A program made the position numbers and the translations under genes. A stretch of 64,000 nt of DNA from Verrucosispora sp. WMMD573 (GTDB lineage Bacteria; Actinomycetota; Actinomycetes; Mycobacteriales; Micromonosporaceae), in the NCBI RefSeq assembly GCF_027497175.1, contig NZ_CP114901.1, forward strand, positions 434,001 to 498,000, read 5' to 3'. Within the stretch, counting starts at the first letter, position 1. Each line of letters begins with the position of its first letter. The notes under the pieces are model-generated. The model was not told where the DNA came from and searched no databases. It worked only from the letters and a program-made list of their open reading frames with translations. Of this stretch, positions 1 through 64,000 are shown in pieces.

Positions 1-540
1 CGCCCGCTCGATCTCGTCGGCACCGGTATCGCCGCCACGGAGATCGGCAGACCGCTCGACGCCGCAGCCCGGGCCGCGGTACTGCGGGCCGCCCCCGGCA
101 CCGGCACCGGCCCGCTGCGTCGGCCCCGCCCCGACCTGGTCGTGCAACTCGGCTGTGACCGGCCGGCAGCGCTGCTGGCCGCCGGTCATGCCCAACGGCG
201 GCAGCCGCACCTGCTGGTGGACATCCGGGAGGCAATGCCGACGGTCGGCCCGCTGGTCCGCCCGCCGATCGGCCCCTGCCTGCGCTGTCTCGACCTGCAC
301 CGGGCCGACCGGGACCCCGGCTGGCCGACGCTCGCGGCCCAGCTCGCCAGCGCCCCGCCCACCCCGGCCTGTGCCGTGAGTCTGCTGCTGGCGGCGACCG
401 GATACGCCGTCGGTGAGGCGTTGAGCCACCTCGACGGCGGCACCCCCGAGACCCTCGGCGGATCGGTCGAGGTGTTGGCCTCCGGCAACCTCCGGCGACG
501 CTACTGGCCGCCCCACCCGCGCTGCCGATGCGGCGGCTGA
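1..540 (+). CDS. E1-like (ThiF/MoeB/HesA-type) protein, 3' end only
   Basis: The frame is open from base 1, so this is the last 179 residues of a gene that starts outside the window. Two cysteine pairs are visible, GPCLRC in the middle and CRC in the last residues after HP. Paired cysteines of this kind hold the structural zinc in ThiF/MoeB-type E1-like proteins and in the related leader-binding proteins of azole RiPP pathways. The nucleotide-binding half lies upstream and cannot be checked. Its place next to an ABC1 kinase and whiB7 fits the conserved neighbourhood around mycobacterial Rv3196-Rv3197, so a housekeeping protein is more likely than a RiPP enzyme. Family assignment is inference. 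Confidence 0.55.
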   Translation, partial: RPLDLVGTGIAATEIGRPLDAAARAAVLRAAPGTGTGPLRRPRPDLVVQLGCDRPAALLAAGHAQRRQPHLLVDIREAMPTVGPLVRPPIGPCLRCLDLHRADRDPGWPTLAAQLASAPPTPACAVSLLLAATGYAVGEALSHLDGGTPETLGGSVEVLASGNLRRRYWPPHPRCRCGG

Positions 541-595
541 CCGATGGGCCGGCAGCGGGTGCGCCTGCACGGCAGCAGCGGGCCGGCCGAGTCGG

Positions 596-602
596 TAACA
601 AT
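596..602 (+). promoter_or_regulatory. -10 box of a probable leaderless promoter (ABC1 kinase gene)
   Basis: TAACAAT ends 6 bases before the GTG at 609 and there is no purine-rich ribosome binding site, so transcription probably begins at or next to the start codon. This fits the leaderless pattern seen at other genes in the window. Confidence 0.45.
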
Positions 603-608
603 GACCGA

Positions 609-1937
609 GTGACCGACATCCCGCGCCGGGCCGTGTCCCGGACCGCCAAGCTCGCCGCTCTGCCGCTCGGCTTCGCCGGACGGACCGTCCTCGGCATGGG
701 AAAGCGCGTCACCGGGCTCGCCTCCGATGTGATCTCCGCAGAGATCCAGCAACGCACGGCAGAGCAGTTGTTCAGCGTCCTCGGGCAGCTCAAGGGCGGG
801 GCGATGAAGTTCGGTCAGGCGCTGTCGGTGTTCGAGGCCGCCCTCCCGGAGGAGATCGCGGCGCCCTACCGGCAGGCGCTGACGAAACTCCAGGAGGCCG
901 CGCCGCCGCTGCCCGCCGCCAGCGTGCACAAGGTGCTGGCCGAGCAGCTGGGGCCAGCCTGGCGGGACCGGTTCGTGAGTTTCGACGACTCCCCGGCCGC
1001 CGCGGCAAGCATCGGGCAGGTGCACCGGGCCATCTGGCGGCTACCGGACGGTTCCGGCCGCGACGTCGCCGTGAAAATCCAGTATCCCGGTGCCGGTGAC
1101 GCCCTGCTCGCCGACCTGAAGCAGCTCTCCCGGCTCGGCGGCATGTTCCGGGCCATCCAGCCGGGGCTCGACATCAAGCCGCTCCTGGCCGAGCTGCGGG
1201 AGAGGATCACCGAGGAGCTGGACTACGAGCTGGAGGCGGAGTCGCAGCGGGCCTTCGCCGCCGGGTACGCCGACGACCCGGAAATCTACGTGCCGGAGGT
1301 CTGCTTCGCCTCGTCCCGCGTCCTGGTGACCGAGTGGATCGAGGGCACCCCGCTGGCCGACATCATCCGCTCCGGCAGCGAGGAGCAGCGCGACGCGGCG
1401 GGCCGCCTGATGGCCACCCTCCATCTCTCCGCGCCGGCTCGGGCCGGGCTGTTGCATGCCGACCCGCATCCGGGAAACTTCCGGCTGCTGCCCGACGGCC
1501 GGCTCGGCGTGATCGACTTCGGGGCGGTGGCCCGGATGCCGGAGGGTACGCCGGAACCGATCGGTCGAATCGCCGGGCTGGCCCTGCGCGGCGACGCCGA
1601 CGGGGTGGAGGCCGGGCTGCGGGCCGAGGGCTTCGTCAGTGGCACGGAGCCGATCGACGCGCACGCCCTGTTGGAGTTCCTGCGTCCGATGCTGGAGCCG
1701 ATCGCCGCCGACGAGTTCCGGTTCACCCGGGCCTGGCTGCGGGCCGAAGCGGCCCGGCTGGCGAGCCCCCGCTCCCCGGCGTACCAGTTCAGCCGACAGC
1801 TCAACCTGCCGCCGTCCTACCTGCTCATCCACCGGGTGACGCTCGGGTCGATCGGGGTGCTCTGCCAGCTGGAGGCCAAGGCCCCCTACCGGGGCATCCT
1901 GGAGCGCTGGCTACCGGGATTCGCCGCGGTCGGCTGA
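609..1937 (+). CDS. ABC1/UbiB-family atypical kinase (AarF-like)
   Basis: 442 residues, the usual size for actinobacterial ABC1 kinases. ABC1 hallmarks are in order: KFGQ (KxGQ motif, in place of a normal glycine loop), an alanine-rich segment ending SIGQVH, the lysine in VAVKIQYPG, the catalytic-loop sequence HADPHPGNF and the metal-binding IDFG. Family members act in quinone or lipid metabolism as ATPases/kinases; the substrate here is unknown. I start at the GTG at 609 because the frame upstream overlaps the previous gene and lacks family sequence, and a -10 box sits just ahead. It converges on the whiB7 operon across a shared hairpin, the same partner as mycobacterial Rv3197. Confidence 0.85.
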   Translation: MTDIPRRAVSRTAKLAALPLGFAGRTVLGMGKRVTGLASDVISAEIQQRTAEQLFSVLGQLKGGAMKFGQALSVFEAALPEEIAAPYRQALTKLQEAAPPLPAASVHKVLAEQLGPAWRDRFVSFDDSPAAAASIGQVHRAIWRLPDGSGRDVAVKIQYPGAGDALLADLKQLSRLGGMFRAIQPGLDIKPLLAELRERITEELDYELEAESQRAFAAGYADDPEIYVPEVCFASSRVLVTEWIEGTPLADIIRSGSEEQRDAAGRLMATLHLSAPARAGLLHADPHPGNFRLLPDGRLGVIDFGAVARMPEGTPEPIGRIAGLALRGDADGVEAGLRAEGFVSGTEPIDAHALLEFLRPMLEPIAADEFRFTRAWLRAEAARLASPRSPAYQFSRQLNLPPSYLLIHRVTLGSIGVLCQLEAKAPYRGILERWLPGFAAVG

Positions 1938-1952
1938 GCCCGGACGCGACGC

Positions 1953-1983
1953 GGCGGGCGGGGCCGAATGGTCCCCGCCCGCC
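1953..1983. terminator. Bidirectional hairpin between convergent genes
   Basis: A perfect 11-bp stem (GGCGGGCGGGG paired with CCCCGCCCGCC) with a 9-base loop lies 16 bases after the ABC1 kinase stop and 16 bases after the end of the whiB7 operon on the other strand. There is no U-tract, as is usual in high-GC actinomycetes. Confidence 0.65.
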
Positions 1984-1998
1984 GTCTGCGTGTTCGTC

Positions 1999-2235
1999 CT
2001 AGAGAACGCCCAGCTCGCGGGCTGACCGGGCGCGGCCGGTCATGGCGATGGTACGGGCGGATCGGGTTGCCTCAGTGCTCGTGGTGGTGCGACCGGCCTG
2101 AGGCCGGAGCATTCGAGCCCTCGACAACGCTTCGTGGAGTAGGTACATCTCGGCTCCGTTCGGAAGGTGCAGCACGGTGGTCAGCTTTCTCTCGGCCGGT
2201 GCGACACCGGCGGGGTCGGTCTGAATCGGGAACAT
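1999..2235 (-). CDS. Small conserved-looking protein translationally coupled to whiB7
   Basis: 78 residues beginning MFPIQTDPAGVAP. The ATG follows the whiB7 stop codon with a single base between (TGA-C-ATG), so it must be co-transcribed and is probably coupled. Composition looks coding: a central hydrophobic stretch (KLTTVLHLPNGAEMYLLHEA) is followed by an Arg/Thr/Ala-rich tail ending ARELGVL. No known domain recognised, no signal peptide, no membrane segment. Its position makes it a second product of the WhiB7 antibiotic-response unit; that role is inference. Confidence 0.7.
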   Translation of the reverse strand: MFPIQTDPAGVAPAERKLTTVLHLPNGAEMYLLHEALSRARMLRPQAGRTTTSTEATRSARTIAMTGRARSARELGVL

Positions 2236-2236
2236 G

Positions 2237-2602
2237 TCAGGCAGCCAGCCGGACAGCGCTGCGCGACGCGGCGAGACCATTGGCCGCCAGCCGCGCCTCG
2301 GCCTCGACCCGCAACTCGGCGTCACGGGCGAGATCCTCCTTGCGCGGGCGGCCACGGGGTCGCTTGCGCGGAACGACCGCGCCACGCTCGAAGATCTCGC
2401 CACCCCAGACGCCCCACGGCTCGGCCCGCTCGACCGCGCCGGCCAGGCACTCGACGCGCAGCGGGCAGTCCCCGCAGAGCGACTTGGCCAGTTCCAGCTC
2501 GGTGGGCGAGTCGGAGAACCACAGGTCGGGGTCGAACTTCCGGCAGGGCAGGTTCGCCTCCACCTCGACGCTCACGTCGAGTGGGGCCAACGCCAGACTC
2601 AT
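2237..2602 (-). CDS. whiB7: WhiB7/WblC-type transcriptional regulator
   Basis: 121 residues. Four cysteines at positions 20, 43, 46 and 52 (C-x22-C-x2-C-x5-C) bind the WhiB [4Fe-4S] cluster, followed by the turn GVWGG (64-68) that contacts the primary sigma factor. The RPRGRPRK stretch at 81-88 is the AT-hook that distinguishes WhiB7 from other Wbl proteins. WhiB7 activates intrinsic resistance to ribosome-targeting antibiotics with SigA, at promoters with an AT-rich element just upstream of -35. The ATG has a good site (AGAGGTGA) 7 bases ahead. Downstream of uvrD2 and beside the ABC1 kinase gene, exactly as in mycobacteria. The C-terminal 30 residues after the hook are basic/alanine-rich. 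Confidence 0.93.
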   Translation of the reverse strand: MSLALAPLDVSVEVEANLPCRKFDPDLWFSDSPTELELAKSLCGDCPLRVECLAGAVERAEPWGVWGGEIFERGAVVPRKRPRGRPRKEDLARDAELRVEAEARLAANGLAASRSAVRLAA

Positions 2603-2670
2603 CGCCCGGTCACCTCTCTCTCACTGCGATCTCGTGGATCGCTGTTGCGACGTACTTCGGCGGGCGGTGC

Positions 2671-2715
2671 AAAAAACTGAGGCCGCGGATCCCGGTGTGC
2701 GGGTTCCGCGGCCTC
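2671..2715 (-). terminator. Intrinsic terminator (attenuator) in the whiB7 leader
   Basis: On the minus strand a stem of 11 bp (GAGGCCGCGGA with its complement), plus a further 3 bp inside after one mismatch, is followed at once by CAGTTTTTT. A true U-tract is rare at this GC content. It lies about 70 bases upstream of the whiB7 ATG, so it would stop transcription before the gene. Confidence 0.85.
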
Positions 2716-2758
2716 GAGGTGAGCCGGTGGTCTGTGGTCAGACCGGTCTACCTCGAGG
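2712..2758 (-). promoter_or_regulatory. Candidate antiterminator hairpin of the whiB7 leader
   Basis: Two copies of the self-complementary octamer CCTCGAGG (2712-2719 and 2751-2758) can pair with each other around an inner perfect hairpin (GGTCTG/CAGACC, 2729-2744). The downstream copy includes the first bases of the terminator stem, so the two structures compete. The stop codon of the leader ORF (2738-2740) lies inside the inner hairpin. Pairing is read from sequence; regulation is inference. Confidence 0.6.
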
Positions 2759-3022
2759 TGGAACACCGCGGACGTCCATCCGCTTGTTGACGCCATCGAC
2801 GCCCTTGCCCGTGAAGCCACTGCTTCCCTGGAGCCCGTTCGTGACCGGTGCGAGGATCAGCTCGGCCTGAATCTCGGCCCGGTGCACCTGCGGAGCCCAC
2901 GGTCGCGCAGCGACGGCGGTGGCCCGGACTTCCGCCAGCGGAGCGGCGGTCGTCAAGGCAGCCGACAGCGGAGCGACGGCAACGGGCAGCGCCGTCGGAC
3001 GCTGGTAGATGTAGCTCTCCAT
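2738..3022 (-). CDS. Leader ORF (uORF) of whiB7, 94 codons
   Basis: Starts at an ATG with the best ribosome binding site in the window (AAGGAGG, 8 bases ahead) and encodes 94 residues beginning MESYIYQRPTALPV. No domain recognised; Ala/Val/Pro-rich in the first two thirds, Gly/Arg/Lys-rich at the end, no convincing signal or membrane segment. It lies between the whiB7 promoter and terminator, and its stop falls within the candidate antiterminator, the arrangement expected of a ribosome-sensing leader ORF. whiB7/wblC genes are known to be controlled by uORF-dependent attenuation; the length and sequence of this one are not something I recognise. It could also encode a functional small protein. 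Confidence 0.7.
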   Translation of the reverse strand: MESYIYQRPTALPVAVAPLSAALTTAAPLAEVRATAVAARPWAPQVHRAEIQAELILAPVTNGLQGSSGFTGKGVDGVNKRMDVRGVPPRGRPV

Positions 3023-3112
3023 CGGTGCCACCTCCTTGACGTGCACTCGTGGTCGACCCGGAAACAGACCCCGTGAGCAGCCCGAACAGGGCCCCTTCCG
3101 AGGTGTGCCCTG

Positions 3113-3151
3113 AGGCTATGCCGGCCGGTGGGGCGAGGGCAAACGAATTAA
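3113..3151 (-). promoter_or_regulatory. whiB7 promoter with WhiB7-type AT element
   Basis: Reading on the minus strand: TTAATT (3146-3151), then exactly 3 bases, then -35 TTGCCC (3137-3142), an 18-base spacer, and -10 TAGCCT (3113-3118). An AT-rich element 3 bp upstream of -35 is the known recognition feature of WhiB7-dependent promoters and implies autoregulation. Predicted start near 3105, about 80 bases before the leader ORF. Confidence 0.6.
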
Positions 3152-3160
3152 CGGTCGGAT

Positions 3161-5314
3161 TCAGAAAGTTTTCTGCGGGCAGATTTCGTCGACGGTCGCG
3201 CCACCCACCAACGCCAGCACCGCCTCCCCGTACAGGCCCAGTTTGCGCGGTCCGATCCCGGCGATCGCGACCAGCTCCTCGGCCCGGCCCGGCCGCCGCT
3301 CGGCCAGTGCCACAAGCGTCGCGTCGGTGAACACCACGTACGCGGGCACCTTCTGCGTGCCGGCCACCCGAGACCGCCACTCGCGTAGCCGCTCGTGCAA
3401 CTCGTCGTCGATGTCGGAGGGACAGGTGGCGCACCGGCCCAGCTTGCGGTCCGGCCCGGCGAGCAGGGTCGTGCCGCAGATCCGGCAGGACACGATCCGG
3501 GTGGCGGGCCGCCGCTGCGGGGTCCGCCCCGGCCGTTGCGCGTCGACCCGTTCCGTCGCGCCGGCGGGCGCGAGTTGCGGCAGGAATCGACTCGGTCGCC
3601 GGGGCCGGCCGCCCGGCGAGCGCGCCGAGGCGTACGACAGCCAGAGCCACTGGCGGGCCCGGGTGATACCGACGTAGAGCAGTCGGCGTTCCTCCTCGAC
3701 CTGTTCGGTGGTGCGCGCGTACGTGGTGGGCAGGGTGCCCTCGGCCAGGCCGACCAGGAAGACCGCGTCCCACTCCAGCCCCTTGGCGGAGTGCAGGGAG
3801 GCCAGCGTCACGCCGTCCACGGTCGGCACGTGCTGCTGGGCCGCCCGCCGGGCCAGTTCCTCGGTGAAGTCGGTCAGGGTGACCGGGCGCTCCACCGTGG
3901 CGGCCACGCCCAGCGGCAGGATCTCCGGGGTGGCCGCGTACTCCTCGGCGAGCTGCACCAGCGCGGCCAGTGCCTCCCACCGCTCGCGGGCGGCACCCCC
4001 CGCCGGCGGAGCATCGGGTGCCCATCCGACGCCGGCCAACGCCTCGACCACCGCTGCCCGCAGCGGGGTCTCACCCGGCAGCGACCGGGTCGCCGCGCGC
4101 AGCGCGACCATCGCCTGGCGAACCTCGGCGCGTTCGAAGAACCGTTCCGCCCCCTGGACCTGGTAGGGCACACCGGCCTCGGCGAGCGCCTTCTCGTACG
4201 CCTCGGACTGCGCGTTGGTGCGGAACAGCACGGCGATCTCGCGGGCCGGGGTACCGGCGCCGATCAGCGCCCGACAGCGGGCGGCGACCGCGGCGGCCTC
4301 GGCCGGCTCGTCGGTGAAGATCCGCCGCTCCGGCTCCGGGCCGGCCGGCTGCTGCCCGACCAGCTCCAGGCGCAGCCGCGCCTCGGTGCCCCGCGCCTGC
4401 GAGATGACCGCGTTGGCAAGCCCGACCACCTGCGGCGTCGACCGGTAGTCGCGGACCAGCCGGACCACGGTGGCCGCCCGGTGCCGACGCGGGAAGTCGA
4501 CCAGGTACGCCGAGGTGGCCCCGGTGAACGAGTAGATGGTCTGGGAGGCGTCGCCGACCACGGTCAGGTCGTCCCGTCCGCCGAGCCAGGCGTCCAGCAG
4601 CCGCTGCTGCAACGGGTTGACGTCCTGGTACTCGTCGACGACGAAGTGCCGGTACTGGTTGCGGACCTGCTCGGCGACGTCCGGATGCTCCTCGATCCCC
4701 CAGACCGCGGCACGCAGCACGTCCTCGAAGTCGATCACCCCACCGGTCCGCTTGAGCCTCTCATAGGCGGCGAACACCTCCGCCACCTTTGCCGGCTCGT
4801 GCGAGGTCTCGCGCAGCGCCTTGGCGGCGGCCACCACGTACTCGCCCGGCTCGACGAGGGAGGACTTGGCCCATTCGATCTCACCGGCGAGGTCACGTGC
4901 GGCCGTCCGGTCGGCGCGCAGGCCGGCTCGCGCCGCGGCGAGAGTGACCAACCTGACCTTGCTGTCCAGCAGCTCGGGCATGGCCCGGCCGTCGAGCAGC
5001 CGCGGTGCGAAGTAACGCACCTGCCGCAGCGCAGCCGCGTGGAAGGTGCGCGCCTGCACGCTGGCCACGCCGGCCACGGCGAGCCGCTGACGCAATTCCG
5101 CGGCGGCCCGGGCGGTGAAGGTGACCGCGAGCACATGCCGGGCCGAGATCTCACCGGTCAGTGCCCGGTACGCGATCCGGGACGTGACGGCCCGGGTCTT
5201 GCCGGTACCGGCACCGGCGAGTACGCAGACCGGGCCGGCCGGGGCGGTCACCGCCGCGCGTTGCTCCGGATCGAGCCCGGCAAGCACGCGTTCGGACGCG
5301 GAGTTAACCACCAC
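3161..5314 (-). CDS. uvrD2: ATP-dependent DNA helicase UvrD2
   Basis: 717 residues from the chosen start. Superfamily 1A motifs are present: Walker A GAGTGKT, the DEYQD box of motif II, VVGDASQTIYSFTGA of motif III, and the C-terminal ITRARQWLWLSYA of motif VI. The tail has the two UvrD2-specific parts: a four-cysteine zinc module (CRICGTTLL...CATC) and an HRDC domain at the very end. Mycobacterial UvrD2 is an essential 3'-5' helicase whose unwinding depends on the zinc module. I start at GTG 5314 because a -10 box (GACAAT) lies 8 bases ahead and the upstream residues are not family-like. It shares a divergent promoter region with the mycoredoxin gene. Confidence 0.92.
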   Translation of the reverse strand: MVVNSASERVLAGLDPEQRAAVTAPAGPVCVLAGAGTGKTRAVTSRIAYRALTGEISARHVLAVTFTARAAAELRQRLAVAGVASVQARTFHAAALRQVRYFAPRLLDGRAMPELLDSKVRLVTLAAARAGLRADRTAARDLAGEIEWAKSSLVEPGEYVVAAAKALRETSHEPAKVAEVFAAYERLKRTGGVIDFEDVLRAAVWGIEEHPDVAEQVRNQYRHFVVDEYQDVNPLQQRLLDAWLGGRDDLTVVGDASQTIYSFTGATSAYLVDFPRRHRAATVVRLVRDYRSTPQVVGLANAVISQARGTEARLRLELVGQQPAGPEPERRIFTDEPAEAAAVAARCRALIGAGTPAREIAVLFRTNAQSEAYEKALAEAGVPYQVQGAERFFERAEVRQAMVALRAATRSLPGETPLRAAVVEALAGVGWAPDAPPAGGAARERWEALAALVQLAEEYAATPEILPLGVAATVERPVTLTDFTEELARRAAQQHVPTVDGVTLASLHSAKGLEWDAVFLVGLAEGTLPTTYARTTEQVEEERRLLYVGITRARQWLWLSYASARSPGGRPRRPSRFLPQLAPAGATERVDAQRPGRTPQRRPATRIVSCRICGTTLLAGPDRKLGRCATCPSDIDDELHERLREWRSRVAGTQKVPAYVVFTDATLVALAERRPGRAEELVAIAGIGPRKLGLYGEAVLALVGGATVDEICPQKTF

Positions 5315-5319
5315 AGCGG

Positions 5320-5346
5320 GGAATTGTCGCAGCTTCTCCGGACGTT
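5320..5346 (+). promoter_or_regulatory. SigR/SigH-type promoter for mycoredoxin, overlapping the uvrD2 -10 box
   Basis: GGAAT (5320-5324), 19 bases, GTT (5344-5346) matches the disulfide-stress sigma factor consensus GGAAT-N18/19-GTT. Mycoredoxin genes belong to this regulon in Streptomyces. The -35 element overlaps the minus-strand -10 box of uvrD2 (GACAAT, 5323-5328). Confidence 0.6.
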
Positions 5347-5406
5347 GCAGCGGATAGCCTGTGCTTGATCGGCAAGCCACCGGGCGCGACGTTGGAGGAT
5401 CTCACC

Positions 5407-5649
5407 ATGCTGACGATGTATTCCACTCCCTGGTGCGGCTACTGCCACCGGCTGAAGTCGCAGCTCGACCGGGAGGGGATCGCCTACCAGGTGGTCGACA
5501 TCGAGCGGGATCCGGCGGCCGCGACGTTCGTCATGCAGGTCAACGGCGGCAACCAGACGGTACCCACGCTGCGCTTCGCCGACGGCAGCGCGCTGACCAA
5601 CCCGTCGATCAACCAGGTCAAGCAGCACCTGGCGAGCATCGCCGCCTGA
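5407..5649 (+). CDS. mrx1: Mycoredoxin-1 (mycothiol-dependent glutaredoxin-like protein)
   Basis: 80 residues with a single thioredoxin fold. The redox motif WCGYC lies at residues 10-14, and the TVP cis-proline and GG-type turn of glutaredoxins follow in NQTVPTLRFADG. Mycoredoxins use mycothiol to reduce mixed disulfides; mshB in this window supplies a mycothiol-synthesis step. The ATG at 5407 has GGAGG 6 bases upstream. Length and position next to uvrD2 match mycobacterial Rv3198A. Confidence 0.9.
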   Translation: MLTMYSTPWCGYCHRLKSQLDREGIAYQVVDIERDPAAATFVMQVNGGNQTVPTLRFADGSALTNPSINQVKQHLASIAA

Positions 5650-5690
5650 CCGCACCGGCACACTTCCCGCGCTCCCCTCGCCTCTTCCGC

Positions 5691-5750
5691 ACCGATCATG
5701 AAGTTGTTGCCCAGGTAGGCGCCTACCTGGGCAACAACTTCATGGTCAAC
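5691..5750. repeat. Palindromic element, copy C (GATCATG-end family)
   Basis: A near-perfect palindrome: 27-bp arms at 5694-5720 and 5721-5747 with no loop and a single T/G mismatch. It begins GATCATGAAGTTGTTGCC. It lies 44 bases after the mycoredoxin stop, and its right end contains the stop codon of the converging MFS gene. It can act as a bidirectional terminator, but its ends match three other elements in the window. Confidence 0.85.
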
Positions 5751-7083
5751 TGCGCCGGAGGGGGTCGAGGGCGACGATCTCGGCCTCGGGTGCTCGGCGT
5801 TGGGCGGGAACCGGGAGCCGCACCGGCGGCCCGGGGGGTGGACTCAGGTGGCGGCCACGCCAGAGGTAGTTGCCGGCGAGCAGGGTCGCCAGGCCGACCG
5901 TCGCGAAGACCAGCCGGTAATCGAGCAGGGCGACGACAAGCGCGCCCATGCCGATCGAGAGCGCCTGCGGGAACCTGACCGCCGCCTCGGCGGCGGCGGC
6001 CACCCGGCCGAGTAGTTCCGGTGGGGTCCGTCGCTGGATCAGGGTGTGCAGCCCGACCAGGGTCAGCGGCAGCGACAGGCCCGCCACCAGCACCGCGGCG
6101 AGGCCGAGCCACAGATTCGGGTACGCCAGCATCAGCGCGGCAGGTCCGAAGAGCGCCACTCCGAGAGCCAGGGCACCCAGCTCACCGACCCGCCGCAGCA
6201 CGGCGGCGGAGAGCAGCCCACCCGCCAGGCCACCGATGCCCTGCACGGTGAAGAGCACGCCGACGAACGCCGGTTCCCGCCCGAGCCCCCGGTCCACGTA
6301 GGCGAAAATCAACGACTCGGTGAAGCCCATCACCAGTGAACCGAGGCCGTAGCCGAGCAGCGCCCGCCGCAGTGCCGGCTCGGTCGCGAGGTGGCGGAGT
6401 CCGGCGACCAACTCCCGCGGCAAACGCGTCCGGTGCCCGGAGCCACCGGCCGACGTGTGCGGCGTCGGCGACCTGCCTGACGTGGGCGGAACTGACGGCG
6501 CAAGCGACGCGCCGGGCGTGGCGACCGTCTGCGGCGCGCCGACCACCACGGCGGCGACCAGAAATCCGACAATTCCCACCAGGGCCAGCAGCCAGCCGCC
6601 GAGCGCCACGTAGAGGCCGGCACCGGCGAGCGGGCCGATCAACCGCAGTCCCTGCCGCGCCGTCTGCAACGCCCCGTTGGCCTCGCCGAGCAGGTCCGGC
6701 GGCACCAGTTCCCGCACCAGCCGGCTGAGCACCGCCCCGACGGTCAGGTTCGACAGCCCGTACAGCGCGGCCACCGCGTAGATGATCCACATGTCGCCCG
6801 CGTCACGGACCGCGAAGAGCGGGGTGAGCAGCAGCGCCGTCGCGAGGTTGGTGACCACGAAGAGGGGACGCCGCGGACACCTGTCGACGAACCAGCCGAC
6901 CAGCGGCGCCAGCACGCGTGGCACGAGGATGACGAAGATCGTGGCACCGGCGAGGCCGTCCGATCCGGTGAGGTCCTTCACCCATACAGCGAGCGCCAGC
7001 AGCAGGATCGACTCGGCGGCCATGCTGGCCGACAGCCCACCGAAGAGCAGGCGGAAGTCCGGGCGACTCAGGACGGTGCGCAT
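5746..7083 (-). CDS. Major facilitator superfamily transporter
   Basis: 445 residues with about 12 hydrophobic helices in two groups of six around a hydrophilic Pro/Ser/Thr/His-rich loop near residues 195-225. The sequence FVDRCPRRPLFVV after helix 2 is the MFS loop 2-3 signature (GxxxDRxGRR type) in degenerate form. The best family guess is a drug or metabolite exporter of the DHA1/enterobactin-exporter type; no substrate can be read. I start at ATG 7083 because GGAGG stands 4 bases ahead and the upstream frame is not hydrophobic. The stop codon lies inside palindromic repeat C. The 216 bases from 7084 to 7299 separate it from the divergent XRE gene and hold no other gene I can see. Confidence 0.85.
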   Translation of the reverse strand: MRTVLSRPDFRLLFGGLSASMAAESILLLALAVWVKDLTGSDGLAGATIFVILVPRVLAPLVGWFVDRCPRRPLFVVTNLATALLLTPLFAVRDAGDMWIIYAVAALYGLSNLTVGAVLSRLVRELVPPDLLGEANGALQTARQGLRLIGPLAGAGLYVALGGWLLALVGIVGFLVAAVVVGAPQTVATPGASLAPSVPPTSGRSPTPHTSAGGSGHRTRLPRELVAGLRHLATEPALRRALLGYGLGSLVMGFTESLIFAYVDRGLGREPAFVGVLFTVQGIGGLAGGLLSAAVLRRVGELGALALGVALFGPAALMLAYPNLWLGLAAVLVAGLSLPLTLVGLHTLIQRRTPPELLGRVAAAAEAAVRFPQALSIGMGALVVALLDYRLVFATVGLATLLAGNYLWRGRHLSPPPGPPVRLPVPAQRRAPEAEIVALDPLRRS

Positions 7084-7299
7084 TGATCCTCCGTTGGCGC
7101 GACTCGGGACGGTGGGCGGGGTCGGCGGGGCCGACGACGCGGATCGCGCCGACCGGAGTCGCTGTCGGGTCTGCGTATTTCTGGTGACACGCCCTCCGCC
7201 GGCACCTCCGGCGGAGGGCGCGACGTCCATACTGACCGTGGGGGGCGAATTTCATACAGTTACCGTCGCGTCCGCGGCGGTCGACGGAAAGAGGACACT

Positions 7300-8280
7300 G
7301 TGCCTCCTGCCGCACCCAGCCCGATCCTGCGCCGCCGCCGGCTCGGCGGCGAACTGCGCCGTTTACGCGAGGCCGCCGGGCTCACCGGCGACCAGGTCAT
7401 CGAACGCGTCGGCTGGGCTTCCGCGTCCAAACTGTCCCGCCTGGAGAACGGCCGCAGCCGCCCCGATCCGACCGATGTCCAGGATCTGCTCGACCTTTAC
7501 CACGTCGACGACGCCCTCCGGCTGGAGCTGCTCAGCTTCACCCACGAAGCCGGCGACATACGCGGTTGGTTAAAGCGATATCCGGCGATGACGCAACAGC
7601 AGCGCGGCTTCGCCGAGCTGGAGGCGGGTTGCGCCGAGATCTCCGAGTACAACCCGGTGCTGGTGCCGGGGTTGTTGCAGACCACCGGGTACGCGCGGAT
7701 GCGAATCTCCTCGGTCTGGCAGGTAGACCAGGCGGCCGGCGCCCCGGAGGCCGAGGACGAGATCGAGACGGAGATCAGAGCCCGATTGGCGCGCCAGTCG
7801 GCACTCACCCGGGAGACCGACCCACCCCGCTACACCGCGGTGCTGGAGGAGTCCGCGCTCGGTCGCCGGGCCGGACCACCGGAGGTGCTGCGTGAGCAGT
7901 TGGCGCAGCTCTGCGAGCTGGCCATGCTGCCGAACGTCACGCTGCACGTGCTTCCCCGGGACACGCCGATCGGTCAGTGGTACCTCCCGCCGACCGCGTT
8001 CTCGGTCTATCGGTTCGCCGATCCCCTCGATCCGGAGACGCTCGCCATCGAAGGTGGCTTCACCGACGTCATGTCGACCGAGGCAATCACCCTAAATCGC
8101 TATAAAGTGGTGTTCGAGTGGCTATGCACGGCGGCACTTTCCGCAACGGACACCCTCTCCTGGCTGATGGATGCGTCGGGGCAGCTGTCCGGCGCGGCGA
8201 TCCCGCCCACTGTGGCGGGTGGTCCGGCAACGGCGCCGGCTCAACGCCGCAGATCCTCCGGGCGCCTGACGGAACGGTGA
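7300..8280 (+). CDS. XRE-family regulator with DUF5753 domain
   Basis: 326 residues. A helix-turn-helix occupies roughly residues 14-65 (LRREAAGL-type first helix, then KLSRLENGRSRP), followed by a DUF5753 effector domain with the typical YNPVLVPGLLQTTGYAR segment and a VLEESAL strand. These regulators are abundant in Streptomyces and Micromonosporaceae and are usually paired with a DUF397 protein, as here; the best studied pair controls development (BldB/WhiJ-type systems). The GTG has AGAGGA about 6 bases upstream. DNA target unknown. Confidence 0.88.
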   Translation: MPPAAPSPILRRRRLGGELRRLREAAGLTGDQVIERVGWASASKLSRLENGRSRPDPTDVQDLLDLYHVDDALRLELLSFTHEAGDIRGWLKRYPAMTQQQRGFAELEAGCAEISEYNPVLVPGLLQTTGYARMRISSVWQVDQAAGAPEAEDEIETEIRARLARQSALTRETDPPRYTAVLEESALGRRAGPPEVLREQLAQLCELAMLPNVTLHVLPRDTPIGQWYLPPTAFSVYRFADPLDPETLAIEGGFTDVMSTEAITLNRYKVVFEWLCTAALSATDTLSWLMDASGQLSGAAIPPTVAGGPATAPAQRRRSSGRLTER

Positions 8281-8348
8281 CCAGCACCGGCCCGCCGTCG
8301 GGAGGTGCGGTGCCACTCGGTCCATCGGTTCACCTCAGGAGCGCAACG

Positions 8349-8585
8349 ATGAACGAGTTCCGCAACACGCCGTCCGTCCTCGCCCAGCTCGCGGACGTAC
8401 CCTGGCGCACCAGTACGCGCAGCCAGACCTCCAACTGTGTGGAGGTCGCACCGCTGTCCAACGGCCCAGCCGCGGTGGCGCTGCGCGACAGCAAGGACCG
8501 GGGTGGCCCGGTGCTGCTGTTCGGTCGGACGGGATGGCAGGGCTTCATCTCCGGTGCCAGGGACGGTCAGTTCGACAACCGCTAG
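8349..8585 (+). CDS. DUF397 small protein
   Basis: 78 residues. The DUF397 pattern is clear: WRTSTRSQTSNCVEVAP near the N-terminus, VALRDSKDRGGPVLLF in the middle and a W-x-x-FISG near the C-terminus. DUF397 proteins partner the preceding XRE/DUF5753 regulator, probably as antagonist or co-factor. ATG 8349 is preceded by GGAG with 7 bases spacing. The 68-base gap from the XRE stop suggests one operon. Confidence 0.88.
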   Translation: MNEFRNTPSVLAQLADVPWRTSTRSQTSNCVEVAPLSNGPAAVALRDSKDRGGPVLLFGRTGWQGFISGARDGQFDNR

Positions 8586-8598
8586 CGCGGACGCCCGC

Positions 8599-8628
8599 GG
8601 GGTCGCCGGCTGCTCAGCCGGCGACCCC
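8599..8628 (+). terminator. Terminator hairpin after DUF397 gene
   Basis: Perfect 12-bp stem (GGGGTCGCCGGC with its complement) and a 6-base loop, 13 bases after the DUF397 stop codon. Confidence 0.7.
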
Positions 8629-8706
8629 GTTGTCGTCTGTCCCGCATCGACGCTGAGCAGGGATCGGATGATCGGTCGGGTCTGCGGGCCGATGGGCGCG
8701 TTTCAC

Positions 8707-8734
8707 TTGCTGGGACGGGCGTCGGGCGTACGAT
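8707..8734 (+). promoter_or_regulatory. SigA-type promoter of the 90-residue gene
   Basis: TTGCTG (8707-8712), 16-base spacer, TACGAT (8729-8734). About 55 bases of leader follow, including a small inverted repeat GTGGAAC/GTTCCAC (8749-8769). Confidence 0.5.
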
Positions 8735-8795
8735 GACGGAACAGTGACGTGGAACTTCCACGGTTCCACCCGTCGCGACACATCCGGAGACCCAC

Positions 8796-9068
8796 ATGCG
8801 GTTCCTGATCGTTCGCACCGACATTCGCGCCGCCGCCGACGCCGACATCACCGCTGCCTGGGCCGGAGGTCAGCGGCTGCGGGACGAGACCGCCCGGCCC
8901 GAGCCACGTCGCCAGGTCGTCCACGCCGACGACCGCGACGCCGCGCTGCTGCTGGCCCGCGCGATCGCCACCGTGGGCTCCGTACGCTCCGGCAAGCAGC
9001 GGGTCAAGGTACTGCCGCTGGACGACGCACGCCACCAACGAGCCGCCCCCGACTGGCCCGGCACCTGA
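8796..9068 (+). CDS. Small hypothetical protein, 90 residues
   Basis: Begins MRFLIVRTDIRAAADADITAAW, with CGGAGA 5 bases before the ATG and a plausible promoter upstream. Highly charged, no membrane segment or cysteine. The N-terminal hydrophobic strand MRFLIVR and the later alanine-rich helix DAALLLARAIATVG suggest a small alpha/beta fold. No family recognised. It stands alone between two terminators. Confidence 0.6.
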   Translation: MRFLIVRTDIRAAADADITAAWAGGQRLRDETARPEPRRQVVHADDRDAALLLARAIATVGSVRSGKQRVKVLPLDDARHQRAAPDWPGT

Positions 9069-9144
9069 GAACCACCACCCGTCCGTCGTGGTCGACCGGC
9101 TCCCCCGCCGAGTTCCTCACCCAGCCGACCACGACGGCCCGTGT

Positions 9145-9188
9145 CCCCGGTCCGTGACCGCCGCGGCAACGACGGTCACGGACCGGGG
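9145..9188. terminator. Strong bidirectional terminator
   Basis: Perfect 16-bp stem (CCCCGGTCCGTGACCG with its complement) with a 12-base loop, 19 bases after the end of nudC on the minus strand and 76 bases after the plus-strand gene. A second inverted repeat (9083-9094 with 9126-9137, 12 bp) precedes it. Confidence 0.75.
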
Positions 9189-9207
9189 CCGCACTCCGAA
9201 TCGCCCC

Positions 9208-10161
9208 TCAGCAGCGCCCGTCGAGCCAGCGGTGCACCAGAAACAGCGCGATCGACGAGGGTGGTGGCAGCAGCAGACGGGCGCCGCCCACCTCGACCGG
9301 CCGGCCGGCGAGCGCCGCCTCGATCTCCCGCCGGGAGAACCAGCGGGCCTCCGCGATCTCAGCCGGATCCAGCCGCAGCGGGTGCCCCGGGTCGGCGGTG
9401 GCCAGGAAGCCGAGCATCAGCGAGCCGGGGAACGGCCAAGCCTGGCTGCCCGCGTACCTGATGTCGGAAACCTCGACGCCGACCTCCTCGCGGACCTCGC
9501 GCAGCACCGCCGCCTCGGCCGACTCCCCCGGCTCCAGGTAGCCGGCCAGGCAGGAGAACCGTCGCCCGTGCCCCGTACTGGGCCAGGTGGCGTTGTTGCC
9601 GAGCAGGCACCGGCCCTCGCCGCCGTCGATATCGTCGTGCACGAGCACGATCATCGCCGGGTCGGTACGCGGCCACACCCGCTCGCCGGTCGGGTCCACC
9701 CGGGTCCAGCCGGCCTCGTCCGCCCGGGTGGGCTCACCGGTCACCGGGTGATAGAGATGCCGCAGGTGCCAGTTGGTCAACGCCAGCGCGGTGGTGAACA
9801 GTCCGGCGTCCCGGTCGCTGAGCAGGTGCCCGATGTTCCGCAGCTGGGCCGGCCGGGTCTCCGACACCGTCGGCAGGGTGCCGTGCACACAGAAGACCGG
9901 CGTCCCGTCCGGCTCGACGCCGAGGAACATCGCGCCGGCGGCGAGGGCCGGCGGCAGGTCGCCGGCAGCCACCAGCACCAGTTCCGGCTCGGCGGTGTCG
10001 GTACGCACCAGGGCCCGCCCACCCGCCTCGACGTCCAGGACCAGCACCCGCGCCCCGACCCACGCCTGCGCCAGCCACTGCGGATCGGTACGCCGGTGCG
10101 CCGAACGATCCAGCGTGGACCGGGCCAGCGGCGGGCTGCTGTTCCCGCACCCGCTCACCAC
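9208..10161 (-). CDS. nudC: NADH pyrophosphatase NudC, without the usual zinc ribbon
   Basis: 317 residues. The Nudix box GX5EX7REUXEEXGU is intact (from GYLEPGESAEAAVLRE to EEVGVEV), and the NudC-specific array appears as SQAWPFPGS soon after. NudC hydrolyses NAD(H) to NMN(H) and AMP and can remove NAD caps from RNA. The zinc-ribbon cysteines normally found just before the Nudix domain are missing: the segment TNWHLRHLYHPVTGEPTRAD contains none. The start (GTG GTG) has GGGGGAG upstream. Same neighbourhood as mycobacterial Rv3199c. Confidence 0.9.
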   Translation of the reverse strand: MVSGCGNSSPPLARSTLDRSAHRRTDPQWLAQAWVGARVLVLDVEAGGRALVRTDTAEPELVLVAAGDLPPALAAGAMFLGVEPDGTPVFCVHGTLPTVSETRPAQLRNIGHLLSDRDAGLFTTALALTNWHLRHLYHPVTGEPTRADEAGWTRVDPTGERVWPRTDPAMIVLVHDDIDGGEGRCLLGNNATWPSTGHGRRFSCLAGYLEPGESAEAAVLREVREEVGVEVSDIRYAGSQAWPFPGSLMLGFLATADPGHPLRLDPAEIAEARWFSRREIEAALAGRPVEVGGARLLLPPPSSIALFLVHRWLDGRC

Positions 10162-10222
10162 GACGCTCCCCCGGGACGCCGGCCGGTGTGCGGCGCCGCG
10201 ACACCACGACGACGCACGCTCG

Positions 10223-11557
10223 TCACGGGACGGGTACGGTCTCGACCTGCGCCAGCGTGGCCAGCGAGGCGGCGATCCGCTCGGCGTCGCCGAGCACGAC
10301 CGTGACGGCTCGGGACGGCGCGAGATAGCGAGCCGCCGCCTCGGTGACGTCGTCGACGCCCACCTTCGTCAGCCGGGCCGCGTGTTCGGCCAGGAAGTCC
10401 AACCGCAACCCGTTGCCGGCGTACGCGCTGACCAGCGAAGCCAGCCCGGCCTGGGTGGAGATGCCGAGTTGGAGCGTGCCGAGGGCGTACTGCCGGGCCT
10501 GTTCCAGCTCTTCCGGAGCGGGCGGCACGGTGGCGAGCCGGCCCATCTCGTAGCTCGTCTCCAGCAACGCCGGCGCCGTCACCTCGGTGGCCACCTCGGC
10601 GGCGGCCACCAGCACCGAGCCGGCCACCGCGTGCTCGATCAACGAGTGCGGACCGTAGGTGTAGCCCTTGTCCTCCCGAATGTTCTCCACCCACCGCGAC
10701 GAGAAGTAACCACCGAAGATCAAGTTCGCCAACTGCAAGGCGGCGTGGTCGGGATGGGTGCGCGGCACCGCCGGCAACGCCACCCGCATCGACGACTGCA
10801 CCGACCCGGGTCGGTCGACGAGCAGCAGCGGACCCGGTTCCAGCGGCGGGGCGGGCGGCACGTCGGCCGGGTGCCCGGCACCGTTCCAGCCACCGAGGGC
10901 CTTCTCGGCCGCGTCCAACGCCCGCTCCGGGCGCAGATCACCGACCAGTACCAGCACCGCACCAGCCGGATGCACCCGCTGGGCGTGCAGCGACCGCAAC
11001 GCCGCCGGGCGGACCGCTGCGACCTGCTCCGGGGCCGGTGTCTGCACGGCGTACGGGTGGCCGTCGAAGATCCGCCGGAGCAGTGCCGTACGGGCCAGAT
11101 GCGCCGGTTGGCTCCGGGCGACCTCGATGCCGTCGACGAGCCGACCCCGCTCGACGCCCACCCACCCGGCCGGGTAGTTCGCCCCGGTGAGGACCTCGGC
11201 GAGAATCTCCAGCATCCGGTCCAGCCCGGTGGCCAGCCCGGTACCGGAGATCATCAGCCGGTCCGGGTCGAGCCCGGCCGAGAGCCCGCCGCCGATCTTC
11301 TGCAACTCGGCGGCGATCTGCACGCTGCTCATCGTCTCGGTGCCGGCGAGCAGAGTCTGCGTGAGCAGGTGGCCCCGGGCCAGATGGGCCCGTCCGAAGG
11401 GCATCCAGAGTCGCAGTTCCACCAACGGCACCGCCGGCCGGCGCACCACGATGACGGTGAGCCCGTTGCCGAGCGTGCGCTCGGCCTGCCGGGGAAGCTT
11501 GAGCCGACGGGTCGGTCCCAGCGGCGGCAACTGTCGTCGCGGTACGGTCGCGGTCAC
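10223..11557 (-). CDS. M16-family peptidase subunit lacking the zinc motif
   Basis: 444 residues with the M16 fold (NGLTVIVV, LRVALPAVPRTHPDHAALQLANLIFGG, and SRWVENIREDKGYTYG, the Arg/Tyr site seen in M16 C-domains). At the place of the inverted zinc motif HxxEH it has RGHLLTQTLL, so it is probably the non-catalytic partner of the next gene upstream, as in mitochondrial processing peptidase and other heterodimeric M16 enzymes. The GTG start has GGAAGGTGA upstream. It follows the active subunit in the operon with a 58-base gap spanned by a mini-ORF. Confidence 0.88.
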   Translation of the reverse strand: MTATVPRRQLPPLGPTRRLKLPRQAERTLGNGLTVIVVRRPAVPLVELRLWMPFGRAHLARGHLLTQTLLAGTETMSSVQIAAELQKIGGGLSAGLDPDRLMISGTGLATGLDRMLEILAEVLTGANYPAGWVGVERGRLVDGIEVARSQPAHLARTALLRRIFDGHPYAVQTPAPEQVAAVRPAALRSLHAQRVHPAGAVLVLVGDLRPERALDAAEKALGGWNGAGHPADVPPAPPLEPGPLLLVDRPGSVQSSMRVALPAVPRTHPDHAALQLANLIFGGYFSSRWVENIREDKGYTYGPHSLIEHAVAGSVLVAAAEVATEVTAPALLETSYEMGRLATVPPAPEELEQARQYALGTLQLGISTQAGLASLVSAYAGNGLRLDFLAEHAARLTKVGVDDVTEAAARYLAPSRAVTVVLGDAERIAASLATLAQVETVPVP

Positions 11558-11619
11558 CGGGATTCACCTTCCGTTCGTGACTGCGGGGCTCGCAGAACCG
11601 GCTCACTCCTCGCACTCAC
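11554..11619 (-). CDS. 21-residue mini-ORF bridging the two M16 genes
   Basis: GTG at 11619 overlaps the stop of the active subunit (GTGA) and the TGA at its end overlaps the GTG start of the inactive subunit (GTGA again), so the ORF fills the gap exactly. The peptide starts (M)SARSEPVLRAPQ. It runs through a GC-rich sequence that recurs upstream of dapD, so it may be a by-product of a repeat. Confidence 0.3.
   Translation of the reverse strand: MSARSEPVLRAPQSRTEGESR
11573..11613 (-). repeat. GC-rich 5'-leader element, copy 1
   Basis: On the minus strand: GCGAGGAGTGAGCCGG, then GCCCCGCAGTCACGAAC, ending just before the ribosome binding site of the downstream gene. Closely matches 24066-24101 upstream of dapD. 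Confidence 0.55.
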
Positions 11620-12929
11620 CGGGACCCACCTCCGGGGAGGACCTCGATGGAGGCGCGGCGCTCCGGGCGCAGGGTGGCCGCGGCAGCCCGGACCTGCTCG
11701 TCGGTGACCTCACCGATCAGGCTCGGCAGCTCACCGAGCAACCCCGGCTCGCCGCGCTGCTGCTCCAGCACCGCCATGCCCAGCGCGCGGCCGAGCACCG
11801 CATCGGTTTCACGCAGCAGGTGGGTGGCCATCCGCGCCTGGGTCCGGGCCAGTTCGCCGTCGCCGAGCCCGTCGTGGGCGAGCCGGTCCAGTTCCTCGTC
11901 CAGGGTCCGCAGCACCTTGTCCACGTCACCGCCGGGCGGCAGGTGCGCCTGGAGCAGCAACGCGGTCGGATCACGGACGTCGAACGGGTCGCCCATGAAA
12001 CCCAGGTAGCCACCGACGCTGGTCACCGAGCGGTCCCGGCGCACCAACCGCTCCACCAACCGCGACGCGTCGCCGTCGGTGAGCACCTCGGCCAGCACCA
12101 CGTACGGCAGGTAGGCGGCGAAGTCGTCGATCGGGTCCGGTACCCGCCATGCCGACGCCACCGCCGGCAGCGGAGCCAACTTGTCGGTGTACTCGGTGCG
12201 CCGCTCGGCGGTCAGGTCCGGCTCGGCGAAGTCCGGCCGGTCGGGCGCCGGACGGGCCGGTACGTCACCGAAGTGCCGCTCGATCAGCGTGACGGTCTCG
12301 GCGGTGTCGATGTCCCCGCTGACCGTGAGCACCGCGTTGCCGCTGGCGTAGTAGTGCCGGAAGAAGTCCGCGGCGTCGGCGACGGTGGCCGACTCCAGAT
12401 CGTCGAAGGAGCCGTACCCGTCATGGGCGTTGGGGAAGGTGTCGAACAGCACCGGCGGCAGGGTCAACCAGGGAAACCCACCGTACGGCCGGTTGAGCAC
12501 GTTGACCCGGATCTCCTCCTTGACCACGTCGACCTGGTTGCGCAGGTTCTCCTCGGTCAGCCGAGGGCCACGCATCCGGTCGGCCTCCAGGAACAGCGCC
12601 CGTTCCAGAGCGTTGCTCGGCAGGGTCTCGAAGTAGTCGGTGTAGTCCAGATGGGTGGAGCCGTTGAAGGTGCCGCCGGCACCCTGCACATGCCGGAAGT
12701 GGGCCAGCTTCTCCAGATTCTCCGAGCCCTGGAACATCAGGTGCTCGAAGAGGTGGGCGAAACCCGTCCGCCCCTCCGGCTCGGAACGGATGCCGACATC
12801 GTAGACGACCGCCACCCCGATGACCGGAGCGCTGCGATCGGGGGTCAGGACGACCCGTAGGCCGTTTTCGAGGGTGAACCGTTCGACCGGATACCTCGTC
12901 GCTGGAATTCTCGCTCTGCGGGTCGGCAC
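11616..12929 (-). CDS. M16-family zinc metallopeptidase (active subunit)
   Basis: 437 residues. The inverted zinc motif HLFEH is at residues 59-63, with the distal glutamate ligand in FLEADRMRGPRLTEE. NGSTHLDYTDYFETLP is typical of pitrilysin-like and processing-peptidase-like enzymes. It cleaves peptides inside a closed chamber formed with its partner. I start at GTG 12929 because TAGGGT stands exactly 7 bases upstream and no ribosome binding site is present; the longer frame begins with unrelated basic residues. First gene of a two-gene operon with the inactive subunit. Confidence 0.92.
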   Translation of the reverse strand: MPTRRARIPATRYPVERFTLENGLRVVLTPDRSAPVIGVAVVYDVGIRSEPEGRTGFAHLFEHLMFQGSENLEKLAHFRHVQGAGGTFNGSTHLDYTDYFETLPSNALERALFLEADRMRGPRLTEENLRNQVDVVKEEIRVNVLNRPYGGFPWLTLPPVLFDTFPNAHDGYGSFDDLESATVADAADFFRHYYASGNAVLTVSGDIDTAETVTLIERHFGDVPARPAPDRPDFAEPDLTAERRTEYTDKLAPLPAVASAWRVPDPIDDFAAYLPYVVLAEVLTDGDASRLVERLVRRDRSVTSVGGYLGFMGDPFDVRDPTALLLQAHLPPGGDVDKVLRTLDEELDRLAHDGLGDGELARTQARMATHLLRETDAVLGRALGMAVLEQQRGEPGLLGELPSLIGEVTDEQVRAAAATLRPERRASIEVLPGGGSR

Positions 12930-12936
12930 GGAACCG

Positions 12937-12942
12937 ACCCTA
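12937..12942 (-). promoter_or_regulatory. -10 box of leaderless M16 operon
   Basis: TAGGGT, 7 bases before the GTG start at 12929. Confidence 0.55.
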
Positions 12943-13031
12943 ACGTCTCGGCGCGCCCGCCGGTGCCGGCGTGCAAGGAAGCGCACCGCCATCGGAGCTA
13001 CGCCCGGACCCGAGCGGAGCGCCGCGTGCCG

Positions 13032-13214
13032 TCAGCCGGACGCGCTGCCGGTGTGCTCGGTCGGTGCCGGTCCGCGCAACTCCACCAGGCCGGACGGAGC
13101 GGACCCGCCCGGCGTGACCGGCCAGGGTGCGAACGTCACGGCCGTGGCCAGCAGCAGCCCGACGGCCGCCACCGCGATCACCAGAAGCAGCTCACGCACC
13201 GCCGAGCCCACCAT
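13032..13214 (-). CDS. Small single-pass membrane protein
   Basis: 60 residues. One hydrophobic helix (LLLVIAVAAVGLLLATAVTF, about residues 9-28) is followed by a Pro/Gly/Ser-rich tail likely outside the membrane. ATG 13214 has GGGGAGG 6 bases ahead. No family recognised. The bases between it and cspA (13215-13478) contain a weak hairpin (13451-13468) that may end cspA transcription, and no further gene I can support. Confidence 0.6.
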   Translation of the reverse strand: MVGSAVRELLLVIAVAAVGLLLATAVTFAPWPVTPGGSAPSGLVELRGPAPTEHTGSASG

Positions 13215-13478
13215 GGTCTTCCTCCCCGTACCCGATCAGGAGCCCCCCGGCTCCTCCCCCGCAGTCAGGGTTGCCGAGCCGGATCAGGAAGACAGTCGCC
13301 CACCCGACGGTCGGTCTACTGATTGCCGACTCAGGCTTGCGGCCCTGCTCGGCGCGGGCCGGAGGGCGCGAACCGGAATTGGCCGGGGACGTCGACAGGC
13401 GCAGGAACGCGGACGGCCGGGCCGCCGCCGGTGCGCAGTGCACGGCGGCGACCCGGCCGACACCGGGTGACCGAGAGG

Positions 13479-13682
13479 TCAGAGCGGACGGATGTTCTCC
13501 GCCTGCGGGCCCTTCTGGCCCTGCACGACCTCGAACTCCACCCGCTGGTTCTCGTCGAGGCTGCGGTAGCCGGAGGACTGGATCGCCGAGAAGTGGGCGA
13601 AGACGTCCGCGCCGCCGCCGTCCGGGGTGATGAAGCCGAAGCCCTTGTCAGCGTTGAACCACTTGACGGTGCCAATAGCCAT
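13479..13682 (-). CDS. cspA: Cold-shock domain protein, CspA family
   Basis: 67 residues, the standard actinobacterial CSD length. RNP1 (KGFGFI) and RNP2 (VFAHFS) are present, and it starts [17 protein letters not shown]. Binds single-stranded RNA/DNA as an RNA chaperone. ATG 13682 has AAGGAG 11 bases upstream. The 5' leader holds an 11-bp hairpin. Confidence 0.95.
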
Positions 13683-13708
13683 GCTTGTTTCGTCTCCTTG
13701 ACGGAACG

Positions 13709-13735
13709 TCAACTCCGCACCTGTTGCGGAGTTGA
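13709..13735 (-). promoter_or_regulatory. Hairpin in the cspA 5' leader
   Basis: Perfect 11-bp stem (TCAACTCCGCA with its complement) with a 5-base loop, 27 bases before the cspA start codon. cspA leaders often fold to control translation; no U-tract follows, so a terminator is less likely. Confidence 0.5.
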
Positions 13736-13810
13736 AAGAGGAATGTCCCGAGCGAACCTGCTCGGAACGCCTGTCGCTGCTGGTCGCCCCGCCCGGAGAA
13801 GTCCGGACAT

Positions 13811-13846
13811 AACAAAGAGCGCCTGGGGCCACATTCCGCCAGGCGC
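13811..13846 (-). terminator. Terminator between adnB and cspA
   Basis: Minus strand GCGCCTGG paired with CCAGGCGC, then CTCTTTGTT. Lies after the adnB stop and before the cspA leader. Confidence 0.45.
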
Positions 13847-13913
13847 AAACAGAGCTGGTAACCGAAACTGCAACGAGGGAACCCTACCATGGATCCGGCA
13901 GCACGCCAGTGCT

Positions 13914-16900
13914 TCATGTCGACTCGGGAACCGAGCTGATCAAGGCCGTCAGCCCGTCGACGTCCAGCAGGTCCGTCGGACGGACGGTCACCCCGTCCCG
14001 CACGTAGTGGAACGCCGCACCGACCCGGTCGACCGGCACACCGGCCAGCTCCGCCCAGGCGAGCCGGTAGACCGCCAGTTGCACCGCCGCCACCTCGGCC
14101 GCGGTGCCGTCCGGTCGCGCGCCGGTCTTCCAGTCGACCACGTCGAAACGGTCGCCCGGACGACGGAACACGGCGTCCATCCGGCCGCGTACCACCACAC
14201 CGCCGATGACCGTGGCGAACGGCACCTCCACCTCGATCGGGGTGCGGTCGGCCCACTCGCTCGTCAGGAAGCGCCGCTGAAGCTCGGCCAGCTCCTCGTC
14301 CGGGGCCGCGTCCGCGTCCGCCGCCCCCGGCAGCTCGTCGGTGTCGAGCAACCGGTCCGCGCCGAACCGTTGCTCCAGCCAGGCGTGGAACGCGGTGCCC
14401 CGGCGAGCGTACGGGTTGGGCTCGGTCGGCATCGGGCGACGCAGTGCCCGGGCCAGCCCGGCCGGATCCCGGCGCAACGCGACAAGTTGCGTCACCGACA
14501 GATGCTCGGGCAGCGACACCTCGATCGGGCCGGAGAGCCGGCTCACCTCCGCCCGCTCGGCCAGCAGCAGCTCACCCTCCCGTCGCCACCGGGCCACCTC
14601 CGGATCCTCGCCGATCGCGTCGTCCGGCCCGTCCCCGCCGTCACCGTCGGTCAGGAAACGGCGGACCAGCGCCGCCGCCTCGGCCAGCACCGGACGGCGA
14701 GGGCCGAGCGGATCGGCCGGCCACTCGGCCCGCAGAACCACCTCGGTGGTCGGGTTCACCGCGTCCGGCGCCGGCTCCGGAGCCCATTCGTCGACCAGAT
14801 GACCGGCACCGCCGTCCAGGCAGGCATCGTGCACCTCGCGGAGCAGCGCCGACGGGCCACGCGGCCGCTTGGTGCCCTCACCCCACCAGTGCCCGGAGCA
14901 GAGCAGCAGCCGCCGGGGCCGGGTCACCGCCACGTACGCCAGCCGTCGTTCCTCCCGCTCGTCGTGGGCCCGCCAGGCATCGGTGAAGTCCTCCACCGCC
15001 CGGGCCACGCCGCGCTGGTCGTCCGCCTCGGCCAGGGCCAACTCGGGCAGCCCGTCGGCGTCCCCGCGCAGCGGGAACGGCAGCACGCCCAGGCCGCCCA
15101 GCCAGTGGTCCGAGTTGCGGACCGGCCCTGGCCACCCGCCACGGCTCAGCCCGGCCACCGCCACCACGTCCCACTCCAGCCCCTTGGCGGCGTGTGCGGT
15201 GAGAATCTGCACCGCCCCCTCGACCACCTCGACCTCGCCCGGCGCGAGACCGCGCTCCTCGTCCTCGGCGGCGGCGAGATAGGCCAGGAACCCGGCGAGC
15301 GTGGCGGCCGGCGACTCCCCGCTGAACCGGGCGGCCACGTCACCCAACGCATCCAGGTGGCCCCGGGCCAGGCCGGCGTCACCGGCACCGTCGCGGCCCG
15401 CCCGCACCGCCACCTCCACGTCCAGCCCGGTGGTCCGCTCCACGTCCGCGATCAGTTCCGGCAGGGACTGGTCCAGCCGGTAGCGGAGCAGGCCCAGTTC
15501 CCGGCCGTACGCGCGCAGCCGCGCATACCCCTCGGCCGAATACGCCTGCGCCGGACCCAGGTCGGCGAGCGCCTCCACCAGGGTCGCCTCGTCGAGGCGA
15601 TCGGGGCTGACCTCCGGAGTGCCGTCGTCGGCGAGTCGACGCCGGGCCGACGCGATGGAGCCGGCCCGGCGATGCAGCGCCACCAGGTCGCGTGGCCCGA
15701 TCCGCCACCGCGCACCGGTCAGCAGGCGCAGCAACGCCGCCCCGTCGGTCGGGTCGGCCAGCACCCGCAGGGTGCAGACCACGTCGCGTACCTCGGGGGT
15801 GTCCAGCAGGCCGCCGAGACCGACCACCTCGACCGGCAGGCCGCGCTCGCGCAGCGCGGCGGCGATCGCCGGGATCTGGCTGCGCAGCCGGACCAGCACC
15901 GCCGTGGTCGGGCGTCGCGTCACGGGGATGTGCTCAGGCAACACACCCGGCGTGCCGGCCGCGCCGCGCCAGGCGGCCAGCAGGCTGTCGGCGATCCAGT
16001 CGGCCTCGTCGGCGTACGTCGGCAGCAGCGCGCAGTGCACCGTGCCGGCGGCGGCCCCGCGCGGGCTGCGATGCGGGATCGGCTCGTCGACACCGAGCGC
16101 GGCGTGCAGCTCGGGCACCCGCGCCCCGGCCGCGCGCAGTGGCGTGGCCAGCGTGTTCGCCACCGCCAGGATCTCCGGTCGGTTGCGCCAGCTGGTGGTC
16201 AGCCCGAGCACCCGCGCCGGGCCGTCGTCGACGCGGGTGAATTCGGTAGGGAAACGGTCCAGGGTGCCGGCGCTGGCTCCCCGCCAGCCGTAGATGGACT
16301 GGCAGGGATCTCCCACCGCGGTCACCGGATGGCCGTCACCGAACAGCGCTCTGAGGAGCACCACCTGGGCATGGCTGGTGTCCTGGTACTCGTCGAGCAG
16401 CACCACCCGGTAGCGACTGCGCTCGATCTCGCCGACACCGGGATGGTCCCGGGCGACCCGGGCCGCCCGAGCGAGCTGGTCGGCGAAGTCCATCGCCTCG
16501 AAATCGTCCTTCCGGCGGGCGTAGCCGCGCACCAACGGCAACAGCTTCAACCGGGCCTGCTGGAGCGCGAGGGCCTTGCGTACCCCGGCGTAGACCCGCC
16601 CCGGACGTGACTGCACGTCGGCGAAGAACCGGCCGGTCCAGGCGGCCAGCTCGTCCGGTTCGACCAGGTGCTCGTCCAGCTCGCCGGCGAGCGCGAGCAC
16701 CGCGTCGGTGACGGTGCTCGGCATCCGGTCCACCTCGGACATGTCCCCGTCGTAGTTGCGCACGATCAGGTCGACCAACTGCCAGCGGGACGCCTCGGTC
16801 AGCAGCCGGGTGGAGGGCTCGTAGCCGGCGCGCAGGCCGTGCTCGGTGACGATCCGCCCGGCGTACGAGTGGTAGGTGGCCACGGTTGGCTCACCGGCGA

Positions 16901-17270
16901 GGGGATCGTCGAGCGGGTTGCGGTCGCGGCGGCCCAGCCGGCGGACCAGCTGGTCGAGCCGGATGCGGACCCGGTGCGCCAGCTCACCGGCGGCCTTTCG
17001 GGTGAAGGTGAGGCCGAGCACCTGCTCCGGCCGGACGTACGAGTTGGCCACCAACCACACCACCCGGGCGGCCATCGTCTCGGTCTTGCCCGAGCCCGCA
17101 CCGGCGACCACCAGCAGCGGCTCCACCGGCGCGGCGATGATCGCCGCCTGTTCCCGGGTGGGCGCCGGCAGGCGGAGCAGCTTCGCCAGTTCCACGGGTG
17201 TGTACCGGGGGCCGGCGTCGGCCGCGCGGGGTGCCGGTGGGACCGGCTCGAACAGGGTGGGCTGGGTCAC
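13914..17270 (-). CDS. adnB: AdnB: helicase-nuclease subunit of the AdnAB end-resection machine
   Basis: 1118 residues. SF1A helicase motifs: Walker A GAGSGKT at 57-63, DEYQD motif II, GDPCQSIYGWRGA motif III. The C-terminal RecB-type nuclease follows: GTAFHAWLEQRFG, GRMDAVF, VVDWKTG and QLAVYRLAW, with the metal-binding aspartates and catalytic lysine intact. In mycobacteria AdnB is the lead motor of a heterodimer that resects double-strand breaks. GTG 17270 overlaps the adnA stop (GTGA), so the subunits are translationally coupled. Confidence 0.93.
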   Translation of the reverse strand: MTQPTLFEPVPPAPRAADAGPRYTPVELAKLLRLPAPTREQAAIIAAPVEPLLVVAGAGSGKTETMAARVVWLVANSYVRPEQVLGLTFTRKAAGELAHRVRIRLDQLVRRLGRRDRNPLDDPLAGEPTVATYHSYAGRIVTEHGLRAGYEPSTRLLTEASRWQLVDLIVRNYDGDMSEVDRMPSTVTDAVLALAGELDEHLVEPDELAAWTGRFFADVQSRPGRVYAGVRKALALQQARLKLLPLVRGYARRKDDFEAMDFADQLARAARVARDHPGVGEIERSRYRVVLLDEYQDTSHAQVVLLRALFGDGHPVTAVGDPCQSIYGWRGASAGTLDRFPTEFTRVDDGPARVLGLTTSWRNRPEILAVANTLATPLRAAGARVPELHAALGVDEPIPHRSPRGAAAGTVHCALLPTYADEADWIADSLLAAWRGAAGTPGVLPEHIPVTRRPTTAVLVRLRSQIPAIAAALRERGLPVEVVGLGGLLDTPEVRDVVCTLRVLADPTDGAALLRLLTGARWRIGPRDLVALHRRAGSIASARRRLADDGTPEVSPDRLDEATLVEALADLGPAQAYSAEGYARLRAYGRELGLLRYRLDQSLPELIADVERTTGLDVEVAVRAGRDGAGDAGLARGHLDALGDVAARFSGESPAATLAGFLAYLAAAEDEERGLAPGEVEVVEGAVQILTAHAAKGLEWDVVAVAGLSRGGWPGPVRNSDHWLGGLGVLPFPLRGDADGLPELALAEADDQRGVARAVEDFTDAWRAHDEREERRLAYVAVTRPRRLLLCSGHWWGEGTKRPRGPSALLREVHDACLDGGAGHLVDEWAPEPAPDAVNPTTEVVLRAEWPADPLGPRRPVLAEAAALVRRFLTDGDGGDGPDDAIGEDPEVARWRREGELLLAERAEVSRLSGPIEVSLPEHLSVTQLVALRRDPAGLARALRRPMPTEPNPYARRGTAFHAWLEQRFGADRLLDTDELPGAADADAAPDEELAELQRRFLTSEWADRTPIEVEVPFATVIGGVVVRGRMDAVFRRPGDRFDVVDWKTGARPDGTAAEVAAVQLAVYRLAWAELAGVPVDRVGAAFHYVRDGVTVRPTDLLDVDGLTALISSVPEST

Positions 17271-20200
17271 GGCTCGACCACCTGCCGGCCCTGACCGGAC
17301 ACCGGGCAGCTGCTGCGCACCGGGCAGACCCGGCACTTCGAGTTGGCGACCGCGGCGAAGGTGGCGGCGGCCATCGTGTCGGCGGTACGACGCACCAGTG
17401 CGGTCGCCCAGCCGGCCTCCGGGCCGTCGGTGGTCGGCGGCTGGGCCTGCTCGCGGGCATCCTTGGCGCCGGTGCCGAGCTGCACCAGTGCCGCGCCACC
17501 GGGTTCGTCGCCGAACTCGGCGAACGCGCCGGCCTCCACGGCGGCCTGATATGCACCCAACTGGGGATGCTCGGCCACCTCGCTCTCGGTGACCGCGGTG
17601 GACTTGCCGGTCTTCAGGTCGACCACCACCAACCGGCCGTTCGCGTCGATCTCCAACCGGTCGACCCGGCCGGTCAGCTCGACCGGCCGGGTCGGGTCGT
17701 CGAGGCGTACCGCGAACTCCTGCTCGATGGCGAGCAGCCGGCGCGGGTTGGCGGCCAGCCAGCGCAGCAGCTTGTCGACCATCGCCTCGGCGCGGGCCTG
17801 CTCCGGGCCGACCATCCAGCGCGCCGCCAGCTCGATCGCGTCGAAGCGGGCGGCCACGTACTCCAGCAGTGTCTCCCGGTCGGCGCGGGCGTCCTCGGCC
17901 AGCATCGCCGCCGCGTGCACCAGGTTGCCGACGCCCTGCGCGGTGCTGGCCGGTGCGCTACCGCCGTGCCGTTCCAGCAGCCAGCGCAGGCTGCACCGCA
18001 GCGCGCTCTCCATCCCGGACGGGGTCACCCGGACCGGCTCACCGTCGTCGACCAGCGGCCGGTCGTCGGAGAGGGCGCGCAGCCCCCACCAGTCGTCCGG
18101 GTGCGCGCCGGACACCCCGGCGGCGGCCAGTCGGGCCAGCTCGGCCGCTGCCGCGCGCCGCCGGGCGGGCGGTGCCGCCGGATCGGCGACCGCGGTACGC
18201 AGCTCCGCCACCAACGCGGGCAGGGTGAGTGCCCGGGGCGGCCGACTCAACGGAAGCCGGCGCGGACCGGTGTGCCCGGCCTCGGCGGTACCCGTCGGGC
18301 CGTCATCGTCCGGGACGCCATCCGCCGGGGTGCCGGGGGGAAGCGGTTCGTTCGGCGGCGGGGGTGGCGGACCGGCGGCGCCGCCCGGATCGTCGGTGGG
18401 GCCCAGCTCGTAGAGGAACCGGCTGGGTTGCTCCTCGTGGTCGTCGCCGCCCACCGACGCCGAGGCGACCGCGCTGACCAGCAGCCGCCGCCGAGCACGG
18501 GTCACCGCGACGTGGAACAGCCGCCGCTCCTCGTCGAGCAGCGCCGAGGTCTGCCCGACCACGACGGCCACCGCGGCCGCACCGTCCCCTCGGCCGGCCA
18601 GCACGTCGACCAGCCGCTCCGAGCCGAGCAGACTGCCGCGTAGTCGCAGGTCCGGCCAGACGCCCTCCTGCACTCCGGCCACCGCGACCAGGTCCCACTC
18701 AAGTCCTTTGGCCGCGTGCGCGGTGAGCAGCCGTACGGCGTCGCCCCGGTCCGCCGTCGGTGCGAGCGTGTCGGCCGGCAGCTCCTGACCGAGCACGTGA
18801 TCGAGGAAGACCTCGGTACGCGCGCCCGGCAGCCGATCGGTGAACCGGGCGGCGGCGTCGAAGAGGACCAGCACGGCGTCCAGGTCACGGTCGGCCGCCT
18901 CGGCCCGGCGACGCCGGGCGAGATCGCCCTCGCCGGCCACGGTCGGGCCTCGGGTCAGCGCGGCCGACCACAGCTCGGCCAGCCCACTGGCCCGCCAGAC
19001 CGCCCAGAGAACCTCCTCGGCGGTGGCGGCCGGCCGGCCGGCCGTCTCCCGGGCGACGGCCAGCAATCCGGCCACCGTCTGCGCCGGCTCGGCCCAGCGC
19101 CGCTCGACTCCGGCCAGCTCGGCCGGGTCGCGGAGCGCCTCGATGATCAGCTCTCCGGAGGGTCGGCGGTCACCCCGGGCCAGGGCGAGGGCACGCAGAC
19201 CCTGGCGCAGCCGCCGCTCCGCCAGCGGATCGGCGCCACCGAACGGCGAGTGCAGCAGCGCGACCGCGGCCTCCTCGTCGAGTCGCGCCGGCTCCAGGGC
19301 GCAGCGCAGCAGGAGCAGCAGCGGCGCGACCGCCGGTTGCAGGTGCAGCGGAAGATCCTCACCGTGCACCACGGTCGGCACGCCGGCCGTGTGCAGCGCC
19401 CGACGCAGCCCGGGCAGCTGCCGGGCGGTGGAGCGGACCAGCACCGCCATCCGCGCCCACGGCACGCCGTCGAGCAGGTGCGCCTCCCGCAACGCATGCG
19501 CCAACCACGCCGCCTCACTCGTGGTCGAGGAGAACGTGCGTACCTCCACCGTCCCCGGCGGAGTGTCCGGCAGCGGTCGTAGCTGCCGGTGGGCGGCCGG
19601 CCCGCGCAGCCGTCGGGCCAGCCGGGTGGTAGCGGCCAGCAGCCGCGCTCCCGCGCGGTAGCTGGTGGTCAGCAGCACCTGTGCGGCCGGTGCGCCGGAG
19701 GCGGTGCGGAACCGGTGCGGGAAGTTCGTCACGCCGCCCGGGTCGGCCCCTCGGAACGCGTACGTGGACGAGTCGGGATCGGCGAAGGCGACCAGGGGAA
19801 GGCCGCCGCCGGCCACCGTGTCCAGCAGCTCCAGCTGCGCGGGATCGGTGTCGGCCAGCTCGTCGACGTAGACGTACGCCAGCCGGCGCCGCTCGGCGGC
19901 GAGCAGTTCCGGATCGTCGCGCAGCATCCCGGTGGCAGCCCGGACCAGCTCCGCCGGGTCGTAGGCGACCGAGCCTCGGTTGGCCACGTCACGCAGGGCC
20001 AGCACGGCCACGTACTGCCGGAGGAACCGGGCCGCGGCCGGCCAGTCGGCACGGCCGAGCCGCTCACCCAGCCGGGCCAGCTCGACCGGGCCCACCCCCC
20101 GCTCGGCGGCACGCATCAGCAGGTCGCGCAGTTGAGCGGCGAACGCCCGGGTACGCAGCGCCGGCCGCAGGTCCGCCGGCCAACCGACCTGGTCGTCGTC

Positions 20201-20851
20201 GGGCTCCGCGTCGGGCTCCGCACCGACGACGTCGAGCAGCTCGCGAATGATCAGATCCTGCTCCGGGCCGGTGAGCAGCCGGGGCGACGGCTCGCCGCGT
20301 TCGGCGGCGGCCCGCCGCAGCAGACCGAAGGCGTACGCGGGAAAGGTGCGCACCAGCGGCTCGCGCAGTACCCGCTGCCCGGTCGCGGCGATGCCCGCCT
20401 CGATCCGGTGCCGCAGATCGGCGGCACCACGTCGGCTGAAGGTGAGCACCAGGATCCGCTCCGGGTCGACTCCCTCGGTCACCCGGGCGGTGACCGCCTC
20501 GACGAGGGTCCGGGTCTTACCCGTGCCCGGCCCACCCACCACGAGCATCGGACCGGCGGTGTGCGCGACGACCTCCGCCTGCCGCGGATCGACCTGCCCC
20601 GGCCCGACACGACCGATCGCGGCCCGAGACGGTCCGGCGTTGTCCGGCGCAGCCCGATCCGCTCCGGCGTGGTCGGACCCGACCTGGTCCGGCGCAACCC
20701 GATCCGCTCCGGCATGGCCAGGTCCAACCTGGTCGGGCGCTACCCGACTAGGCCGAGCCTGCGGATCAGCGGCGTCCGAGGACGGGGCGACGGACGGGCC
20801 GCTCCCCTCGGTCGGCCCGGCGGGCCGACGCACCAACCGGTACGCCTGCAT
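17267..20851 (-). CDS. adnA: AdnA: helicase-nuclease subunit of AdnAB
   Basis: 1194 residues, somewhat longer than mycobacterial AdnA. After an 85-residue unordered N-terminus with three 15-residue repeats comes Walker A GGPGTGKT at 106-113, VDELADTDP in place of the DExxD box, and the C-terminal nuclease (TGRVDRLEI, VVVDLKTGK, QLGAYQ). It ends with clustered cysteines CRVCPVRSSC, which resemble the [4Fe-4S] binding site of AddB/AdnA-type nucleases. The degenerate motif II (DELAD) agrees with AdnA being the weaker motor. Transcribed first, coupled to adnB. Confidence 0.92.
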   Translation of the reverse strand: MQAYRLVRRPAGPTEGSGPSVAPSSDAADPQARPSRVAPDQVGPGHAGADRVAPDQVGSDHAGADRAAPDNAGPSRAAIGRVGPGQVDPRQAEVVAHTAGPMLVVGGPGTGKTRTLVEAVTARVTEGVDPERILVLTFSRRGAADLRHRIEAGIAATGQRVLREPLVRTFPAYAFGLLRRAAAERGEPSPRLLTGPEQDLIIRELLDVVGAEPDAEPDDDQVGWPADLRPALRTRAFAAQLRDLLMRAAERGVGPVELARLGERLGRADWPAAARFLRQYVAVLALRDVANRGSVAYDPAELVRAATGMLRDDPELLAAERRRLAYVYVDELADTDPAQLELLDTVAGGGLPLVAFADPDSSTYAFRGADPGGVTNFPHRFRTASGAPAAQVLLTTSYRAGARLLAATTRLARRLRGPAAHRQLRPLPDTPPGTVEVRTFSSTTSEAAWLAHALREAHLLDGVPWARMAVLVRSTARQLPGLRRALHTAGVPTVVHGEDLPLHLQPAVAPLLLLLRCALEPARLDEEAAVALLHSPFGGADPLAERRLRQGLRALALARGDRRPSGELIIEALRDPAELAGVERRWAEPAQTVAGLLAVARETAGRPAATAEEVLWAVWRASGLAELWSAALTRGPTVAGEGDLARRRRAEAADRDLDAVLVLFDAAARFTDRLPGARTEVFLDHVLGQELPADTLAPTADRGDAVRLLTAHAAKGLEWDLVAVAGVQEGVWPDLRLRGSLLGSERLVDVLAGRGDGAAAVAVVVGQTSALLDEERRLFHVAVTRARRRLLVSAVASASVGGDDHEEQPSRFLYELGPTDDPGGAAGPPPPPPNEPLPPGTPADGVPDDDGPTGTAEAGHTGPRRLPLSRPPRALTLPALVAELRTAVADPAAPPARRRAAAAELARLAAAGVSGAHPDDWWGLRALSDDRPLVDDGEPVRVTPSGMESALRCSLRWLLERHGGSAPASTAQGVGNLVHAAAMLAEDARADRETLLEYVAARFDAIELAARWMVGPEQARAEAMVDKLLRWLAANPRRLLAIEQEFAVRLDDPTRPVELTGRVDRLEIDANGRLVVVDLKTGKSTAVTESEVAEHPQLGAYQAAVEAGAFAEFGDEPGGAALVQLGTGAKDAREQAQPPTTDGPEAGWATALVRRTADTMAAATFAAVANSKCRVCPVRSSCPVSGQGRQVVEP
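20612..20746 (-). repeat. 45-bp in-frame tandem repeat in adnA
   Basis: Three units encode residues 36-50, 51-65 and 66-80. The first two proteins units are near-identical (RVAPDQVGPGHAGAD / RVAPDQVGSDHAGAD); the third is diverged. A minisatellite in the disordered N-terminus, upstream of the helicase domain. Confidence 0.8.
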
Positions 20852-21010
20852 CCCGCCATCCCATCACGGCCCTGCGACACCGCCCGACCCGCCACACCCG
20901 CCCCGGTCGGTGTTCGGGGCTCGGGGTGCGGCGAGGTGGGGCTTGCGCCCGGCGGGAAGATGTGGTTCGCCGCATCCCGGGCCGATCAGCCGCCGGGCCA
21001 GCCCGGGGCA

Positions 21011-21052
21011 GCGGGGTCGCCCAGCGAGGCGGCGGGGTCGCCCAGCGAGGCG
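21011..21052. repeat. 21-bp tandem repeat, two units
   Basis: GCGGGGTCGCCCAGCGAGGC plus one base occurs twice head to tail in the 237-base spacer between adnA and the LOG gene. I see no gene or clear promoter in the rest of this spacer. Confidence 0.75.
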
Positions 21053-21088
21053 GGCCTGCCAGCGGGCGCGCCGCCACGGGCCAGGCGG

Positions 21089-21634
21089 TCAGGTGAGGTG
21101 GGATTCGATCAGGTCCAGCGCACCGGGGACGGTGTCGACCGACCGCAGGAGGTCGAAGCCGGCGGGCTTGAGGAACCTCTGGTCGGTCAGGTTCCGCAGC
21201 CACTCCAGCAGCGGGTCGTAGAAGCCGTCGGTGTCGACCAGCACCATCGGCTTGTGGTGCAGGGCGAGTGTCGCGGTGGTCCAGACCTCGAAGAGTTCGT
21301 CGAGCGTGCCGAGCCCGCCGGGCAGGGTGAGGAAGGCGTCCGACTTCTCGAGCATCAGAATCTTCCGACTGGCCATCGAGTCGGTGACCAGCAGTTCGTC
21401 CGAGTCGAGGTCGGCGACCTCCAGGTCGACCAGCGCCTGCGGGATCACGCCGACCGTACGACCCCCCGCAGCGCGTGCGCCGTTGACCAGCGCACCCATC
21501 ATCCCGACGCAGCCGCCGCCGCTGACCAGCGTGTGCCCGCGCCGAGCAAGCTCCGCACCGGTGTCGGCCGCCAGGTCCAACCAACGCTTGTCGAGTGTCC
21601 GGGAGGAGGCGCAGAACACGCAGATCGCGGCCAT
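21089..21634 (-). CDS. LOG-family protein (cytokinin riboside 5'-monophosphate phosphoribohydrolase type)
   Basis: 181 residues, complete for the short LOG class. Rossmann-like start ICVFCASS, phosphate-binding VSGGGCVGMMGA, and the LOG signature PGGLGTLDELFE with the catalytic arginine in MASRKILM. LOG enzymes release free bases from nucleoside monophosphates; in mycobacteria Rv1205 makes cytokinins. The start lies 3 bases after the stop of the second LOG gene, so the two form an operon. Confidence 0.9.
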   Translation of the reverse strand: MAAICVFCASSRTLDKRWLDLAADTGAELARRGHTLVSGGGCVGMMGALVNGARAAGGRTVGVIPQALVDLEVADLDSDELLVTDSMASRKILMLEKSDAFLTLPGGLGTLDELFEVWTTATLALHHKPMVLVDTDGFYDPLLEWLRNLTDQRFLKPAGFDLLRSVDTVPGALDLIESHLT

Positions 21635-21637
21635 CGG

Positions 21638-22603
21638 TCAGCGCCCCGCAGGCTCGTCGGTCGCGGCGGATTCGTCTGCGGCGACCGGCCCGCCAACAGC
21701 AGCCGACCCGTCCGCAACCGCCTGCCCGTTCGAGTCGGCCGAACCGCCCGCCGTGGCGCGCCCGTTGACGGTGGCCGACTCGTCGGCGGCGGCCTGCTGG
21801 TCGGCGGCGACCCGGGCGACGGCCTCCTCGCGTACGGTCTCCTGCTCGACGCTGAGGGCGGCCTCGGCCTCCACGATGTGCCGTACCGCCGCCGCGACAT
21901 CGTCGGTGACGCAGATCAGCTCCAGATCGACCGGGCCGATCTTGCCTTCGGCGGCCATCGTGTCACGCAGCCAGTCGAGCAGCCCCTGCCAGTAGTCCGC
22001 GCCCATCAGCACCACCGGGAACCGGGTGACCTTTCCGGTCTGCACCAGGGTGAGCGCCTCGAAGAGTTCGTCCATGGTGCCGAACCCGCCGGGCAGCACC
22101 ACGAACGCCTGGGCGTACTTGACGAACATGGTCTTGCGGGCGAAGAAGTAGCGGAAGTCGATGGCCAGGTCGACCCACTCGTTGATGCCCTGCTCGAAGG
22201 GAAGTTCGATGCCGAGGCCGACGGAATGGCCGCCGGCTTCGCTGGCCCCCCGGTTGACCGCCTCCATCACGCCCGGACCGCCGCCGGTGATCACCGCGTA
22301 GCCGGCCCGGGCCAGCGCCGCGCCCAACGCCTCGGCGAGCTGACACTCGGGGCTGTCCGGCTTGCTGCGCGCCGACCCGAAGACGCTGACCGCCGGCGGC
22401 AGGTCGGCGAGGGTGTCGAAGCCCTCCACGAACTCGGAGAGGATGCGCAGCGCCCGCCAGGCATCCTTCGTCTTCCAGTCGGCCCGCGCCCGGGAATCCA
22501 GCAGGCGTTGATCCGCGGTACTATTGGTGATCGACTGGCGACGGAGTGTTACGGCGCCGCGATGCCGCTCCTGTTCTCGTTCGCGCCGGTTGCTCTGGGT
22601 CAT
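21638..22603 (-). CDS. LOG-family protein (TIGR00730 type) with a low-complexity tail
   Basis: 321 residues. After a 60-residue basic N-terminal extension the LOG core appears: VFGSARS, ITGGGPGVMEAVNRGA, and PGGFGTMDELFEALT, with KTMFVKYA before it. The last 75 residues or so are an Ala/Gly/Asp/Ser/Glu tail of loose repeats (DESATVNG, ADGSAAVGG, ADESAATDE). It resembles the longer bacterial 'lysine decarboxylase-like' LOG group. ATG 22603 is leaderless: TACGGT sits exactly 7 bases upstream. Confidence 0.88.
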   Translation of the reverse strand: MTQSNRREREQERHRGAVTLRRQSITNSTADQRLLDSRARADWKTKDAWRALRILSEFVEGFDTLADLPPAVSVFGSARSKPDSPECQLAEALGAALARAGYAVITGGGPGVMEAVNRGASEAGGHSVGLGIELPFEQGINEWVDLAIDFRYFFARKTMFVKYAQAFVVLPGGFGTMDELFEALTLVQTGKVTRFPVVLMGADYWQGLLDWLRDTMAAEGKIGPVDLELICVTDDVAAAVRHIVEAEAALSVEQETVREEAVARVAADQQAAADESATVNGRATAGGSADSNGQAVADGSAAVGGPVAADESAATDEPAGR

Positions 22604-22610
22604 GGAAGCA

Positions 22611-22616
22611 ACCGTA
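22611..22616 (-). promoter_or_regulatory. -10 box of the leaderless LOG operon
   Basis: TACGGT, 7 bases before the ATG at 22603. Confidence 0.55.
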
Positions 22617-22696
22617 GTGGAGTCCAGCCAGATAACCCGGCAAACACTTTGTGATCTTGTGCAACCAAATCGCTTTCCCGTACGTCTTACTATTCA

Positions 22697-22709
22697 CATA
22701 CCGGGTATG
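22697..22709. promoter_or_regulatory. Candidate operator CATAC-CGG-GTATG
   Basis: Perfect 5-bp arms around a 3-base centre, between a TACTAT box and the small gene at 22743. The core matches the longer palindrome at 28531-28549. Confidence 0.35.
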
Positions 22710-22742
22710 CCCCGGCGCGCGGGCTTCGGGGGAGGAGACAGC

Positions 22743-22895
22743 GTGATCAGCAACAACGAACGGATCCGGATCCGCCGCCAGATGCAGCGGCGCATCCGCG
22801 ACGTGGTGGCCGAGCGCCGCCGCACCCGCCTGCTCGACAAGCCACCCGAGCCGCCGGCCGATCCGGCCGCCGAGTCACACCTGAGCGCCGTCTGA
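22743..22895 (+). CDS. Small arginine-rich protein, 50 residues
   Basis: GTG start with GGAGGAG 6 bases ahead. The first 30 residues form a strongly basic amphipathic helix (IRIRRQMQRRIRDVVAERRR), then a Pro/Ala/Glu tail. No family recognised; the charge suggests nucleic-acid or membrane contact. Good ribosome binding site and coding-like composition support it. Confidence 0.55.
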   Translation: MISNNERIRIRRQMQRRIRDVVAERRRTRLLDKPPEPPADPAAESHLSAV

Positions 22896-22937
22896 CGTCG
22901 GAGCGCTCACCCGCCTGCGGAGTTGACGCCCGGACGA

Positions 22938-24008
22938 TCAGGCGGCCAGCCAACGGTGCAGCGTCGCCGCACCGTCGCGGATCTTGCTGATCTCGACGTG
23001 CTCGTCCGGGTGGTGGGCCAGGTTCGGATCACCCGGGCCGAAGTTGAGCGCCGGGATCCCCATCGCCGCGAACCGCGCCACGTCGGTCCAACCCAGCTTG
23101 CCGATGGGCGCGGCACCCACCGCAGCCAGGAATTCCCGGGCGGGGGCGGCCTCCAGTCCGGGCAGCGCACCGGCCGCGCAGTCGGTCACGGTCAGCTCGT
23201 AGTCAGCGAAGACCTCGCGCAGGTGCGCCTCGGCCTCGGCCGGCGTACGGTCCGGCGCGAAGCGGTAGTTCACCTCGATCTCGCACCGGTCCGGCACCAC
23301 GTTCCCGGCGACCCCACCGTGGATGCGGGTCGCGTTCATACCCTCCCGATACTCACACCCGTCGATGGTCACCCGCCGGGCCTGGTACGTCGACAGGCGG
23401 CGGAGCACCTCACCCGCGCCATGCACCGCATTGATGCCGTGCCAGGAACGGGCCGAGTGGGCCCGGACCCCGGTGGTCACCACCACGGCCCGCACGGTGC
23501 CCTGGCAGCCGGCCTCGACGATGCCGTACGTCGGTTCCAACAGCAGCGCGAAGTCGGCCGCAAGCCAGTCCGGGTGCGCCTGCGCGACCAGGTGCAGGCC
23601 GTTGTACCTCGACTCGATCTCCTCGGCCTCGTAGAAGAAGTACGTCACGTCGTAGCGTGGCTCGGGCAGGTTCGTCGCGAGATGCAGTGCGTAGGCGACC
23701 CCGGACTTCATGTCCGAGGTGCCGCAGCCGTACATCAGGTCGCCGCGCAGGGTCGACGGGAAGTTGTTGTTCAGCGGCACCGTGTCCAGGTGGCCGGCGA
23801 GCACCACCCGAGAGGCCCGCCCCAGATCGGTACGGGCCATCACCGTGTTGCCGTACCGGTAGGTGGTCAGGTGCGGGACCACCCGCAGCACCTCCTCGAC
23901 GCAGTCGGCGATGGCCTTCTCGTTGAGGGACACGGACTCGATGTCGACCAGCGCGCGGGTCAACGCCACCGGATCGGCGAGGACCTCGGGGGTAAGCGGG
24001 TTCTCCAT
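22938..24008 (-). CDS. dapE: Succinyl-diaminopimelate desuccinylase
   Basis: 356 residues, M20 metallopeptidase family. Zinc ligands and catalytic residues appear in order: GHLDTVP, GTSDMKSG (bridging Asp), FYEAEEIE (catalytic Glu and ligand), then ARSWHG and the late His in LAHHPDEH. DapE makes LL-diaminopimelate from N-succinyl-LL-DAP for peptidoglycan and lysine. ATG 24008 was chosen because TACCGT lies exactly 7 bases upstream; the longer frame begins with unrelated basic residues. Divergent from dapD, which catalyses an earlier step. Confidence 0.93.
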   Translation of the reverse strand: MENPLTPEVLADPVALTRALVDIESVSLNEKAIADCVEEVLRVVPHLTTYRYGNTVMARTDLGRASRVVLAGHLDTVPLNNNFPSTLRGDLMYGCGTSDMKSGVAYALHLATNLPEPRYDVTYFFYEAEEIESRYNGLHLVAQAHPDWLAADFALLLEPTYGIVEAGCQGTVRAVVVTTGVRAHSARSWHGINAVHGAGEVLRRLSTYQARRVTIDGCEYREGMNATRIHGGVAGNVVPDRCEIEVNYRFAPDRTPAEAEAHLREVFADYELTVTDCAAGALPGLEAAPAREFLAAVGAAPIGKLGWTDVARFAAMGIPALNFGPGDPNLAHHPDEHVEISKIRDGAATLHRWLAA

Positions 24009-24015
24009 GGTCCGC

Positions 24016-24021
24016 ACGGTA
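24016..24021 (-). promoter_or_regulatory. -10 box of leaderless dapE
   Basis: TACCGT, 7 bases before the dapE ATG. Confidence 0.55.
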
Positions 24022-24065
24022 CCGTCACAACCGGCGACCGCGAGACGCGAGCCCTTCGGCGCAGC

Positions 24066-24101
24066 GCGAGGAGTGGGCCGGCGGGCCCCGCAGTCGCGAG
24101 C
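24066..24101 (+). repeat. GC-rich 5'-leader element, copy 2
   Basis: GCGAGGAGTGGGCCGG, then GCCCCGCAGTCGCGAGC, about 35 bases before the dapD start. Matches the minus-strand element in the M16 operon (11573-11613); in both, GCGAAC or CGAAC and then an AGGTGA ribosome binding site follow. Confidence 0.55.
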
Positions 24102-24136
24102 AGCAGCCAGCCCGCAGGCGAACGAGAGGTGAGTAA

Positions 24137-25096
24137 GTGACGTCCACACAATCCGCGTGGGGCATCGGCCTGGCCACCGTCACCGCCGAGGACCAGGTGC
24201 TTGACGCCTGGTACCCGACCGGCAAGCTGGGCCTCGGCGAGCTGCCGCTGGTCGCCGGTGAGGACGAGGCCGACGTGCTGGACCTGCCGCCCGGCGCGAT
24301 CGGCGACCGGGCCCTGCCGGGTCTGCGTACCGTCCAGGTGGTCACCGTCATCGGCTCGCTGGACGATCCGATCAAGGACGCGGCGGACGCGTACCTGCGG
24401 CTGCACCTGCTCTCCCACCGCCTGGCACGGCCCAACGAGATCAACCTCGACGGCATCTTCGGCAAGCTGGCCAACGTGGCCTGGACCACCGCCGGGCCGT
24501 GCCCGCCGGAGCGGGTGGACGAGCTGCGCGTCATCGAGCGGGCCGCCGGTCGCCACCTCGGGGTGTACGGGGTGGACAAGTTCCCCCGGATGACCGACTA
24601 CGTGGTGCCCTCCGGGGTGCGGATCGCCGACGCCGACCGGGTCCGGCTCGGCGCGCATCTCGCCGCCGGTACCACCGTCATGCACGAGGGCTTCGTCAAC
24701 TTCAACGCCGGCACGCTCGGCGCCTCGATGGTCGAGGGACGCATCGTGCAGGGCGTGGTGGTCGGTGACGGTTCGGACATCGGCGGCGGTGCCTCCATCA
24801 TGGGCACCCTCTCCGGCGGCGGCACCGACAAGGTACGCATCGGCGAGCGCAGCCTGGTCGGCGCCAACGCCGGTGTCGGCATCTCTCTCGGCGACGACTG
24901 CGTCGTCGAGGCGGGTTGCTACATCACCGCCGCCTCGAAGATCAGTCTCCCGGACGGCCGGATCGTCAAGGCCCGCGAACTCTCCGGCGTCGACGGATTG
25001 CTGTTCTGGCGCAATTCGGTCTCCGGCGCGTTGGAGGCCCGCCCCCGCACCGGCCGGGGCATCGAACTGAACGCCGCCCTGCACGCCAACGACTGA
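24137..25096 (+). CDS. dapD: 2,3,4,5-tetrahydropyridine-2,6-dicarboxylate N-succinyltransferase
   Basis: 319 residues, the actinobacterial DapD length (about 317 in mycobacteria). The C-terminal half is a left-handed beta-helix (hexapeptide-type turns such as [21 protein letters not shown] and [20 protein letters not shown]); residues MVEG carry the conserved active-site glutamate. Uses succinyl-CoA in the DAP pathway. GTG 24137 is preceded by GAGAGGTGA. Divergent to dapE; ends 3 bases before a strong terminator. Confidence 0.95.
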
Positions 25097-25099
25097 GCC

Positions 25100-25137
25100 C
25101 CGGGTGGGGCGGGCGCGATGACGCCCGCCCCACCCGG
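25100..25137. terminator. Strong bidirectional terminator between dapD and the subtilase gene
   Basis: Perfect 16-bp stem (CCGGGTGGGGCGGGCG with its complement) with a 6-base loop. Starts 4 bases after the dapD stop and ends 7 bases before the end of the converging gene. Confidence 0.85.
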
Positions 25138-25143
25138 CACGGC

Positions 25144-28100
25144 TCACCGCAGGCGGTACGCCTGGATGATCCGCTGGGTGACGGTGTTGCCGTCGGTGTC
25201 GCGGGCGGTGGCCCGCAGCGACACGTGCCCGGTGCCGCGTGGGTGCTGCACGGTGGCCTGCCAGCCGCTACCGACCTTGCGTAGCTTGGCGCGCTGCCAG
25301 CGCTTACCACCGTCGTAGGAGACGTCGACGGTCAACGACGCCGTCTTCGCCGTCGGTGCGCCGGGTTGGCGCTGCACCGCGACCGGAATCACGAAGGACC
25401 GGCCCGCCGGAGCCCCGTTCCGCTCGTCCAGTCGCGGCGCGAAGCGGATCGCCGAAGCGGGCAGCCGGAGCGGGTCGTCGCCGCGTACGTGCCGGGACCG
25501 GAAGGTCCAGGCGGTGGCGACCTCGGTGCTCAGATCGGTGACGGTGCGCTTCGCGGAGGTCTCCAGCCGGTACCTGGCGGGGGCGGCCGGCACCTCGAAC
25601 TGACCCCAGCCCGGGTCCGTGGTCTCGTCGACCAGCTTGCCGTTGCGGTAAAGGGCGGTACGCGAGGCTTCCGTCAGTGAACTACCCAGATGTCCGGCCG
25701 CGTCGCTGTGCAGCGGCACGGACAGGGTGATCAGGTCGCCCTGCCGGGTCAGGCCCTCGTCCGGCCAGCGCGGCACCGGGAACGACGGCCCGTGGGGTGC
25801 GCCGTTCCAGACCTCCCGGTAGCTGCGTCCGCCCCGGTAGGCCGTGGGTTCCGAGAAGAGCACGGCGACCGGTTCGAGCCAGGGCGCGTCATCGCTGCGT
25901 GTGCCGAACCACAGCTCGGTGCTCCAGCGCACCTGCCTGGTGTTGTAGTACTCGACCCGGTGGCCCGGCACCGCCACCGGTAGCCCGATCGCCCAGCCGC
26001 CCAGGTCTGGCTCGAACACGGCGAAGGACATCCGCTCGGCGAGCGTGCCGGGATAGCCGTCCCGGAACGTCTGCTTGACGGTGGCCAGGTCACTGTCACG
26101 GTAGTGGCGGGTCAACCCGGCAGGCATCCGGCCCGGCACCATCTCGGCAAGGGCGTAGAGGTACGGGCTGCTGGCCGCCTCCAGGTCGACGAACTGGCTG
26201 CTGAACACGGTGAAGAAGTGGTCTGCCGCAGTCCGCCCGCCGACCTGGCCGGTGAACAGCCCGCCGAAGTCGTCGGCGACCGCGCCGAACGCGGCCGATC
26301 CGTCGTCGAACAGGAAGTTCGCGTCGACGGCGACAAGTGCCGGCGTCGCCGAGCGGTCCGGCACGGTCATCCGCACCGGCTTCGCCGTGCGCGCGTCCAC
26401 CACGACCTCGGCGTCCGACTCCACCACCAGCTCCGGCTGGGCCATCAGCACCAGTTCCTCGCTGGCCTCGTCGAACAGGAAGCTGGCCAACCCGTACCGT
26501 CCCTTCGGCACCCGCACCTCGGCGGTGCCGTCCGGGTCGGACACGAAGATGTCGGTGAAGTCGTCCAACCCGAGCAGGAAGCTCGCGTAGTCGTCCGGCA
26601 CGTCACCCTCGCGGCTCAGGTGACGCAGGGTCAGCGTGTAGCTCTCCACCTCCTTGTGCACGGCCAGCGGGGTGACCGCCACCAGGTCACCGGCGCGGGC
26701 GACCACCCGGCCGGTGTAGTGGCCGTCCGGGCTGTCGACGCTGGTGTCGACCGTGAGCGTGGCGGACGCGGTGCCACCGGCCGGCACCTGGACCTGCTGG
26801 GCACCGAGCGTGAACACGCCGGCCGGCACGGGCTTCCCGTCCGGTCCGGTGGCCTCGATGCTGAGGTCCAGGGTGAGCGGCGCGGTTCCGGTGTTGCGCC
26901 AGGTCACCTCGCGCTGGATCGGTTCGTCGTCGTCGTGCGGCCACAGCGTCCGGCCGAACGAGACGCTCGCCGGCTCGCTGACCACCGACTGGGTGATGGC
27001 ACGCGCCACGTCGACCCGGCCAGCGCCCTGCTGGTACGCGGTCAGTTCCGGATGCGGTCGGGCCGAGGCCATCAGGGTGGCCTTGAGCCACTGCGCCGTC
27101 GCGCCGGTGTGCTGCTGGGCGAGCAGCGCCGCCGCACCGGCGACGTGTGGTGCCGACATCGACGTGCCGGAGAGCGAGACGTACTGCTCGCCGACCGGCT
27201 CACCGAGCTGGGTGCCCTGCCCTCGGGCGGCCACGATGTCCACTCCCGGCGCGGTGATGTCCGGCTTGAGGGCGTCGTCGCCGACCCGTGGGCCCCGGCT
27301 GGAGAAGTCGGCGAGCTGGTCCTCGCGGTCGACCGCACCTACCGCGAGCGCGGCGTCGGCGCTGGCCGGTGAGCCGACCGTGCCGGTCCCTCCGGCGTTG
27401 CCGGCGGAGATCACGAAGAGGGCACCCGTCTGCTCGGTGAGCGTGTTCACCGCCTCCTCCAGCGGGTCCACCTCCGGGGTGTCCGCCCCGCCGAGGCTGA
27501 TGTTGACCACGTCGGCCTCGGCCTCGGCGGCAGCCCACTGCATGCCGGCCAGAATGGCCGACTCGGCACACCCGTACTCCTCGCAGACCTTGCCGGAGAG
27601 CAGGGTCGCGTCGGGTGCCACGCCCCGGTTCCGGCCGCCCGAGGCGGCGCCGCTGCCCGCGATGATCGAGGCGACGTGGGTGCCGTGCCCCACGATGTCG
27701 CCCGGGTTGGCATCCTCGCTGAAGTTCCTCGACTCGGCGACCCGGCCGGTGAGGTCCGGATGCGCGGCGTCGACGCCGCTGTCCAGCACCGCGACGCGTA
27801 CCCCCTGGCCGGTGAAGCCGGCCTGGTGGGCGGCGGGCGCCCCGATCTGCGGCACGCTGTGTTCCAGCGTCAGCTGCCGCCGACCGTCGAGCCAGATCCG
27901 CTCGACACCCCCCGCCGCGTCGATCCGGGCGCCGCTGGCACCGGCGAGCGTGGCCCACAGCTGGCCCACGCGTTGCTTGTCCGCGGTGGCCGCGACGCCG
28001 CCGATGGCCGCCAGGTCGCGGGTCACGGTCACTCCTTCGGGCGCGCCGGCCCGTCGGGCGGTCGACCCGTAGGTCATGAGCAGGGGCAGTTCGTCGCGGT

Positions 28101-28473
28101 GCGCGTCGTCATAGCCGGCGGCGATCAGCCCGGCCACGTCGAAGAGCCGGCGGTCGACCCGCCCGTCGCGGATCAACGGCAGGGCATCCTGCGGCATCAC
28201 CCAGAGGTGGTCCCGCTCCCGGCGGGTGACGAAACGGACGCCATCGCGCCCCTCAGCCGGGCGTACGCTCGCCCCGGTCGCGGTGACCGTGACCTGGTCG
28301 CCGGTGATCAGGGTGACGGTGGCGGGTCCCCGGCCGGCGTCGGGTCGGCCGCTCGGGACAGGGGTCAGCGGGGCCACGGTCGGCGTCGCCGGTGCGGCCG
28401 TGACCGCCGCCGGTACGCCGAGCACCAGACCCAGTACGAGCCCGGTGGTGGTCAGTCTGCTCCTTCGTCGCAA
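25144..28473 (-). CDS. Secreted S8-family (subtilisin-like) serine peptidase, 1109 residues
   Basis: Signal peptide: MRRRSRLTTTGLVLGLVLG then PAAVTAAPA with a likely cleavage after AxA. A prodomain-like region runs to about residue 215. Catalytic triad: Asp in VAVLDSGVD, His in GHGTHVASIIAG, Ser in GTSMSAPHVAGAAAL; the oxyanion Asn is in VISAGNAG. About 600 residues of beta-rich C-terminal domains follow, including a CARDB/Fn3-like part. The start is TTG with GGAGG 6 bases ahead. Likely an extracellular protease for nutrient release; no adjacent partner. Confidence 0.92.
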   Translation of the reverse strand: MRRRSRLTTTGLVLGLVLGVPAAVTAAPATPTVAPLTPVPSGRPDAGRGPATVTLITGDQVTVTATGASVRPAEGRDGVRFVTRRERDHLWVMPQDALPLIRDGRVDRRLFDVAGLIAAGYDDAHRDELPLLMTYGSTARRAGAPEGVTVTRDLAAIGGVAATADKQRVGQLWATLAGASGARIDAAGGVERIWLDGRRQLTLEHSVPQIGAPAAHQAGFTGQGVRVAVLDSGVDAAHPDLTGRVAESRNFSEDANPGDIVGHGTHVASIIAGSGAASGGRNRGVAPDATLLSGKVCEEYGCAESAILAGMQWAAAEAEADVVNISLGGADTPEVDPLEEAVNTLTEQTGALFVISAGNAGGTGTVGSPASADAALAVGAVDREDQLADFSSRGPRVGDDALKPDITAPGVDIVAARGQGTQLGEPVGEQYVSLSGTSMSAPHVAGAAALLAQQHTGATAQWLKATLMASARPHPELTAYQQGAGRVDVARAITQSVVSEPASVSFGRTLWPHDDDEPIQREVTWRNTGTAPLTLDLSIEATGPDGKPVPAGVFTLGAQQVQVPAGGTASATLTVDTSVDSPDGHYTGRVVARAGDLVAVTPLAVHKEVESYTLTLRHLSREGDVPDDYASFLLGLDDFTDIFVSDPDGTAEVRVPKGRYGLASFLFDEASEELVLMAQPELVVESDAEVVVDARTAKPVRMTVPDRSATPALVAVDANFLFDDGSAAFGAVADDFGGLFTGQVGGRTAADHFFTVFSSQFVDLEAASSPYLYALAEMVPGRMPAGLTRHYRDSDLATVKQTFRDGYPGTLAERMSFAVFEPDLGGWAIGLPVAVPGHRVEYYNTRQVRWSTELWFGTRSDDAPWLEPVAVLFSEPTAYRGGRSYREVWNGAPHGPSFPVPRWPDEGLTRQGDLITLSVPLHSDAAGHLGSSLTEASRTALYRNGKLVDETTDPGWGQFEVPAAPARYRLETSAKRTVTDLSTEVATAWTFRSRHVRGDDPLRLPASAIRFAPRLDERNGAPAGRSFVIPVAVQRQPGAPTAKTASLTVDVSYDGGKRWQRAKLRKVGSGWQATVQHPRGTGHVSLRATARDTDGNTVTQRIIQAYRLR

Positions 28474-28530
28474 CTGAATCCTCCTTTGAAGCGTCTATAT
28501 CGATGTAGGGCACATCGACAGTCCTCAGAG

Positions 28531-28549
28531 TTGCATACCGAGTATGCAA
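28531..28549. promoter_or_regulatory. Palindromic operator candidate TTGCATAC-CGA-GTATGCAA
   Basis: Perfect 8-bp arms around CGA, in the divergent region between the subtilase and acetyltransferase genes. Shape recalls sites of PadR-type repressors, but I cannot name the regulator. The core recurs at 22697-22709. Confidence 0.55.
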
Positions 28550-28613
28550 AAGGGAGTCGAGAATTCGACGAAGTTGAGTCCTCTCCACGACGGCGCCAGG
28601 CATGATCGGACGA

Positions 28614-29171
28614 ATGACGTCCATGAAGGAGCGCATGCTCGCCGGTGAGCCCTACCTTGCCGACGACCCGGAACTGATCGCCGATCACCTCCGCGCCCGG
28701 CGCCTGATGGAACGGATCAACAACAGCGGCGTCGACGACCAGGAGGCGCGTCAGGCGGCGCTGCACGAACTGCTCGGCGAGCTCGGCGAGGAGACCGGCA
28801 TCCGGCCGCCCTTCTACTGCGACTACGGCTACCAGATCCGGATCGGGCCCCGCAGCTTCGTCAACTACCACGCGGTCTTTCTCGACGTCGCACCGATCAC
28901 CATCGGCGCCGACGTCCAGATCGGCCCGAACGTGCAACTGCTCACCCCCACCCACCCGGTGGAGCCGGAGCCACGCCGGGCGAAGTGGGAAGCGGCCCGA
29001 CCCATCACCATCGGCGACAACACCTGGCTCGGCGGCGGAGCGATCGTCCTCGCCGGAGTCACCGTCGGTGACAACACCGTGATCGGGGCGGGCGCCGTGG
29101 TGACCCGCGACCTGCCCGCCAACGTCGTCGCGGTGGGTAACCCGGCTCGCCCGGTACGCCAGCTCAACTGA
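28614..29171 (+). CDS. Maltose/galactoside O-acetyltransferase-type enzyme (LbH family)
   Basis: 185 residues, typical for the family. N-terminal MTSMKERMLAGEPYLADDPEL is the MAT-family start; the left-handed beta-helix carries hexapeptide turns (IRIGPRSFVNYHAVFLD, ITIGADVQIGPNVQL) and the active-site His in TPTHPV. Transfers acetyl from acetyl-CoA to sugar hydroxyls. The start could also be ATG 28602; I prefer 28614 because relatives begin this way. Divergent from the subtilase gene with a shared palindrome. Confidence 0.88.
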   Translation: MTSMKERMLAGEPYLADDPELIADHLRARRLMERINNSGVDDQEARQAALHELLGELGEETGIRPPFYCDYGYQIRIGPRSFVNYHAVFLDVAPITIGADVQIGPNVQLLTPTHPVEPEPRRAKWEAARPITIGDNTWLGGGAIVLAGVTVGDNTVIGAGAVVTRDLPANVVAVGNPARPVRQLN

Positions 29172-29274
29172 CCCTCGACAAGCCTCCTAGCTGCACAGAC
29201 ACCGGCGATACGAGTGGCATCCAAGGCACCGCATCGGGCACTGTAGGTGACAGGTGCGTCACCGGGAGGCTCGC

Positions 29275-31905
29275 ATGGGAGGCCGGATCCTCGAACTACG
29301 CGTACACGGCGTGTCCAACACACCGCCCGCCGAGACGCTGGGTCTGACGGCTGAACCGGGGTGTGAGTCACCTCAGCCACGGCTCGTCGCCGGCGGCCCC
29401 GTCACCGGTTTCTACCGCTCCGCGACCGCCGCGCCGCTCGACCCGATCGCCGTCGAGGCGTACAGCTGGGGGCAGTTGACCTCCGGCGCGCGGACCGCCC
29501 GCGACGTGGAGCGGGCCCTGTGGACACTGCTACTGCCCTTCACCCTGGCCAACGTGGCGCTGCACGCCCGACCGGGCATACCGGCGGACCCCACCACCGA
29601 ACGACTGGCCAGCCGCTCCGGAATGACAGCCTGGCTGATCAGGCTGTTCTGCCTGAGCCTGACCGGCACCCCGGTGCTGGCGATGACCGGCATAGGCGTC
29701 GATCTCATCGGCTGGCAGTGCGTGGACCACGGCTGCCTGAGCCGGATTCCCGGCCCGTGGGAGTTCCTTGCCGGCGCCTGGTGGCAGCAGGGCGGCCGGG
29801 CGCTGGCCGTCGGCCTGACCGTGCCACTCGCCATGATCGGGGTACTCGGCCTGGTCACCTGGCGGACCTACCAGTACGAGGCGGTGATGCCGGCCGACCC
29901 CACCACGAATCCTGCGGGACGCCGAACCCCGCCACCGTCGGACGCCGACGTGCCGGTCGGTCAGCCGGCGCAGGAACCGCCGCCCGGACCCGAGCCCCCA
30001 CCCGGCCCCCCGACCAATCCCCTTCAGGATCCGACGTTCTGGTGGGGCGAGGGACAGCTACGCCGGGCGGCAGTCCTGCACCTGTGCACCGGCACGGTGG
30101 TCGCGGCGGCGGTCCCGCTCGGCACGGTCACGGTGCTCGACCCGCCGCACGGCGCACGGGCGGTGCTCACCTGGACGGCAGTGGCCGCCTTCGTGGCCGT
30201 CCTGACGGTCACGCTGGTGGCCATCGGCCGGCCCTTCCTGACCCGGCGCGAGGGTGCCACCCCGCTCGGCCGATGGAGCATCGCGGTCATCGTCCTCACC
30301 GCAATCGGTCTGGCCGGCACCTTCGCAGTGCTGCTGCTACCCGACGCTGCCGCCGGCGGCCCGCTTGCCGAACTACGTCCGCCCGCCGACTGCGACCTCG
30401 ACCCGGCCCAGCCCGGATGCCGCGCGGACCGGTCGCTGCCGGGCTTCGACCGGATCATCGCCTGGCTGGGCACCGGTCAACTGCTACTGCTCATCGCGAT
30501 CGGCGCGACCGCCCGCTCCGGCCGGCGCGGCGGCGCCACACCGGCCGCCACCGCGCTGCTGATCGCCCTCGGCGCCGCCTGGTGCCACGGTTGGCTGCCT
30601 GCCGTACCACCGGCGCCGGTGACGCTGTGGCAGTTCGCCCTACCATTGCTCGCCCTCGCCGCGGTCGGCCTGCTGCTGCCCCGGACCCGACCCAGCACTG
30701 TCAAACAACCCCTCGAACCGCACACCGACCTGGCCTGGCGCGGCCGGGCGCCCGCCGTCATCGCTGGCTTCGGCTGGCTGCTCGGCCTCGCGTACAGCGC
30801 CGGCGTGCTCTACTGGGTCGCCAACCGGCTCAACGGCGGAGACCCGTCCGTCGGCCGGTCCCTGGTGGTCACGCCAGCCCCGGTGGCCTGGGCCGGCCTG
30901 ACCTTCGCCGCCGCGCTGCTGATCCTCGCTCTGGTCGCCGTCCGCGCCGTGGTGCTGTTCCACCGACTCCGCCGCCGGGAGTACGCCCGGCTCAGTGCCC
31001 GGGGCGGCCGGCTGTCCGCACACGACCTGCGTCGCGCCCGTGACGTCAGCACCCACCAGGCGCTGCACCGGCTGGTCGGCGAACACGCACTTCGCCTGAT
31101 CGGTTGGTACGCCGGCGCCATGGCCGTCGTCGCCGTGATGGGCTGCGTGGCCGTCCTCTCCGCGGCCCGCCCGCAGACCATGACGACAGGCGCGACGACG
31201 GTGGTGATAAAGGCGGTGGGTGACGCCGGCGACGCGCTGCTCGGCCTGCTTCCGGTGGCGGTGGCCGCCGTCGGCCTGCTCGTCTACCGCAAGAACACCA
31301 TCCGCCGCTCGGTCGGCGTGGTGTGGGACGTGGGAACCTTCTGGCCGCGCGCCGCCCACCCCTTGGCGCCACCGAGCTACGCCGAGCGGGCGGTGCCCGA
31401 ACTGCTCACCCGCACGGCCGGGCTGATCGCCCTCGCCGAGCACGACCCGCGCCGGGTGGACGGCATCATCCTGTCGGGGCACAGCCAGGGCACGGTGATC
31501 TGCACCGCGGTCATCCTGCAGATGCCGAACCGGTGGCGGCGGCGGATCTGGTTCTTCTCCTACGGCTGTCAACTGACCCGCCTCTACGGCCGGATCTTTC
31601 CCGCCTACTTCGGGCCGGACCGGCTACCGGTGCTGGCGGCGGCACTGACCCGCCCGGGCAGCGGAACCCGGTGGACGAATTTCTGGCGAGACACCGACCC
31701 GCTCGGTTGGCCGGTCACCGCCGGGGAGCGGGACATCGCGGTGACCGACCCGGAGGCCCTGCATCCGAGCGACGGCGAGGTTGCCGACCCCCCAATCCGC
31801 AGCCACAGCGGCTACCCGGAGGCGGCCGAGTTCCAACGGGAGAGATCCCGGGTGGCCTGGCTCCTGCGACGGGCGGTCCCGTCACCCCGGCGGGGGCTCG
31901 GCTAG
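29275..31905 (+). CDS. Large multi-pass membrane protein with a GHSQG hydrolase motif
   Basis: 876 residues. The N-terminus (GGRILELRVHGVSNTPPAETL) looks like a first strand of an alpha/beta-hydrolase, and the nucleophile elbow GHSQG comes only at about residue 735. Between them are roughly ten hydrophobic helices and a Pro-rich loop (near 205-245). The sequence DGIILSGHSQGTVI matches lipase/esterase-like proteins, so the hydrolase fold appears split by a membrane domain. No signal peptide. ATG 29275 has GGGAGG 5 bases ahead. Function unknown; a membrane lipase-like role is inference. Its last 24 bases overlap the end of the converging kinase gene. Confidence 0.8.
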   Translation: MGGRILELRVHGVSNTPPAETLGLTAEPGCESPQPRLVAGGPVTGFYRSATAAPLDPIAVEAYSWGQLTSGARTARDVERALWTLLLPFTLANVALHARPGIPADPTTERLASRSGMTAWLIRLFCLSLTGTPVLAMTGIGVDLIGWQCVDHGCLSRIPGPWEFLAGAWWQQGGRALAVGLTVPLAMIGVLGLVTWRTYQYEAVMPADPTTNPAGRRTPPPSDADVPVGQPAQEPPPGPEPPPGPPTNPLQDPTFWWGEGQLRRAAVLHLCTGTVVAAAVPLGTVTVLDPPHGARAVLTWTAVAAFVAVLTVTLVAIGRPFLTRREGATPLGRWSIAVIVLTAIGLAGTFAVLLLPDAAAGGPLAELRPPADCDLDPAQPGCRADRSLPGFDRIIAWLGTGQLLLLIAIGATARSGRRGGATPAATALLIALGAAWCHGWLPAVPPAPVTLWQFALPLLALAAVGLLLPRTRPSTVKQPLEPHTDLAWRGRAPAVIAGFGWLLGLAYSAGVLYWVANRLNGGDPSVGRSLVVTPAPVAWAGLTFAAALLILALVAVRAVVLFHRLRRREYARLSARGGRLSAHDLRRARDVSTHQALHRLVGEHALRLIGWYAGAMAVVAVMGCVAVLSAARPQTMTTGATTVVIKAVGDAGDALLGLLPVAVAAVGLLVYRKNTIRRSVGVVWDVGTFWPRAAHPLAPPSYAERAVPELLTRTAGLIALAEHDPRRVDGIILSGHSQGTVICTAVILQMPNRWRRRIWFFSYGCQLTRLYGRIFPAYFGPDRLPVLAAALTRPGSGTRWTNFWRDTDPLGWPVTAGERDIAVTDPEALHPSDGEVADPPIRSHSGYPEAAEFQRERSRVAWLLRRAVPSPRRGLG

Positions 31906-32529
31906 GCGTACCACCAGGTCGGCACGGTCGGCGGTGTCGGCCACCAGCGCCGCGTTGGCCTCGTCGCTGCCCAGCGCCCAGGCTCGGGCGTCCTGCTCCG
32001 ACCGGCCGTAGGCCATGTGCCGGGCGACCAGCCGCTGACGCCGCAGGTCGGCGTCGAGGTCCAGGAACCACGCCTCGTGCAGCAGGGCGCGAATCTCGTC
32101 CCAGGGCCAGTTCGGGATCAACAGGTAGTTGCCCTCGGTGACCACCAGCCGGACCTCCGGCGGCACCTCGATCGCACCCGCGATCGGCTCCTCCAGATCC
32201 CGACGGAACTGCGGCGCCCAGACCGATGTCGGTTCCTTGCGCCGCAGCCGGCGCAGCAGCGAGACGTAGCCGTTGGCGTCGAAGGTGTCGACCGAGCCCT
32301 TCCGCAGCTCGCGGCCGAGCCGACGCAACTCGTCCTGAGCGAGGTGGAAGCCGTCCATCGGCACCAGCTGGGCGGCCGGGCCGACCGCCTCGACCACCTG
32401 CGTGGCCAGCGTGGACTTGCCGGCACCGGGTGCCCCGGTGATGCCGAGCAGTTGCCTCGGGCCGGCGTCGGCAAGCCCTCGGGCCCGCTCCAGCAGCGCC
32501 TCGACCGACAGCACCTGTGCGACGGTCAT
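31882..32529 (-). CDS. P-loop nucleoside/nucleotide kinase-like protein (PRK/uridine-kinase fold)
   Basis: 215 residues. Walker A is GAPGAGKST near residue 33; MDGFHLAQDEL is the substrate/Mg motif of the phosphoribulokinase/uridine kinase/pantothenate kinase superfamily, and VTEGNYLL is the Walker B-like strand. It resembles the family annotated as nucleoside/nucleotide or fructose-transport-associated kinases; substrate unknown. The start overlaps the SIMPL stop (TGATG), so the genes are coupled. Confidence 0.85.
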   Translation of the reverse strand: MTVAQVLSVEALLERARGLADAGPRQLLGITGAPGAGKSTLATQVVEAVGPAAQLVPMDGFHLAQDELRRLGRELRKGSVDTFDANGYVSLLRRLRRKEPTSVWAPQFRRDLEEPIAGAIEVPPEVRLVVTEGNYLLIPNWPWDEIRALLHEAWFLDLDADLRRQRLVARHMAYGRSEQDARAWALGSDEANAALVADTADRADLVVRLAEPPPG

Positions 32530-33176
32530 CAGGACAGGACCGGCCGGCTGATCGTGAACCGCGCCCGCACGGCCGCGTGCACGCCCTGCTGCTGCGGGTC
32601 GAGCTCCAACTCCGGGGTGCCACCGGCCTCGACGCCACCGGCGTCGAAGGCCATCCGAGCCATCATCGGTTGGGCGGTGCCGCCCTCGTCGGACAACTCG
32701 ACCAGGTCGGTGACCTGGGCGCCGAGCGCCTCGGCGTACTCGCGGGCCCGCTGCAACGCGTCGCTGATCGCGGTGTGCCGGGCCTGCCGGTAGGCCGGGC
32801 TGTCGGGACGCAGCGACCACCACGGGCCCGCCACCTCGACCTGATCCTGGTCGGCCAGGCGCAACATCAATTCGCCGAGGGCGGTGAAGTCGCTGACCGT
32901 CACGGTGGTGACCACCGAGCCGTGCCAGGCCACGACCCGCTCTCCCGAGCGGCGGGTCTCGGGGCGCACCCGCAGCTCGCCGGTCTCACGCCGGTCGATC
33001 GTCGGGCCGTACGAGTCGAGCAGGACCCGGATCGCCGCGGCCCGCTCGGCCAGCCGGGTCAACGTCGGCTCCCGCTCCCGGTCCCGGGCCAGCGCGGTCA
33101 CGGTGAACCGGGCGAGTTCCGGCGCGACCTCGCGGTACGCCTCGCCGCGTACGGTCACGACTGGTCCGTCCACCAT
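32529..33176 (-). CDS. SIMPL-domain (DUF541) protein
   Basis: 215 residues. The DUF541 pattern is clear: VVTVRGEAYREVAPELARFTV at the start, a middle helical segment with RQARHTAISDALQRAREYAEALG, and a late beta part. Unlike many relatives it has no signal peptide, so it should be cytoplasmic. Function of the family is poorly defined. Leaderless start: TAGGGT is 6 bases before the ATG. Confidence 0.85.
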   Translation of the reverse strand: MVDGPVVTVRGEAYREVAPELARFTVTALARDREREPTLTRLAERAAAIRVLLDSYGPTIDRRETGELRVRPETRRSGERVVAWHGSVVTTVTVSDFTALGELMLRLADQDQVEVAGPWWSLRPDSPAYRQARHTAISDALQRAREYAEALGAQVTDLVELSDEGGTAQPMMARMAFDAGGVEAGGTPELELDPQQQGVHAAVRARFTISRPVLS

Positions 33177-33182
33177 GCCCTC

Positions 33183-33188
33183 ACCCTA
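33183..33188 (-). promoter_or_regulatory. -10 box of leaderless SIMPL-kinase operon
   Basis: TAGGGT, 6 bases before the ATG at 33176. Confidence 0.5.
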
Positions 33189-33224
33189 CTGGCGGGCCCG
33201 TCGCAGCGCCCACCGATGAGCCGG

Positions 33225-34235
33225 TCAGGTCCGTGGAAGGTGGGCGACATAGGAGACGGTGCCGGCACCGACCTGACACCCGCTGAGGTGGCCACCGGCC
33301 GCCCCGATGTCGTACAGCCAGGCGACTTCGGCTGGTTCCGTGCCCGGCGGAAACGCCATGACCTGCTCGTCGTCCGGGCGGCCGGCCAGCTCGGCGCGGG
33401 CGGCACCCGCCTCGACGTAACAGGCGGTCAGCGCGTCGGCGTCATCGTTGCGCAACGCACCGGTCAACTCGTCGAGGAACGCGGTGACCTGGGCCAGCGC
33501 GGCCAGCACCTGGTCGCGGTTGCCACGCAGCATGTTTCCGGTGCGTGCCGCCGGGGTGCCGGCGACCCGGGTGCCGTCCCGGAAGCTTCCGGCCGCCAGC
33601 GCCAGGACCGCCTCCCGCAACGGCGACCGGTGCGCCGCACCTGCCAACGCCCCGGCGAGCAGGTGCGGCACGTGCGAGGCGAGCGCCACCACGGCGTCGT
33701 GCCGATCCGCTGCCATCGGCACCACCCGGGCGGTGAAGACGTCGGTGATCAGGGTGACGAGGCGGCGGAACGCGGCCAGTCCGTCGGGGGCGGGGCAGAG
33801 CACCCAGGCGGCGCCGGTGAACAGCTCCGGCAGCGCCGCCGAGAGCCCCGCCCGGTCGGTGCCCGCCATCGGGTGTCCGGGCACGAACCGGCTGGTCAGT
33901 CCCTGCTCCGCGGCGAACGCCGCCAGCTCGGCCTTGGTGCTGCCCACGTCGGTGAGCAGGCAGTCCTCGGCGGTGGCGGTGGCCACCTCGACCAGGGTCG
34001 CGGGCAGCGTCGGCAGCGGCCCGCCGAGGAACACCACGTCCCGGCCGACCACCGCGTCGGCCAGCCGCTCCGCCATCGGTACGCCGGCCCGTCGGGCCTG
34101 TCGACGGGTCCGCTCGTCCGGATCCCAGCCGGTCACGTCCACACCGGCGGCGTGCAGCCGGAGCAGCACCGAACCACCGATCAGGCCGGTGCCGACCACC
34201 GCTGCCCGCAGCCGTGCGTCAGCCCTGAGCACCAT
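33225..34235 (-). CDS. tyrA: Prephenate dehydrogenase
   Basis: 336 residues. NAD(P)-binding GTGLIGGS near residue 16, then WDPDERT at the second strand, and the TyrA active-site sequence FVPGHPMAGTDRAG. Converts prephenate to 4-hydroxyphenylpyruvate in tyrosine synthesis (or arogenate, specificity not readable). No ACT domain can be recognised in the last 60 residues. It lies 162 bases from dapC with a hairpin in the gap, so it is probably transcribed separately. Confidence 0.92.
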   Translation of the reverse strand: MVLRADARLRAAVVGTGLIGGSVLLRLHAAGVDVTGWDPDERTRRQARRAGVPMAERLADAVVGRDVVFLGGPLPTLPATLVEVATATAEDCLLTDVGSTKAELAAFAAEQGLTSRFVPGHPMAGTDRAGLSAALPELFTGAAWVLCPAPDGLAAFRRLVTLITDVFTARVVPMAADRHDAVVALASHVPHLLAGALAGAAHRSPLREAVLALAAGSFRDGTRVAGTPAARTGNMLRGNRDQVLAALAQVTAFLDELTGALRNDDADALTACYVEAGAARAELAGRPDDEQVMAFPPGTEPAEVAWLYDIGAAGGHLSGCQVGAGTVSYVAHLPRT

Positions 34236-34368
34236 CCGCGTACCTCGGCGTTCCGTTGCGTCACGGAGCCGGCCGGCTCCGCTGCGGCGTGCCTGCCGGA
34301 TCCCGCCGCACTGCCGCGATGGGCCGGCGACCCGCCCTGCGTCCGCGACGAGAATATCGCCGGCCGAA

Positions 34369-34387
34369 GTCCGCCCCCGGGGCGGAC
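34369..34387 (-). terminator. Hairpin downstream of dapC
   Basis: Perfect 8-bp stem GTCCGCCC/GGGCGGAC with a 3-base loop, 11 bases after the dapC stop. The remaining spacer to tyrA (34236-34368) shows no gene. Confidence 0.5.
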
Positions 34388-34397
34388 CTCGTCGTGG

Positions 34398-35501
34398 TCA
34401 GGACAGGCGGGCGGCGACCGCGGCGATCCGCTCGTCGGACTCGGTAAGCGCCGCGCGGACGTACTGCCGCCCGCCGGGACCGTAGAAGACACCGGCGGCG
34501 ACCAGAATCCCCCGTCGGGCCAGCCAGTCGACGGTGGCCCAGCAGTCCTCGCCCCGGGTCAGCCACAGGTAGAGCCCCGCCTCGGAGTGCGCCACGGTGA
34601 AACCGGCGCCCACGAACGCCGCCCGCAGCGTCTCGCGCCGGGCACCGTACCGCTTCCGCTGCTCGTCGGCGTGCCGCTCGTCGCGCAGGGCCGCCACCAT
34701 GGCCGCCTGCACCGGCGCCGGCACGATCATCCCCGCGTGCTTACGGATCTTGAGCAGCTCGGCCACCAGAGCCGGGTCGCCGGCCACGAACCCGGCCCGG
34801 TAGCCGGCGAGGTTGGACCGCTTGGACAGCGAGTGCACCGCCAGCACGGAGTCGTACGAGCCGCCGCACACCTCGGGCGAGAGCACCGACACCGGCTCGG
34901 CGTCCCAGCCCAACGGCAGGTAGCACTCGTCGCTGGCCACCACCGCACCGCGCTCACGCGCCCAGTCCACCACCTTGCGCAGGTGCGTGGCGGGCAGCAC
35001 CCGGCCGGTCGGGTTACCCGGCGAGTTCACCCAGACCAGGCGTACCCGCGACGTCGGACCGACGGCGGTCAGCGAGTCGGTGCGTACGGTCGTGGCCCCG
35101 GCCAACCGCGCGCCGTCCTCGTAGGTCGGGTAGGCGATCGACGGGACCACCACGACGTCGCCGGGCCCCACCCCGAGCAGGGTGGGCAGCCAGGCCACCA
35201 GTTCCTTCGAGCCGATCGTCGGCAGCACCCCGAACCCGTCCGGGCCGACGCCACTGGCCCGCGACACCCAGCCCGCGATCGCGTCCCGCAGCGCCGGGGT
35301 GCCGGCGGTCAGCGGATAGCCGGGCGCGTCCGAGGCGTCCGCCAGGGCCTGCCGGATCACCTGCGGCACCGGATCGACAGGCGTACCCATGGAGAGGTTG
35401 ATCACGCCGTCCGGATGCGCCGCGGCCAGCGTGGCCGCGGCGTCCAGGGTGTCCCAGGTGAACTCGGGCAGCCGCGACGAGACCGGGGCGGGCCGGTTCA
35501 G
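34398..35501 (-). CDS. dapC: N-succinyldiaminopimelate aminotransferase, probable CTG start
   Basis: 367 residues, class I/II PLP aminotransferase. The PLP lysine is in LSKRSNLAGYRAGF; NSPGNPTGR and the ASDECYLPLGW segment complete the cofactor site, and the C-terminal Arg that binds substrate carboxylate is in YVRAAL. Provides the amino group in the DAP pathway with dapD and dapE. No ATG, GTG or TTG is suitably placed: the only plausible start is CTG 35501, whose CTGA overlaps the ferredoxin stop exactly as ATGA/GTGA overlaps do elsewhere. The next upstream start lies far inside the ferredoxin gene. Confidence 0.92.
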   Translation of the reverse strand: MNRPAPVSSRLPEFTWDTLDAAATLAAAHPDGVINLSMGTPVDPVPQVIRQALADASDAPGYPLTAGTPALRDAIAGWVSRASGVGPDGFGVLPTIGSKELVAWLPTLLGVGPGDVVVVPSIAYPTYEDGARLAGATTVRTDSLTAVGPTSRVRLVWVNSPGNPTGRVLPATHLRKVVDWARERGAVVASDECYLPLGWDAEPVSVLSPEVCGGSYDSVLAVHSLSKRSNLAGYRAGFVAGDPALVAELLKIRKHAGMIVPAPVQAAMVAALRDERHADEQRKRYGARRETLRAAFVGAGFTVAHSEAGLYLWLTRGEDCWATVDWLARRGILVAAGVFYGPGGRQYVRAALTESDERIAAVAARLS

Positions 35502-35824
35502 TGGCCCTCGCCGCGGGGCGGCTGGGCGGCGACGAAGGTGGCGTCCTTCTCCACCTTGCCGATCTTCGAGGCCCCGCCGGGCGAGCCCAGTTCCTCGAAG
35601 AATTCGTAGTTGGCGCCGGTGTAGTCCTTCCACTGCTCCGGGACGTCGTCCTCGTAGAAGATCGCCTCCACCGGGCAGACAGGCTCACAGGCACCACAGT
35701 CGACGCACTCGTCGGGGTGGATGTAGAGCATCCGGTTGCCCTCGTAAATGCAGTCGACCGGGCATTCCTCGATGCACGCCTTGTCGAGCACATCCACGCA
35801 CGGCTCGGCGATGATGTAGGTCAC
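35498..35824 (-). CDS. fdxA: 7Fe ferredoxin (3Fe-4S/4Fe-4S)
   Basis: 108 residues. Starts VTYIIAEPCVDVLDKACIEE; the first cluster cysteines (CVDVLDKACIEECPVDC) are of the seven-iron type and the second set CVDCGACEPVCP binds a [4Fe-4S] cluster. GTG 35824 follows GGAGGAGAAGACCG. Length is usual for actinobacterial FdxA/FdxC. It heads an operon with dapC, as in mycobacteria (fdxC-Rv1178), perhaps for expression rather than chemistry. Confidence 0.93.
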   Translation of the reverse strand: MTYIIAEPCVDVLDKACIEECPVDCIYEGNRMLYIHPDECVDCGACEPVCPVEAIFYEDDVPEQWKDYTGANYEFFEELGSPGGASKIGKVEKDATFVAAQPPRGEGH

Positions 35825-35903
35825 CGGTCTTCTCCTCCGCAAGACATGCCGCGATCACCCGCGACGGTAAGAGCCTAGTATCTCGCCGGGGAGGAGGTCG
35901 ATC

Positions 35904-36914
35904 GTGCTCCGAGAGCAAGACTTGGGACACCGAATCGTGGTTCGGCGTCGCGTCGGCGTACGCGGTGGTCGGCCGGTGTACTCCGATGCCCTCGGTGAAC
36001 TGGTCGAACTGACCGAGACACATCTCACGCTTACCACCCGGCAGGGGCGGTTGCGGGTGCCGATTGCCGAGGTACACCGGGCCAAGCGGGTCCCGGCGGC
36101 CCGCCGGCCGACGGCCGCCGCCATGGTCGAGCTGGAACTCGCCGCCGACGAGGCGTGGCCGGCCCCCGTCCGGGCCCGGCTCGGTGACTGGCTGCTGCGG
36201 AACGCCGACGGCTGGACCGGCCGGGCCAACTCGGCGCTGCCGGTGGGCGACCCGGACCGTCCGCTGCCGGACGCCGTCGACGCGGTCGAACGCTGGTACG
36301 CCGGGCACGGCCGGCCGGCCATGGTCAACACGCCGCTGCCGCTGGCCGCGCCGGTCGGCAGCGAACTCGACCGGAGAGGCTGGGGCAGCCGGCCACCGGT
36401 GCTCGTGCAGACGGTCCCTCTCGCCACCCTCAGCGCGGCGACACCGCCCGACGCGGGCTCGGCAGCCCCCGACATCCCCGACGACCCGCGCGGCCGGGAC
36501 GGCTCGGCCGGCCCGGTGGTCGAGTTGGCCGCGACGCCGTCAGCGGACTGGCTGGCCGTGGCCGCCGGCCGCAAGGGCGGGCTGCCGGACGCCGCCCGGC
36601 ACGTGCTCACCGCCGTGGACCAGATCCGCTTCGGCCACGCGTACCTCGACGGCGCGCTCGTCGGCATCGGCCGGGGCACGGTCACCGGCCAGGGGCGCTG
36701 GCTCGGGTTGTGCCTGATCGAGGTGCTGCCCGCCGCACGCCGGCAGGGACTGGCCGGCCGGCTGATCCGAGCACTCGCCGACTGGGCCGCCGACACCGGT
36801 GCGACCGACGCGTTCCTCCAGGTCGAGCAGAGCAACACCGGCGCGGTCGCGCTCTACCACAAGCTGGGCTTCAGCACCCACCACACCTACCTGACCCGCG
36901 TCGCGCCGCAGTGA
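35904..36914 (+). CDS. GNAT-family N-acetyltransferase with an extra N-terminal domain
   Basis: 336 residues. The C-terminal GNAT domain (about 235-330) shows the acetyl-CoA loop in ARRQGLAGRLIRAL and the final YHKLGF. The first 230 residues contain an SH3-like strand region followed by a degenerate GNAT-like half (LRNADGWTGRANSALP). The pattern is that of actinobacterial proteins annotated as N-acetylglutamate synthase of the CG3035/Rv0428c type; the substrate is not readable. GTG 35904 has GGGGAGGAGG upstream and a TAGTAT box at 35876. Confidence 0.82.
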   Translation: MLREQDLGHRIVVRRRVGVRGGRPVYSDALGELVELTETHLTLTTRQGRLRVPIAEVHRAKRVPAARRPTAAAMVELELAADEAWPAPVRARLGDWLLRNADGWTGRANSALPVGDPDRPLPDAVDAVERWYAGHGRPAMVNTPLPLAAPVGSELDRRGWGSRPPVLVQTVPLATLSAATPPDAGSAAPDIPDDPRGRDGSAGPVVELAATPSADWLAVAAGRKGGLPDAARHVLTAVDQIRFGHAYLDGALVGIGRGTVTGQGRWLGLCLIEVLPAARRQGLAGRLIRALADWAADTGATDAFLQVEQSNTGAVALYHKLGFSTHHTYLTRVAPQ

Positions 36915-36923
36915 CCCCGCCCG

Positions 36924-37391
36924 TCAACGGCGGACCACCCGGCGGGGCTTGGCCGCGGTGGTCTCGGCGGCCCGTTGCAGGCTGCGCGAACGGTAGTCGC
37001 GACCGAGCGTGACCAGCAGCAGGTAGCCAAGCATCGTCCCGACGGTGGTCGCCACCAGGTAGAGGCCGATCTGCGCGAAGAACGTCCCGCCGCCACCGGC
37101 GAACGGGTTGTCACCGACCAGCAGGGGCCCGATCAGCACGGTCAGCCCGACCGCGATGCCGATCGCGGCGGCCACCTCGCCGGCCCAGCGGGCCAACGGA
37201 CGCCGCTCACCCCAGACGAAGGCGACACCGGCCAGCATCAGGCCGATCACCACGAACATCCCGAGCGACACCCGGTCAGCGACGCTGTCGTTGCCATCGA
37301 AGCCGAACCGGATGACCAGCCGGGCGACCACGTTGACCGCGAACAGTGCGATCGCGAGCACACCGACCGCACGCCACCGCTGTCCCATCAC
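36924..37391 (-). CDS. Four-helix membrane protein
   Basis: 155 residues with four hydrophobic helices (about 8-28, 42-60, 70-92, 104-128) and a basic C-terminal tail ending RRVVRR. No family recognised with confidence. It is in line with the next membrane gene and mshB, 75 bases downstream of the former. Confidence 0.65.
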   Translation of the reverse strand: MMGQRWRAVGVLAIALFAVNVVARLVIRFGFDGNDSVADRVSLGMFVVIGLMLAGVAFVWGERRPLARWAGEVAAAIGIAVGLTVLIGPLLVGDNPFAGGGGTFFAQIGLYLVATTVGTMLGYLLLVTLGRDYRSRSLQRAAETTAAKPRRVVRR

Positions 37392-37466
37392 ATGCCTCCC
37401 GCCGTACCGCCCGCCCGGATGGCGGGACTCCTGGCAGGAATATCTACCACCCGTCGCTGGGCGACG

Positions 37467-37922
37467 TCAGTACCGTCCGGGTGCCGGGGCCGGGGCGAGG
37501 ATCGACCGGAACGCCATCACCGTGAAGGTCATCGCACCACCGACCACCAGGGTGAGCCCGACCCAGTTGCCGACGAGCAGGACGTCACCCTCGTCGGTCC
37601 GGTCGGCGGCGATCACCATGATGGCCACCCAGGGCAGCGCCGGCAGCGCCACCGCCCAACGACGGCCGACGGTCTCGACGGCCAACCAGCTCAACGCGAT
37701 GTTCGCGGCCACGGCCACCAGCACCGCGACGCCGACCAGGTACCCGCCGATCCGAAGCGGAGCGAGCAGCAACTCCAGCACCGCGCTCAGCATCGCCGCC
37801 AGGACGGCGAACGTGGCGCCGGCCACCCGCAGGCCGATGTCCAGCGGACGTCGCCACCTCCGGCGCGGTGGGGGCGGCTGCTGCTCCTGCGGGGCGACCG
37901 ACATCGCGGCGGGCAGGGTCAC
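37467..37922 (-). CDS. Membrane protein coupled to mshB
   Basis: 151 residues: a Pro/Arg-rich N-terminal 27 residues, then four hydrophobic helices. The GTG start overlaps the mshB stop (GTGA). Mycobacterial mshB (Rv1170) is likewise followed by a small membrane-protein gene (Rv1171). Function unknown; a role with mycothiol is only positional inference. Confidence 0.75.
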
Positions 37923-38869
37923 CGGTGACCGGCCGGGGTGACCGGTCTACGGCCGGGACCGCCGACGACGTCCGGGCCGCCGGCGGCGTCCGGCGCTACC
38001 GCGTCCACCCCGGCGAACAGATCCGACTCCCAGCCGTACGGGCCGCTGCCCGCCCCCTTCTCCCCCAGCGCCAGGGTGAAGTACTCCACCCCCATGAACT
38101 CGGCGCCGAAGTTGCCGGCGATCGAGTACAGCCAGGAGGTGGCCGGGATCTGGGTGGCATGGGCGCGCATCGCCGCCTCCTTCGCGGCGTGCTGCTCGGT
38201 GGCGTCGATCCGGGCCGCGATCTCCTCGTCCGGCGTGCAGAACGGCAGCTCGGTGGCGTCGGCGATGCCGGCGAAGGGGTTGTCCGACGTCTCCGCAAAG
38301 TGCGTCATGCCGGCCTCCAGGACGCTCTGCGGCATCGCCGTCCAGTAGACCTTCGCCGGTGCGAGTCCTTCGGCGGCGGCCAGCTCGACGGCCCGCATGG
38401 TCACCCGGTGTGCCTGGATGTGGTCGGGATGGCCGTAGAAGCCGTTGTCGTCGTACGTGACGACCACCTGCGGGCGCACCTCCCGGATGATCTTCAGCAG
38501 ATACCCGGCTGCCTCGTCCAGGTCGGCGCCCCAGAAGGCCCGGGGATGCTCGTTTGTCGACAGGCCCATCATCCCGGAGTCCCGGTAGCGGCCGGCCCCG
38601 CCGAGAAACCGGTGGTCGGTGACGCCCAGCTCGGCGCAGGCGGTGGCCAGCTCGGCGATCCGGTATCCGCCGAGCTGGTCGGCCTCGGCCGCGGCGAGCC
38701 CGGCCAGCTCCGGTACGTGGATCTCACCCTCCTCGCCCAGCGTGCAGGTCACCAGGGTGACGTGGGCACCCGTGGCCGAGTAGTGGGCCATCGTCGAGCC
38801 GGTGCCGATGGACTCGTCGTCGGGATGCGCGTGGACCAGCAGCAGGCGGCGGTCAGGCAGCGTCGTCAC
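37919..38869 (-). CDS. mshB: GlcNAc-inositol deacetylase of mycothiol synthesis
   Basis: 316 residues from the chosen start. PIG-L/LmbE family zinc enzyme: HAHPDDE near residue 14 supplies the His, Asp and base, and GHPDHIQAH holds the third ligand region. MshB removes the acetyl group from GlcNAc-Ins. Sequence such as [20 protein letters not shown] is MshB-like. Start GTG 38869 is preferred to 38878: TAGAGT then lies exactly 7 bases upstream, whereas the longer start would overlap that box. The tail (about 285-316) is Gly/Pro-rich. Confidence 0.92.
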
Positions 38870-38876
38870 GACGGTC

Positions 38877-38882
38877 ACTCTA
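38877..38882 (-). promoter_or_regulatory. -10 box of leaderless mshB
   Basis: TAGAGT, 7 bases before GTG 38869. Confidence 0.55.
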
Positions 38883-38951
38883 ACCGGCGGTTATCGCCTG
38901 CCGACCCAGACGCGTCCGCGCAGGTCGCTCACATCGGGCTCGGTACCGGCC

Positions 38952-38957
38952 TACGAT
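38952..38957 (+). promoter_or_regulatory. -10 box of leaderless S9 peptidase gene
   Basis: TACGAT, 7 bases before GTG 38965; divergent partner of the mshB promoter 70 bases away. Confidence 0.55.
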
Positions 38958-38964
38958 CTGGCCT

Positions 38965-41112
38965 GTGGACTTTCCCGAGCTGGCCGCCCGCACCCGCAGG
39001 TTCAGCCACGGGGCGCCGCGGGCCGTCTCCGTGGCCGACGACGGTGCCCGGGTGGTCTTCCTACGCTCGGCCGGGCCGGAGGATCCGGCCGACGCGCTCT
39101 GGCTGCTGGACGTGGCGACCGGCACGGAACGGCTGGTCGCCGATCCGGGCACCCTGCTCGGCAGCGATGCCGACCCCGACGCGCTGAGCCCGGGGGAACG
39201 CGCCCGGCGGGAGCGACTGCGGTTGAGCGCCTCCGGCATCGGCTCGTACGCCCTCGACGCCGCCGGACGGATCGCGGTGTTCGCGCTGGCGGGGCGGCTC
39301 TTCCGGGCAGACCTGGTGCATGGCGACGTGATCGAGGTGCCCACCGTCGGGCCGGTGCTCGACCCACGGCCGGACCCGAGCGGGCAGCGGCTGGCCTACG
39401 TGACCGACGCCGCCGAAGGGGTACGCCGGGGCGAGTTACGGGTGATCGACACCGACGGCGCCGACACCATCCTCGCCGGCGAGGACTCCGGCGTGCTCTG
39501 GGGGCTGGCCGAGCACATCGCGGCGGAGGAGTTCGACCGGCACCGCGGCTACTGGTGGGCGCCCGACGGTCGGTCGGTGCTCGCCGCCCGGGTGGACGAG
39601 TCCCGGCTGCCCCGCTGGCACCTACACGATCCGGCGCAGCCGGACAGCCCGCCGGTCAGCGTGGCGTACCCGGTGGCGGGCGGCCCGAACGCCGAGGTCA
39701 GCCTGCACCTGCTCGACCTCGACGGCGGCTGGGTCGACGTGCACTGGGACCGGGAGACCTACCCGTACCTGACCGCGGTGCACTGGGGTGAGGGCGCCCC
39801 GCTGATCACCGTGCTGCGCCGCGCCCAGCAGCACGGGCTGGTGCTCGCGGTCGATCCGCGTACCGGGGAGACCCAGGTGCACGCCGAACTGGCCGACCCC
39901 CGCTGGGTCGAGCCGATCCCGGGCACCCCCGTGCACCTGCCCGACGGCCGGGTGCTGGTCGGTGGCGAGTTGGCCCACGACGGGTACGACGCGCGCTGCC
40001 TGTTCGCCGACGGCACCCTGCTCACCCCGCCCTCGCTGTACGTGCGTCGGGTGGTCGGTCGGCTCGCCGCCAGCAGTGGTCCGGCGGACCTGTTGGTCGA
40101 GGCGAGCGACGGCGAGCCGAGCGAACAGCACCTGTTCCGGGTCCGGACCAGCATCGGCGGCGGCGTGGACGCCCGCCGGCTGACCAGTGACGCCGGCTGG
40201 CACGTCGGTGCGGTCGGTGGCGGCGTGCTGGTCATCGGCAGCGCCTCGCTTGATCACCCGGGCGTCCGGTGGACGGTGCGGCACGGCGATCGAGAGGTGG
40301 GCACGCTGCGGTCGCTGGCCGCCACGCCCAGCTACTCCCCGCTGCCGCTGCTGGAACGGGTGACCGACCGTCGGCTTCCCTCGGCGGTGCTCTACCCGGA
40401 CAACCACGTCACCGGCCGTCGACTGCCGGTGCTGCTGGACGTCTACGGCGGTCCGGGGCACCAGGAGGTGGTGGCCGCGCGCTCGGCCTGGCTGGAGCGG
40501 CAGTGGTGGGCCGACGCCGGCTTCGCGGTGGTGGTCACCGACAACCGGGGTACGCCGGGCATCGCCCCGTCCTACGAGAAGGCCATCCACCGCCGGGTGG
40601 CCGACGTGATCCTGCTCGACCAGGTGGAGGCCCTCACCGCGCTCGCCGAGAAGCACCCGGATCTTGACCTGGACCGGGTGGCGGTGCGTGGTTGGTCGTT
40701 CGGCGGCTGGCTGGCCGGCCTGGCGGTGCTGCGGCATCCGGAGCTGTTCCGGTGCGGCATCGCCGGTGCGCCGGTCACCGACTGGGGCCTGTACGACACC
40801 GCGTACACCGAGCGGTACCTGGGTCTGCCCGCCGACGGTGAGGACGTCTACGCGCACCACTCGCTCGTGGAACTGGCCGCCGAGCCGGTCACCGACCCGG
40901 CGCACGCCCGACCGCTGCTGCTGGTACACGGCATGGTCGACGACAACGTGGTGGCGGCGCACACGCTGCGACTGTCGGCGGCGTTGCTGGCCACCGGCCG
41001 GCCGCACTCGGTGCTGCCGCTGACCGCCGCCACCCACATGGCCGCCGGTGGCGTCGCCGAGCGCCTCCTCCGCCTGGAGCTCGACTTCCTCCGCACCCAA
41101 CTTCGGATGTGA
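38965..41112 (+). CDS. S9-family serine peptidase (dipeptidyl peptidase IV-like)
   Basis: 715 residues. An N-terminal beta-propeller covers about residues 1-460 and the hydrolase domain the rest. The catalytic Ser is in RGWSFGGW, with the Asp in HGMVDDNV and the His in AATHMAAGG. The EE-type motif AAEEFDRHRGYWW in the propeller matches DPP IV-like enzymes that trim N-terminal dipeptides. No signal peptide, so cytoplasmic; it could process peptides imported by the adjacent ABC system (inference). Confidence 0.92.
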   Translation: MDFPELAARTRRFSHGAPRAVSVADDGARVVFLRSAGPEDPADALWLLDVATGTERLVADPGTLLGSDADPDALSPGERARRERLRLSASGIGSYALDAAGRIAVFALAGRLFRADLVHGDVIEVPTVGPVLDPRPDPSGQRLAYVTDAAEGVRRGELRVIDTDGADTILAGEDSGVLWGLAEHIAAEEFDRHRGYWWAPDGRSVLAARVDESRLPRWHLHDPAQPDSPPVSVAYPVAGGPNAEVSLHLLDLDGGWVDVHWDRETYPYLTAVHWGEGAPLITVLRRAQQHGLVLAVDPRTGETQVHAELADPRWVEPIPGTPVHLPDGRVLVGGELAHDGYDARCLFADGTLLTPPSLYVRRVVGRLAASSGPADLLVEASDGEPSEQHLFRVRTSIGGGVDARRLTSDAGWHVGAVGGGVLVIGSASLDHPGVRWTVRHGDREVGTLRSLAATPSYSPLPLLERVTDRRLPSAVLYPDNHVTGRRLPVLLDVYGGPGHQEVVAARSAWLERQWWADAGFAVVVTDNRGTPGIAPSYEKAIHRRVADVILLDQVEALTALAEKHPDLDLDRVAVRGWSFGGWLAGLAVLRHPELFRCGIAGAPVTDWGLYDTAYTERYLGLPADGEDVYAHHSLVELAAEPVTDPAHARPLLLVHGMVDDNVVAAHTLRLSAALLATGRPHSVLPLTAATHMAAGGVAERLLRLELDFLRTQLRM

Positions 41113-41119
41113 GTCGGGG

Positions 41120-42862
41120 CTACGGCTCGACGTGGGCGTTGACCAGCGACGGATAGCCGAAGACGCTGGAGACGAAGGCCCCGCCGGCCTTGGAGCCGTG
41201 CACCTGGTAGGCCACGTCGACGTAGAGCGGGACCACCGGGGCGTGCGTCCTCATGATCCGCTCATCGAGCTGCGCCCAGTGCGGGCCCTGTTCACTCGGC
41301 GGCAGGGCGAGAATCCGGTCGAACTCGGCACTGATCATGGGGTCGTTGAAGTACGACTCGTTGGTGTTGCCGGTGGCTCGGATGGCGCGACCGTCGAAGA
41401 GGACCGGCAGGATGGACGCGCCGCTGGGCCAGTCGGCGGCCCACGAGCTGAGATACAGGTCCCACGGGTTGCCCCGCTTCTTGATCTCGTCGAACTTCGC
41501 GTCGTCCGGGATGTTCCGGATCGTGATGGCGAATCCCGCGCGCTCCAGGTTGCCCTTGAGCTGCGTCGCCACCTGCTGCTCCACTGAGCTGTCGGCGGCG
41601 CCGAGGACCAGTTCGGGGCGCTGCCCGCCGAGCAGTTCCCGGGCCTGGTCCGGGTCGCCGTTCGGCCCGGCCGGATACGCGTCGTACGTCCGGTGCCCGA
41701 TGGTGGCCGGTGGCATCAGGGTGGTCATCGGCACGGCGACGTGCGGCCCGCCCAGCACCTTCACCAGCCCCTCCCGGTCGATCGCGTGGTTCAGCGCCCG
41801 GCGCACCCGCAGATCGGTGACCCGCTCGTTGTTGATGACCAGGTGGTTGGCGCTCGGCGTCGGGGACAGCAGCGTCCGGGACCGCAGCGCCGCGTCACCC
41901 GCGACCCGGGCGACCAGCGAGGCTGGCACGTAGTCCCACGACAGGGCGCTCTGGTCGGCCCCGTTGTCGGCGATGATCCGGTTGGCGGCGGCATCCGGGG
42001 TCGCGCCGAAACTCCACACGAAGCGGTCCGGGTACTGGTGACGTACCGGGTCCGTGCCGGCGTCCCAGTGTTCGTTGCGCTCCATCACGATCTCGGTGCC
42101 CGGCCGGTAGCGGGTGACCTTGTACGGCCCGGACGAGAAGGGGGCGTTGCCGAGGTTGAGCCCGGTGTCCCGGTCGGGCGGCAGGGGCGCGGTCGCCGGC
42201 AGTGACGCCGCGAACGGCAGGTCGCAGCGGGGCCTGGCGAACTCGAAGCGCAACGTCCGGGCGTCCGGCGTGGTCAGGCCCGGCGGCAGCGAGCCGCGGT
42301 TGGCCTCGAAGTCCCACGCGGTGTCGTACTGCGGGGTGTCCGCCAGCCACTCCTGCAGGTAGGTGGGGCCACCGGCCAGGTCCGGGTCGAAGGACCTGGC
42401 GATCCCGTACGCGATCTCCCTGGCCGTGACCGGGCGGCCGTCCTCGAAGCGCACCCCGTCCTTGACGGTGAACTCCCAGACCCGGCAGTCGTCGTCGACG
42501 TCGCGGCCCGGCGTCTCGGCGAGGTCACCGACCAGCATCAGGTTGCCCGCACCATCGTCCTTCCAGATGGTGAGGCTGCGGGCGACAAGTGGCACGGCCA
42601 TCAGGCCGGCGAACGAGTACGTCCGCTGCGGATCCAGGTGGGAGATCGGCGTCTCGCGGAGGACGGTGAACGTGCCACCACGCCGCGCACCCGCCACCTC
42701 CGGGGCCGGGCCGGTCGAGTCCTTCGGGTCGGTGGCGATGACCCCGATGGGTTGCCGGCCGGAGTTCACCGAGGGGCTCCCGCCGGTGTTCGCCGGGCAG
42801 GCGCTCAGGACCGCCACCAGCGCGAACGCGCCACTCGCCGCAACCGCCACCCGTGGTCGCAT
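41120..42862 (-). CDS. Peptide ABC transporter substrate-binding lipoprotein (family 5)
   Basis: 580 residues. Lipoprotein signal ends LSAC at residue 22. SBP family 5 features: VKDGVRFEDGRPVTAREIAYGI, NRIIADNGADQSALSWDYVP and RRALNHAIDREGLVKVLGG. Last gene of the dpp-like operon. The mshB neighbourhood of mycobacteria also holds a family-5 protein (LpqW), but here it has a full transporter. ATG 42862 is preceded by GAGGAGG. Ligand: probably oligopeptides. Confidence 0.88.
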   Translation of the reverse strand: MRPRVAVAASGAFALVAVLSACPANTGGSPSVNSGRQPIGVIATDPKDSTGPAPEVAGARRGGTFTVLRETPISHLDPQRTYSFAGLMAVPLVARSLTIWKDDGAGNLMLVGDLAETPGRDVDDDCRVWEFTVKDGVRFEDGRPVTAREIAYGIARSFDPDLAGGPTYLQEWLADTPQYDTAWDFEANRGSLPPGLTTPDARTLRFEFARPRCDLPFAASLPATAPLPPDRDTGLNLGNAPFSSGPYKVTRYRPGTEIVMERNEHWDAGTDPVRHQYPDRFVWSFGATPDAAANRIIADNGADQSALSWDYVPASLVARVAGDAALRSRTLLSPTPSANHLVINNERVTDLRVRRALNHAIDREGLVKVLGGPHVAVPMTTLMPPATIGHRTYDAYPAGPNGDPDQARELLGGQRPELVLGAADSSVEQQVATQLKGNLERAGFAITIRNIPDDAKFDEIKKRGNPWDLYLSSWAADWPSGASILPVLFDGRAIRATGNTNESYFNDPMISAEFDRILALPPSEQGPHWAQLDERIMRTHAPVVPLYVDVAYQVHGSKAGGAFVSSVFGYPSLVNAHVEP

Positions 42863-42911
42863 CTGTTGCCTCCTCAGTCGTCGATGGTTCCACGCCCCGT
42901 CCCGCCCCGGC

Positions 42912-43898
42912 TCAGCCCAACCGCACCCGCGGGTCGATGACCGCGTACAGCAGGTCCACCAGCAGGTTCGCCAGCACCACGAAGACCGCCGCGACCAGCA
43001 CGGTGGCCATGATGGTCGGCAGGTCTCCGGCGCGTACGGCGTCGACGGCGGTACGGCCGAGCCCCTGGATACCGAAGGTCGTCTCGGTGATCACCGTCCC
43101 ACCGAGCGCCGCGCCGACGTCGAGCCCGGCGACGGTCACCACCGGAGTGATCGCCGCGCGCAGCGCGTGCCGGCCGTACACCGCCGTGCCGGACAGGCCC
43201 TTCGCCCGGGCGGTACGCACGAAGTCCTCACCCAACGTCTCCAGCAGTTGGGCGCGGACCAGTCGGGCGTAGCCGGCGGAGAAGAGCAGCGCCAGCGACA
43301 GCCAGGCGAGCACCAGCCCCCCGGCCCAGCGAACCGGGTCGTCGAACAGCGACGTGTAGCTCGGCACCGGCAGCCACCCCAGCGTGTACACGAAGACCAG
43401 CAGCAGCACCGCGCCGACGAAGTACAACTGCACGGAGGCACCGGCGAGCGTGAAGCCGATCGCGGCCCGGTCGACCCACGTGCCACGACGCAGCGCCGAC
43501 ACCAGGCCCAGGCCCACCCCGAGCAGCAGCCACAGGACGGCCGCCGGGATGACGATGCTCAGCGTCACCGGCACCACCCGGGCGAGGGTGTCGGTGACCG
43601 CCTCGTTGTTCACGTACGACCAGCCCAGGCACGGCGCGTCGCAGCGTCCGCCCTGGGCGCCGCCGAGGTCCCGACCGGTGACGATGCCCAACATGTAGCC
43701 CGCGTACTGGTCGACAAGCGGATCGCTCAGCCCCAACTCCTCACGTACCCGTTCCAGCCGCTCCGGGTTGCAGTTCTTCGGGCACATGCCGGTGACCGGG
43801 TCCCGGGGCAGGGCGAAGAACATCAGGAAGGTCAGGACGCTCACCGCGAAGAGGGTGAGCACGGCCGACAGGGTCCGCTTGACCAGGAAACGCGTCAT
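42912..43898 (-). CDS. Peptide ABC transporter permease, DppB type
   Basis: 328 residues, six hydrophobic helices. Starts MTRFLVKRTLSAVLTLF; the EAA loop is RTARAKGLSGTAVYGRHALR. Dimerises with the next permease. The periplasmic loop after helix 1 has an unusual CPKNC pair. ATG overlaps the stop of a mini-ORF (TGATG). Confidence 0.9.
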   Translation of the reverse strand: MTRFLVKRTLSAVLTLFAVSVLTFLMFFALPRDPVTGMCPKNCNPERLERVREELGLSDPLVDQYAGYMLGIVTGRDLGGAQGGRCDAPCLGWSYVNNEAVTDTLARVVPVTLSIVIPAAVLWLLLGVGLGLVSALRRGTWVDRAAIGFTLAGASVQLYFVGAVLLLVFVYTLGWLPVPSYTSLFDDPVRWAGGLVLAWLSLALLFSAGYARLVRAQLLETLGEDFVRTARAKGLSGTAVYGRHALRAAITPVVTVAGLDVGAALGGTVITETTFGIQGLGRTAVDAVRAGDLPTIMATVLVAAVFVVLANLLVDLLYAVIDPRVRLG

Positions 43899-43957
43899 CA
43901 GAGCCGACCCGGGCCCGGATCGGCGGGGCTCCGCCGTGCTGCGCTGCTCGCGTACAT
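43898..43957 (-). CDS. 19-residue mini-ORF between dppC and dppB
   Basis: ATG 43957 follows GGTGACCGG, and the final TGA overlaps the dppB ATG (TGATG). Encodes MYASSAARRSPADPGPGRL. Possibly a coupling peptide that carries ribosomes across the 68-base gap. Confidence 0.25.
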   Translation of the reverse strand: MYASSAARRSPADPGPGRL

Positions 43958-43966
43958 CCGGTCACC

Positions 43967-44974
43967 TCATCGGGGCGACTTCGGGTCCAGCGCGTCGCGC
44001 AGCGCGTCCCCGAACAGGTTGACGGCAAACACCAGCGCGAAGATCACGACGCCGGGAAAAAAGACGAACGCCGGGTCGGTCTGGAGGTAGCCCAGGCTCT
44101 GGTGGATCATCCGGCCGAAGCTCGGTGTCTGCTCGGCCAGCCCGACACCGACGAACGACAGCGCCGCCTCACCCGTGATGAACTGCGGCACCGCGAGCGA
44201 GAACGACACCAGGATCGGCGCCCAGAGGTTCGGCAGCAGCTGCCGGCACAGCATGTGCCCCGGGCCTGCCCCGCTGGCCCGGGCCGCCGCCACGAACTCC
44301 CGCTCCCGCAGCGCGATCACCTGGCCCCGGACCAACCGGGCGGTGCCGGTCCACCCGAACATCGCAAAGATCATGATGAGTATGCCGACCCCGAAGGCCG
44401 GTGGCACCGCGTCCCGCTCGCCGTGCAGGCGCAGCGTCAGCGTGGGCGTCAACGCCAGGGCGACCACCAGGAACGGCAGCGCCAGGGTCAGATCCGTGAT
44501 CCAGGTGACCACCGCGTCGAACCAGCCGCCGAGGTAGCCGGCGAGCGTGCCGAGCACGACACCGATCGCCGCGGTGAGCACCGCCGCCGTGACGGCGACC
44601 AGAAGCGACGTCCGCAGGCCGTACACCAGCCGGATGAAGACGTCCCGACCCAGCCCCGGCTCCAGCCCGAAGAAGTGCTCCCCGGACACGCCACCGGCGT
44701 GGCCCAGGGGCAGGCCGAATCCGTCCAGCTTGCCCTGGAACTGGTCCTGCGGACCGATCCCATAAGTCAGCTCGATCATTGGCGCGGCCAGCGCCACCAG
44801 CACGAACAGCAGGAGCGTCGCGCCACTGACCAACGCGGTGCGGTCAGCACGCAGCCGCCGCCAGACCAGTTGCCCGGGCGAGCGCCCGACGGCTTGGCGA
44901 GCACGGCGTCCACCGGCCGCGCCGCCCGGCTCGATCGGAACCCGCACCGTGCCGTCCACCGGTGAAAGACTCAT
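43967..44974 (-). CDS. Peptide ABC transporter permease, DppC type
   Basis: 335 residues. Begins [10 protein letters not shown]; a cytoplasmic N-terminus of about 45 residues is followed by six helices. EAA loop: AARASGAGPGHMLCRQLLPN. The end ALRDALDPKSPR is typical of DppC/OppC. ATG overlaps the stop of the upstream ATPase gene (ATGA). Confidence 0.9.
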   Translation of the reverse strand: MSLSPVDGTVRVPIEPGGAAGGRRARQAVGRSPGQLVWRRLRADRTALVSGATLLLFVLVALAAPMIELTYGIGPQDQFQGKLDGFGLPLGHAGGVSGEHFFGLEPGLGRDVFIRLVYGLRTSLLVAVTAAVLTAAIGVVLGTLAGYLGGWFDAVVTWITDLTLALPFLVVALALTPTLTLRLHGERDAVPPAFGVGILIMIFAMFGWTGTARLVRGQVIALREREFVAAARASGAGPGHMLCRQLLPNLWAPILVSFSLAVPQFITGEAALSFVGVGLAEQTPSFGRMIHQSLGYLQTDPAFVFFPGVVIFALVFAVNLFGDALRDALDPKSPR

Positions 44975-45996
44975 GCCTCGGCCCGCACCCGCTCCGGACG
45001 CGGTGGACCCGAGTCGGGGAAGTGGCAGGCGGTGGCCTGGCCGCCGCCGTCGCGCCGGATCAGGGCCGGCTCCTCGACGGCGCACCGGTCGCGCGCCTTC
45101 GGGCAGCGGGTACGGAACCGGCAGCCCGAGGGCGGGTCGATCGGACTGGCCGCGTCCCCGGTGAGCCGGAACCAGCCGGCCGAGCCGCGCTGGCCGGCGT
45201 GCGGCACCGCCGACAGCAGGGCCTGGGTGTACGGATGCTGCGGCCGTTCGTAGATGTCGTCCCGATCGCCGATCTCGACGATCCGACCGAGGTACATGAC
45301 CGCGATCCGCTGGCACAGGTGCCGTACCACGGCGAGGTCGTGGGAGATCAGGACGAAGGCCAGCCCCAGGTCGCGGTGCAGCCGCCGGAGCAGATTGACC
45401 ACCTGTGCCTGGACCGAGACGTCCAGCGCCGAGACCGGCTCGTCGGCCACCACCAGGCGGGGCTCGGTCGCCAACGCCCTGGCGATGCCGACCCGCTGGC
45501 ACTGGCCGCCGGAGAACTCGTGCGGATAGCGGTCGTCGTGCTCGGGGTTCAGGCCGACCAGTTCCATCAGCTCCCGGACCCGGGCCCTCGTGCCGCCCGG
45601 CGGGTGGATCCGGTTGACCCGCAACGGCATGGCGATGATCTGGCCAACCGGGTGCCGGGGGTTCAGCGAGGCGTACGGGTCCTGGAAGATGATTTGAAAC
45701 TGGGCGCGTAGCGGTCGCAACTGCCGCCGCCCGGCGCGGGTGAGGTCGCGACCGGCGAACTCGATGCTGCCACCGGTCGGCTCCAGCAGCCGCACCAGCA
45801 ACCGGGCCGTGGTGCTCTTGCCGCAGCCCGACTCGCCCACCAGGGCGAGCGTCCCGCCCGCCTGCACCTCGAAGTCCAGCCCGTCCACGGCCCGTACCGG
45901 GCCGCCCTGACCTTGGCCCCTCCGCGCCGGAAAGTGCTTGGTCAGGCCACGAACGCGCAGCAGCGGGCCGAGTTTGTCGACCCTCCCGTCCGTCAC
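44971..45996 (-). CDS. Peptide ABC transporter ATPase, DppF type
   Basis: 341 residues. Walker [11 protein letters not shown]-loop [11 protein letters not shown], signature [15 protein letters not shown], Walker [13 protein letters not shown], and the His loop in ISHDLAVV. The C-terminal oligopeptide/dipeptide motif has the cysteines [14 protein letters not shown], known in the family to bind an Fe-S cluster or metal. GTG overlaps the previous stop (GTGA). Confidence 0.93.
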
Positions 45997-47027
45997 CGGG
46001 CCACCCCCACCCGGGCGGTCTCCTCGGCGTGACGTCGGATGCGTTCCCCGGCCGGGAGATGGCACGCCAGCCGGTGCCCGCCCGTCCCGACGGCACGCAG
46101 CCGGGGTGACTCGGTGCGGCACCGGTGAGCGACGGGTTCGGTGTGCCGGCAACGCGGGTGGAAGACGCAACCGTCCGGCAGGTCGAGCAGGTTCGGCGGG
46201 ATCCCCGGTATCGGCCTGAGGTCCGCCTCGGGGTCACCCAGCAACGACGGCACACTGCCGAGCAGCCCCCAGGTGTACGGATGCTGTGGCGTCCGGAGCA
46301 CCTGCTCGACGTCGCCCCGCTCCAGCACCCGGCCGGCGTACATCACCAGCACGTCGTCGGCGACCTGGCCGACCACGCCGAGGTCGTGCGTGATCAGGAC
46401 GATCGCGGTGCCGTACTCGGCCTGCACGTCGGTCAACAGCTCCAGGATCTGCGCCTGCACGGTGACGTCCAGCGCGGCCGTGGGCTCGTCGGCGATCAGC
46501 ACGGCGGGATCGTTCACCAGCGCCATGGCGATCATCGCCCGCTGGCGCAGGCCGCCGGAGAACTCGTGCGGATACTGGTCGTACCGCCGGTCCGGCTGTG
46601 AGATGCCGACCCGGTCCAGCATCTCGACCACTCTCCGACGCGTCTCGGCGCGCCCGGCGCGCCGGTGGTGCACCCGGTACGCCTCGGCGATCTGCCGGCC
46701 GACCGGATGGTACGGGTGCAGCGCCGGGAGCGGATCTTGGAAGATCATCGCCACGTCCCGGCCACGCAGCCGGCGTAGCGCGGCCTCAGGTCGACCGACC
46801 AGCCCGTGCCCAGCGACGGTGATCTCACCGGCCACGGTGACCCGACGCGGGTCGTGCAGGCCGAGGAGGGCCAGCGCGAGGGAGCTCTTGCCCGCGCCGG
46901 ACTCGCCGACGATGCCCAGGGTGCGCCCGCGCTCGGCGGTGAACGAGACCCCGTCGACCGCGCGCACCATGCCGTCGGTGGTGGTGAGGTCCACCCGCAG
47001 GTCGGTCACCCGCAGGTAGGGGTCCAC
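45993..47027 (-). CDS. Peptide ABC transporter ATPase, DppD type
   Basis: 344 residues. Walker A GESGAGKSS, Q-loop FQDPLPALHPY, signature FSGGLRQRAMIAMAL, Walker B LIADEPTAALD, His in ITHDLGVV; C-terminal cysteines CVFHPRCRHTEPVAHRC. First gene of a five-gene operon (D-F-C-B-A order). GTG 47027 follows GGGAGG. Binding-protein genes usually come first in such operons. Confidence 0.93.
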   Translation of the reverse strand: MDPYLRVTDLRVDLTTTDGMVRAVDGVSFTAERGRTLGIVGESGAGKSSLALALLGLHDPRRVTVAGEITVAGHGLVGRPEAALRRLRGRDVAMIFQDPLPALHPYHPVGRQIAEAYRVHHRRAGRAETRRRVVEMLDRVGISQPDRRYDQYPHEFSGGLRQRAMIAMALVNDPAVLIADEPTAALDVTVQAQILELLTDVQAEYGTAIVLITHDLGVVGQVADDVLVMYAGRVLERGDVEQVLRTPQHPYTWGLLGSVPSLLGDPEADLRPIPGIPPNLLDLPDGCVFHPRCRHTEPVAHRCRTESPRLRAVGTGGHRLACHLPAGERIRRHAEETARVGVAR

Positions 47028-47238
47028 GATCGCCTCCCTCCGCCCACGACGAAGGGAACTACCACCGCTTCATGCAGCCGAAATCAGCTACCACCCCCGT
47101 CGTCCCGAAAGGATCCCACGAACCGTCCCCCACCGCACCACTGCCGGTCACCACCGACTGCCGCGCTGGCCGCACGGAAGGTGCGACGACGGGGGCAGCC
47201 CGGCAGGCAGGATCCCGGCGAGACGAGCGGAGGTGACC

Positions 47239-47787
47239 ATGACCGTGGCGGTGTTCGACCACGAGGGCCCGTGGACCGAGGAGGAGTACCTCGCCCTCGG
47301 CGAGACCTCCCAGCGCGTCGAACTCTTCGACGGGAGCCTGCACGTGACCCCAGCCCCCACCCCACGCCACCAGCGGATCGCCAGGAAGCTGGGCAACATC
47401 CTGGAAGCGGCGGCCGAGGCCGTCGATTTGGAACTGCTGGAGGCGGTGAATGTTCGACTACGACCGGGACGGGTTCCAGTCCCGGATCTGGTGATCACCA
47501 CGCCGGTCGACCTGGACGACCCGCACATCGAGGCGGCTGACGTTCGACTTGTTTGCGAGATCATCTCGCCAGGCAACGCGGCCACGGACAATGTCCTCAA
47601 GATGCACTACTATGCCGCCGCCGGCATCGAGTGGTACCTACCGGTCGAGCAGACAACCGGCGCGCTCCGCCTCTACCAGCGGCGTGGTCGTCACTACGTC
47701 GAGCATCAGGCGGTCAAACGAGGTGCAGTGCTACACCTGAACGCACCTGTCCAGGCAACGATCCGTCCCGAAGATCTCGTCCCCTGA
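47239..47787 (+). CDS. Uma2-family (DUF820) putative restriction-like endonuclease
   Basis: 182 residues. Uma2/DUF820 pattern: WTEEEYLALGETSQRVELFDG, then VPDLVITTPVDLDD and VCEIISPGNAATDNVLKMHYYAAAGI, which supplies PD-(D/E)XK-like acidic and Lys residues, and EWYLPVE. These are numerous in cyanobacteria and actinomycetes, with unclear targets. ATG 47239 has GGAGGTGACC upstream. The 211 bases ahead of it (47028-47238) hold the divergent promoters and no gene I can see. Confidence 0.85.
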   Translation: MTVAVFDHEGPWTEEEYLALGETSQRVELFDGSLHVTPAPTPRHQRIARKLGNILEAAAEAVDLELLEAVNVRLRPGRVPVPDLVITTPVDLDDPHIEAADVRLVCEIISPGNAATDNVLKMHYYAAAGIEWYLPVEQTTGALRLYQRRGRHYVEHQAVKRGAVLHLNAPVQATIRPEDLVP

Positions 47788-47807
47788 CGGTTGTCGGTCG
47801 GGTCGCC

Positions 47808-47813
47808 TAGGGT
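47808..47813 (+). promoter_or_regulatory. -10 box of the tldD operon
   Basis: TAGGGT with a -35-like CTGACG (47784-47789) 18 bases upstream; 6 bases before the ATG of the leader mini-ORF. Confidence 0.5.
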
Positions 47814-47819
47814 CGGGCC

Positions 47820-47888
47820 ATGAGCGACCGCATCATGGACACCGGGGTAACGCGTCTCGTAAACGTGCACGATGAGACGTCGCCGTGA
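47820..47888 (+). CDS. 22-residue leaderless mini-ORF ahead of tldD
   Basis: ATG 47820 follows TAGGGT by 6 bases, so the ORF would start a leaderless mRNA. Its TGA (47886-47888) overlaps the tldD GTG (GTGA). Begins MSDRIMDTGVTRLVNVHDE. Since tldD has no ribosome binding site of its own, translation of this ORF may deliver ribosomes to it. Confidence 0.4.
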   Translation: MSDRIMDTGVTRLVNVHDETSP

Positions 47889-49321
47889 GCGAATTCGAGG
47901 TGGCCGAGGCGGCGGTGCAGGCGGCGCTGGACGCTGGTGCCCGGTACGCCGACGTTCGGGTGATGCACCGGCGCTACGAGTCGATGACCGCCCGCAACGG
48001 CGACATCGAGTCGCTGGCCCAGGACGAGAGCGTCGGTCTGGGCGTACGCGCGTTGGTCAGTTCGGGTTGGGGCTTCCACGCCGTACCGGAGCTGTCCTAC
48101 CTGGCCGCCCGCGACGCCGGCCACCGGGCCGCGCGGACCGCGGCGGCCAGCGCGCTGGTCTCCGGCCCGCCCGTCGACCTGGTCGCGGTCACCCCGACCA
48201 CGGCGAGCTGGTCCTCGCCCTGTGAGGTCGACCCGCTCGGCGTCTCCCTCGCCGTCAAGGGTGACCTGCTGGTGGCCGCCACCCGCACCATGACCGAGCA
48301 CGGCGCCGACCTCGCCGAGGGGCTCTACCAGATCTGGGACACCGCCAAGTGGTTCGTCTCCAGCGAGGGGCACCGCATCGACCAGCGCATCCGCGAGTGC
48401 GGCGGTGGCATCTCGGCCACCTCCGTGGGTGCCGGTGAGACCCAACGCCGGTCCTGGCCGAGCTACCGCGGCCAGTACGGCACCACCGGCTGGGAACTTG
48501 TCGAGTCACTGGAGTTGACCGCGCACGCGGCACGGATCGCCGAGGAGTCGCGGGCACTGCTGACCGCGCCGCTCTGCCCCACCGGCGAGACCGACCTGAT
48601 CCTCGGCGGCGAGCAGTTGGCGCTCCAGATCCACGAGTCGGTCGGGCACGCCATCGAGCTGGACCGCATTCTAGGGTGGGAGGCGGCCTTCGCCGGCACC
48701 TCATGGTTGGATCTCGCGCAGCTCGGCTCGCTGCGGTACGGCTCCGAACTGATGACCATCACCATCGACCCGACCATCCCCGGCGCGCTGGGCAGCTTCG
48801 GCTACGACGACGAGGGCTCACCGGCGGTGAAGCGCGACGCGGTGCGGAACGGCCGCTGGGTGGGCGTGCTGGCGGGCCGGGACTCGGCCGCCGTCGCGGG
48901 CCTCGATCACGGCGGCAGCGTACGCGCCGACGGGTGGGCCAGGCTGCCCATGGTGCGGATGACGAACGTGGGCCTGGAACCGGGCCCGCACACCCTGGAC
49001 GAAATCGTCGCCGCCACTGACGAGGGGGTGCTGATGGACGTCAACAGGTCCTGGTCCATCGACGACAAGCGGCTCAACTTCCAGTTCGGCTGCGAGATCG
49101 GCTGGGAGATCCGCAACGGCCGGCGGGGGCGGATGCTGCGTAACCCGACGTACACCGGCATCGGCCCGCTGTTCTGGCGCTCGATGGACATGCTCTCCTC
49201 GGAGACGGTCCCGTGGGGCACCCCAAACTGCGGCAAGGGCCAGCCCGGCCAGATCGGGCACACCGGTCACCCGTCGGCCCCGGCCCGTTTCCGCAACGTC
49301 CGGGTGGGGGTACGCGCGTGA
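47885..49321 (+). CDS. tldD: TldD-family metalloprotease (active subunit)
   Basis: 478 residues. Zinc motif HESVGH at 250-255 (HExxxH of TldD), then ELDR with a further acidic ligand candidate; the C-terminal CGKGQPGQIGHTGHPSAP is the conserved glycine-rich end with a further metal ligand. TldD/TldE form a heterodimer that degrades unfolded peptides; in E. coli it matures microcin B17 and turns over CcdA. Paired with tldE downstream via a 66-base mini-ORF. Confidence 0.93.
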   Translation: MSEFEVAEAAVQAALDAGARYADVRVMHRRYESMTARNGDIESLAQDESVGLGVRALVSSGWGFHAVPELSYLAARDAGHRAARTAAASALVSGPPVDLVAVTPTTASWSSPCEVDPLGVSLAVKGDLLVAATRTMTEHGADLAEGLYQIWDTAKWFVSSEGHRIDQRIRECGGGISATSVGAGETQRRSWPSYRGQYGTTGWELVESLELTAHAARIAEESRALLTAPLCPTGETDLILGGEQLALQIHESVGHAIELDRILGWEAAFAGTSWLDLAQLGSLRYGSELMTITIDPTIPGALGSFGYDDEGSPAVKRDAVRNGRWVGVLAGRDSAAVAGLDHGGSVRADGWARLPMVRMTNVGLEPGPHTLDEIVAATDEGVLMDVNRSWSIDDKRLNFQFGCEIGWEIRNGRRGRMLRNPTYTGIGPLFWRSMDMLSSETVPWGTPNCGKGQPGQIGHTGHPSAPARFRNVRVGVRA

Positions 49322-49383
49322 CCGAACACCAGCACGTCGTGGTGACGCCGTACGTCGTCGCCGACCACCGGGAGGCAGCGTGA
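49318..49383 (+). CDS. 21-residue mini-ORF bridging tldD and tldE
   Basis: GTG 49318 overlaps the tldD stop (GTGA) and its TGA overlaps the tldE GTG (GTGA). It begins (M)TEHQHVVVTPYVVADHREA. It has the same length and overlap geometry as the mini-ORF between the M16 genes, although the sequence differs. It contains the tldE ribosome binding site GGGAGG. Confidence 0.35.
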   Translation: MTEHQHVVVTPYVVADHREAA

Positions 49384-50873
49384 GTGCCGCCCCGGCGCGG
49401 TCCGGTGACACCGAGTTGGACATCGCCGGCCGCGTGGTGGACCTGGTCGCCCGGCTGGCCGGGCCGGCCGCGCAGGCGGAGGTCACGGTGACCCGAGTCG
49501 AGTCGGCGTTGACCAGGTTCGCCAACTCGGCGATCCACCAGAACGTGGCCGCCTCCTCCGTGGACGTCCGACTTCGGATCCACCTGGCCGGGCGGACCGC
49601 CGCCGGCAGCGGAAACGCGGTCACCACCGACGGGTTGCGCGCGCTGGTGGAGCGGGTGCTGACGGCGGCCCGGTTCACTCCACCGGATCCGGCCTGGCCG
49701 GGGCTCGCACCGGCGGCGCCGGTGGCGCCCTCGCCGGCGTGGGATCCGGCCACGGCGCACGCCGGGCCGGATCAACGGGCCGCCCTGGTTCGGGCGTTCG
49801 TCGACGCGGCCGGCGGGTTGGCGACCGCGGGCTACTGCCGCACCGGTTACCGCACGGCGGCGTTCGCCAACTCGGCCGGCCACTTCGCACAGGGGCAGGC
49901 GGCAGATGCGGCGATGGACGGCATCGCCCGCACCGACGGCGCGGACGGCACGGCCCGGCAGCACGTCGACCGGGTCGCCGACCTCGACGGCGCCGGCCTG
50001 GGACGGCGGGCCGCCGCCAAGGCGCGAGCAGCGGCTCACCCGGTCGAGCTGCCACCCGGGCGCTACCCGGTGGTGATGGAGCCGCCGGCCGTCGCGGACC
50101 TGCTGGAGAACCTCGCCTGGTACGGCTTCAACGGCCGGCGGTACGCCGAACGTCAGTCGTTCGCCGCACTCGGTACGGCCCAGTTCGATCGGGCGGTGAC
50201 CCTGGTCGACGATCCACTCGCGGCCTCGGGACTCCCGTTCGACCTGGAAGGTACGCCGAGCCGGGCACTGACCCTGGTGGACGCCGGCACCACCAGCGCC
50301 GTGGTTCACGACCGGCGCAGCGCCGCCGAGCTGGGTGTCGCCTCGACCGGGCACGCCTGGGCCGGCAGCGCCACCTTCGGTCCGATCCCCCGCAACCTAC
50401 GCCTCGCCCCTGCCGACACGTCCGGCGCAGCCGACCCGACGGGCGCCTTCCTGGCTGGCGGTCAGGGGATCGGTGGCTCGGCGACCCATGGCGCGGCAGG
50501 GGACGGTGGAGTGACCGGCCGCCCGGCGGTGGACGGCGCGATCGGCGATGCGGACACCGCCGCCCTGGTCTCCCGGATGGAGCGCGGCCTGCTGGTCAGC
50601 GACCTCTGGTACACCCGGGTCCTGGATCCGCTGAGTCTGGTCGTCACCGGTCTGACCCGCAACGGCCTGTGGCTGGTCGAGGACGGTCGGGTTACCCGTG
50701 CGGTCCGCGACCTGCGCTTCACCGAGTTCTATCCGCGGGCGCTCGCGCCGGGTGCGGTCCTGGAGCTCGGTCGGCGCGCGGTACGCCTGCCGGACCGGGT
50801 GGACGGTGTCTGGTGGGAGGCGCCGTCGTTGCGGCTGGCCTCGTGGAACTTCACCGGCGGGGCGTCCGGTTGA
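49380..50873 (+). CDS. tldE: TldE/PmbA-family partner of TldD
   Basis: 497 residues with the TldD/PmbA fold: TRFANSAIHQNVAA near the N-terminus, VVMEPPAVADLLENL in the middle, LPFDLEGTPSRALTLVDAG and VTGLTRNGLWLVEDGRVTRAV near the C-terminus. It lacks HExxxH, so it is the non-catalytic subunit that closes the chamber. An extra Gly/Ala loop (about 355-385) carries several GG and DG pairs. GTG 49380 has GGGAGG 6 bases ahead. Confidence 0.9.
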   Translation: MSAAPARSGDTELDIAGRVVDLVARLAGPAAQAEVTVTRVESALTRFANSAIHQNVAASSVDVRLRIHLAGRTAAGSGNAVTTDGLRALVERVLTAARFTPPDPAWPGLAPAAPVAPSPAWDPATAHAGPDQRAALVRAFVDAAGGLATAGYCRTGYRTAAFANSAGHFAQGQAADAAMDGIARTDGADGTARQHVDRVADLDGAGLGRRAAAKARAAAHPVELPPGRYPVVMEPPAVADLLENLAWYGFNGRRYAERQSFAALGTAQFDRAVTLVDDPLAASGLPFDLEGTPSRALTLVDAGTTSAVVHDRRSAAELGVASTGHAWAGSATFGPIPRNLRLAPADTSGAADPTGAFLAGGQGIGGSATHGAAGDGGVTGRPAVDGAIGDADTAALVSRMERGLLVSDLWYTRVLDPLSLVVTGLTRNGLWLVEDGRVTRAVRDLRFTEFYPRALAPGAVLELGRRAVRLPDRVDGVWWEAPSLRLASWNFTGGASG

Positions 50874-51130
50874 CAGTTTGTCGATCTTTTCCGGTCAGCC
50901 GAATATTGATCATGGCGAGAGGCTTTCCAACGAGCGGGACACACGGGACACTGCCTTGCGCGGACGGCCCGCCTAGATCGGCGTAACGTGTGTCACTTAG
51001 CTGCTCCGGTACGCCGGTGCGGTCGTTGGTGTGCGCAGAACGCGGCAGGCGGGTGCGGGTTCGCCCGTCCGCATGCCGCCCGGAAGTGTTCCGCCGCCCG
51101 TGACAGGGCCCCGTCAGGGAGACGACGCGA

Positions 51131-51937
51131 ATGACATCATCGGCAACGAAACCGCGGGGTGTGCGCGCACGCGCCGCCATCGCGGCGAAGACGTTGCGGA
51201 CGGACCGTTGGTGGTTTGCCCCGCTGATCACGGTCATCGGGCTCAGTGCGTGGGTAGCGTACGCGACGGTCCGGGTCTTCATGCACAAGTGGTACTGGGT
51301 CGAGGACTACCACTACCTGACCCCGTTCTACTCGCCGTGCGTGACGGACCGGTGCCTGCCGGAGGCCGCCCACTTCGGGCAGTACCTGGCCGGCTGGTGG
51401 ATCATCCCGGACGCCGCGTTCACCCTGCCGTTCCTGCTGCTGTTCCGGCTCACCTGCTACTACTACCGCAAGGCGTACTACCGGTCGTTCTGGCTGTCGC
51501 CGCCGGCCTGCGCAGTGCCCGACGGTCACGCCTCCTACGGCGGCGAGACCCGGTTCCCGCTGATCGTGCAGAACTCGCACCGGTACTTCTTCTACTTCGC
51601 CGCGATCATCTCGTTGATCAACACCTGGGACGCGATCCTGGCCTTCCACAGCCCCGAGGGCTTCGGCTTCGGGCTGGGCAACCTGATCCTGCTCGGCAAC
51701 GTGGTCATGCTCTGGGCGTACACGATCTCCTGCCACTCCTGCCGGCACATCATCGGCGGCCGACTGAAGAACTTCTCCAAGCATCCCGTCCGCTACCGGG
51801 CCTGGGGTTACGTCTCCTGGCTCAACGTCCGGCACATGCAGCTCGCCTGGATCACGCTCGGCACGCTGGCCCTGACCGACTTCTACGTCATGGCCGTCAG
51901 CGCTGAGTGGATCTCCGACCTGCGGTTCATCAACTGA
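51131..51937 (+). CDS. sdhC: Succinate dehydrogenase cytochrome b-like membrane subunit (Sdh1 type)
   Basis: 268 residues, five hydrophobic helices. Conserved histidines and aromatic patches (SCHSCRHIIGGRLKNFSKHP, WLNVRHMQLAWITLG) match the membrane anchor of the actinobacterial Sdh1 complex (Rv0249c type). Anchors the flavo- and iron-sulfur subunits and delivers electrons to menaquinone. ATG 51131 follows CAGGGAG. The 257 bases upstream of it contain a lone TTGATCATG half-site and no gene I can support. Confidence 0.88.
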   Translation: MTSSATKPRGVRARAAIAAKTLRTDRWWFAPLITVIGLSAWVAYATVRVFMHKWYWVEDYHYLTPFYSPCVTDRCLPEAAHFGQYLAGWWIIPDAAFTLPFLLLFRLTCYYYRKAYYRSFWLSPPACAVPDGHASYGGETRFPLIVQNSHRYFFYFAAIISLINTWDAILAFHSPEGFGFGLGNLILLGNVVMLWAYTISCHSCRHIIGGRLKNFSKHPVRYRAWGYVSWLNVRHMQLAWITLGTLALTDFYVMAVSAEWISDLRFIN

Positions 51938-51948
51938 GGGCCCCTGAC

Positions 51949-53913
51949 ATGACGACCACTACCACTCGCATCGAGCGACACCACTACGACGTCGTCGTGA
52001 TCGGGGCCGGCGGCGCCGGCCTGCGTGCGGCGATCGAGGCGCGGCTGGCCGGCAAGAAGACCGCGATCATCTCCAAGTCACTGTTCGGCAAGGCGCACAC
52101 GGTGATGGCCGAGGGCGGCGCCGCCGCGGCCATGGGGAACGTGAACAGCCGGGACAGCTGGCAGGTCCACTTCCGGGACACCATGCGCGGCGGCAAGTTC
52201 CTGAACAACTTCCGGATGGCGGAGCTGCACGCCAAGGAGTCGCCGCAGCGGATCTGGGAACTGGAGACGTACGGCGCGCTGTTCGACCGCACCAAGGACG
52301 GCAAGATCTCGCAGCGCAACTTCGGCGGCCACGAATACCCCCGACTGGCCCACGTCGGCGACCGGACGGGTCTGGAGCTGATCCGCACCCTCCAGCAGAA
52401 GATCGTCTCGTTGCAGCAGGAGGACAAGCGCGAGCACGGCTCGTACGACGCACGTATCAAGGTCTTCTCCGAGACCACCATCACCGAGCTGCTGCTGGAC
52501 GAAGACCGGATCGCCGGCGCGTTCGGCTACTACCGGGAGTCCGGGGAGTTCGTCCTCTTCGAGGCGCCCGCCGTGGTGCTCGCCACCGGTGGCGTCGGCC
52601 GGTCCTACAAGGTCACCTCGAACTCCTGGGAGTACACCGGGGACGGCCACGCGCTGGCGCTGCGCGCCGGAGCCACTCTGATCAACATGGAGTTCCTCCA
52701 GTTCCACCCGACCGGCATGGTCTGGCCGCCGTCGGTCAAGGGCATCCTGGTCACCGAGTCGGTCCGCGGCGACGGTGGCATCCTGAAGAACTCCGAGGGC
52801 AAGCGGTTCATGTTCGACTACGTCCCGGACGTCTTCCGCAAGCAGTACGCGGAGACCCCCGAGGAGGCGGACCGCTGGTACGACGACCCGGACAACAACC
52901 GGCGTCCGCCGGAGCTGCTGCCCCGCGACGAGGTCGCCCGGGCGATCAACAGCGAGGTCAAGGCCGGTCGGGGTACGCCGGCCGGCGGCGTCTACCTGGA
53001 CATCGCCTCCCGGCTGCCGGCCGACGAGATCCGTCGTCGCCTGCCGTCGATGCACCACCAGTTCAAGGGACTGGCCGACGTCGACATCACCAAGGAGCCG
53101 ATGGAGGTCGGTCCGACCTGCCACTACGTGATGGGCGGCGTGGAGGTCGACCCGGACAGCGGCGCCGCGTACGGCTCGGTGCGTGGGCTGTTCGCCGCCG
53201 GTGAGGTCTCCGGCGGCATGCACGGCTCCAACCGGCTGGGCGGCAACTCCCTGTCCGACCTGCTGGTCTTCGGCAAGCGGGCCGGCGGACACGCGGCCAC
53301 CTACGTCGACCAGCTGACCGGTCGACCCCGGGTGGCGGTGACGGCGGTGGAGACCGCGGTGGAAACGGCCCTGGCACCGTTGCAGCGGGACACCGGCGAG
53401 AACCCGTACACCCTCCAGCAGGACCTCCAGGCGGTGATGGGGGATCTCGTCGGCATCATCCGGCGGGAGGCCGAGCTGGCGGACGCGCTGTCCCGCCTGG
53501 CGGAGCTGCGCGAGCGGGTGGCGAAGGTCAGCGCCGCGGGCGGCCGGCGGTACAACCCGGGCTGGCATCTCGCGTTGGACCTGCGCAACATGCTTGTCGT
53601 CTCCGAGTGCACCGCGAAGGCGGCGCTGGAACGTCGGGAGTCGCGCGGCGGCCACACCCGCGAGGACTTCCCCACAATGGATCCGCAGTGGCGACGGGTC
53701 AACCTGGTCTGCTCGCTGGTGGGCGACGCCGTCCGGTTGGAGCGCAAGCCGCTGCCGAAGATGCGTTCCGAGCTGATCGGCCTGTTCGACCGTGCCGAGT
53801 TGGCCAAGTACCTCACCGACGAGGAACTCACGGAGTTCGACGCCCTTGTCGCCGCCGATGCCGCTGCCACAGCGGCGGCCACCGACGCTGACGCCGAGAA
53901 GGAGAACCGCTGA
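51949..53913 (+). CDS. sdhA: Succinate dehydrogenase flavoprotein subunit
   Basis: 654 residues. FAD-binding VVIGAGGAGLRAAIEA at the start; HTVMAEGG holds the His that attaches FAD covalently; LQFHPTGMVWPPSVKGILVTE and GGNSLSDLLVFGKRAG are the substrate and capping motifs. Oxidises succinate to fumarate. The ATG is 11 bases after the sdhC stop. The last 20 residues are Ala/Asp/Thr-rich. Confidence 0.95.
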   Translation: MTTTTTRIERHHYDVVVIGAGGAGLRAAIEARLAGKKTAIISKSLFGKAHTVMAEGGAAAAMGNVNSRDSWQVHFRDTMRGGKFLNNFRMAELHAKESPQRIWELETYGALFDRTKDGKISQRNFGGHEYPRLAHVGDRTGLELIRTLQQKIVSLQQEDKREHGSYDARIKVFSETTITELLLDEDRIAGAFGYYRESGEFVLFEAPAVVLATGGVGRSYKVTSNSWEYTGDGHALALRAGATLINMEFLQFHPTGMVWPPSVKGILVTESVRGDGGILKNSEGKRFMFDYVPDVFRKQYAETPEEADRWYDDPDNNRRPPELLPRDEVARAINSEVKAGRGTPAGGVYLDIASRLPADEIRRRLPSMHHQFKGLADVDITKEPMEVGPTCHYVMGGVEVDPDSGAAYGSVRGLFAAGEVSGGMHGSNRLGGNSLSDLLVFGKRAGGHAATYVDQLTGRPRVAVTAVETAVETALAPLQRDTGENPYTLQQDLQAVMGDLVGIIRREAELADALSRLAELRERVAKVSAAGGRRYNPGWHLALDLRNMLVVSECTAKAALERRESRGGHTREDFPTMDPQWRRVNLVCSLVGDAVRLERKPLPKMRSELIGLFDRAELAKYLTDEELTEFDALVAADAAATAAATDADAEKENR

Positions 53914-54983
53914 TGGGAACGAAGCGCCAGTTCCGGATCTGGCGGGGTGACGCCGACGGTGGCGACCTGCAGGACTACACGGTCGAGGTGAACGAGGGCG
54001 AGGTGGTCCTCGACGTGATCCACCGGTTGCAGGCCACCGACGCGCCCGACCTGGCCTGCCGGTGGAACTGCAAGGCCGGCAAGTGTGGCTCCTGCTCCAT
54101 GGAGATCAACGGGATGCCCAAGCTCGGCTGCATGACCCGGATGTCGACGTTCGAGGAGAACGAGACGATCACGGTGACCCCGTTGCGGACGTTCCCGGTC
54201 ATCCGGGACCTGGTCACCGACGTGTCGTTCAACTACGAGAAGGCGCGGGAGACGCCGGCCTTCGCGCCGCCGACCGATCTGGCCCCCGGGGACTACCGGA
54301 TGCAGCAGGTCGACGTCGAGCGCTCGCAGGAGTTCCGCAAGTGCATCGAGTGTTTCCTGTGCCAGAACGTCTGCCACGTGATCCGGGACCACGACGAGAA
54401 CAAGCAGGCGTTCTCCGGGCCCCGGTACTTCATCCGGGCCGCGGAGCTGGACATGCACCCGCTGGACACCAGGACCGACCGCAAGGACTACGCGCAGACC
54501 GAGCAGGGCCTGGGCTTCTGCAACATCACCAAGTGCTGCACCGAGGTCTGCCCCGAGCACATCAAGATCACCGACAACGGGATCATCCCCATGAAGGAAC
54601 GGGTCGTCGACCGCAGGTACGATCCACTTGTGTGGCTCGGTAGCAAGATCTTCCGGAGGGGTCAGGTGCCTCAGACCAGCGTGACCAGCGGACACTCCCC
54701 GGGCGCGGTGCGCTCCAGCGCCGCGGGCGGCGGTGTGCACTCACACGCCGGCGGCTCCCACGACGCCCAGGCCGAGGTGCAGGCCCAGCAGGGCGTCAAC
54801 TGGCACCGCGAGGTGCCCCACCCGACCGCCCCGGCGGTCGACGCGAGCGGCAAGCTCCCCCTGACGGAGCTCACCTTCGACCGCGCCGCCGCTCCCAGCC
54901 CGTTCGGCGACGACGTCACCTTCCCGCTCCCGCCCGAGCACCTCAACTTCGCCCACCCCGACCAGGACAAACCCACCCACTAA
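53913..54983 (+). CDS. sdhB: Succinate dehydrogenase iron-sulfur subunit with a long C-terminal tail
   Basis: 356 residues, about 100 more than the usual 250. The [2Fe-2S] cysteines are in CKAGKCGSC and the downstream C of GCMTRM; the [4Fe-4S]/[3Fe-4S] sets are CIECFLCQNVC and CCTEVCP. After residue 250 an apparently unordered His/Gly/Ser/Pro-rich tail follows (GGGVHSHAGGSHDAQ). ATG overlaps the sdhA stop (TGATG). Confidence 0.93.
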   Translation: MGTKRQFRIWRGDADGGDLQDYTVEVNEGEVVLDVIHRLQATDAPDLACRWNCKAGKCGSCSMEINGMPKLGCMTRMSTFEENETITVTPLRTFPVIRDLVTDVSFNYEKARETPAFAPPTDLAPGDYRMQQVDVERSQEFRKCIECFLCQNVCHVIRDHDENKQAFSGPRYFIRAAELDMHPLDTRTDRKDYAQTEQGLGFCNITKCCTEVCPEHIKITDNGIIPMKERVVDRRYDPLVWLGSKIFRRGQVPQTSVTSGHSPGAVRSSAAGGGVHSHAGGSHDAQAEVQAQQGVNWHREVPHPTAPAVDASGKLPLTELTFDRAAAPSPFGDDVTFPLPPEHLNFAHPDQDKPTH

Positions 54984-55001
54984 CCCCCGCACTCTTTCCA
55001 C

Positions 55002-55062
55002 GTTGATCATGAGGTTAGCGGCAATATTTGATCTCCACGATGCCGCTAACCTCATGATCGAC
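55002..55062. repeat. Palindromic element, copy A (61 bp)
   Basis: 22-bp arms (GTTGATCATGAGGTTAGCGG plus CA, with one mismatch in the right arm) around a 17-base loop. 18 bases after the sdhB stop. The reverse complement differs from copy B at 5 of 61 positions, loop included. Confidence 0.9.
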
Positions 55063-55066
55063 AGGG

Positions 55067-55075
55067 TTATCCACA
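55067..55075 (+). other. DnaA-box-like sequence
   Basis: TTATCCACA, identical to the strong E. coli DnaA box, 4 bases after repeat A. A single site, so chance is quite possible. Confidence 0.25.
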
Positions 55076-55115
55076 GGGGCTGCGGTGGAGCGGGGAGCTT
55101 CGCCAGCCTTGGGGG

Positions 55116-56044
55116 ATGGTTCGTGAGGGGTGGATCCGGCAGGTTGCGGCGGGGCAGGACGGGCTTGTGTGCCGGGAGCAGGCACTGGGGTACGGCTACA
55201 CCCGGCATGAGGTCGACAATCTGGTCACCTCGGGGCGGTGGCAGTCGATGGCTCGGGCCATCTATCTCCCGCAGCCGGCCTGGGCGGCCAAGCCGTCCCG
55301 GCGCCAACAGGTCCGGGCTGCCCTCATGTCGCTGGGACCGGCCGCCTACGCGGTCCACGGCACCGCTGCCGAGCTCCACGGCATAGCCGGCCTGCCGAGG
55401 TCCAACGAGATCCACGTCGGCCTGCCGGGGACGGCCGCCAAGCGGGCGCGGGTCGGGCAGGCCGACGTGGTGCTGCACCAACTGGGGCACCCGGCAGATT
55501 CCCTGGTCAGCTTGGACGGGCTGCCCGCCACAGACGCCATCGCCACCGTCGGCGACGTGATCCTGAAGGTGGGGCGGTATCCGGCCGTATCGGTGCTGGA
55601 CTCGGCATTGAACCGGGGACTGCTGGTCGAAGACGACCTGGCGTTGATCGCCCACCAGATCAGGCGTCGACGGGGTGCGATCGCGGCTCGCGGATACCTC
55701 GCGGAGGCGGATGGGCGAGCCCAGTCCCCGCTGGAGACCCGCACCAGGCTGCGCTGTGTCGACGGCCGGGTGCCACCCGACGCGTTGCAACTCGAGATAC
55801 GCGACGACGACGGCTACCTGCTCGGCATCGGCGACCTCGGCTGGCGCGCGCCCCGAGTGATCGCTGAGGCCGACGGTCAGGCCCCCACAGCCTCCCGGAC
55901 GCAGTCTTCAACGACCGCCGCCGCCAGAACCGCCTGGCCAACGCCGGCTGGACAATCCTCCGCTTCACCTGGCAGGACACCCTCGACCCGGGCTACATCC
56001 CCTGGATCGTCCGCCAAGCCCTCACCACCTCCCGCCCCCGTTGA
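55116..56044 (+). pseudogene. AbiEi-type antitoxin domain protein with DUF559 C-terminus, frameshifted
   Basis: The N-terminal 270 residues have the AbiEi winged-helix form (REQALGYGYTRHEVDNLVTS, YAVHGTAAELHGI). At 55882-55886 a run of five C shifts the frame; adding one C restores LPDAVFNDRRRQNRLANAGW and the end YIPWIVRQALTTSRPR, a DUF559 (Vsr-like nuclease fold) C-terminus that stops at 56044. As read, the shifted frame instead runs to 56087 with low-complexity sequence. Either a recent pseudogene or a homopolymer sequencing error. AbiEi proteins are antitoxins/regulators of abortive-infection systems; no AbiEii toxin gene is adjacent. Flanked by palindromic repeats A and B. Confidence 0.8.
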
Positions 56045-56100
56045 TCATGAGGTTAGCGGCATCCTGGAGATCAACTACTGCCGCTAACTTCATGATCAAC
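56040..56100. repeat. Palindromic element, copy B (61 bp)
   Basis: 22-bp arms with one mismatch around a 17-base loop; inverted relative to copy A. Its left end supplies the restored stop codon of the AbiEi/DUF559 gene. It ends 39 bases before the converging MutT-like gene. Confidence 0.9.
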
Positions 56101-56139
56101 CGGGGCGGGGGTCGATGGGGGAGGGTCGATGCGGGGGGG

Positions 56140-56577
56140 TCAGGGGGTCAGGAGGGGGCGGAGGGCGGCGACTATCGGGGCGTCGGCGGGGAGCCAGGTG
56201 ACGGTGCCCAGGTCGGCGGCGGAGAGCCAGCGCAGGGCGGAGTGTTCGAGGGCCTGGGGTTCGTCGTCGTGCAGGAGGCGGGCGGCGTACACCCTGAGCA
56301 CGGAACGGCCGTGTGCCATCCGGACGTCACGACCGACCCGCGCGCCGATCTCCACGCGTACGGCCAGTTCCTCGACGCACTCGCGGGCCAGCGCCGCCGT
56401 CTCACTCTCCCCCGGCTCCACCTTGCCGCCAGGGAACTCCCACATGCCCGCCACCTCGGGCGGGGCGGATCTGGCGCAGGCGAGCACCCGCCCGTCCCTG
56501 ATGATGGCCGCGCCGACGATCACCTTCGGATCGCGCCGTACGGCTTGCCCGCCGCCGTTCGCCCGTTCGGTCCGCAC
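56140..56577 (-). CDS. Nudix hydrolase, MutT type
   Basis: 145 residues. The Nudix box is GGKVEPGESETAALARECVEEL; the last conserved Gly is Ala. WEFPGGKVEPGES is the MutT-like form. Candidates are 8-oxo-dGTP or CTP-type pyrophosphohydrolases. The start is uncertain (GTG 56577, or a GTG near the strand VIVGAAII). Confidence 0.85.
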   Translation of the reverse strand: MRTERANGGGQAVRRDPKVIVGAAIIRDGRVLACARSAPPEVAGMWEFPGGKVEPGESETAALARECVEELAVRVEIGARVGRDVRMAHGRSVLRVYAARLLHDDEPQALEHSALRWLSAADLGTVTWLPADAPIVAALRPLLTP

Positions 56578-56760
56578 GGGCGTCCAGAGTGCCAGATCAA
56601 TCGGCGGTTTGGGTAGCTTGGTCGTCCGTCAGGCCAGGAATCCCCGGAAGTGTGGGCGTGGACACACCCTCCGTGCGACGTAAGACTAGAGGCACCGACA
56701 AAGACACGGGGCGGCGACGATTTGGCCACAAGCCGGCAACGAAGCCTGGGAGGAGCGGTG

Positions 56761-57066
56761 ATGCGGGCGCTGTTTGGCGGTCGGACGAAACACGACTACC
56801 TCAGCGATGCCCTCACCCTACTGTCCGGTTGGACGCGTGAGGGTGAGCAGATCCGGCGCACGCTCGTCATCGACGACACGCAACACGCGGCGCTCACCGA
56901 GCGGGTGAAGGTTGTCGCCGACGCGCTGCATCTGCGCCCGGACATCAGCCGGCGCGCCGATCACACCCAGATCCGGGTGGGGCACGGCAATGAGCCCCTC
57001 TCCGAGGGCGAGGTCCTGCTGGCCGCCCGCATCGAGGACGCCTACCGCGCGGTCACCGAGAGCTGA
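56761..57066 (+). CDS. Pterin-4a-carbinolamine dehydratase-like protein
   Basis: 101 residues, PCD/DCoH size. WTREGEQIRRTLVI, ALTERVKVVADALHLRPDI and LLAARIEDAYRAV match the three PCD segments, but the catalytic His-His pair is reduced to HLRPD, so activity is doubtful. ATG 56761 follows GGGAGGAG. Confidence 0.7.
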   Translation: MRALFGGRTKHDYLSDALTLLSGWTREGEQIRRTLVIDDTQHAALTERVKVVADALHLRPDISRRADHTQIRVGHGNEPLSEGEVLLAARIEDAYRAVTES

Positions 57067-57092
57067 CGGCGCGTCAGCTGGCGGACGCTGCC

Positions 57093-57098
57093 TACCGT
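57093..57098 (+). promoter_or_regulatory. -10 box of leaderless PH-domain gene
   Basis: TACCGT, 7 bases before ATG 57106. Confidence 0.55.
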
Positions 57099-57105
57099 GG
57101 GCACC

Positions 57106-57468
57106 ATGGCCAACGCGACCTATGACCGCAAGGAACAGTTCCAGCAGATCCAGAGCGGCCTGCTCGACGGTGAACAGATCATCGCCGTCTACGACGCCGT
57201 CGGCACCGGCACCGGGTTCATCGGGCTGACCGACCGACGCGTCATCATCCAGGACCGCTCGTTCGTCGGCAAGAAGTACGCGATCACCAGCATCCCGTAC
57301 TCGAAGATCACCAGCGTGAGCGTGGTCAGCAACAAGTCGTGGGGCGGCTCGTTCTTCTCCACCGGCGCGATCGCCATCCACGTCGGTACGCACACCTACG
57401 AGGTGGAGTTCCGCGGCGACCAGAAGAGTCACCACGTGCACAACGTGATCCTGCACTACATCAGCTGA
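57106..57468 (+). CDS. Bacterial PH-domain protein
   Basis: 120 residues. The beta-rich sequence with GTGTGFIGLTDRRVIIQDRS, IPYSKITSVSVVSNKSWGG and the C-terminal helix HHVHNVILHYIS follows the bacterial PH fold (YokE/bPH). Ligand unknown. The longer start GTG 57097 overlaps the -10 box, so ATG 57106 is preferred. Confidence 0.8.
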   Translation: MANATYDRKEQFQQIQSGLLDGEQIIAVYDAVGTGTGFIGLTDRRVIIQDRSFVGKKYAITSIPYSKITSVSVVSNKSWGGSFFSTGAIAIHVGTHTYEVEFRGDQKSHHVHNVILHYIS

Positions 57469-57682
57469 TCAATGTCCGGGCGGTGGCGCTCCCCGTCGCT
57501 GGCTGGTCGTACTTCCGGCGTACCCGCCGAGTGGCCAAGCCATTGTCGAGGAAACCGTGCCCACGGCCTGACCCGCCGACGGTTCCGCCCTCCCGTGGGA
57601 AGCGGTGACTCGCCAAAATCAGTTGCCGTCGGCCATCGATGCCGATTGACTCACGAACCGACCGAGCGAAGGGAGCGACGAC

Positions 57683-57793
57683 ATGAGGCACACCGCTACC
57701 CCCAGGCAGCGAGTAGGCACCGTCAACCCCATCGAATCGAGGCTTCGTGCGTACGTGGGAATCAACGGACAAGGCACCGTGCGGCGCCGGTAG
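57683..57793 (+). CDS. 36-residue small ORF
   Basis: ATG with GAAGGGAG 6 bases ahead; encodes MRHTATPRQRVGTVNPIESR and 16 more residues, basic. It lies 18 bases before the methyltransferase remnant. No family recognised. The rest of 57469-57811 shows nothing I can support. Confidence 0.35.
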   Translation: MRHTATPRQRVGTVNPIESRLRAYVGINGQGTVRRR

Positions 57794-57811
57794 CAACGAC
57801 GGAGGCCGCTG

Positions 57812-58195
57812 ATGTCGGTCTTCGACGACCCGGGACACTTCGGCCGGCTCTGGGCCGACACCTATGACCTACCGGGCGGCGTACCCGACCCGGCGCCGGC
57901 GGTGGAATTTCTCGCCCAGCTGGCCGGCAACGGCCCGGCGCTGGAACTGGCCATCGGCACCGGTCGGGTCGCCCTTCCCCTGGCCGAGCGCGGGATAACC
58001 GTGGAGGGGGTCGAGGCGTCACCGGAAATGGTCGCGAAGCTGCGGGCCAAGCCTGGTGGCGATGACATCCCCGTGGCCATCGGCGACATGGCGGAACAGG
58101 CCGGTCTCCGGCTCACCGAGCGGTACGCCGACTGGGACCGCTCTCCCTTCGGCCCGGACAGCACCTCGCACGTCTCCGTGTACCGGCTCGGGTGA
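57812..58195 (+). pseudogene. Class I methyltransferase with an internal in-frame deletion
   Basis: 127 residues against about 240 for the family. The N-terminus is intact through SAM motif I (ALELAIGTGRVALPLAERG) and motif II (VEGVEASPEMVAKLRAK), reaching PVAIGDMAE. It then jumps directly to what looks like the C-terminal strand AGLRLTERYADWDRSPF and the end SVYRLG. The missing segment would contain motifs III-V. It keeps frame, start and ribosome binding site (GGAGGCC), so a short product may be made. Confidence 0.75.
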
Positions 58196-58270
58196 TCCAC
58201 GGCGCGGGTACGACGGTCCGGCCGTCGTACCCGCGCCACAGCGGGCACCGGGCGGCTCGCGCCGGGCTGG

Positions 58271-58276
58271 GATACT
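58271..58276 (+). promoter_or_regulatory. -10 box of leaderless DUF218 gene
   Basis: GATACT, 7 bases before ATG 58284. Confidence 0.4.
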
Positions 58277-58283
58277 GGCCTAC

Positions 58284-59006
58284 ATGCCGATCCGTGCGTC
58301 GTTGACGGCCAGCTTCCGCCAGATCCGTTACCGGGGCCGCGGGCGTTGGCTACGCCGGGCGGCGCTGGCCGGAGTGTTCGGTGTGGTGCTGCTGACGGTC
58401 GGTGTGTGGGCGAGCGCGAGCTGGATCCGCTCCGGCGCCGAGGGGCGCACCTACCCGGTCGCGACGGTGCCCGACGCGCCGGTCGCGCTGGTGCTGGGTA
58501 CCCGGGTCCAGCCCGACGGCACGCCGGCACCGTTCCTCGCCGCCCGGCTGGAGATCGCTCGCGAGCTGTACGCCACCGGCAAGGTGCAGGCGATCCTGGT
58601 CTCCGGCGACAACATGCGCCACGAGTACAACGAGCCTGAGGCGATGCAGCGCTGGCTGGTCGAGCAGGGGGTGCCGGCCGACAAGGTGGTGCTCGACCAC
58701 GCCGGCTTCGACACGTACGACTCGTGCGCCCGGGCGAAGCGGATTTTCGGGGTGGAGCGGGCGACGGTGGTGACTCAGCAGTTCCATCTGGCCCGCGCCG
58801 TCACGGTCTGCCGGCACCTCGGGATCGACGCCAACGGCGTCGGCGATGAGACCGCCCGGGACCTGAGCCACCGCACCTGGCGGATCAGCTCGGCCCGCGA
58901 GTACGGTGCCGGCCTCAAGGCCGCGCTGGACATGCTCTCCCGCCGCGACCCGGTGCGTCTCGGCGACCGGGAGACCGGCATCGACGACGCCCTGCGCGCC
59001 GGATGA
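58284..59006 (+). CDS. DUF218 (ElyC/SanA/YdcF-type) envelope protein
   Basis: 240 residues. One N-terminal membrane helix (about 24-46), then the DUF218 domain: VALVLGTRV, ILVSGDN, ATVVTQQFHLARAVTVC. E. coli SanA and ElyC act in envelope integrity, perhaps on lipid-linked precursors. The 248 bases after it (59007-59254) hold no gene I can support. Confidence 0.87.
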   Translation: MPIRASLTASFRQIRYRGRGRWLRRAALAGVFGVVLLTVGVWASASWIRSGAEGRTYPVATVPDAPVALVLGTRVQPDGTPAPFLAARLEIARELYATGKVQAILVSGDNMRHEYNEPEAMQRWLVEQGVPADKVVLDHAGFDTYDSCARAKRIFGVERATVVTQQFHLARAVTVCRHLGIDANGVGDETARDLSHRTWRISSAREYGAGLKAALDMLSRRDPVRLGDRETGIDDALRAG

Positions 59007-59254
59007 CCCCGCCCCCACGGCAGGTCCCGATGTTTCTCCGGGCGGGCGTCCGGCTTGGTGGAGATGCCGTGCCCAGCGCCGCCAGGCTCGCGCCCGCAGC
59101 GAGCTCGACGTCGAACTCGCACCAGGCCGACTCCAGGTTGCTGTCGACGCCGTACCAGCAGCGGCGGGCGCGGCGGCAAGACCGGCCGCGAGGAGTGCGG
59201 CCCTGACAGCGCAGAGGTTTCGCCACGCAGAACTATTCCGTGAGGACCGCGCTG

Positions 59255-59623
59255 CTATCGCCCCGCGGAGGAGCCCACCAGACAGACGGCGGCAGCGAGC
59301 AGCACGAAGACCGGAGTGGCGGCGAGCAGCCCCACCCATCGGGCTGGGCGCTGCGGTTGTCGCGCACTGATCAGCCCAAGGATCACCAGGCTGACCACGA
59401 GCGCCAGCAGAAGCGCCGGCGCCCCGACGAAGAGTCCCGCCATGAGCACTCCGGAACGCGGCGACCCGCAGAAAGTTTCCTGGCAGTCCGGGTCAGGCAC
59501 GTCGGACTGGCTGTACGCGAGCAGGAAGAAGGCACCCACCGCGACCGCGTACCACACGATCAGGTGCAGCAGGGCCAGGCCGGGGTTGGTCTTCCAGGGC
59601 TCCTGTGGCGTGAACATCGACAC
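59255..59623 (-). CDS. Small three-helix membrane protein
   Basis: 122 residues. Hydrophobic helices near 17-38, 58-85 and 96-118. The segment DPDCQETFCGSPRSG between helices 1 and 2 carries two cysteines that may form a disulfide outside. Start could be ATG 59617. It precedes ychF's end on the same strand; function unknown. Confidence 0.65.
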   Translation of the reverse strand: MSMFTPQEPWKTNPGLALLHLIVWYAVAVGAFFLLAYSQSDVPDPDCQETFCGSPRSGVLMAGLFVGAPALLLALVVSLVILGLISARQPQRPARWVGLLAATPVFVLLAAAVCLVGSSAGR

Positions 59624-59664
59624 CGGCCGAGTGTCCCGCCTCGGAGCGGCGCCCGCTGCCCGCC

Positions 59665-60750
<1,086 letters not shown>

Positions 60751-60758
60751 GACGAGCC

Positions 60759-60764
60759 AGCTTA
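60759..60764 (-). promoter_or_regulatory. -10 box of leaderless ychF
   Basis: TAAGCT, 8 bases before GTG 60750. Confidence 0.5.
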
Positions 60765-60849
60765 CGCCGGTACCGCCCGGCCGCCGGCAGGTAGGCCCGA
60801 CCCGACGTCAGCGCTCCGCCGGACCGGGTCGGCCCGACCGCGCCGGGCG

Positions 60850-61332
60850 TTACGGGTCGTGCTGCGGCGCCCCCTGGCGCGGCACCAGCAGGTCGATCCG
60901 TAGCGCACCGGGGGCGAGCTCGGCGGCGGCGGCGAGTGGCAGCGTGAAACGGGCGTCGGCGGCGGGCGCGGCGTGCCGCGACTCACCGAGCATCCAGTGG
61001 ATCTCGTCGGCCGTCCACCCCAGGGCCGGTCGAGCGGCGATCTCCCGGAGCAGCCGCAGCGCGGCGCGGGTGTCGTCGTCATAGAAGCGCATGCACCAGT
61101 GGTGCACCCACATCCCGAGCGAGCGCACCCCGTCCTGGTCGAGCGAGCCCACCAGCCGGCCACAGGCGGTGTCACCGAAGGCGCGGCCCGGATCGTCGGC
61201 GCGGTCCCGCTCGATGGCCCCGACCGCGGCCGGAGCTACGGCGCGCATCCGGCGATAGAAGCGCTGGACCACTGTCGGGTCGAGTGGTGGGTGCTCGTGT
61301 CCCGACGCCGCCCGCCCCGCCACGCTAACCAT
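60850..61332 (-). CDS. Hypothetical protein, 160 residues
   Basis: Starts MVSVAGRAASGHEHPP with AGAAGGG 7 bases upstream. Largely helical with RFYRRMRAVAPAAVGAI, GMWVHHWCMRFYDDDTRAALRLL and WTADEIHWMLG. No signal, no membrane segment, no known domain recognised. Divergent from ada-alkA. Confidence 0.65.
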   Translation of the reverse strand: MVSVAGRAASGHEHPPLDPTVVQRFYRRMRAVAPAAVGAIERDRADDPGRAFGDTACGRLVGSLDQDGVRSLGMWVHHWCMRFYDDDTRAALRLLREIAARPALGWTADEIHWMLGESRHAAPAADARFTLPLAAAAELAPGALRIDLLVPRQGAPQHDP

Positions 61333-61411
61333 TGCCGCACCCTTCTGGAGTTGGTGGCCGCACGCTACCCACCACAACCGACAGTTCCCCCTCCCCCACC
61401 CCGCCCCCTGC

Positions 61412-61485
61412 CGCGATCATGCAGTTGTGGCGGCGGCAAACCGGGCATAAACCACTCATCCGGATGCCACAAGTGCATGATCGGC
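61412..61485. repeat. Palindromic element, copy D
   Basis: Arms GATCATGCAGTTGTGGC and its near complement (one mismatch) at 61415-61431 and 61466-61482, with a 34-base loop. It lies between two divergent genes, so it is not a terminator. Confidence 0.75.
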
Positions 61486-61537
61486 GATGCGGAGGGTGTG
61501 GTCCGAATTCCGCGAGCCGGGTGGGCGGAGGCGGGGG

Positions 61538-61543
61538 CATCAT
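61538..61543 (+). promoter_or_regulatory. -10-like box of leaderless ada-alkA
   Basis: CATCAT, 7 bases before GTG 61551. Weaker match than the other boxes. Confidence 0.35.
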
Positions 61544-61550
61544 CGGTTAG

Positions 61551-63032
61551 GTGGAACTCGACTTCGAACGGTGTTACCGGGCCGTCGACAGCCGTGACCA
61601 GCGGTTCGACGGCTGGTTCTACACCGGCGTGACCTCAACTGGGATCTACTGCCGGCCGTCCTGTCCGGCGATGACCCCGAAGCGACGTAACGTGCGATTC
61701 TTCCCGTCGTCGGCGGCGGCCCAGCGGGCCGGGCTGCGCGCCTGCCGTCGCTGCCGCCCGGACGCCTCTCCCGGCTCACCCCAGTGGGACGTACGGGCCG
61801 ACGTGGTCGGCCGGGCGATGCGACTGATCGCCGACGGCGTGGTCGACCGCGACGGGGTGCCGGGGCTGGCCGCCCGGCTGGGCTACACCGAACGGCACCT
61901 GCATCGGATGCTGCGGGCGGAACTCGGCGCGGGTCCGCTGGCACTGGCCCGGGCTCAGCGCGCGCAGACCGCCCGCACCCTGATCGAGACGACCGGGCTG
62001 GGCCTGGCCGAGATCGCGTTCGCCGCCGGGTTCGGCAGCGTCCGGCAGTTCAACGACACCGTACGCGCGGTCTACGGCGCACCACCGTCGCAACTGCGAA
62101 GCGGAAATGGCACGGCTGTCCGTGGTGCGGGCACGGTCACCCTGCGGCTGGCGTACCGGCCACCGCTGCACGCCGCCGCGCTGCTCGATTTCCTCGCCCG
62201 GCGCACGCTGCCCGGCGTCGACGAGGTGGTCGACGGGGCGTACCGGCGGGGGTTGCGGCTGCCACACGGCCCCGGAGAGGCCACGCTCACTCCAGCGGTC
62301 GGTCACGTGGCGGCGACGCTGCGCCTGACCGACCTGCGCGACCTGGCCCCCGCCGTGGCCCGCTGCCGACGGCTGCTCGACCTGGACGCGGATCCGGCCG
62401 CCGTCGACCAGACGCTCGCCGCCGACCCCGCGCTGGCCGCGACGGTGGCGGCCGAGCCTGGGGTACGCGTCCCCCGCGCGGTGGACGGCTTCGAGATGGC
62501 CGTCCGCGCCATCGCCACCCAGCAGGTTTCCCTGGCCTCCGCCCGCACCACCCTCACCCACCTGCTCACCCACCCGGGTGCAGTTGATCAAGAAATTCTG
62601 GCCACGGCGAGCGCTTCCGGCCGGCGCAATGCTCTCGGTCAACAGGATGGGGCGCTGCGCGGGTTCGCGACCGCGGAGGAGGTGCTGAGGGTGCCGGATT
62701 CGGGGTTCCGGATGCCGGTGGGGCGGCGCGAAACGATCCGGGCGGTGGCTCGGGCGGTCGCAGCCGGTGAGCTTGACCTGGAGTCGGGTGGCGACCGGGA
62801 GGAGACGGTGCGGCGGTTGACCGCGATTCCTGGTGTCGGCGCCTGGACCGCGGGCTATCTGGCTATGCGCGCGCTCGGCGACCCCGACGCGTTCCTCCCC
62901 ACCGACCTCGCGCTACGTCGGGGCGCCGCCGCCCTCGGCCTCACCGACAACCCCAAGATCCTCGACGAGTACGCCGTCCGCTGGCGCCCCTGGCGGTCGT
63001 ATGCCGTGATCCGTCTCTGGCGATCGGCGTGA
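61551..63032 (+). CDS. Ada-AlkA fusion: methyl-sensing activator and 3-methyladenine DNA glycosylase
   Basis: 493 residues in three parts. Residues 1-75: N-Ada zinc domain with YCRPSCPA and CRRCRP, one cysteine of which accepts methyl from phosphotriesters. 80-185: AraC-type helix-turn-helix (LAARLGYTERHLHRMLRAE, IAFAAGFGSVRQFN). 200-490: AlkA glycosylase, HhH in LTAIPGVGAWTAGYLAMRAL and the catalytic Asp in PTDLALRR. It probably activates itself and ogt. The glycosylase carries a segment of unusual codon use near residues 345-365. Confidence 0.93.
   Translation: MELDFERCYRAVDSRDQRFDGWFYTGVTSTGIYCRPSCPAMTPKRRNVRFFPSSAAAQRAGLRACRRCRPDASPGSPQWDVRADVVGRAMRLIADGVVDRDGVPGLAARLGYTERHLHRMLRAELGAGPLALARAQRAQTARTLIETTGLGLAEIAFAAGFGSVRQFNDTVRAVYGAPPSQLRSGNGTAVRGAGTVTLRLAYRPPLHAAALLDFLARRTLPGVDEVVDGAYRRGLRLPHGPGEATLTPAVGHVAATLRLTDLRDLAPAVARCRRLLDLDADPAAVDQTLAADPALAATVAAEPGVRVPRAVDGFEMAVRAIATQQVSLASARTTLTHLLTHPGAVDQEILATASASGRRNALGQQDGALRGFATAEEVLRVPDSGFRMPVGRRETIRAVARAVAAGELDLESGGDREETVRRLTAIPGVGAWTAGYLAMRALGDPDAFLPTDLALRRGAAALGLTDNPKILDEYAVRWRPWRSYAVIRLWRSA
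62583..62643. repeat. Possible degenerate palindromic element inside alkA, copy E
   Basis: 61 bases framed by GTTGATCAAGA and the inverse of GTTGACCGAGA. Same length as copies A and B. Codons within are AT-ending (GTT GAT CAA GAA ATT, AAT GCT), unlike the rest of the gene. Confidence 0.4.
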
Positions 63033-63123
63033 GCCCGGCCGCCGGCTCCACCCGAATCCAACCGCCCGGCCCAGCCTCGGGTTTCCCGGGCAGGCCAGCA
63101 TCGATCCAACCCTGGAGAGCCGC

Positions 63124-63648
63124 ATGAGCAGTACGAACACCACGAGCAGCATGATCGACAGCACCGTCATCGACACCCCCGCCGGGCCGTTCACCGTTCT
63201 CGTCGGCCCGGACGGCGCGGTACGGGCGTCCGGGTTCACTCCGGACCCGGCGAACCTGCTGCCGCTTGTGCACCCCAGCCTGCGCGGTCAGCCTCGACAC
63301 CGGCCGGACCTCGGTCAGGTCACCGCAGCCGTCACCGACTACCTCGACGGCAACCTGACCGCGATCGACGACGTCCCGGTCGAACAACACACCGGCGGGG
63401 CGTTCATGGCTCATGCCTGGCAGGTGCTGCGCGACGTCAAACCGGGCGCACCGGTCACCTACACCGGGTACGCCGCCCTGGCCGGCCGCCCCACCGCGGT
63501 ACGCGCCGCCGCGGCGGCCTGCGCCCGCAATGCCGCCGCGCTGTTCGTCCCCTGCCACCGGGTGTTGCGTACCGACGGCACGCTCGGCGGCTACCGCTGG
63601 GGGCTGCCGGTGAAACGCTGGCTCCTCGACCACGAGCGACTCGGCTAG
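63124..63648 (+). CDS. ogt: Methylated-DNA-protein-cysteine methyltransferase (O6-alkylguanine)
   Basis: 174 residues. Active-site PCHRV with the acceptor Cys; RAAAAACARNAAALFVPCHR gives the arginine finger helix and wing. N-terminal domain is short. Suicide repair of O6-alkylguanine. Directly follows ada-alkA (91-base gap), so likely part of an adaptive-response unit. ATG 63124 follows GGAGAG. Confidence 0.95.
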   Translation: MSSTNTTSSMIDSTVIDTPAGPFTVLVGPDGAVRASGFTPDPANLLPLVHPSLRGQPRHRPDLGQVTAAVTDYLDGNLTAIDDVPVEQHTGGAFMAHAWQVLRDVKPGAPVTYTGYAALAGRPTAVRAAAAACARNAAALFVPCHRVLRTDGTLGGYRWGLPVKRWLLDHERLG

Positions 63649-63727
63649 CAACACACAATCGGTAACCATCACGGTGTGCAACGGCACTCGCCGGTCGCTC
63701 GCCGACCAGAGAGTGCCCACCCGCACG

Positions 63728-63851
63728 CTTTGCTCTGCTTCACTCCACGCAACAGGCCACTGAGTAGCGGTAATGCGTCAACAGCGCTTCGATGACGGAG
63801 GCGCCGCCCGTTGCGGAGGGTATCCGTTGCGTGGGTTGAAGCAGAGCAAAG
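63728..63851. repeat. Long-armed inverted repeat
   Basis: CTTTGCTCTGCTTCA plus 10 bases at 63728-63752 pairs with 63827-63851 (23 of 25 positions) around a 74-base loop. The rest of the region from the ogt stop to the window end shows no gene I can support. Confidence 0.7.
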
Positions 63852-64000
63852 GGGGTGGGGAGTGGTTGGGCGGTGGACCGTGACGCACACGCAGCGTCAG
63901 GAACCAGCCGGAGAACGGCGGTGGGCCGCGGGACCACAAGCAGCGGAGCAACGGCAAGGTGGAGGGGCAGTACGGCGAACGGCGGCACGACGGAGGGCGG

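Follow-up and report, generated by a model that had tools for sequence, protein, structure and literature searches.

The minus strand between positions 3151 and 2671 of the window (i.e., the whole analysed stretch of 64,000 nucleotides of Verrucosispora sp. WMMD573) very probably encodes a ribosome-mediated transcription attenuator of whiB7. Read directly from the sequence, this region contains a promoter, a Shine-Dalgarno (SD) sequence, a leader open reading frame (uORF), a pair of octamers and a terminator, after which whiB7 follows. The anatomy of the leader, its conservation, the covariation of its octamer helix and its location upstream of whiB7 were observed directly, and they are presented below together with the mechanism that they suggest.

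The regulated gene (2237..2602, minus strand) encodes a 121-aa protein with a WhiB domain (Pfam PF02467; E-value 1.6e-13, 51.5 bits against a cut-off of 23.6), and its closest named match, from Micromonospora andamanensis, shows 100% identity across 121 residues. The translation carries the C-terminal AT-hook-like motif RGRPRK, which we take to be a mark of WhiB7. No NCBIfam family matched the product at E ≤ 0.001, which was not counted against its membership in WhiB7. The source genome contains six WhiB-family matches, of which one was obtained at E ≤ 1e-20 with the whiB7 query. On its upstream side whiB7 adjoins a UvrD/PcrA-like helicase gene (3161..5380, minus strand; start codon uncertain; matched by NCBIfam PcrA/UvrD models below their cut-offs), and a UvrD-like helicase gene is presumably also the neighbour of whiB7 in M. 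tuberculosis. An ABC1/UbiB-type atypical kinase gene (528-1937, plus strand; PF03109) is located nearby.

The promoter comprises an AT-rich, WhiB7-type element TTAATT (3146..3151), placed 3 bp (CGT) 5' of the -35 hexamer TTGCCC (3137..3142), which is followed after an 18-nt spacer by the -10 hexamer TAGCCT (3113..3118), all on the minus strand; transcription would start near position 3105. The first-pass annotation of this DNA had reported the element, its 3-bp distance and both hexamers, and its coordinates hold. A search for the pattern of at least four A/T, 3 bp, TTGNCN, 16-19 bp and TANNNT revealed it in 69 of the 89 relatives left after dereplication and in none of 1780 shuffled upstream sequences; the 18-nt spacer is found in the 69 matches, and the eight misses listed, out of 20, are small variants such as TAAAACCG before the -35 or an altered -35. 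A generic promoter/terminator scan, which demands a loop of 3-8 and hexamers nearer to TTGACA/TATAAT, gave 0 promoters and 0 terminators. The same arrangement of an AT-rich element and a -35 is described for WhiB7 binding sites in the available part of PMC10727445.

Downstream, the SD sequence AAGGAGGT (3030..3037, minus strand) precedes a leader ORF of 94 codons, which runs from ATG at 3022 to TGA at 2738 (2738..3022, minus strand) and, as read from the translation and the aligned relatives, ends with GVPPRGRPV-stop. Its product has no match in Pfam and none in NCBIfam. The ORF with its SD is conserved in relatives and overlaps the antiterminator, and it is presumably translated in the source organism. 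Outside the last codons, pN/pS ratios amount to 0.78-1.18 in 66 leaders; these leaders were preselected for GVPPRG, and the ratios were not enlisted in favour of a conserved leader peptide. Octamer 1, CCTCGAGG (2751..2758, minus strand), lies within codons -6 to -4 of this ORF, and the identical octamer 2 (2712..2719, minus strand) overlaps the 5' arm of the terminator. Between them, the inner hairpin GGTCTG-ACCA-CAGACC (2729..2744, minus strand; arms 2744-2739 and 2734-2729) is predicted to form across the stop codon. The intrinsic terminator hairpin (2679..2715, minus strand; 11 bp + 4 bp, predicted -32.9 kcal/mol) has the arms GAGGCCGCGGA (2715-2705) and TCCGCGGCCTC (2689-2679) and is followed, after AG, by a T6 tract (2671..2676, minus strand). 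The strong-RBS leader ORF, the self-complementary octamers around a hairpin holding the leader stop, and the 11-bp terminator stem with T6 before whiB7 had all been proposed by the first-pass annotation, and each was located and paired correctly; to these we add four extra pairs of the terminator stem past an A-A mismatch in the predicted fold, and an antiterminator that is probably longer than the octamer pair.

For the comparative analysis, 193 loci with a WhiB7 match were collected (the window's own locus is present twice, as L006 and L007), 183 of which gave a terminator and a leader ORF (L026, L028, L100, L118, L119, L121, L166, L170, L171, and L197 were left out). The anchor was present in 182 loci, which were dereplicated to 96 leaders and grouped into 49 octamer-2 classes. 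Using an alignment (A1) of 53 leaders, chosen by us from 113 non-redundant segments in a way favouring leaders with a visible octamer, RNAalifold recovered the octamer helix unaided, with changes on both sides at four of seven pairs. The swap test over the 49 octamer-2 classes is free of that choice; there, the octamers of a leader paired with their own partners at 4.40, versus 3.68 ± 0.16 after swapping between lineages, and 0 of 1000 swaps reached the own value. A score below 7 of 8 in the simple octamer test was obtained for 52 of these 96 leaders, including those of Pseudonocardia. Moreover, among 13 alignment windows, the antiterminator one reached -33.0 versus -14.0 ± 3.1 in 25 column shuffles, and this window and the preceding one stood out (z -6.2 and -3.1). 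Two upstream windows (z -14.4 and -4.1) have energies of only -0.8 and -2.4 and were taken as noise. Judging by the aligned sequences, compensating changes have preserved the octamer helix across different actinobacterial families. The conservation of the octamer pair with the terminator, the absence of which would, according to the first-pass annotation, have refuted its reading, was found by the swaps, by RNAalifold and by the covariance model described below.

The same alignments bear on the question of whether the CCTCGAGG copies act as DNA, namely as an operator for a dimeric regulator, with an ordinary, constitutive terminator behind them. Each octamer is a perfect palindrome, and most of the Micromonosporaceae leaders listed have the identical octamers, which would suit such a site; however, some relatives pair CCTCGAAG with CTTCGAGG (4 dereplicated leaders), and non-palindromic but complementary are also CCTGGAGT with ACTCCAGG and CCTCGGGG with CCCCGAGG (one leader each). 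Furthermore, in the leaders tested, octamer 2 was delimited by the point where it joins the terminator arm. As palindromy is lost while complementarity is kept, we rejected the operator as extremely improbable and retained the RNA helix of an attenuator.

The antiterminator probably extends past the octamers into the 5' side of the terminator, and its likely additional 5' strand (2760..2772, minus strand) takes one of two registers in the predicted folds. Folding with 40 nt of upstream sequence gives register 1, in which TCCGCGG (2772-2766) would pair with 2711-2705 and cover the entire 5' arm of the terminator (-45.1 kcal/mol); with 75-150 nt of context its probability falls to 0.00, and the octamer helix persists. 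These longer contexts give register 2, with GTTCC (2764-2760) paired with 2707-2703 and GCGG (2769-2766) with 2702-2699, which leaves four bases of the terminator arm (2711-2708) unpaired and which the family consensus fold resembles. The pair counts are similar for both (register 1: 72.2% of cells pair, changes on both sides at one of seven pairs; register 2: 74.3%, three of eight pairs) and favour neither of them. A 26-pair structure has 80.8% of cells paired, as compared to 77.6% in shuffled alignments and at most 45.5% with slid partners, and 48 cells changed on both sides versus 17.0 shuffled and at most 24 slid; the structure with register 2 gives 81.1% and 58 cells. Two of the five shuffle-control measures were unremarkable, i.e., the number of pairs changed on both sides (11 in the 26-pair structure, matched by 66 of 500 shuffles, or by 34 of 500 for register 2) and the number of further pair types (29, matched by 380 of 500, or by 174 of 500 for register 2).

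The predicted folds also suggest when each hairpin may form. As long as the 3' end of the transcript lies between 2710 and 2682, the octamers are predicted to pair with a probability of 0.95-1.00 without a ribosome, and in the complete free leader the predicted equilibrium gives 0.97 for the terminator stem and 0.54 for the octamer helix. As the terminator is favoured at equilibrium, read-through must depend on the antiterminator folding before it; likewise, the fold that leaves the 3' arm unpaired is 10.6 kcal/mol less stable than the terminator state (-45.1 vs. -55.7), so that the switch would have to operate kinetically. A ribosome whose A site holds the stop codon would, with an assumed 32-nt footprint, mask 2758-2727, and thereby octamer 1 and the greater part of the stop hairpin; the leader fold predicted with this footprint masked retains the terminator. 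This geometry is consistent with the first-pass proposal that a ribosome finishing the ORF covers 2751-2758 and frees the terminator.

We infer the timing of the switch, its inducers, the autoactivation, and the termination and induction in the source organism to be as follows. RNA polymerase would start near 3105, with a ribosome trailing on the 94-codon leader ORF. When translation proceeds to the stop codon, the ribosome would cover octamer 1 and the stop hairpin and leave octamer 2 free, so that the terminator 2715-2679 could form and transcription would stop at the T6 tract, leaving whiB7 off. If the ribosome were slow, stalled or absent upstream of 2758, due to a ribosome-targeting drug or an amino acid shortage, octamer 1 (probably together with the extension just upstream) would pair with octamer 2 and part of the 5' side of the terminator as these emerge; the terminator would then come too late and the polymerase would read into whiB7. 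The WhiB7 protein may subsequently also activate its own promoter via the TTAATT element. That termination in this leader is mainly Rho-dependent, with the hairpin secondary, seems highly improbable to us: Rho and translated uORFs reportedly shape premature termination in M. tuberculosis, but the leader has a strong intrinsic terminator of its own, complete with U tract, and an antiterminator that shows covariation, and stalling with Rho alone would generally be expected to lower, not raise, expression.

The C-terminal codons of the leader ORF were compared among 87 leaders, i.e., the right-frame reads, defined by containing PPRG. (The set of Micromonosporaceae-type ORFs comprises 89 sequences, being 97 minus identical ones; L023 and L058 were read in a wrong frame, and the codon-usage and promoter figures refer to all 89.) Codon -9 encodes Gly in 87 of 87 leaders, with all four codons used, codon -7 encodes Pro in 87 of 87 (CCA 66, CCG 21) and codon -8 encodes Val in 80 of 87. 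Such conservation, in leaders selected for PPRG, is what would be expected if GVPPRGRPV-stop were a nascent-chain pause parking the ribosome on octamer 1, with termination as the default; a pause of this kind would suit the timing of the switch, and other families also have Pro-Pro close to the stop. However, a large share of this conservation is accounted for by the predicted pairing of codons -9 to -7. Bases 1 and 2 of codon -9 are predicted to pair with the sequence 3' of octamer 2 (0.73-0.91, depending on context), and in register 2 codons -8 and -7 are predicted to be paired as well, with their third bases mostly free; within the octamer the codons are invariant (CCT 87, CGA 87), while adjacent third positions vary among the 87 leaders. 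The predicted pairing of the GG of codon -9 in either register fits Gly in 87 of 87 leaders with any third base and leaves less need for an arrest peptide. The motif is also absent from the Pseudonocardia, presumed Streptomyces and presumed mycobacterial leaders. Since most of the conserved codon positions coincide with predicted pairs, we consider the arrest peptide unlikely.

Some leaders of other families have features of their own. In Pseudonocardia (L105-L107, L109-L111, and L113-L116), the leader ORF has a motif of the TGVS type (TRVS in one case, TGVT in another), whose first residue lies 11-14 residues from the end of the ORF, and these leaders are without the octamer pair. Many leader ORFs of the other actinobacterial loci L132-L158 and L189-L194 end with Pro-Pro near the stop (WGPPV, WSPPV, WSPPQ), and several of these leaders have a CCTGGAG/CTCCAGG-type helix.

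The codon usage of the leader ORF was also analysed. In the window, 11 of 85 codons belong to the U-ending set, versus 4.2 expected (p 0.002), and GCT makes up five of 16 Ala codons versus 0.6 expected (0 of 5000 simulations). Against the background of 31 window ORFs, which was applied to the relatives as well, the 89 relatives have 27% vs. 4% of GCT among Ala codons, 21% vs. 2% of GTT among Val codons and 13% vs. 2% of ACT among Thr codons. GCT is kept at three aligned columns, where it accounts for 47 of the 53, 50 of the 58 and 39 of the 59 codons for Ala, and U-ending codons exceed those of the first 75 codons of whiB7 in 82 of 89 Micromonosporaceae-type leaders and 78 of 84 others, counts that are inflated by shared descent. 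No enrichment is seen in the leader ORF for Gly GGT, His CAT, Cys TGT, and Phe TTT. A-ending codons are doubled overall (4.5% in the leader, 2.3% in whiB7), though Ala, Val and Thr show no such doubling relative to the window ORFs, and T does not exceed A in the 5'UTR. Two explanations of the U-ending codons were tried and found no support. Keeping the ORF unstructured gave a mean z of 0.09 with genome-usage resampling and -0.97 with synonymous permutation (15 of 89 ORFs); a high-expression bias did not fit the comparison ORFs, with GCT 7.8%, GTT 4.9% and ACT 3.0% in 22 ORFs from a ribosomal protein/elongation factor region, a few of which may be spurious or mis-started. It is conceivable, but rather doubtful, that the leader ORF is a slow sensor in which rare U-ending, wobble-read codons delay the ribosome under mild inhibition or tRNA shortage and so promote the antiterminator; the odds of this are lowered by Gly, His, Cys and Phe, which do not follow the trend. 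If functional, the codon bias would show how the leader ORF is tuned for sensitivity.

A covariance model built from the 53 leaders was used to follow the element in other genomes. In the genome of the window, with 150 of 10111 candidates scored, it gave 94.9 bits at this site, 32.9 at the same place on the opposite strand and at most 24.1 elsewhere. Within the family, whiB7 was found in 146 of 150 genomes (E ≤ 1e-20) and the leader site in 139 of 150, with at least eight of the 150 genomes having supplied sequences to the model; in 139 of 139 cases the site and the whiB7 match share a strand, with the site lying 69-229 nt ahead (two opposite-strand rows, G138 and G033, were excluded from this count). 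Seven whiB7-bearing genomes of the family gave no site with the model. One family genome rated 100% complete (G088) has neither a whiB7 match at E ≤ 1e-20 nor a leader match. Phylum-wide, with stricter filters, the site was found in 10 of 246 genomes and is located just upstream of whiB7 in all ten, as compared by eye and with three of the ten having supplied model sequences. Very small genomes of family f40 keep a WhiB7-like gene; upstream of it, in one of them (L198, genome G458, 1.5 Mb), there is a hairpin with a T tract, and the ORF finder gave only an 8-codon ORF. Rfam 15 has 0 matches at the gathering threshold in the window, and the leader has two matches far below the cut-off (E 0.16 and 0.54).

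With this leader, the known range of the whiB7 attenuator comes to include Micromonosporaceae, which are known as producers of antibiotics directed at the ribosome. The analysis adds the cross-family covariation of an element without an Rfam match and the excess of some U-ending codons in the leader. The alignment and the model could serve as the basis of an RNA family and help to locate and compare whiB7 leaders. In the open-access papers searched we found no description of a Micromonospora whiB7 leader or of its covariation; the primary wblC paper may hold such comparisons.

The uORF-mediated attenuation of wblC in Streptomyces and whiB7 in mycobacteria was reportedly described by Lee, Lee and Roe in Mol Microbiol in 2022 (doi 10.1111/mmi.14834). 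In the available parts of PMC10727445, PMC9618640, PMC13393426, and PMC11550727, translation of the uORF leads to termination, and stalling leads to an antiterminator made from sequences common to the uORF and the terminator, which agrees with the first-pass annotation, where uORF-dependent attenuation of whiB7/wblC was taken as known. As this switch is already published, the Micromonosporaceae leader is a further case of it. The two are alike in having a leader ORF, an intrinsic terminator, an antiterminator built from ORF and terminator sequences, and an AT-rich element 3 bp from the -35 (PMC10727445, in the part available), whereas induction by ribosome stalling, published for the former, is proposed here. 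The leader RNA of mycobacterial whiB7 is treated in PMC4128351 (part of the text available). Micromonosporaceae differ in their palindromic CCTCGAGG octamers and, here, in the 94-codon ORF; two leaders of genus g113, which we take as Streptomyces, have CCCTGGAG with CTTCAGGG instead, and those of family f8, taken as mycobacterial, have no octamer pair.

An alanine-responsive whiB7 leader of mycobacteria (Poulton et al. 2024) is cited in the available parts of PMC13236596 and PMC10727445. It shares with our leader the ORF upstream of whiB7, and Ala is the commonest residue of the window's ORF (16 of 85 codons counted); it differs in that Ala is only slightly enriched over the 89 relatives (0.156 vs. 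0.142 in the 31 window ORFs). The ABCF attenuators are5sc and tiaA, according to the available part of PMC12421871, likewise have a uORF and a terminator/antiterminator switch driven by drug-stalled ribosomes, but their ORFs are very short (MLV, MVGDDDISG), their target genes are other ones and their antiterminator hairpins overlap the ribosome binding site of the ORF, unlike here. Finally, in the ilvB1NC attenuator of M. tuberculosis, as presented in the available part of PMC13236596, a ribosome at the uORF stop masks the antiterminator strand and leads to the terminator, as proposed for the leader of whiB7; ilvB1NC relies on a short run of four regulatory codons, whereas the ORF described here is long and no comparable run was seen in it.
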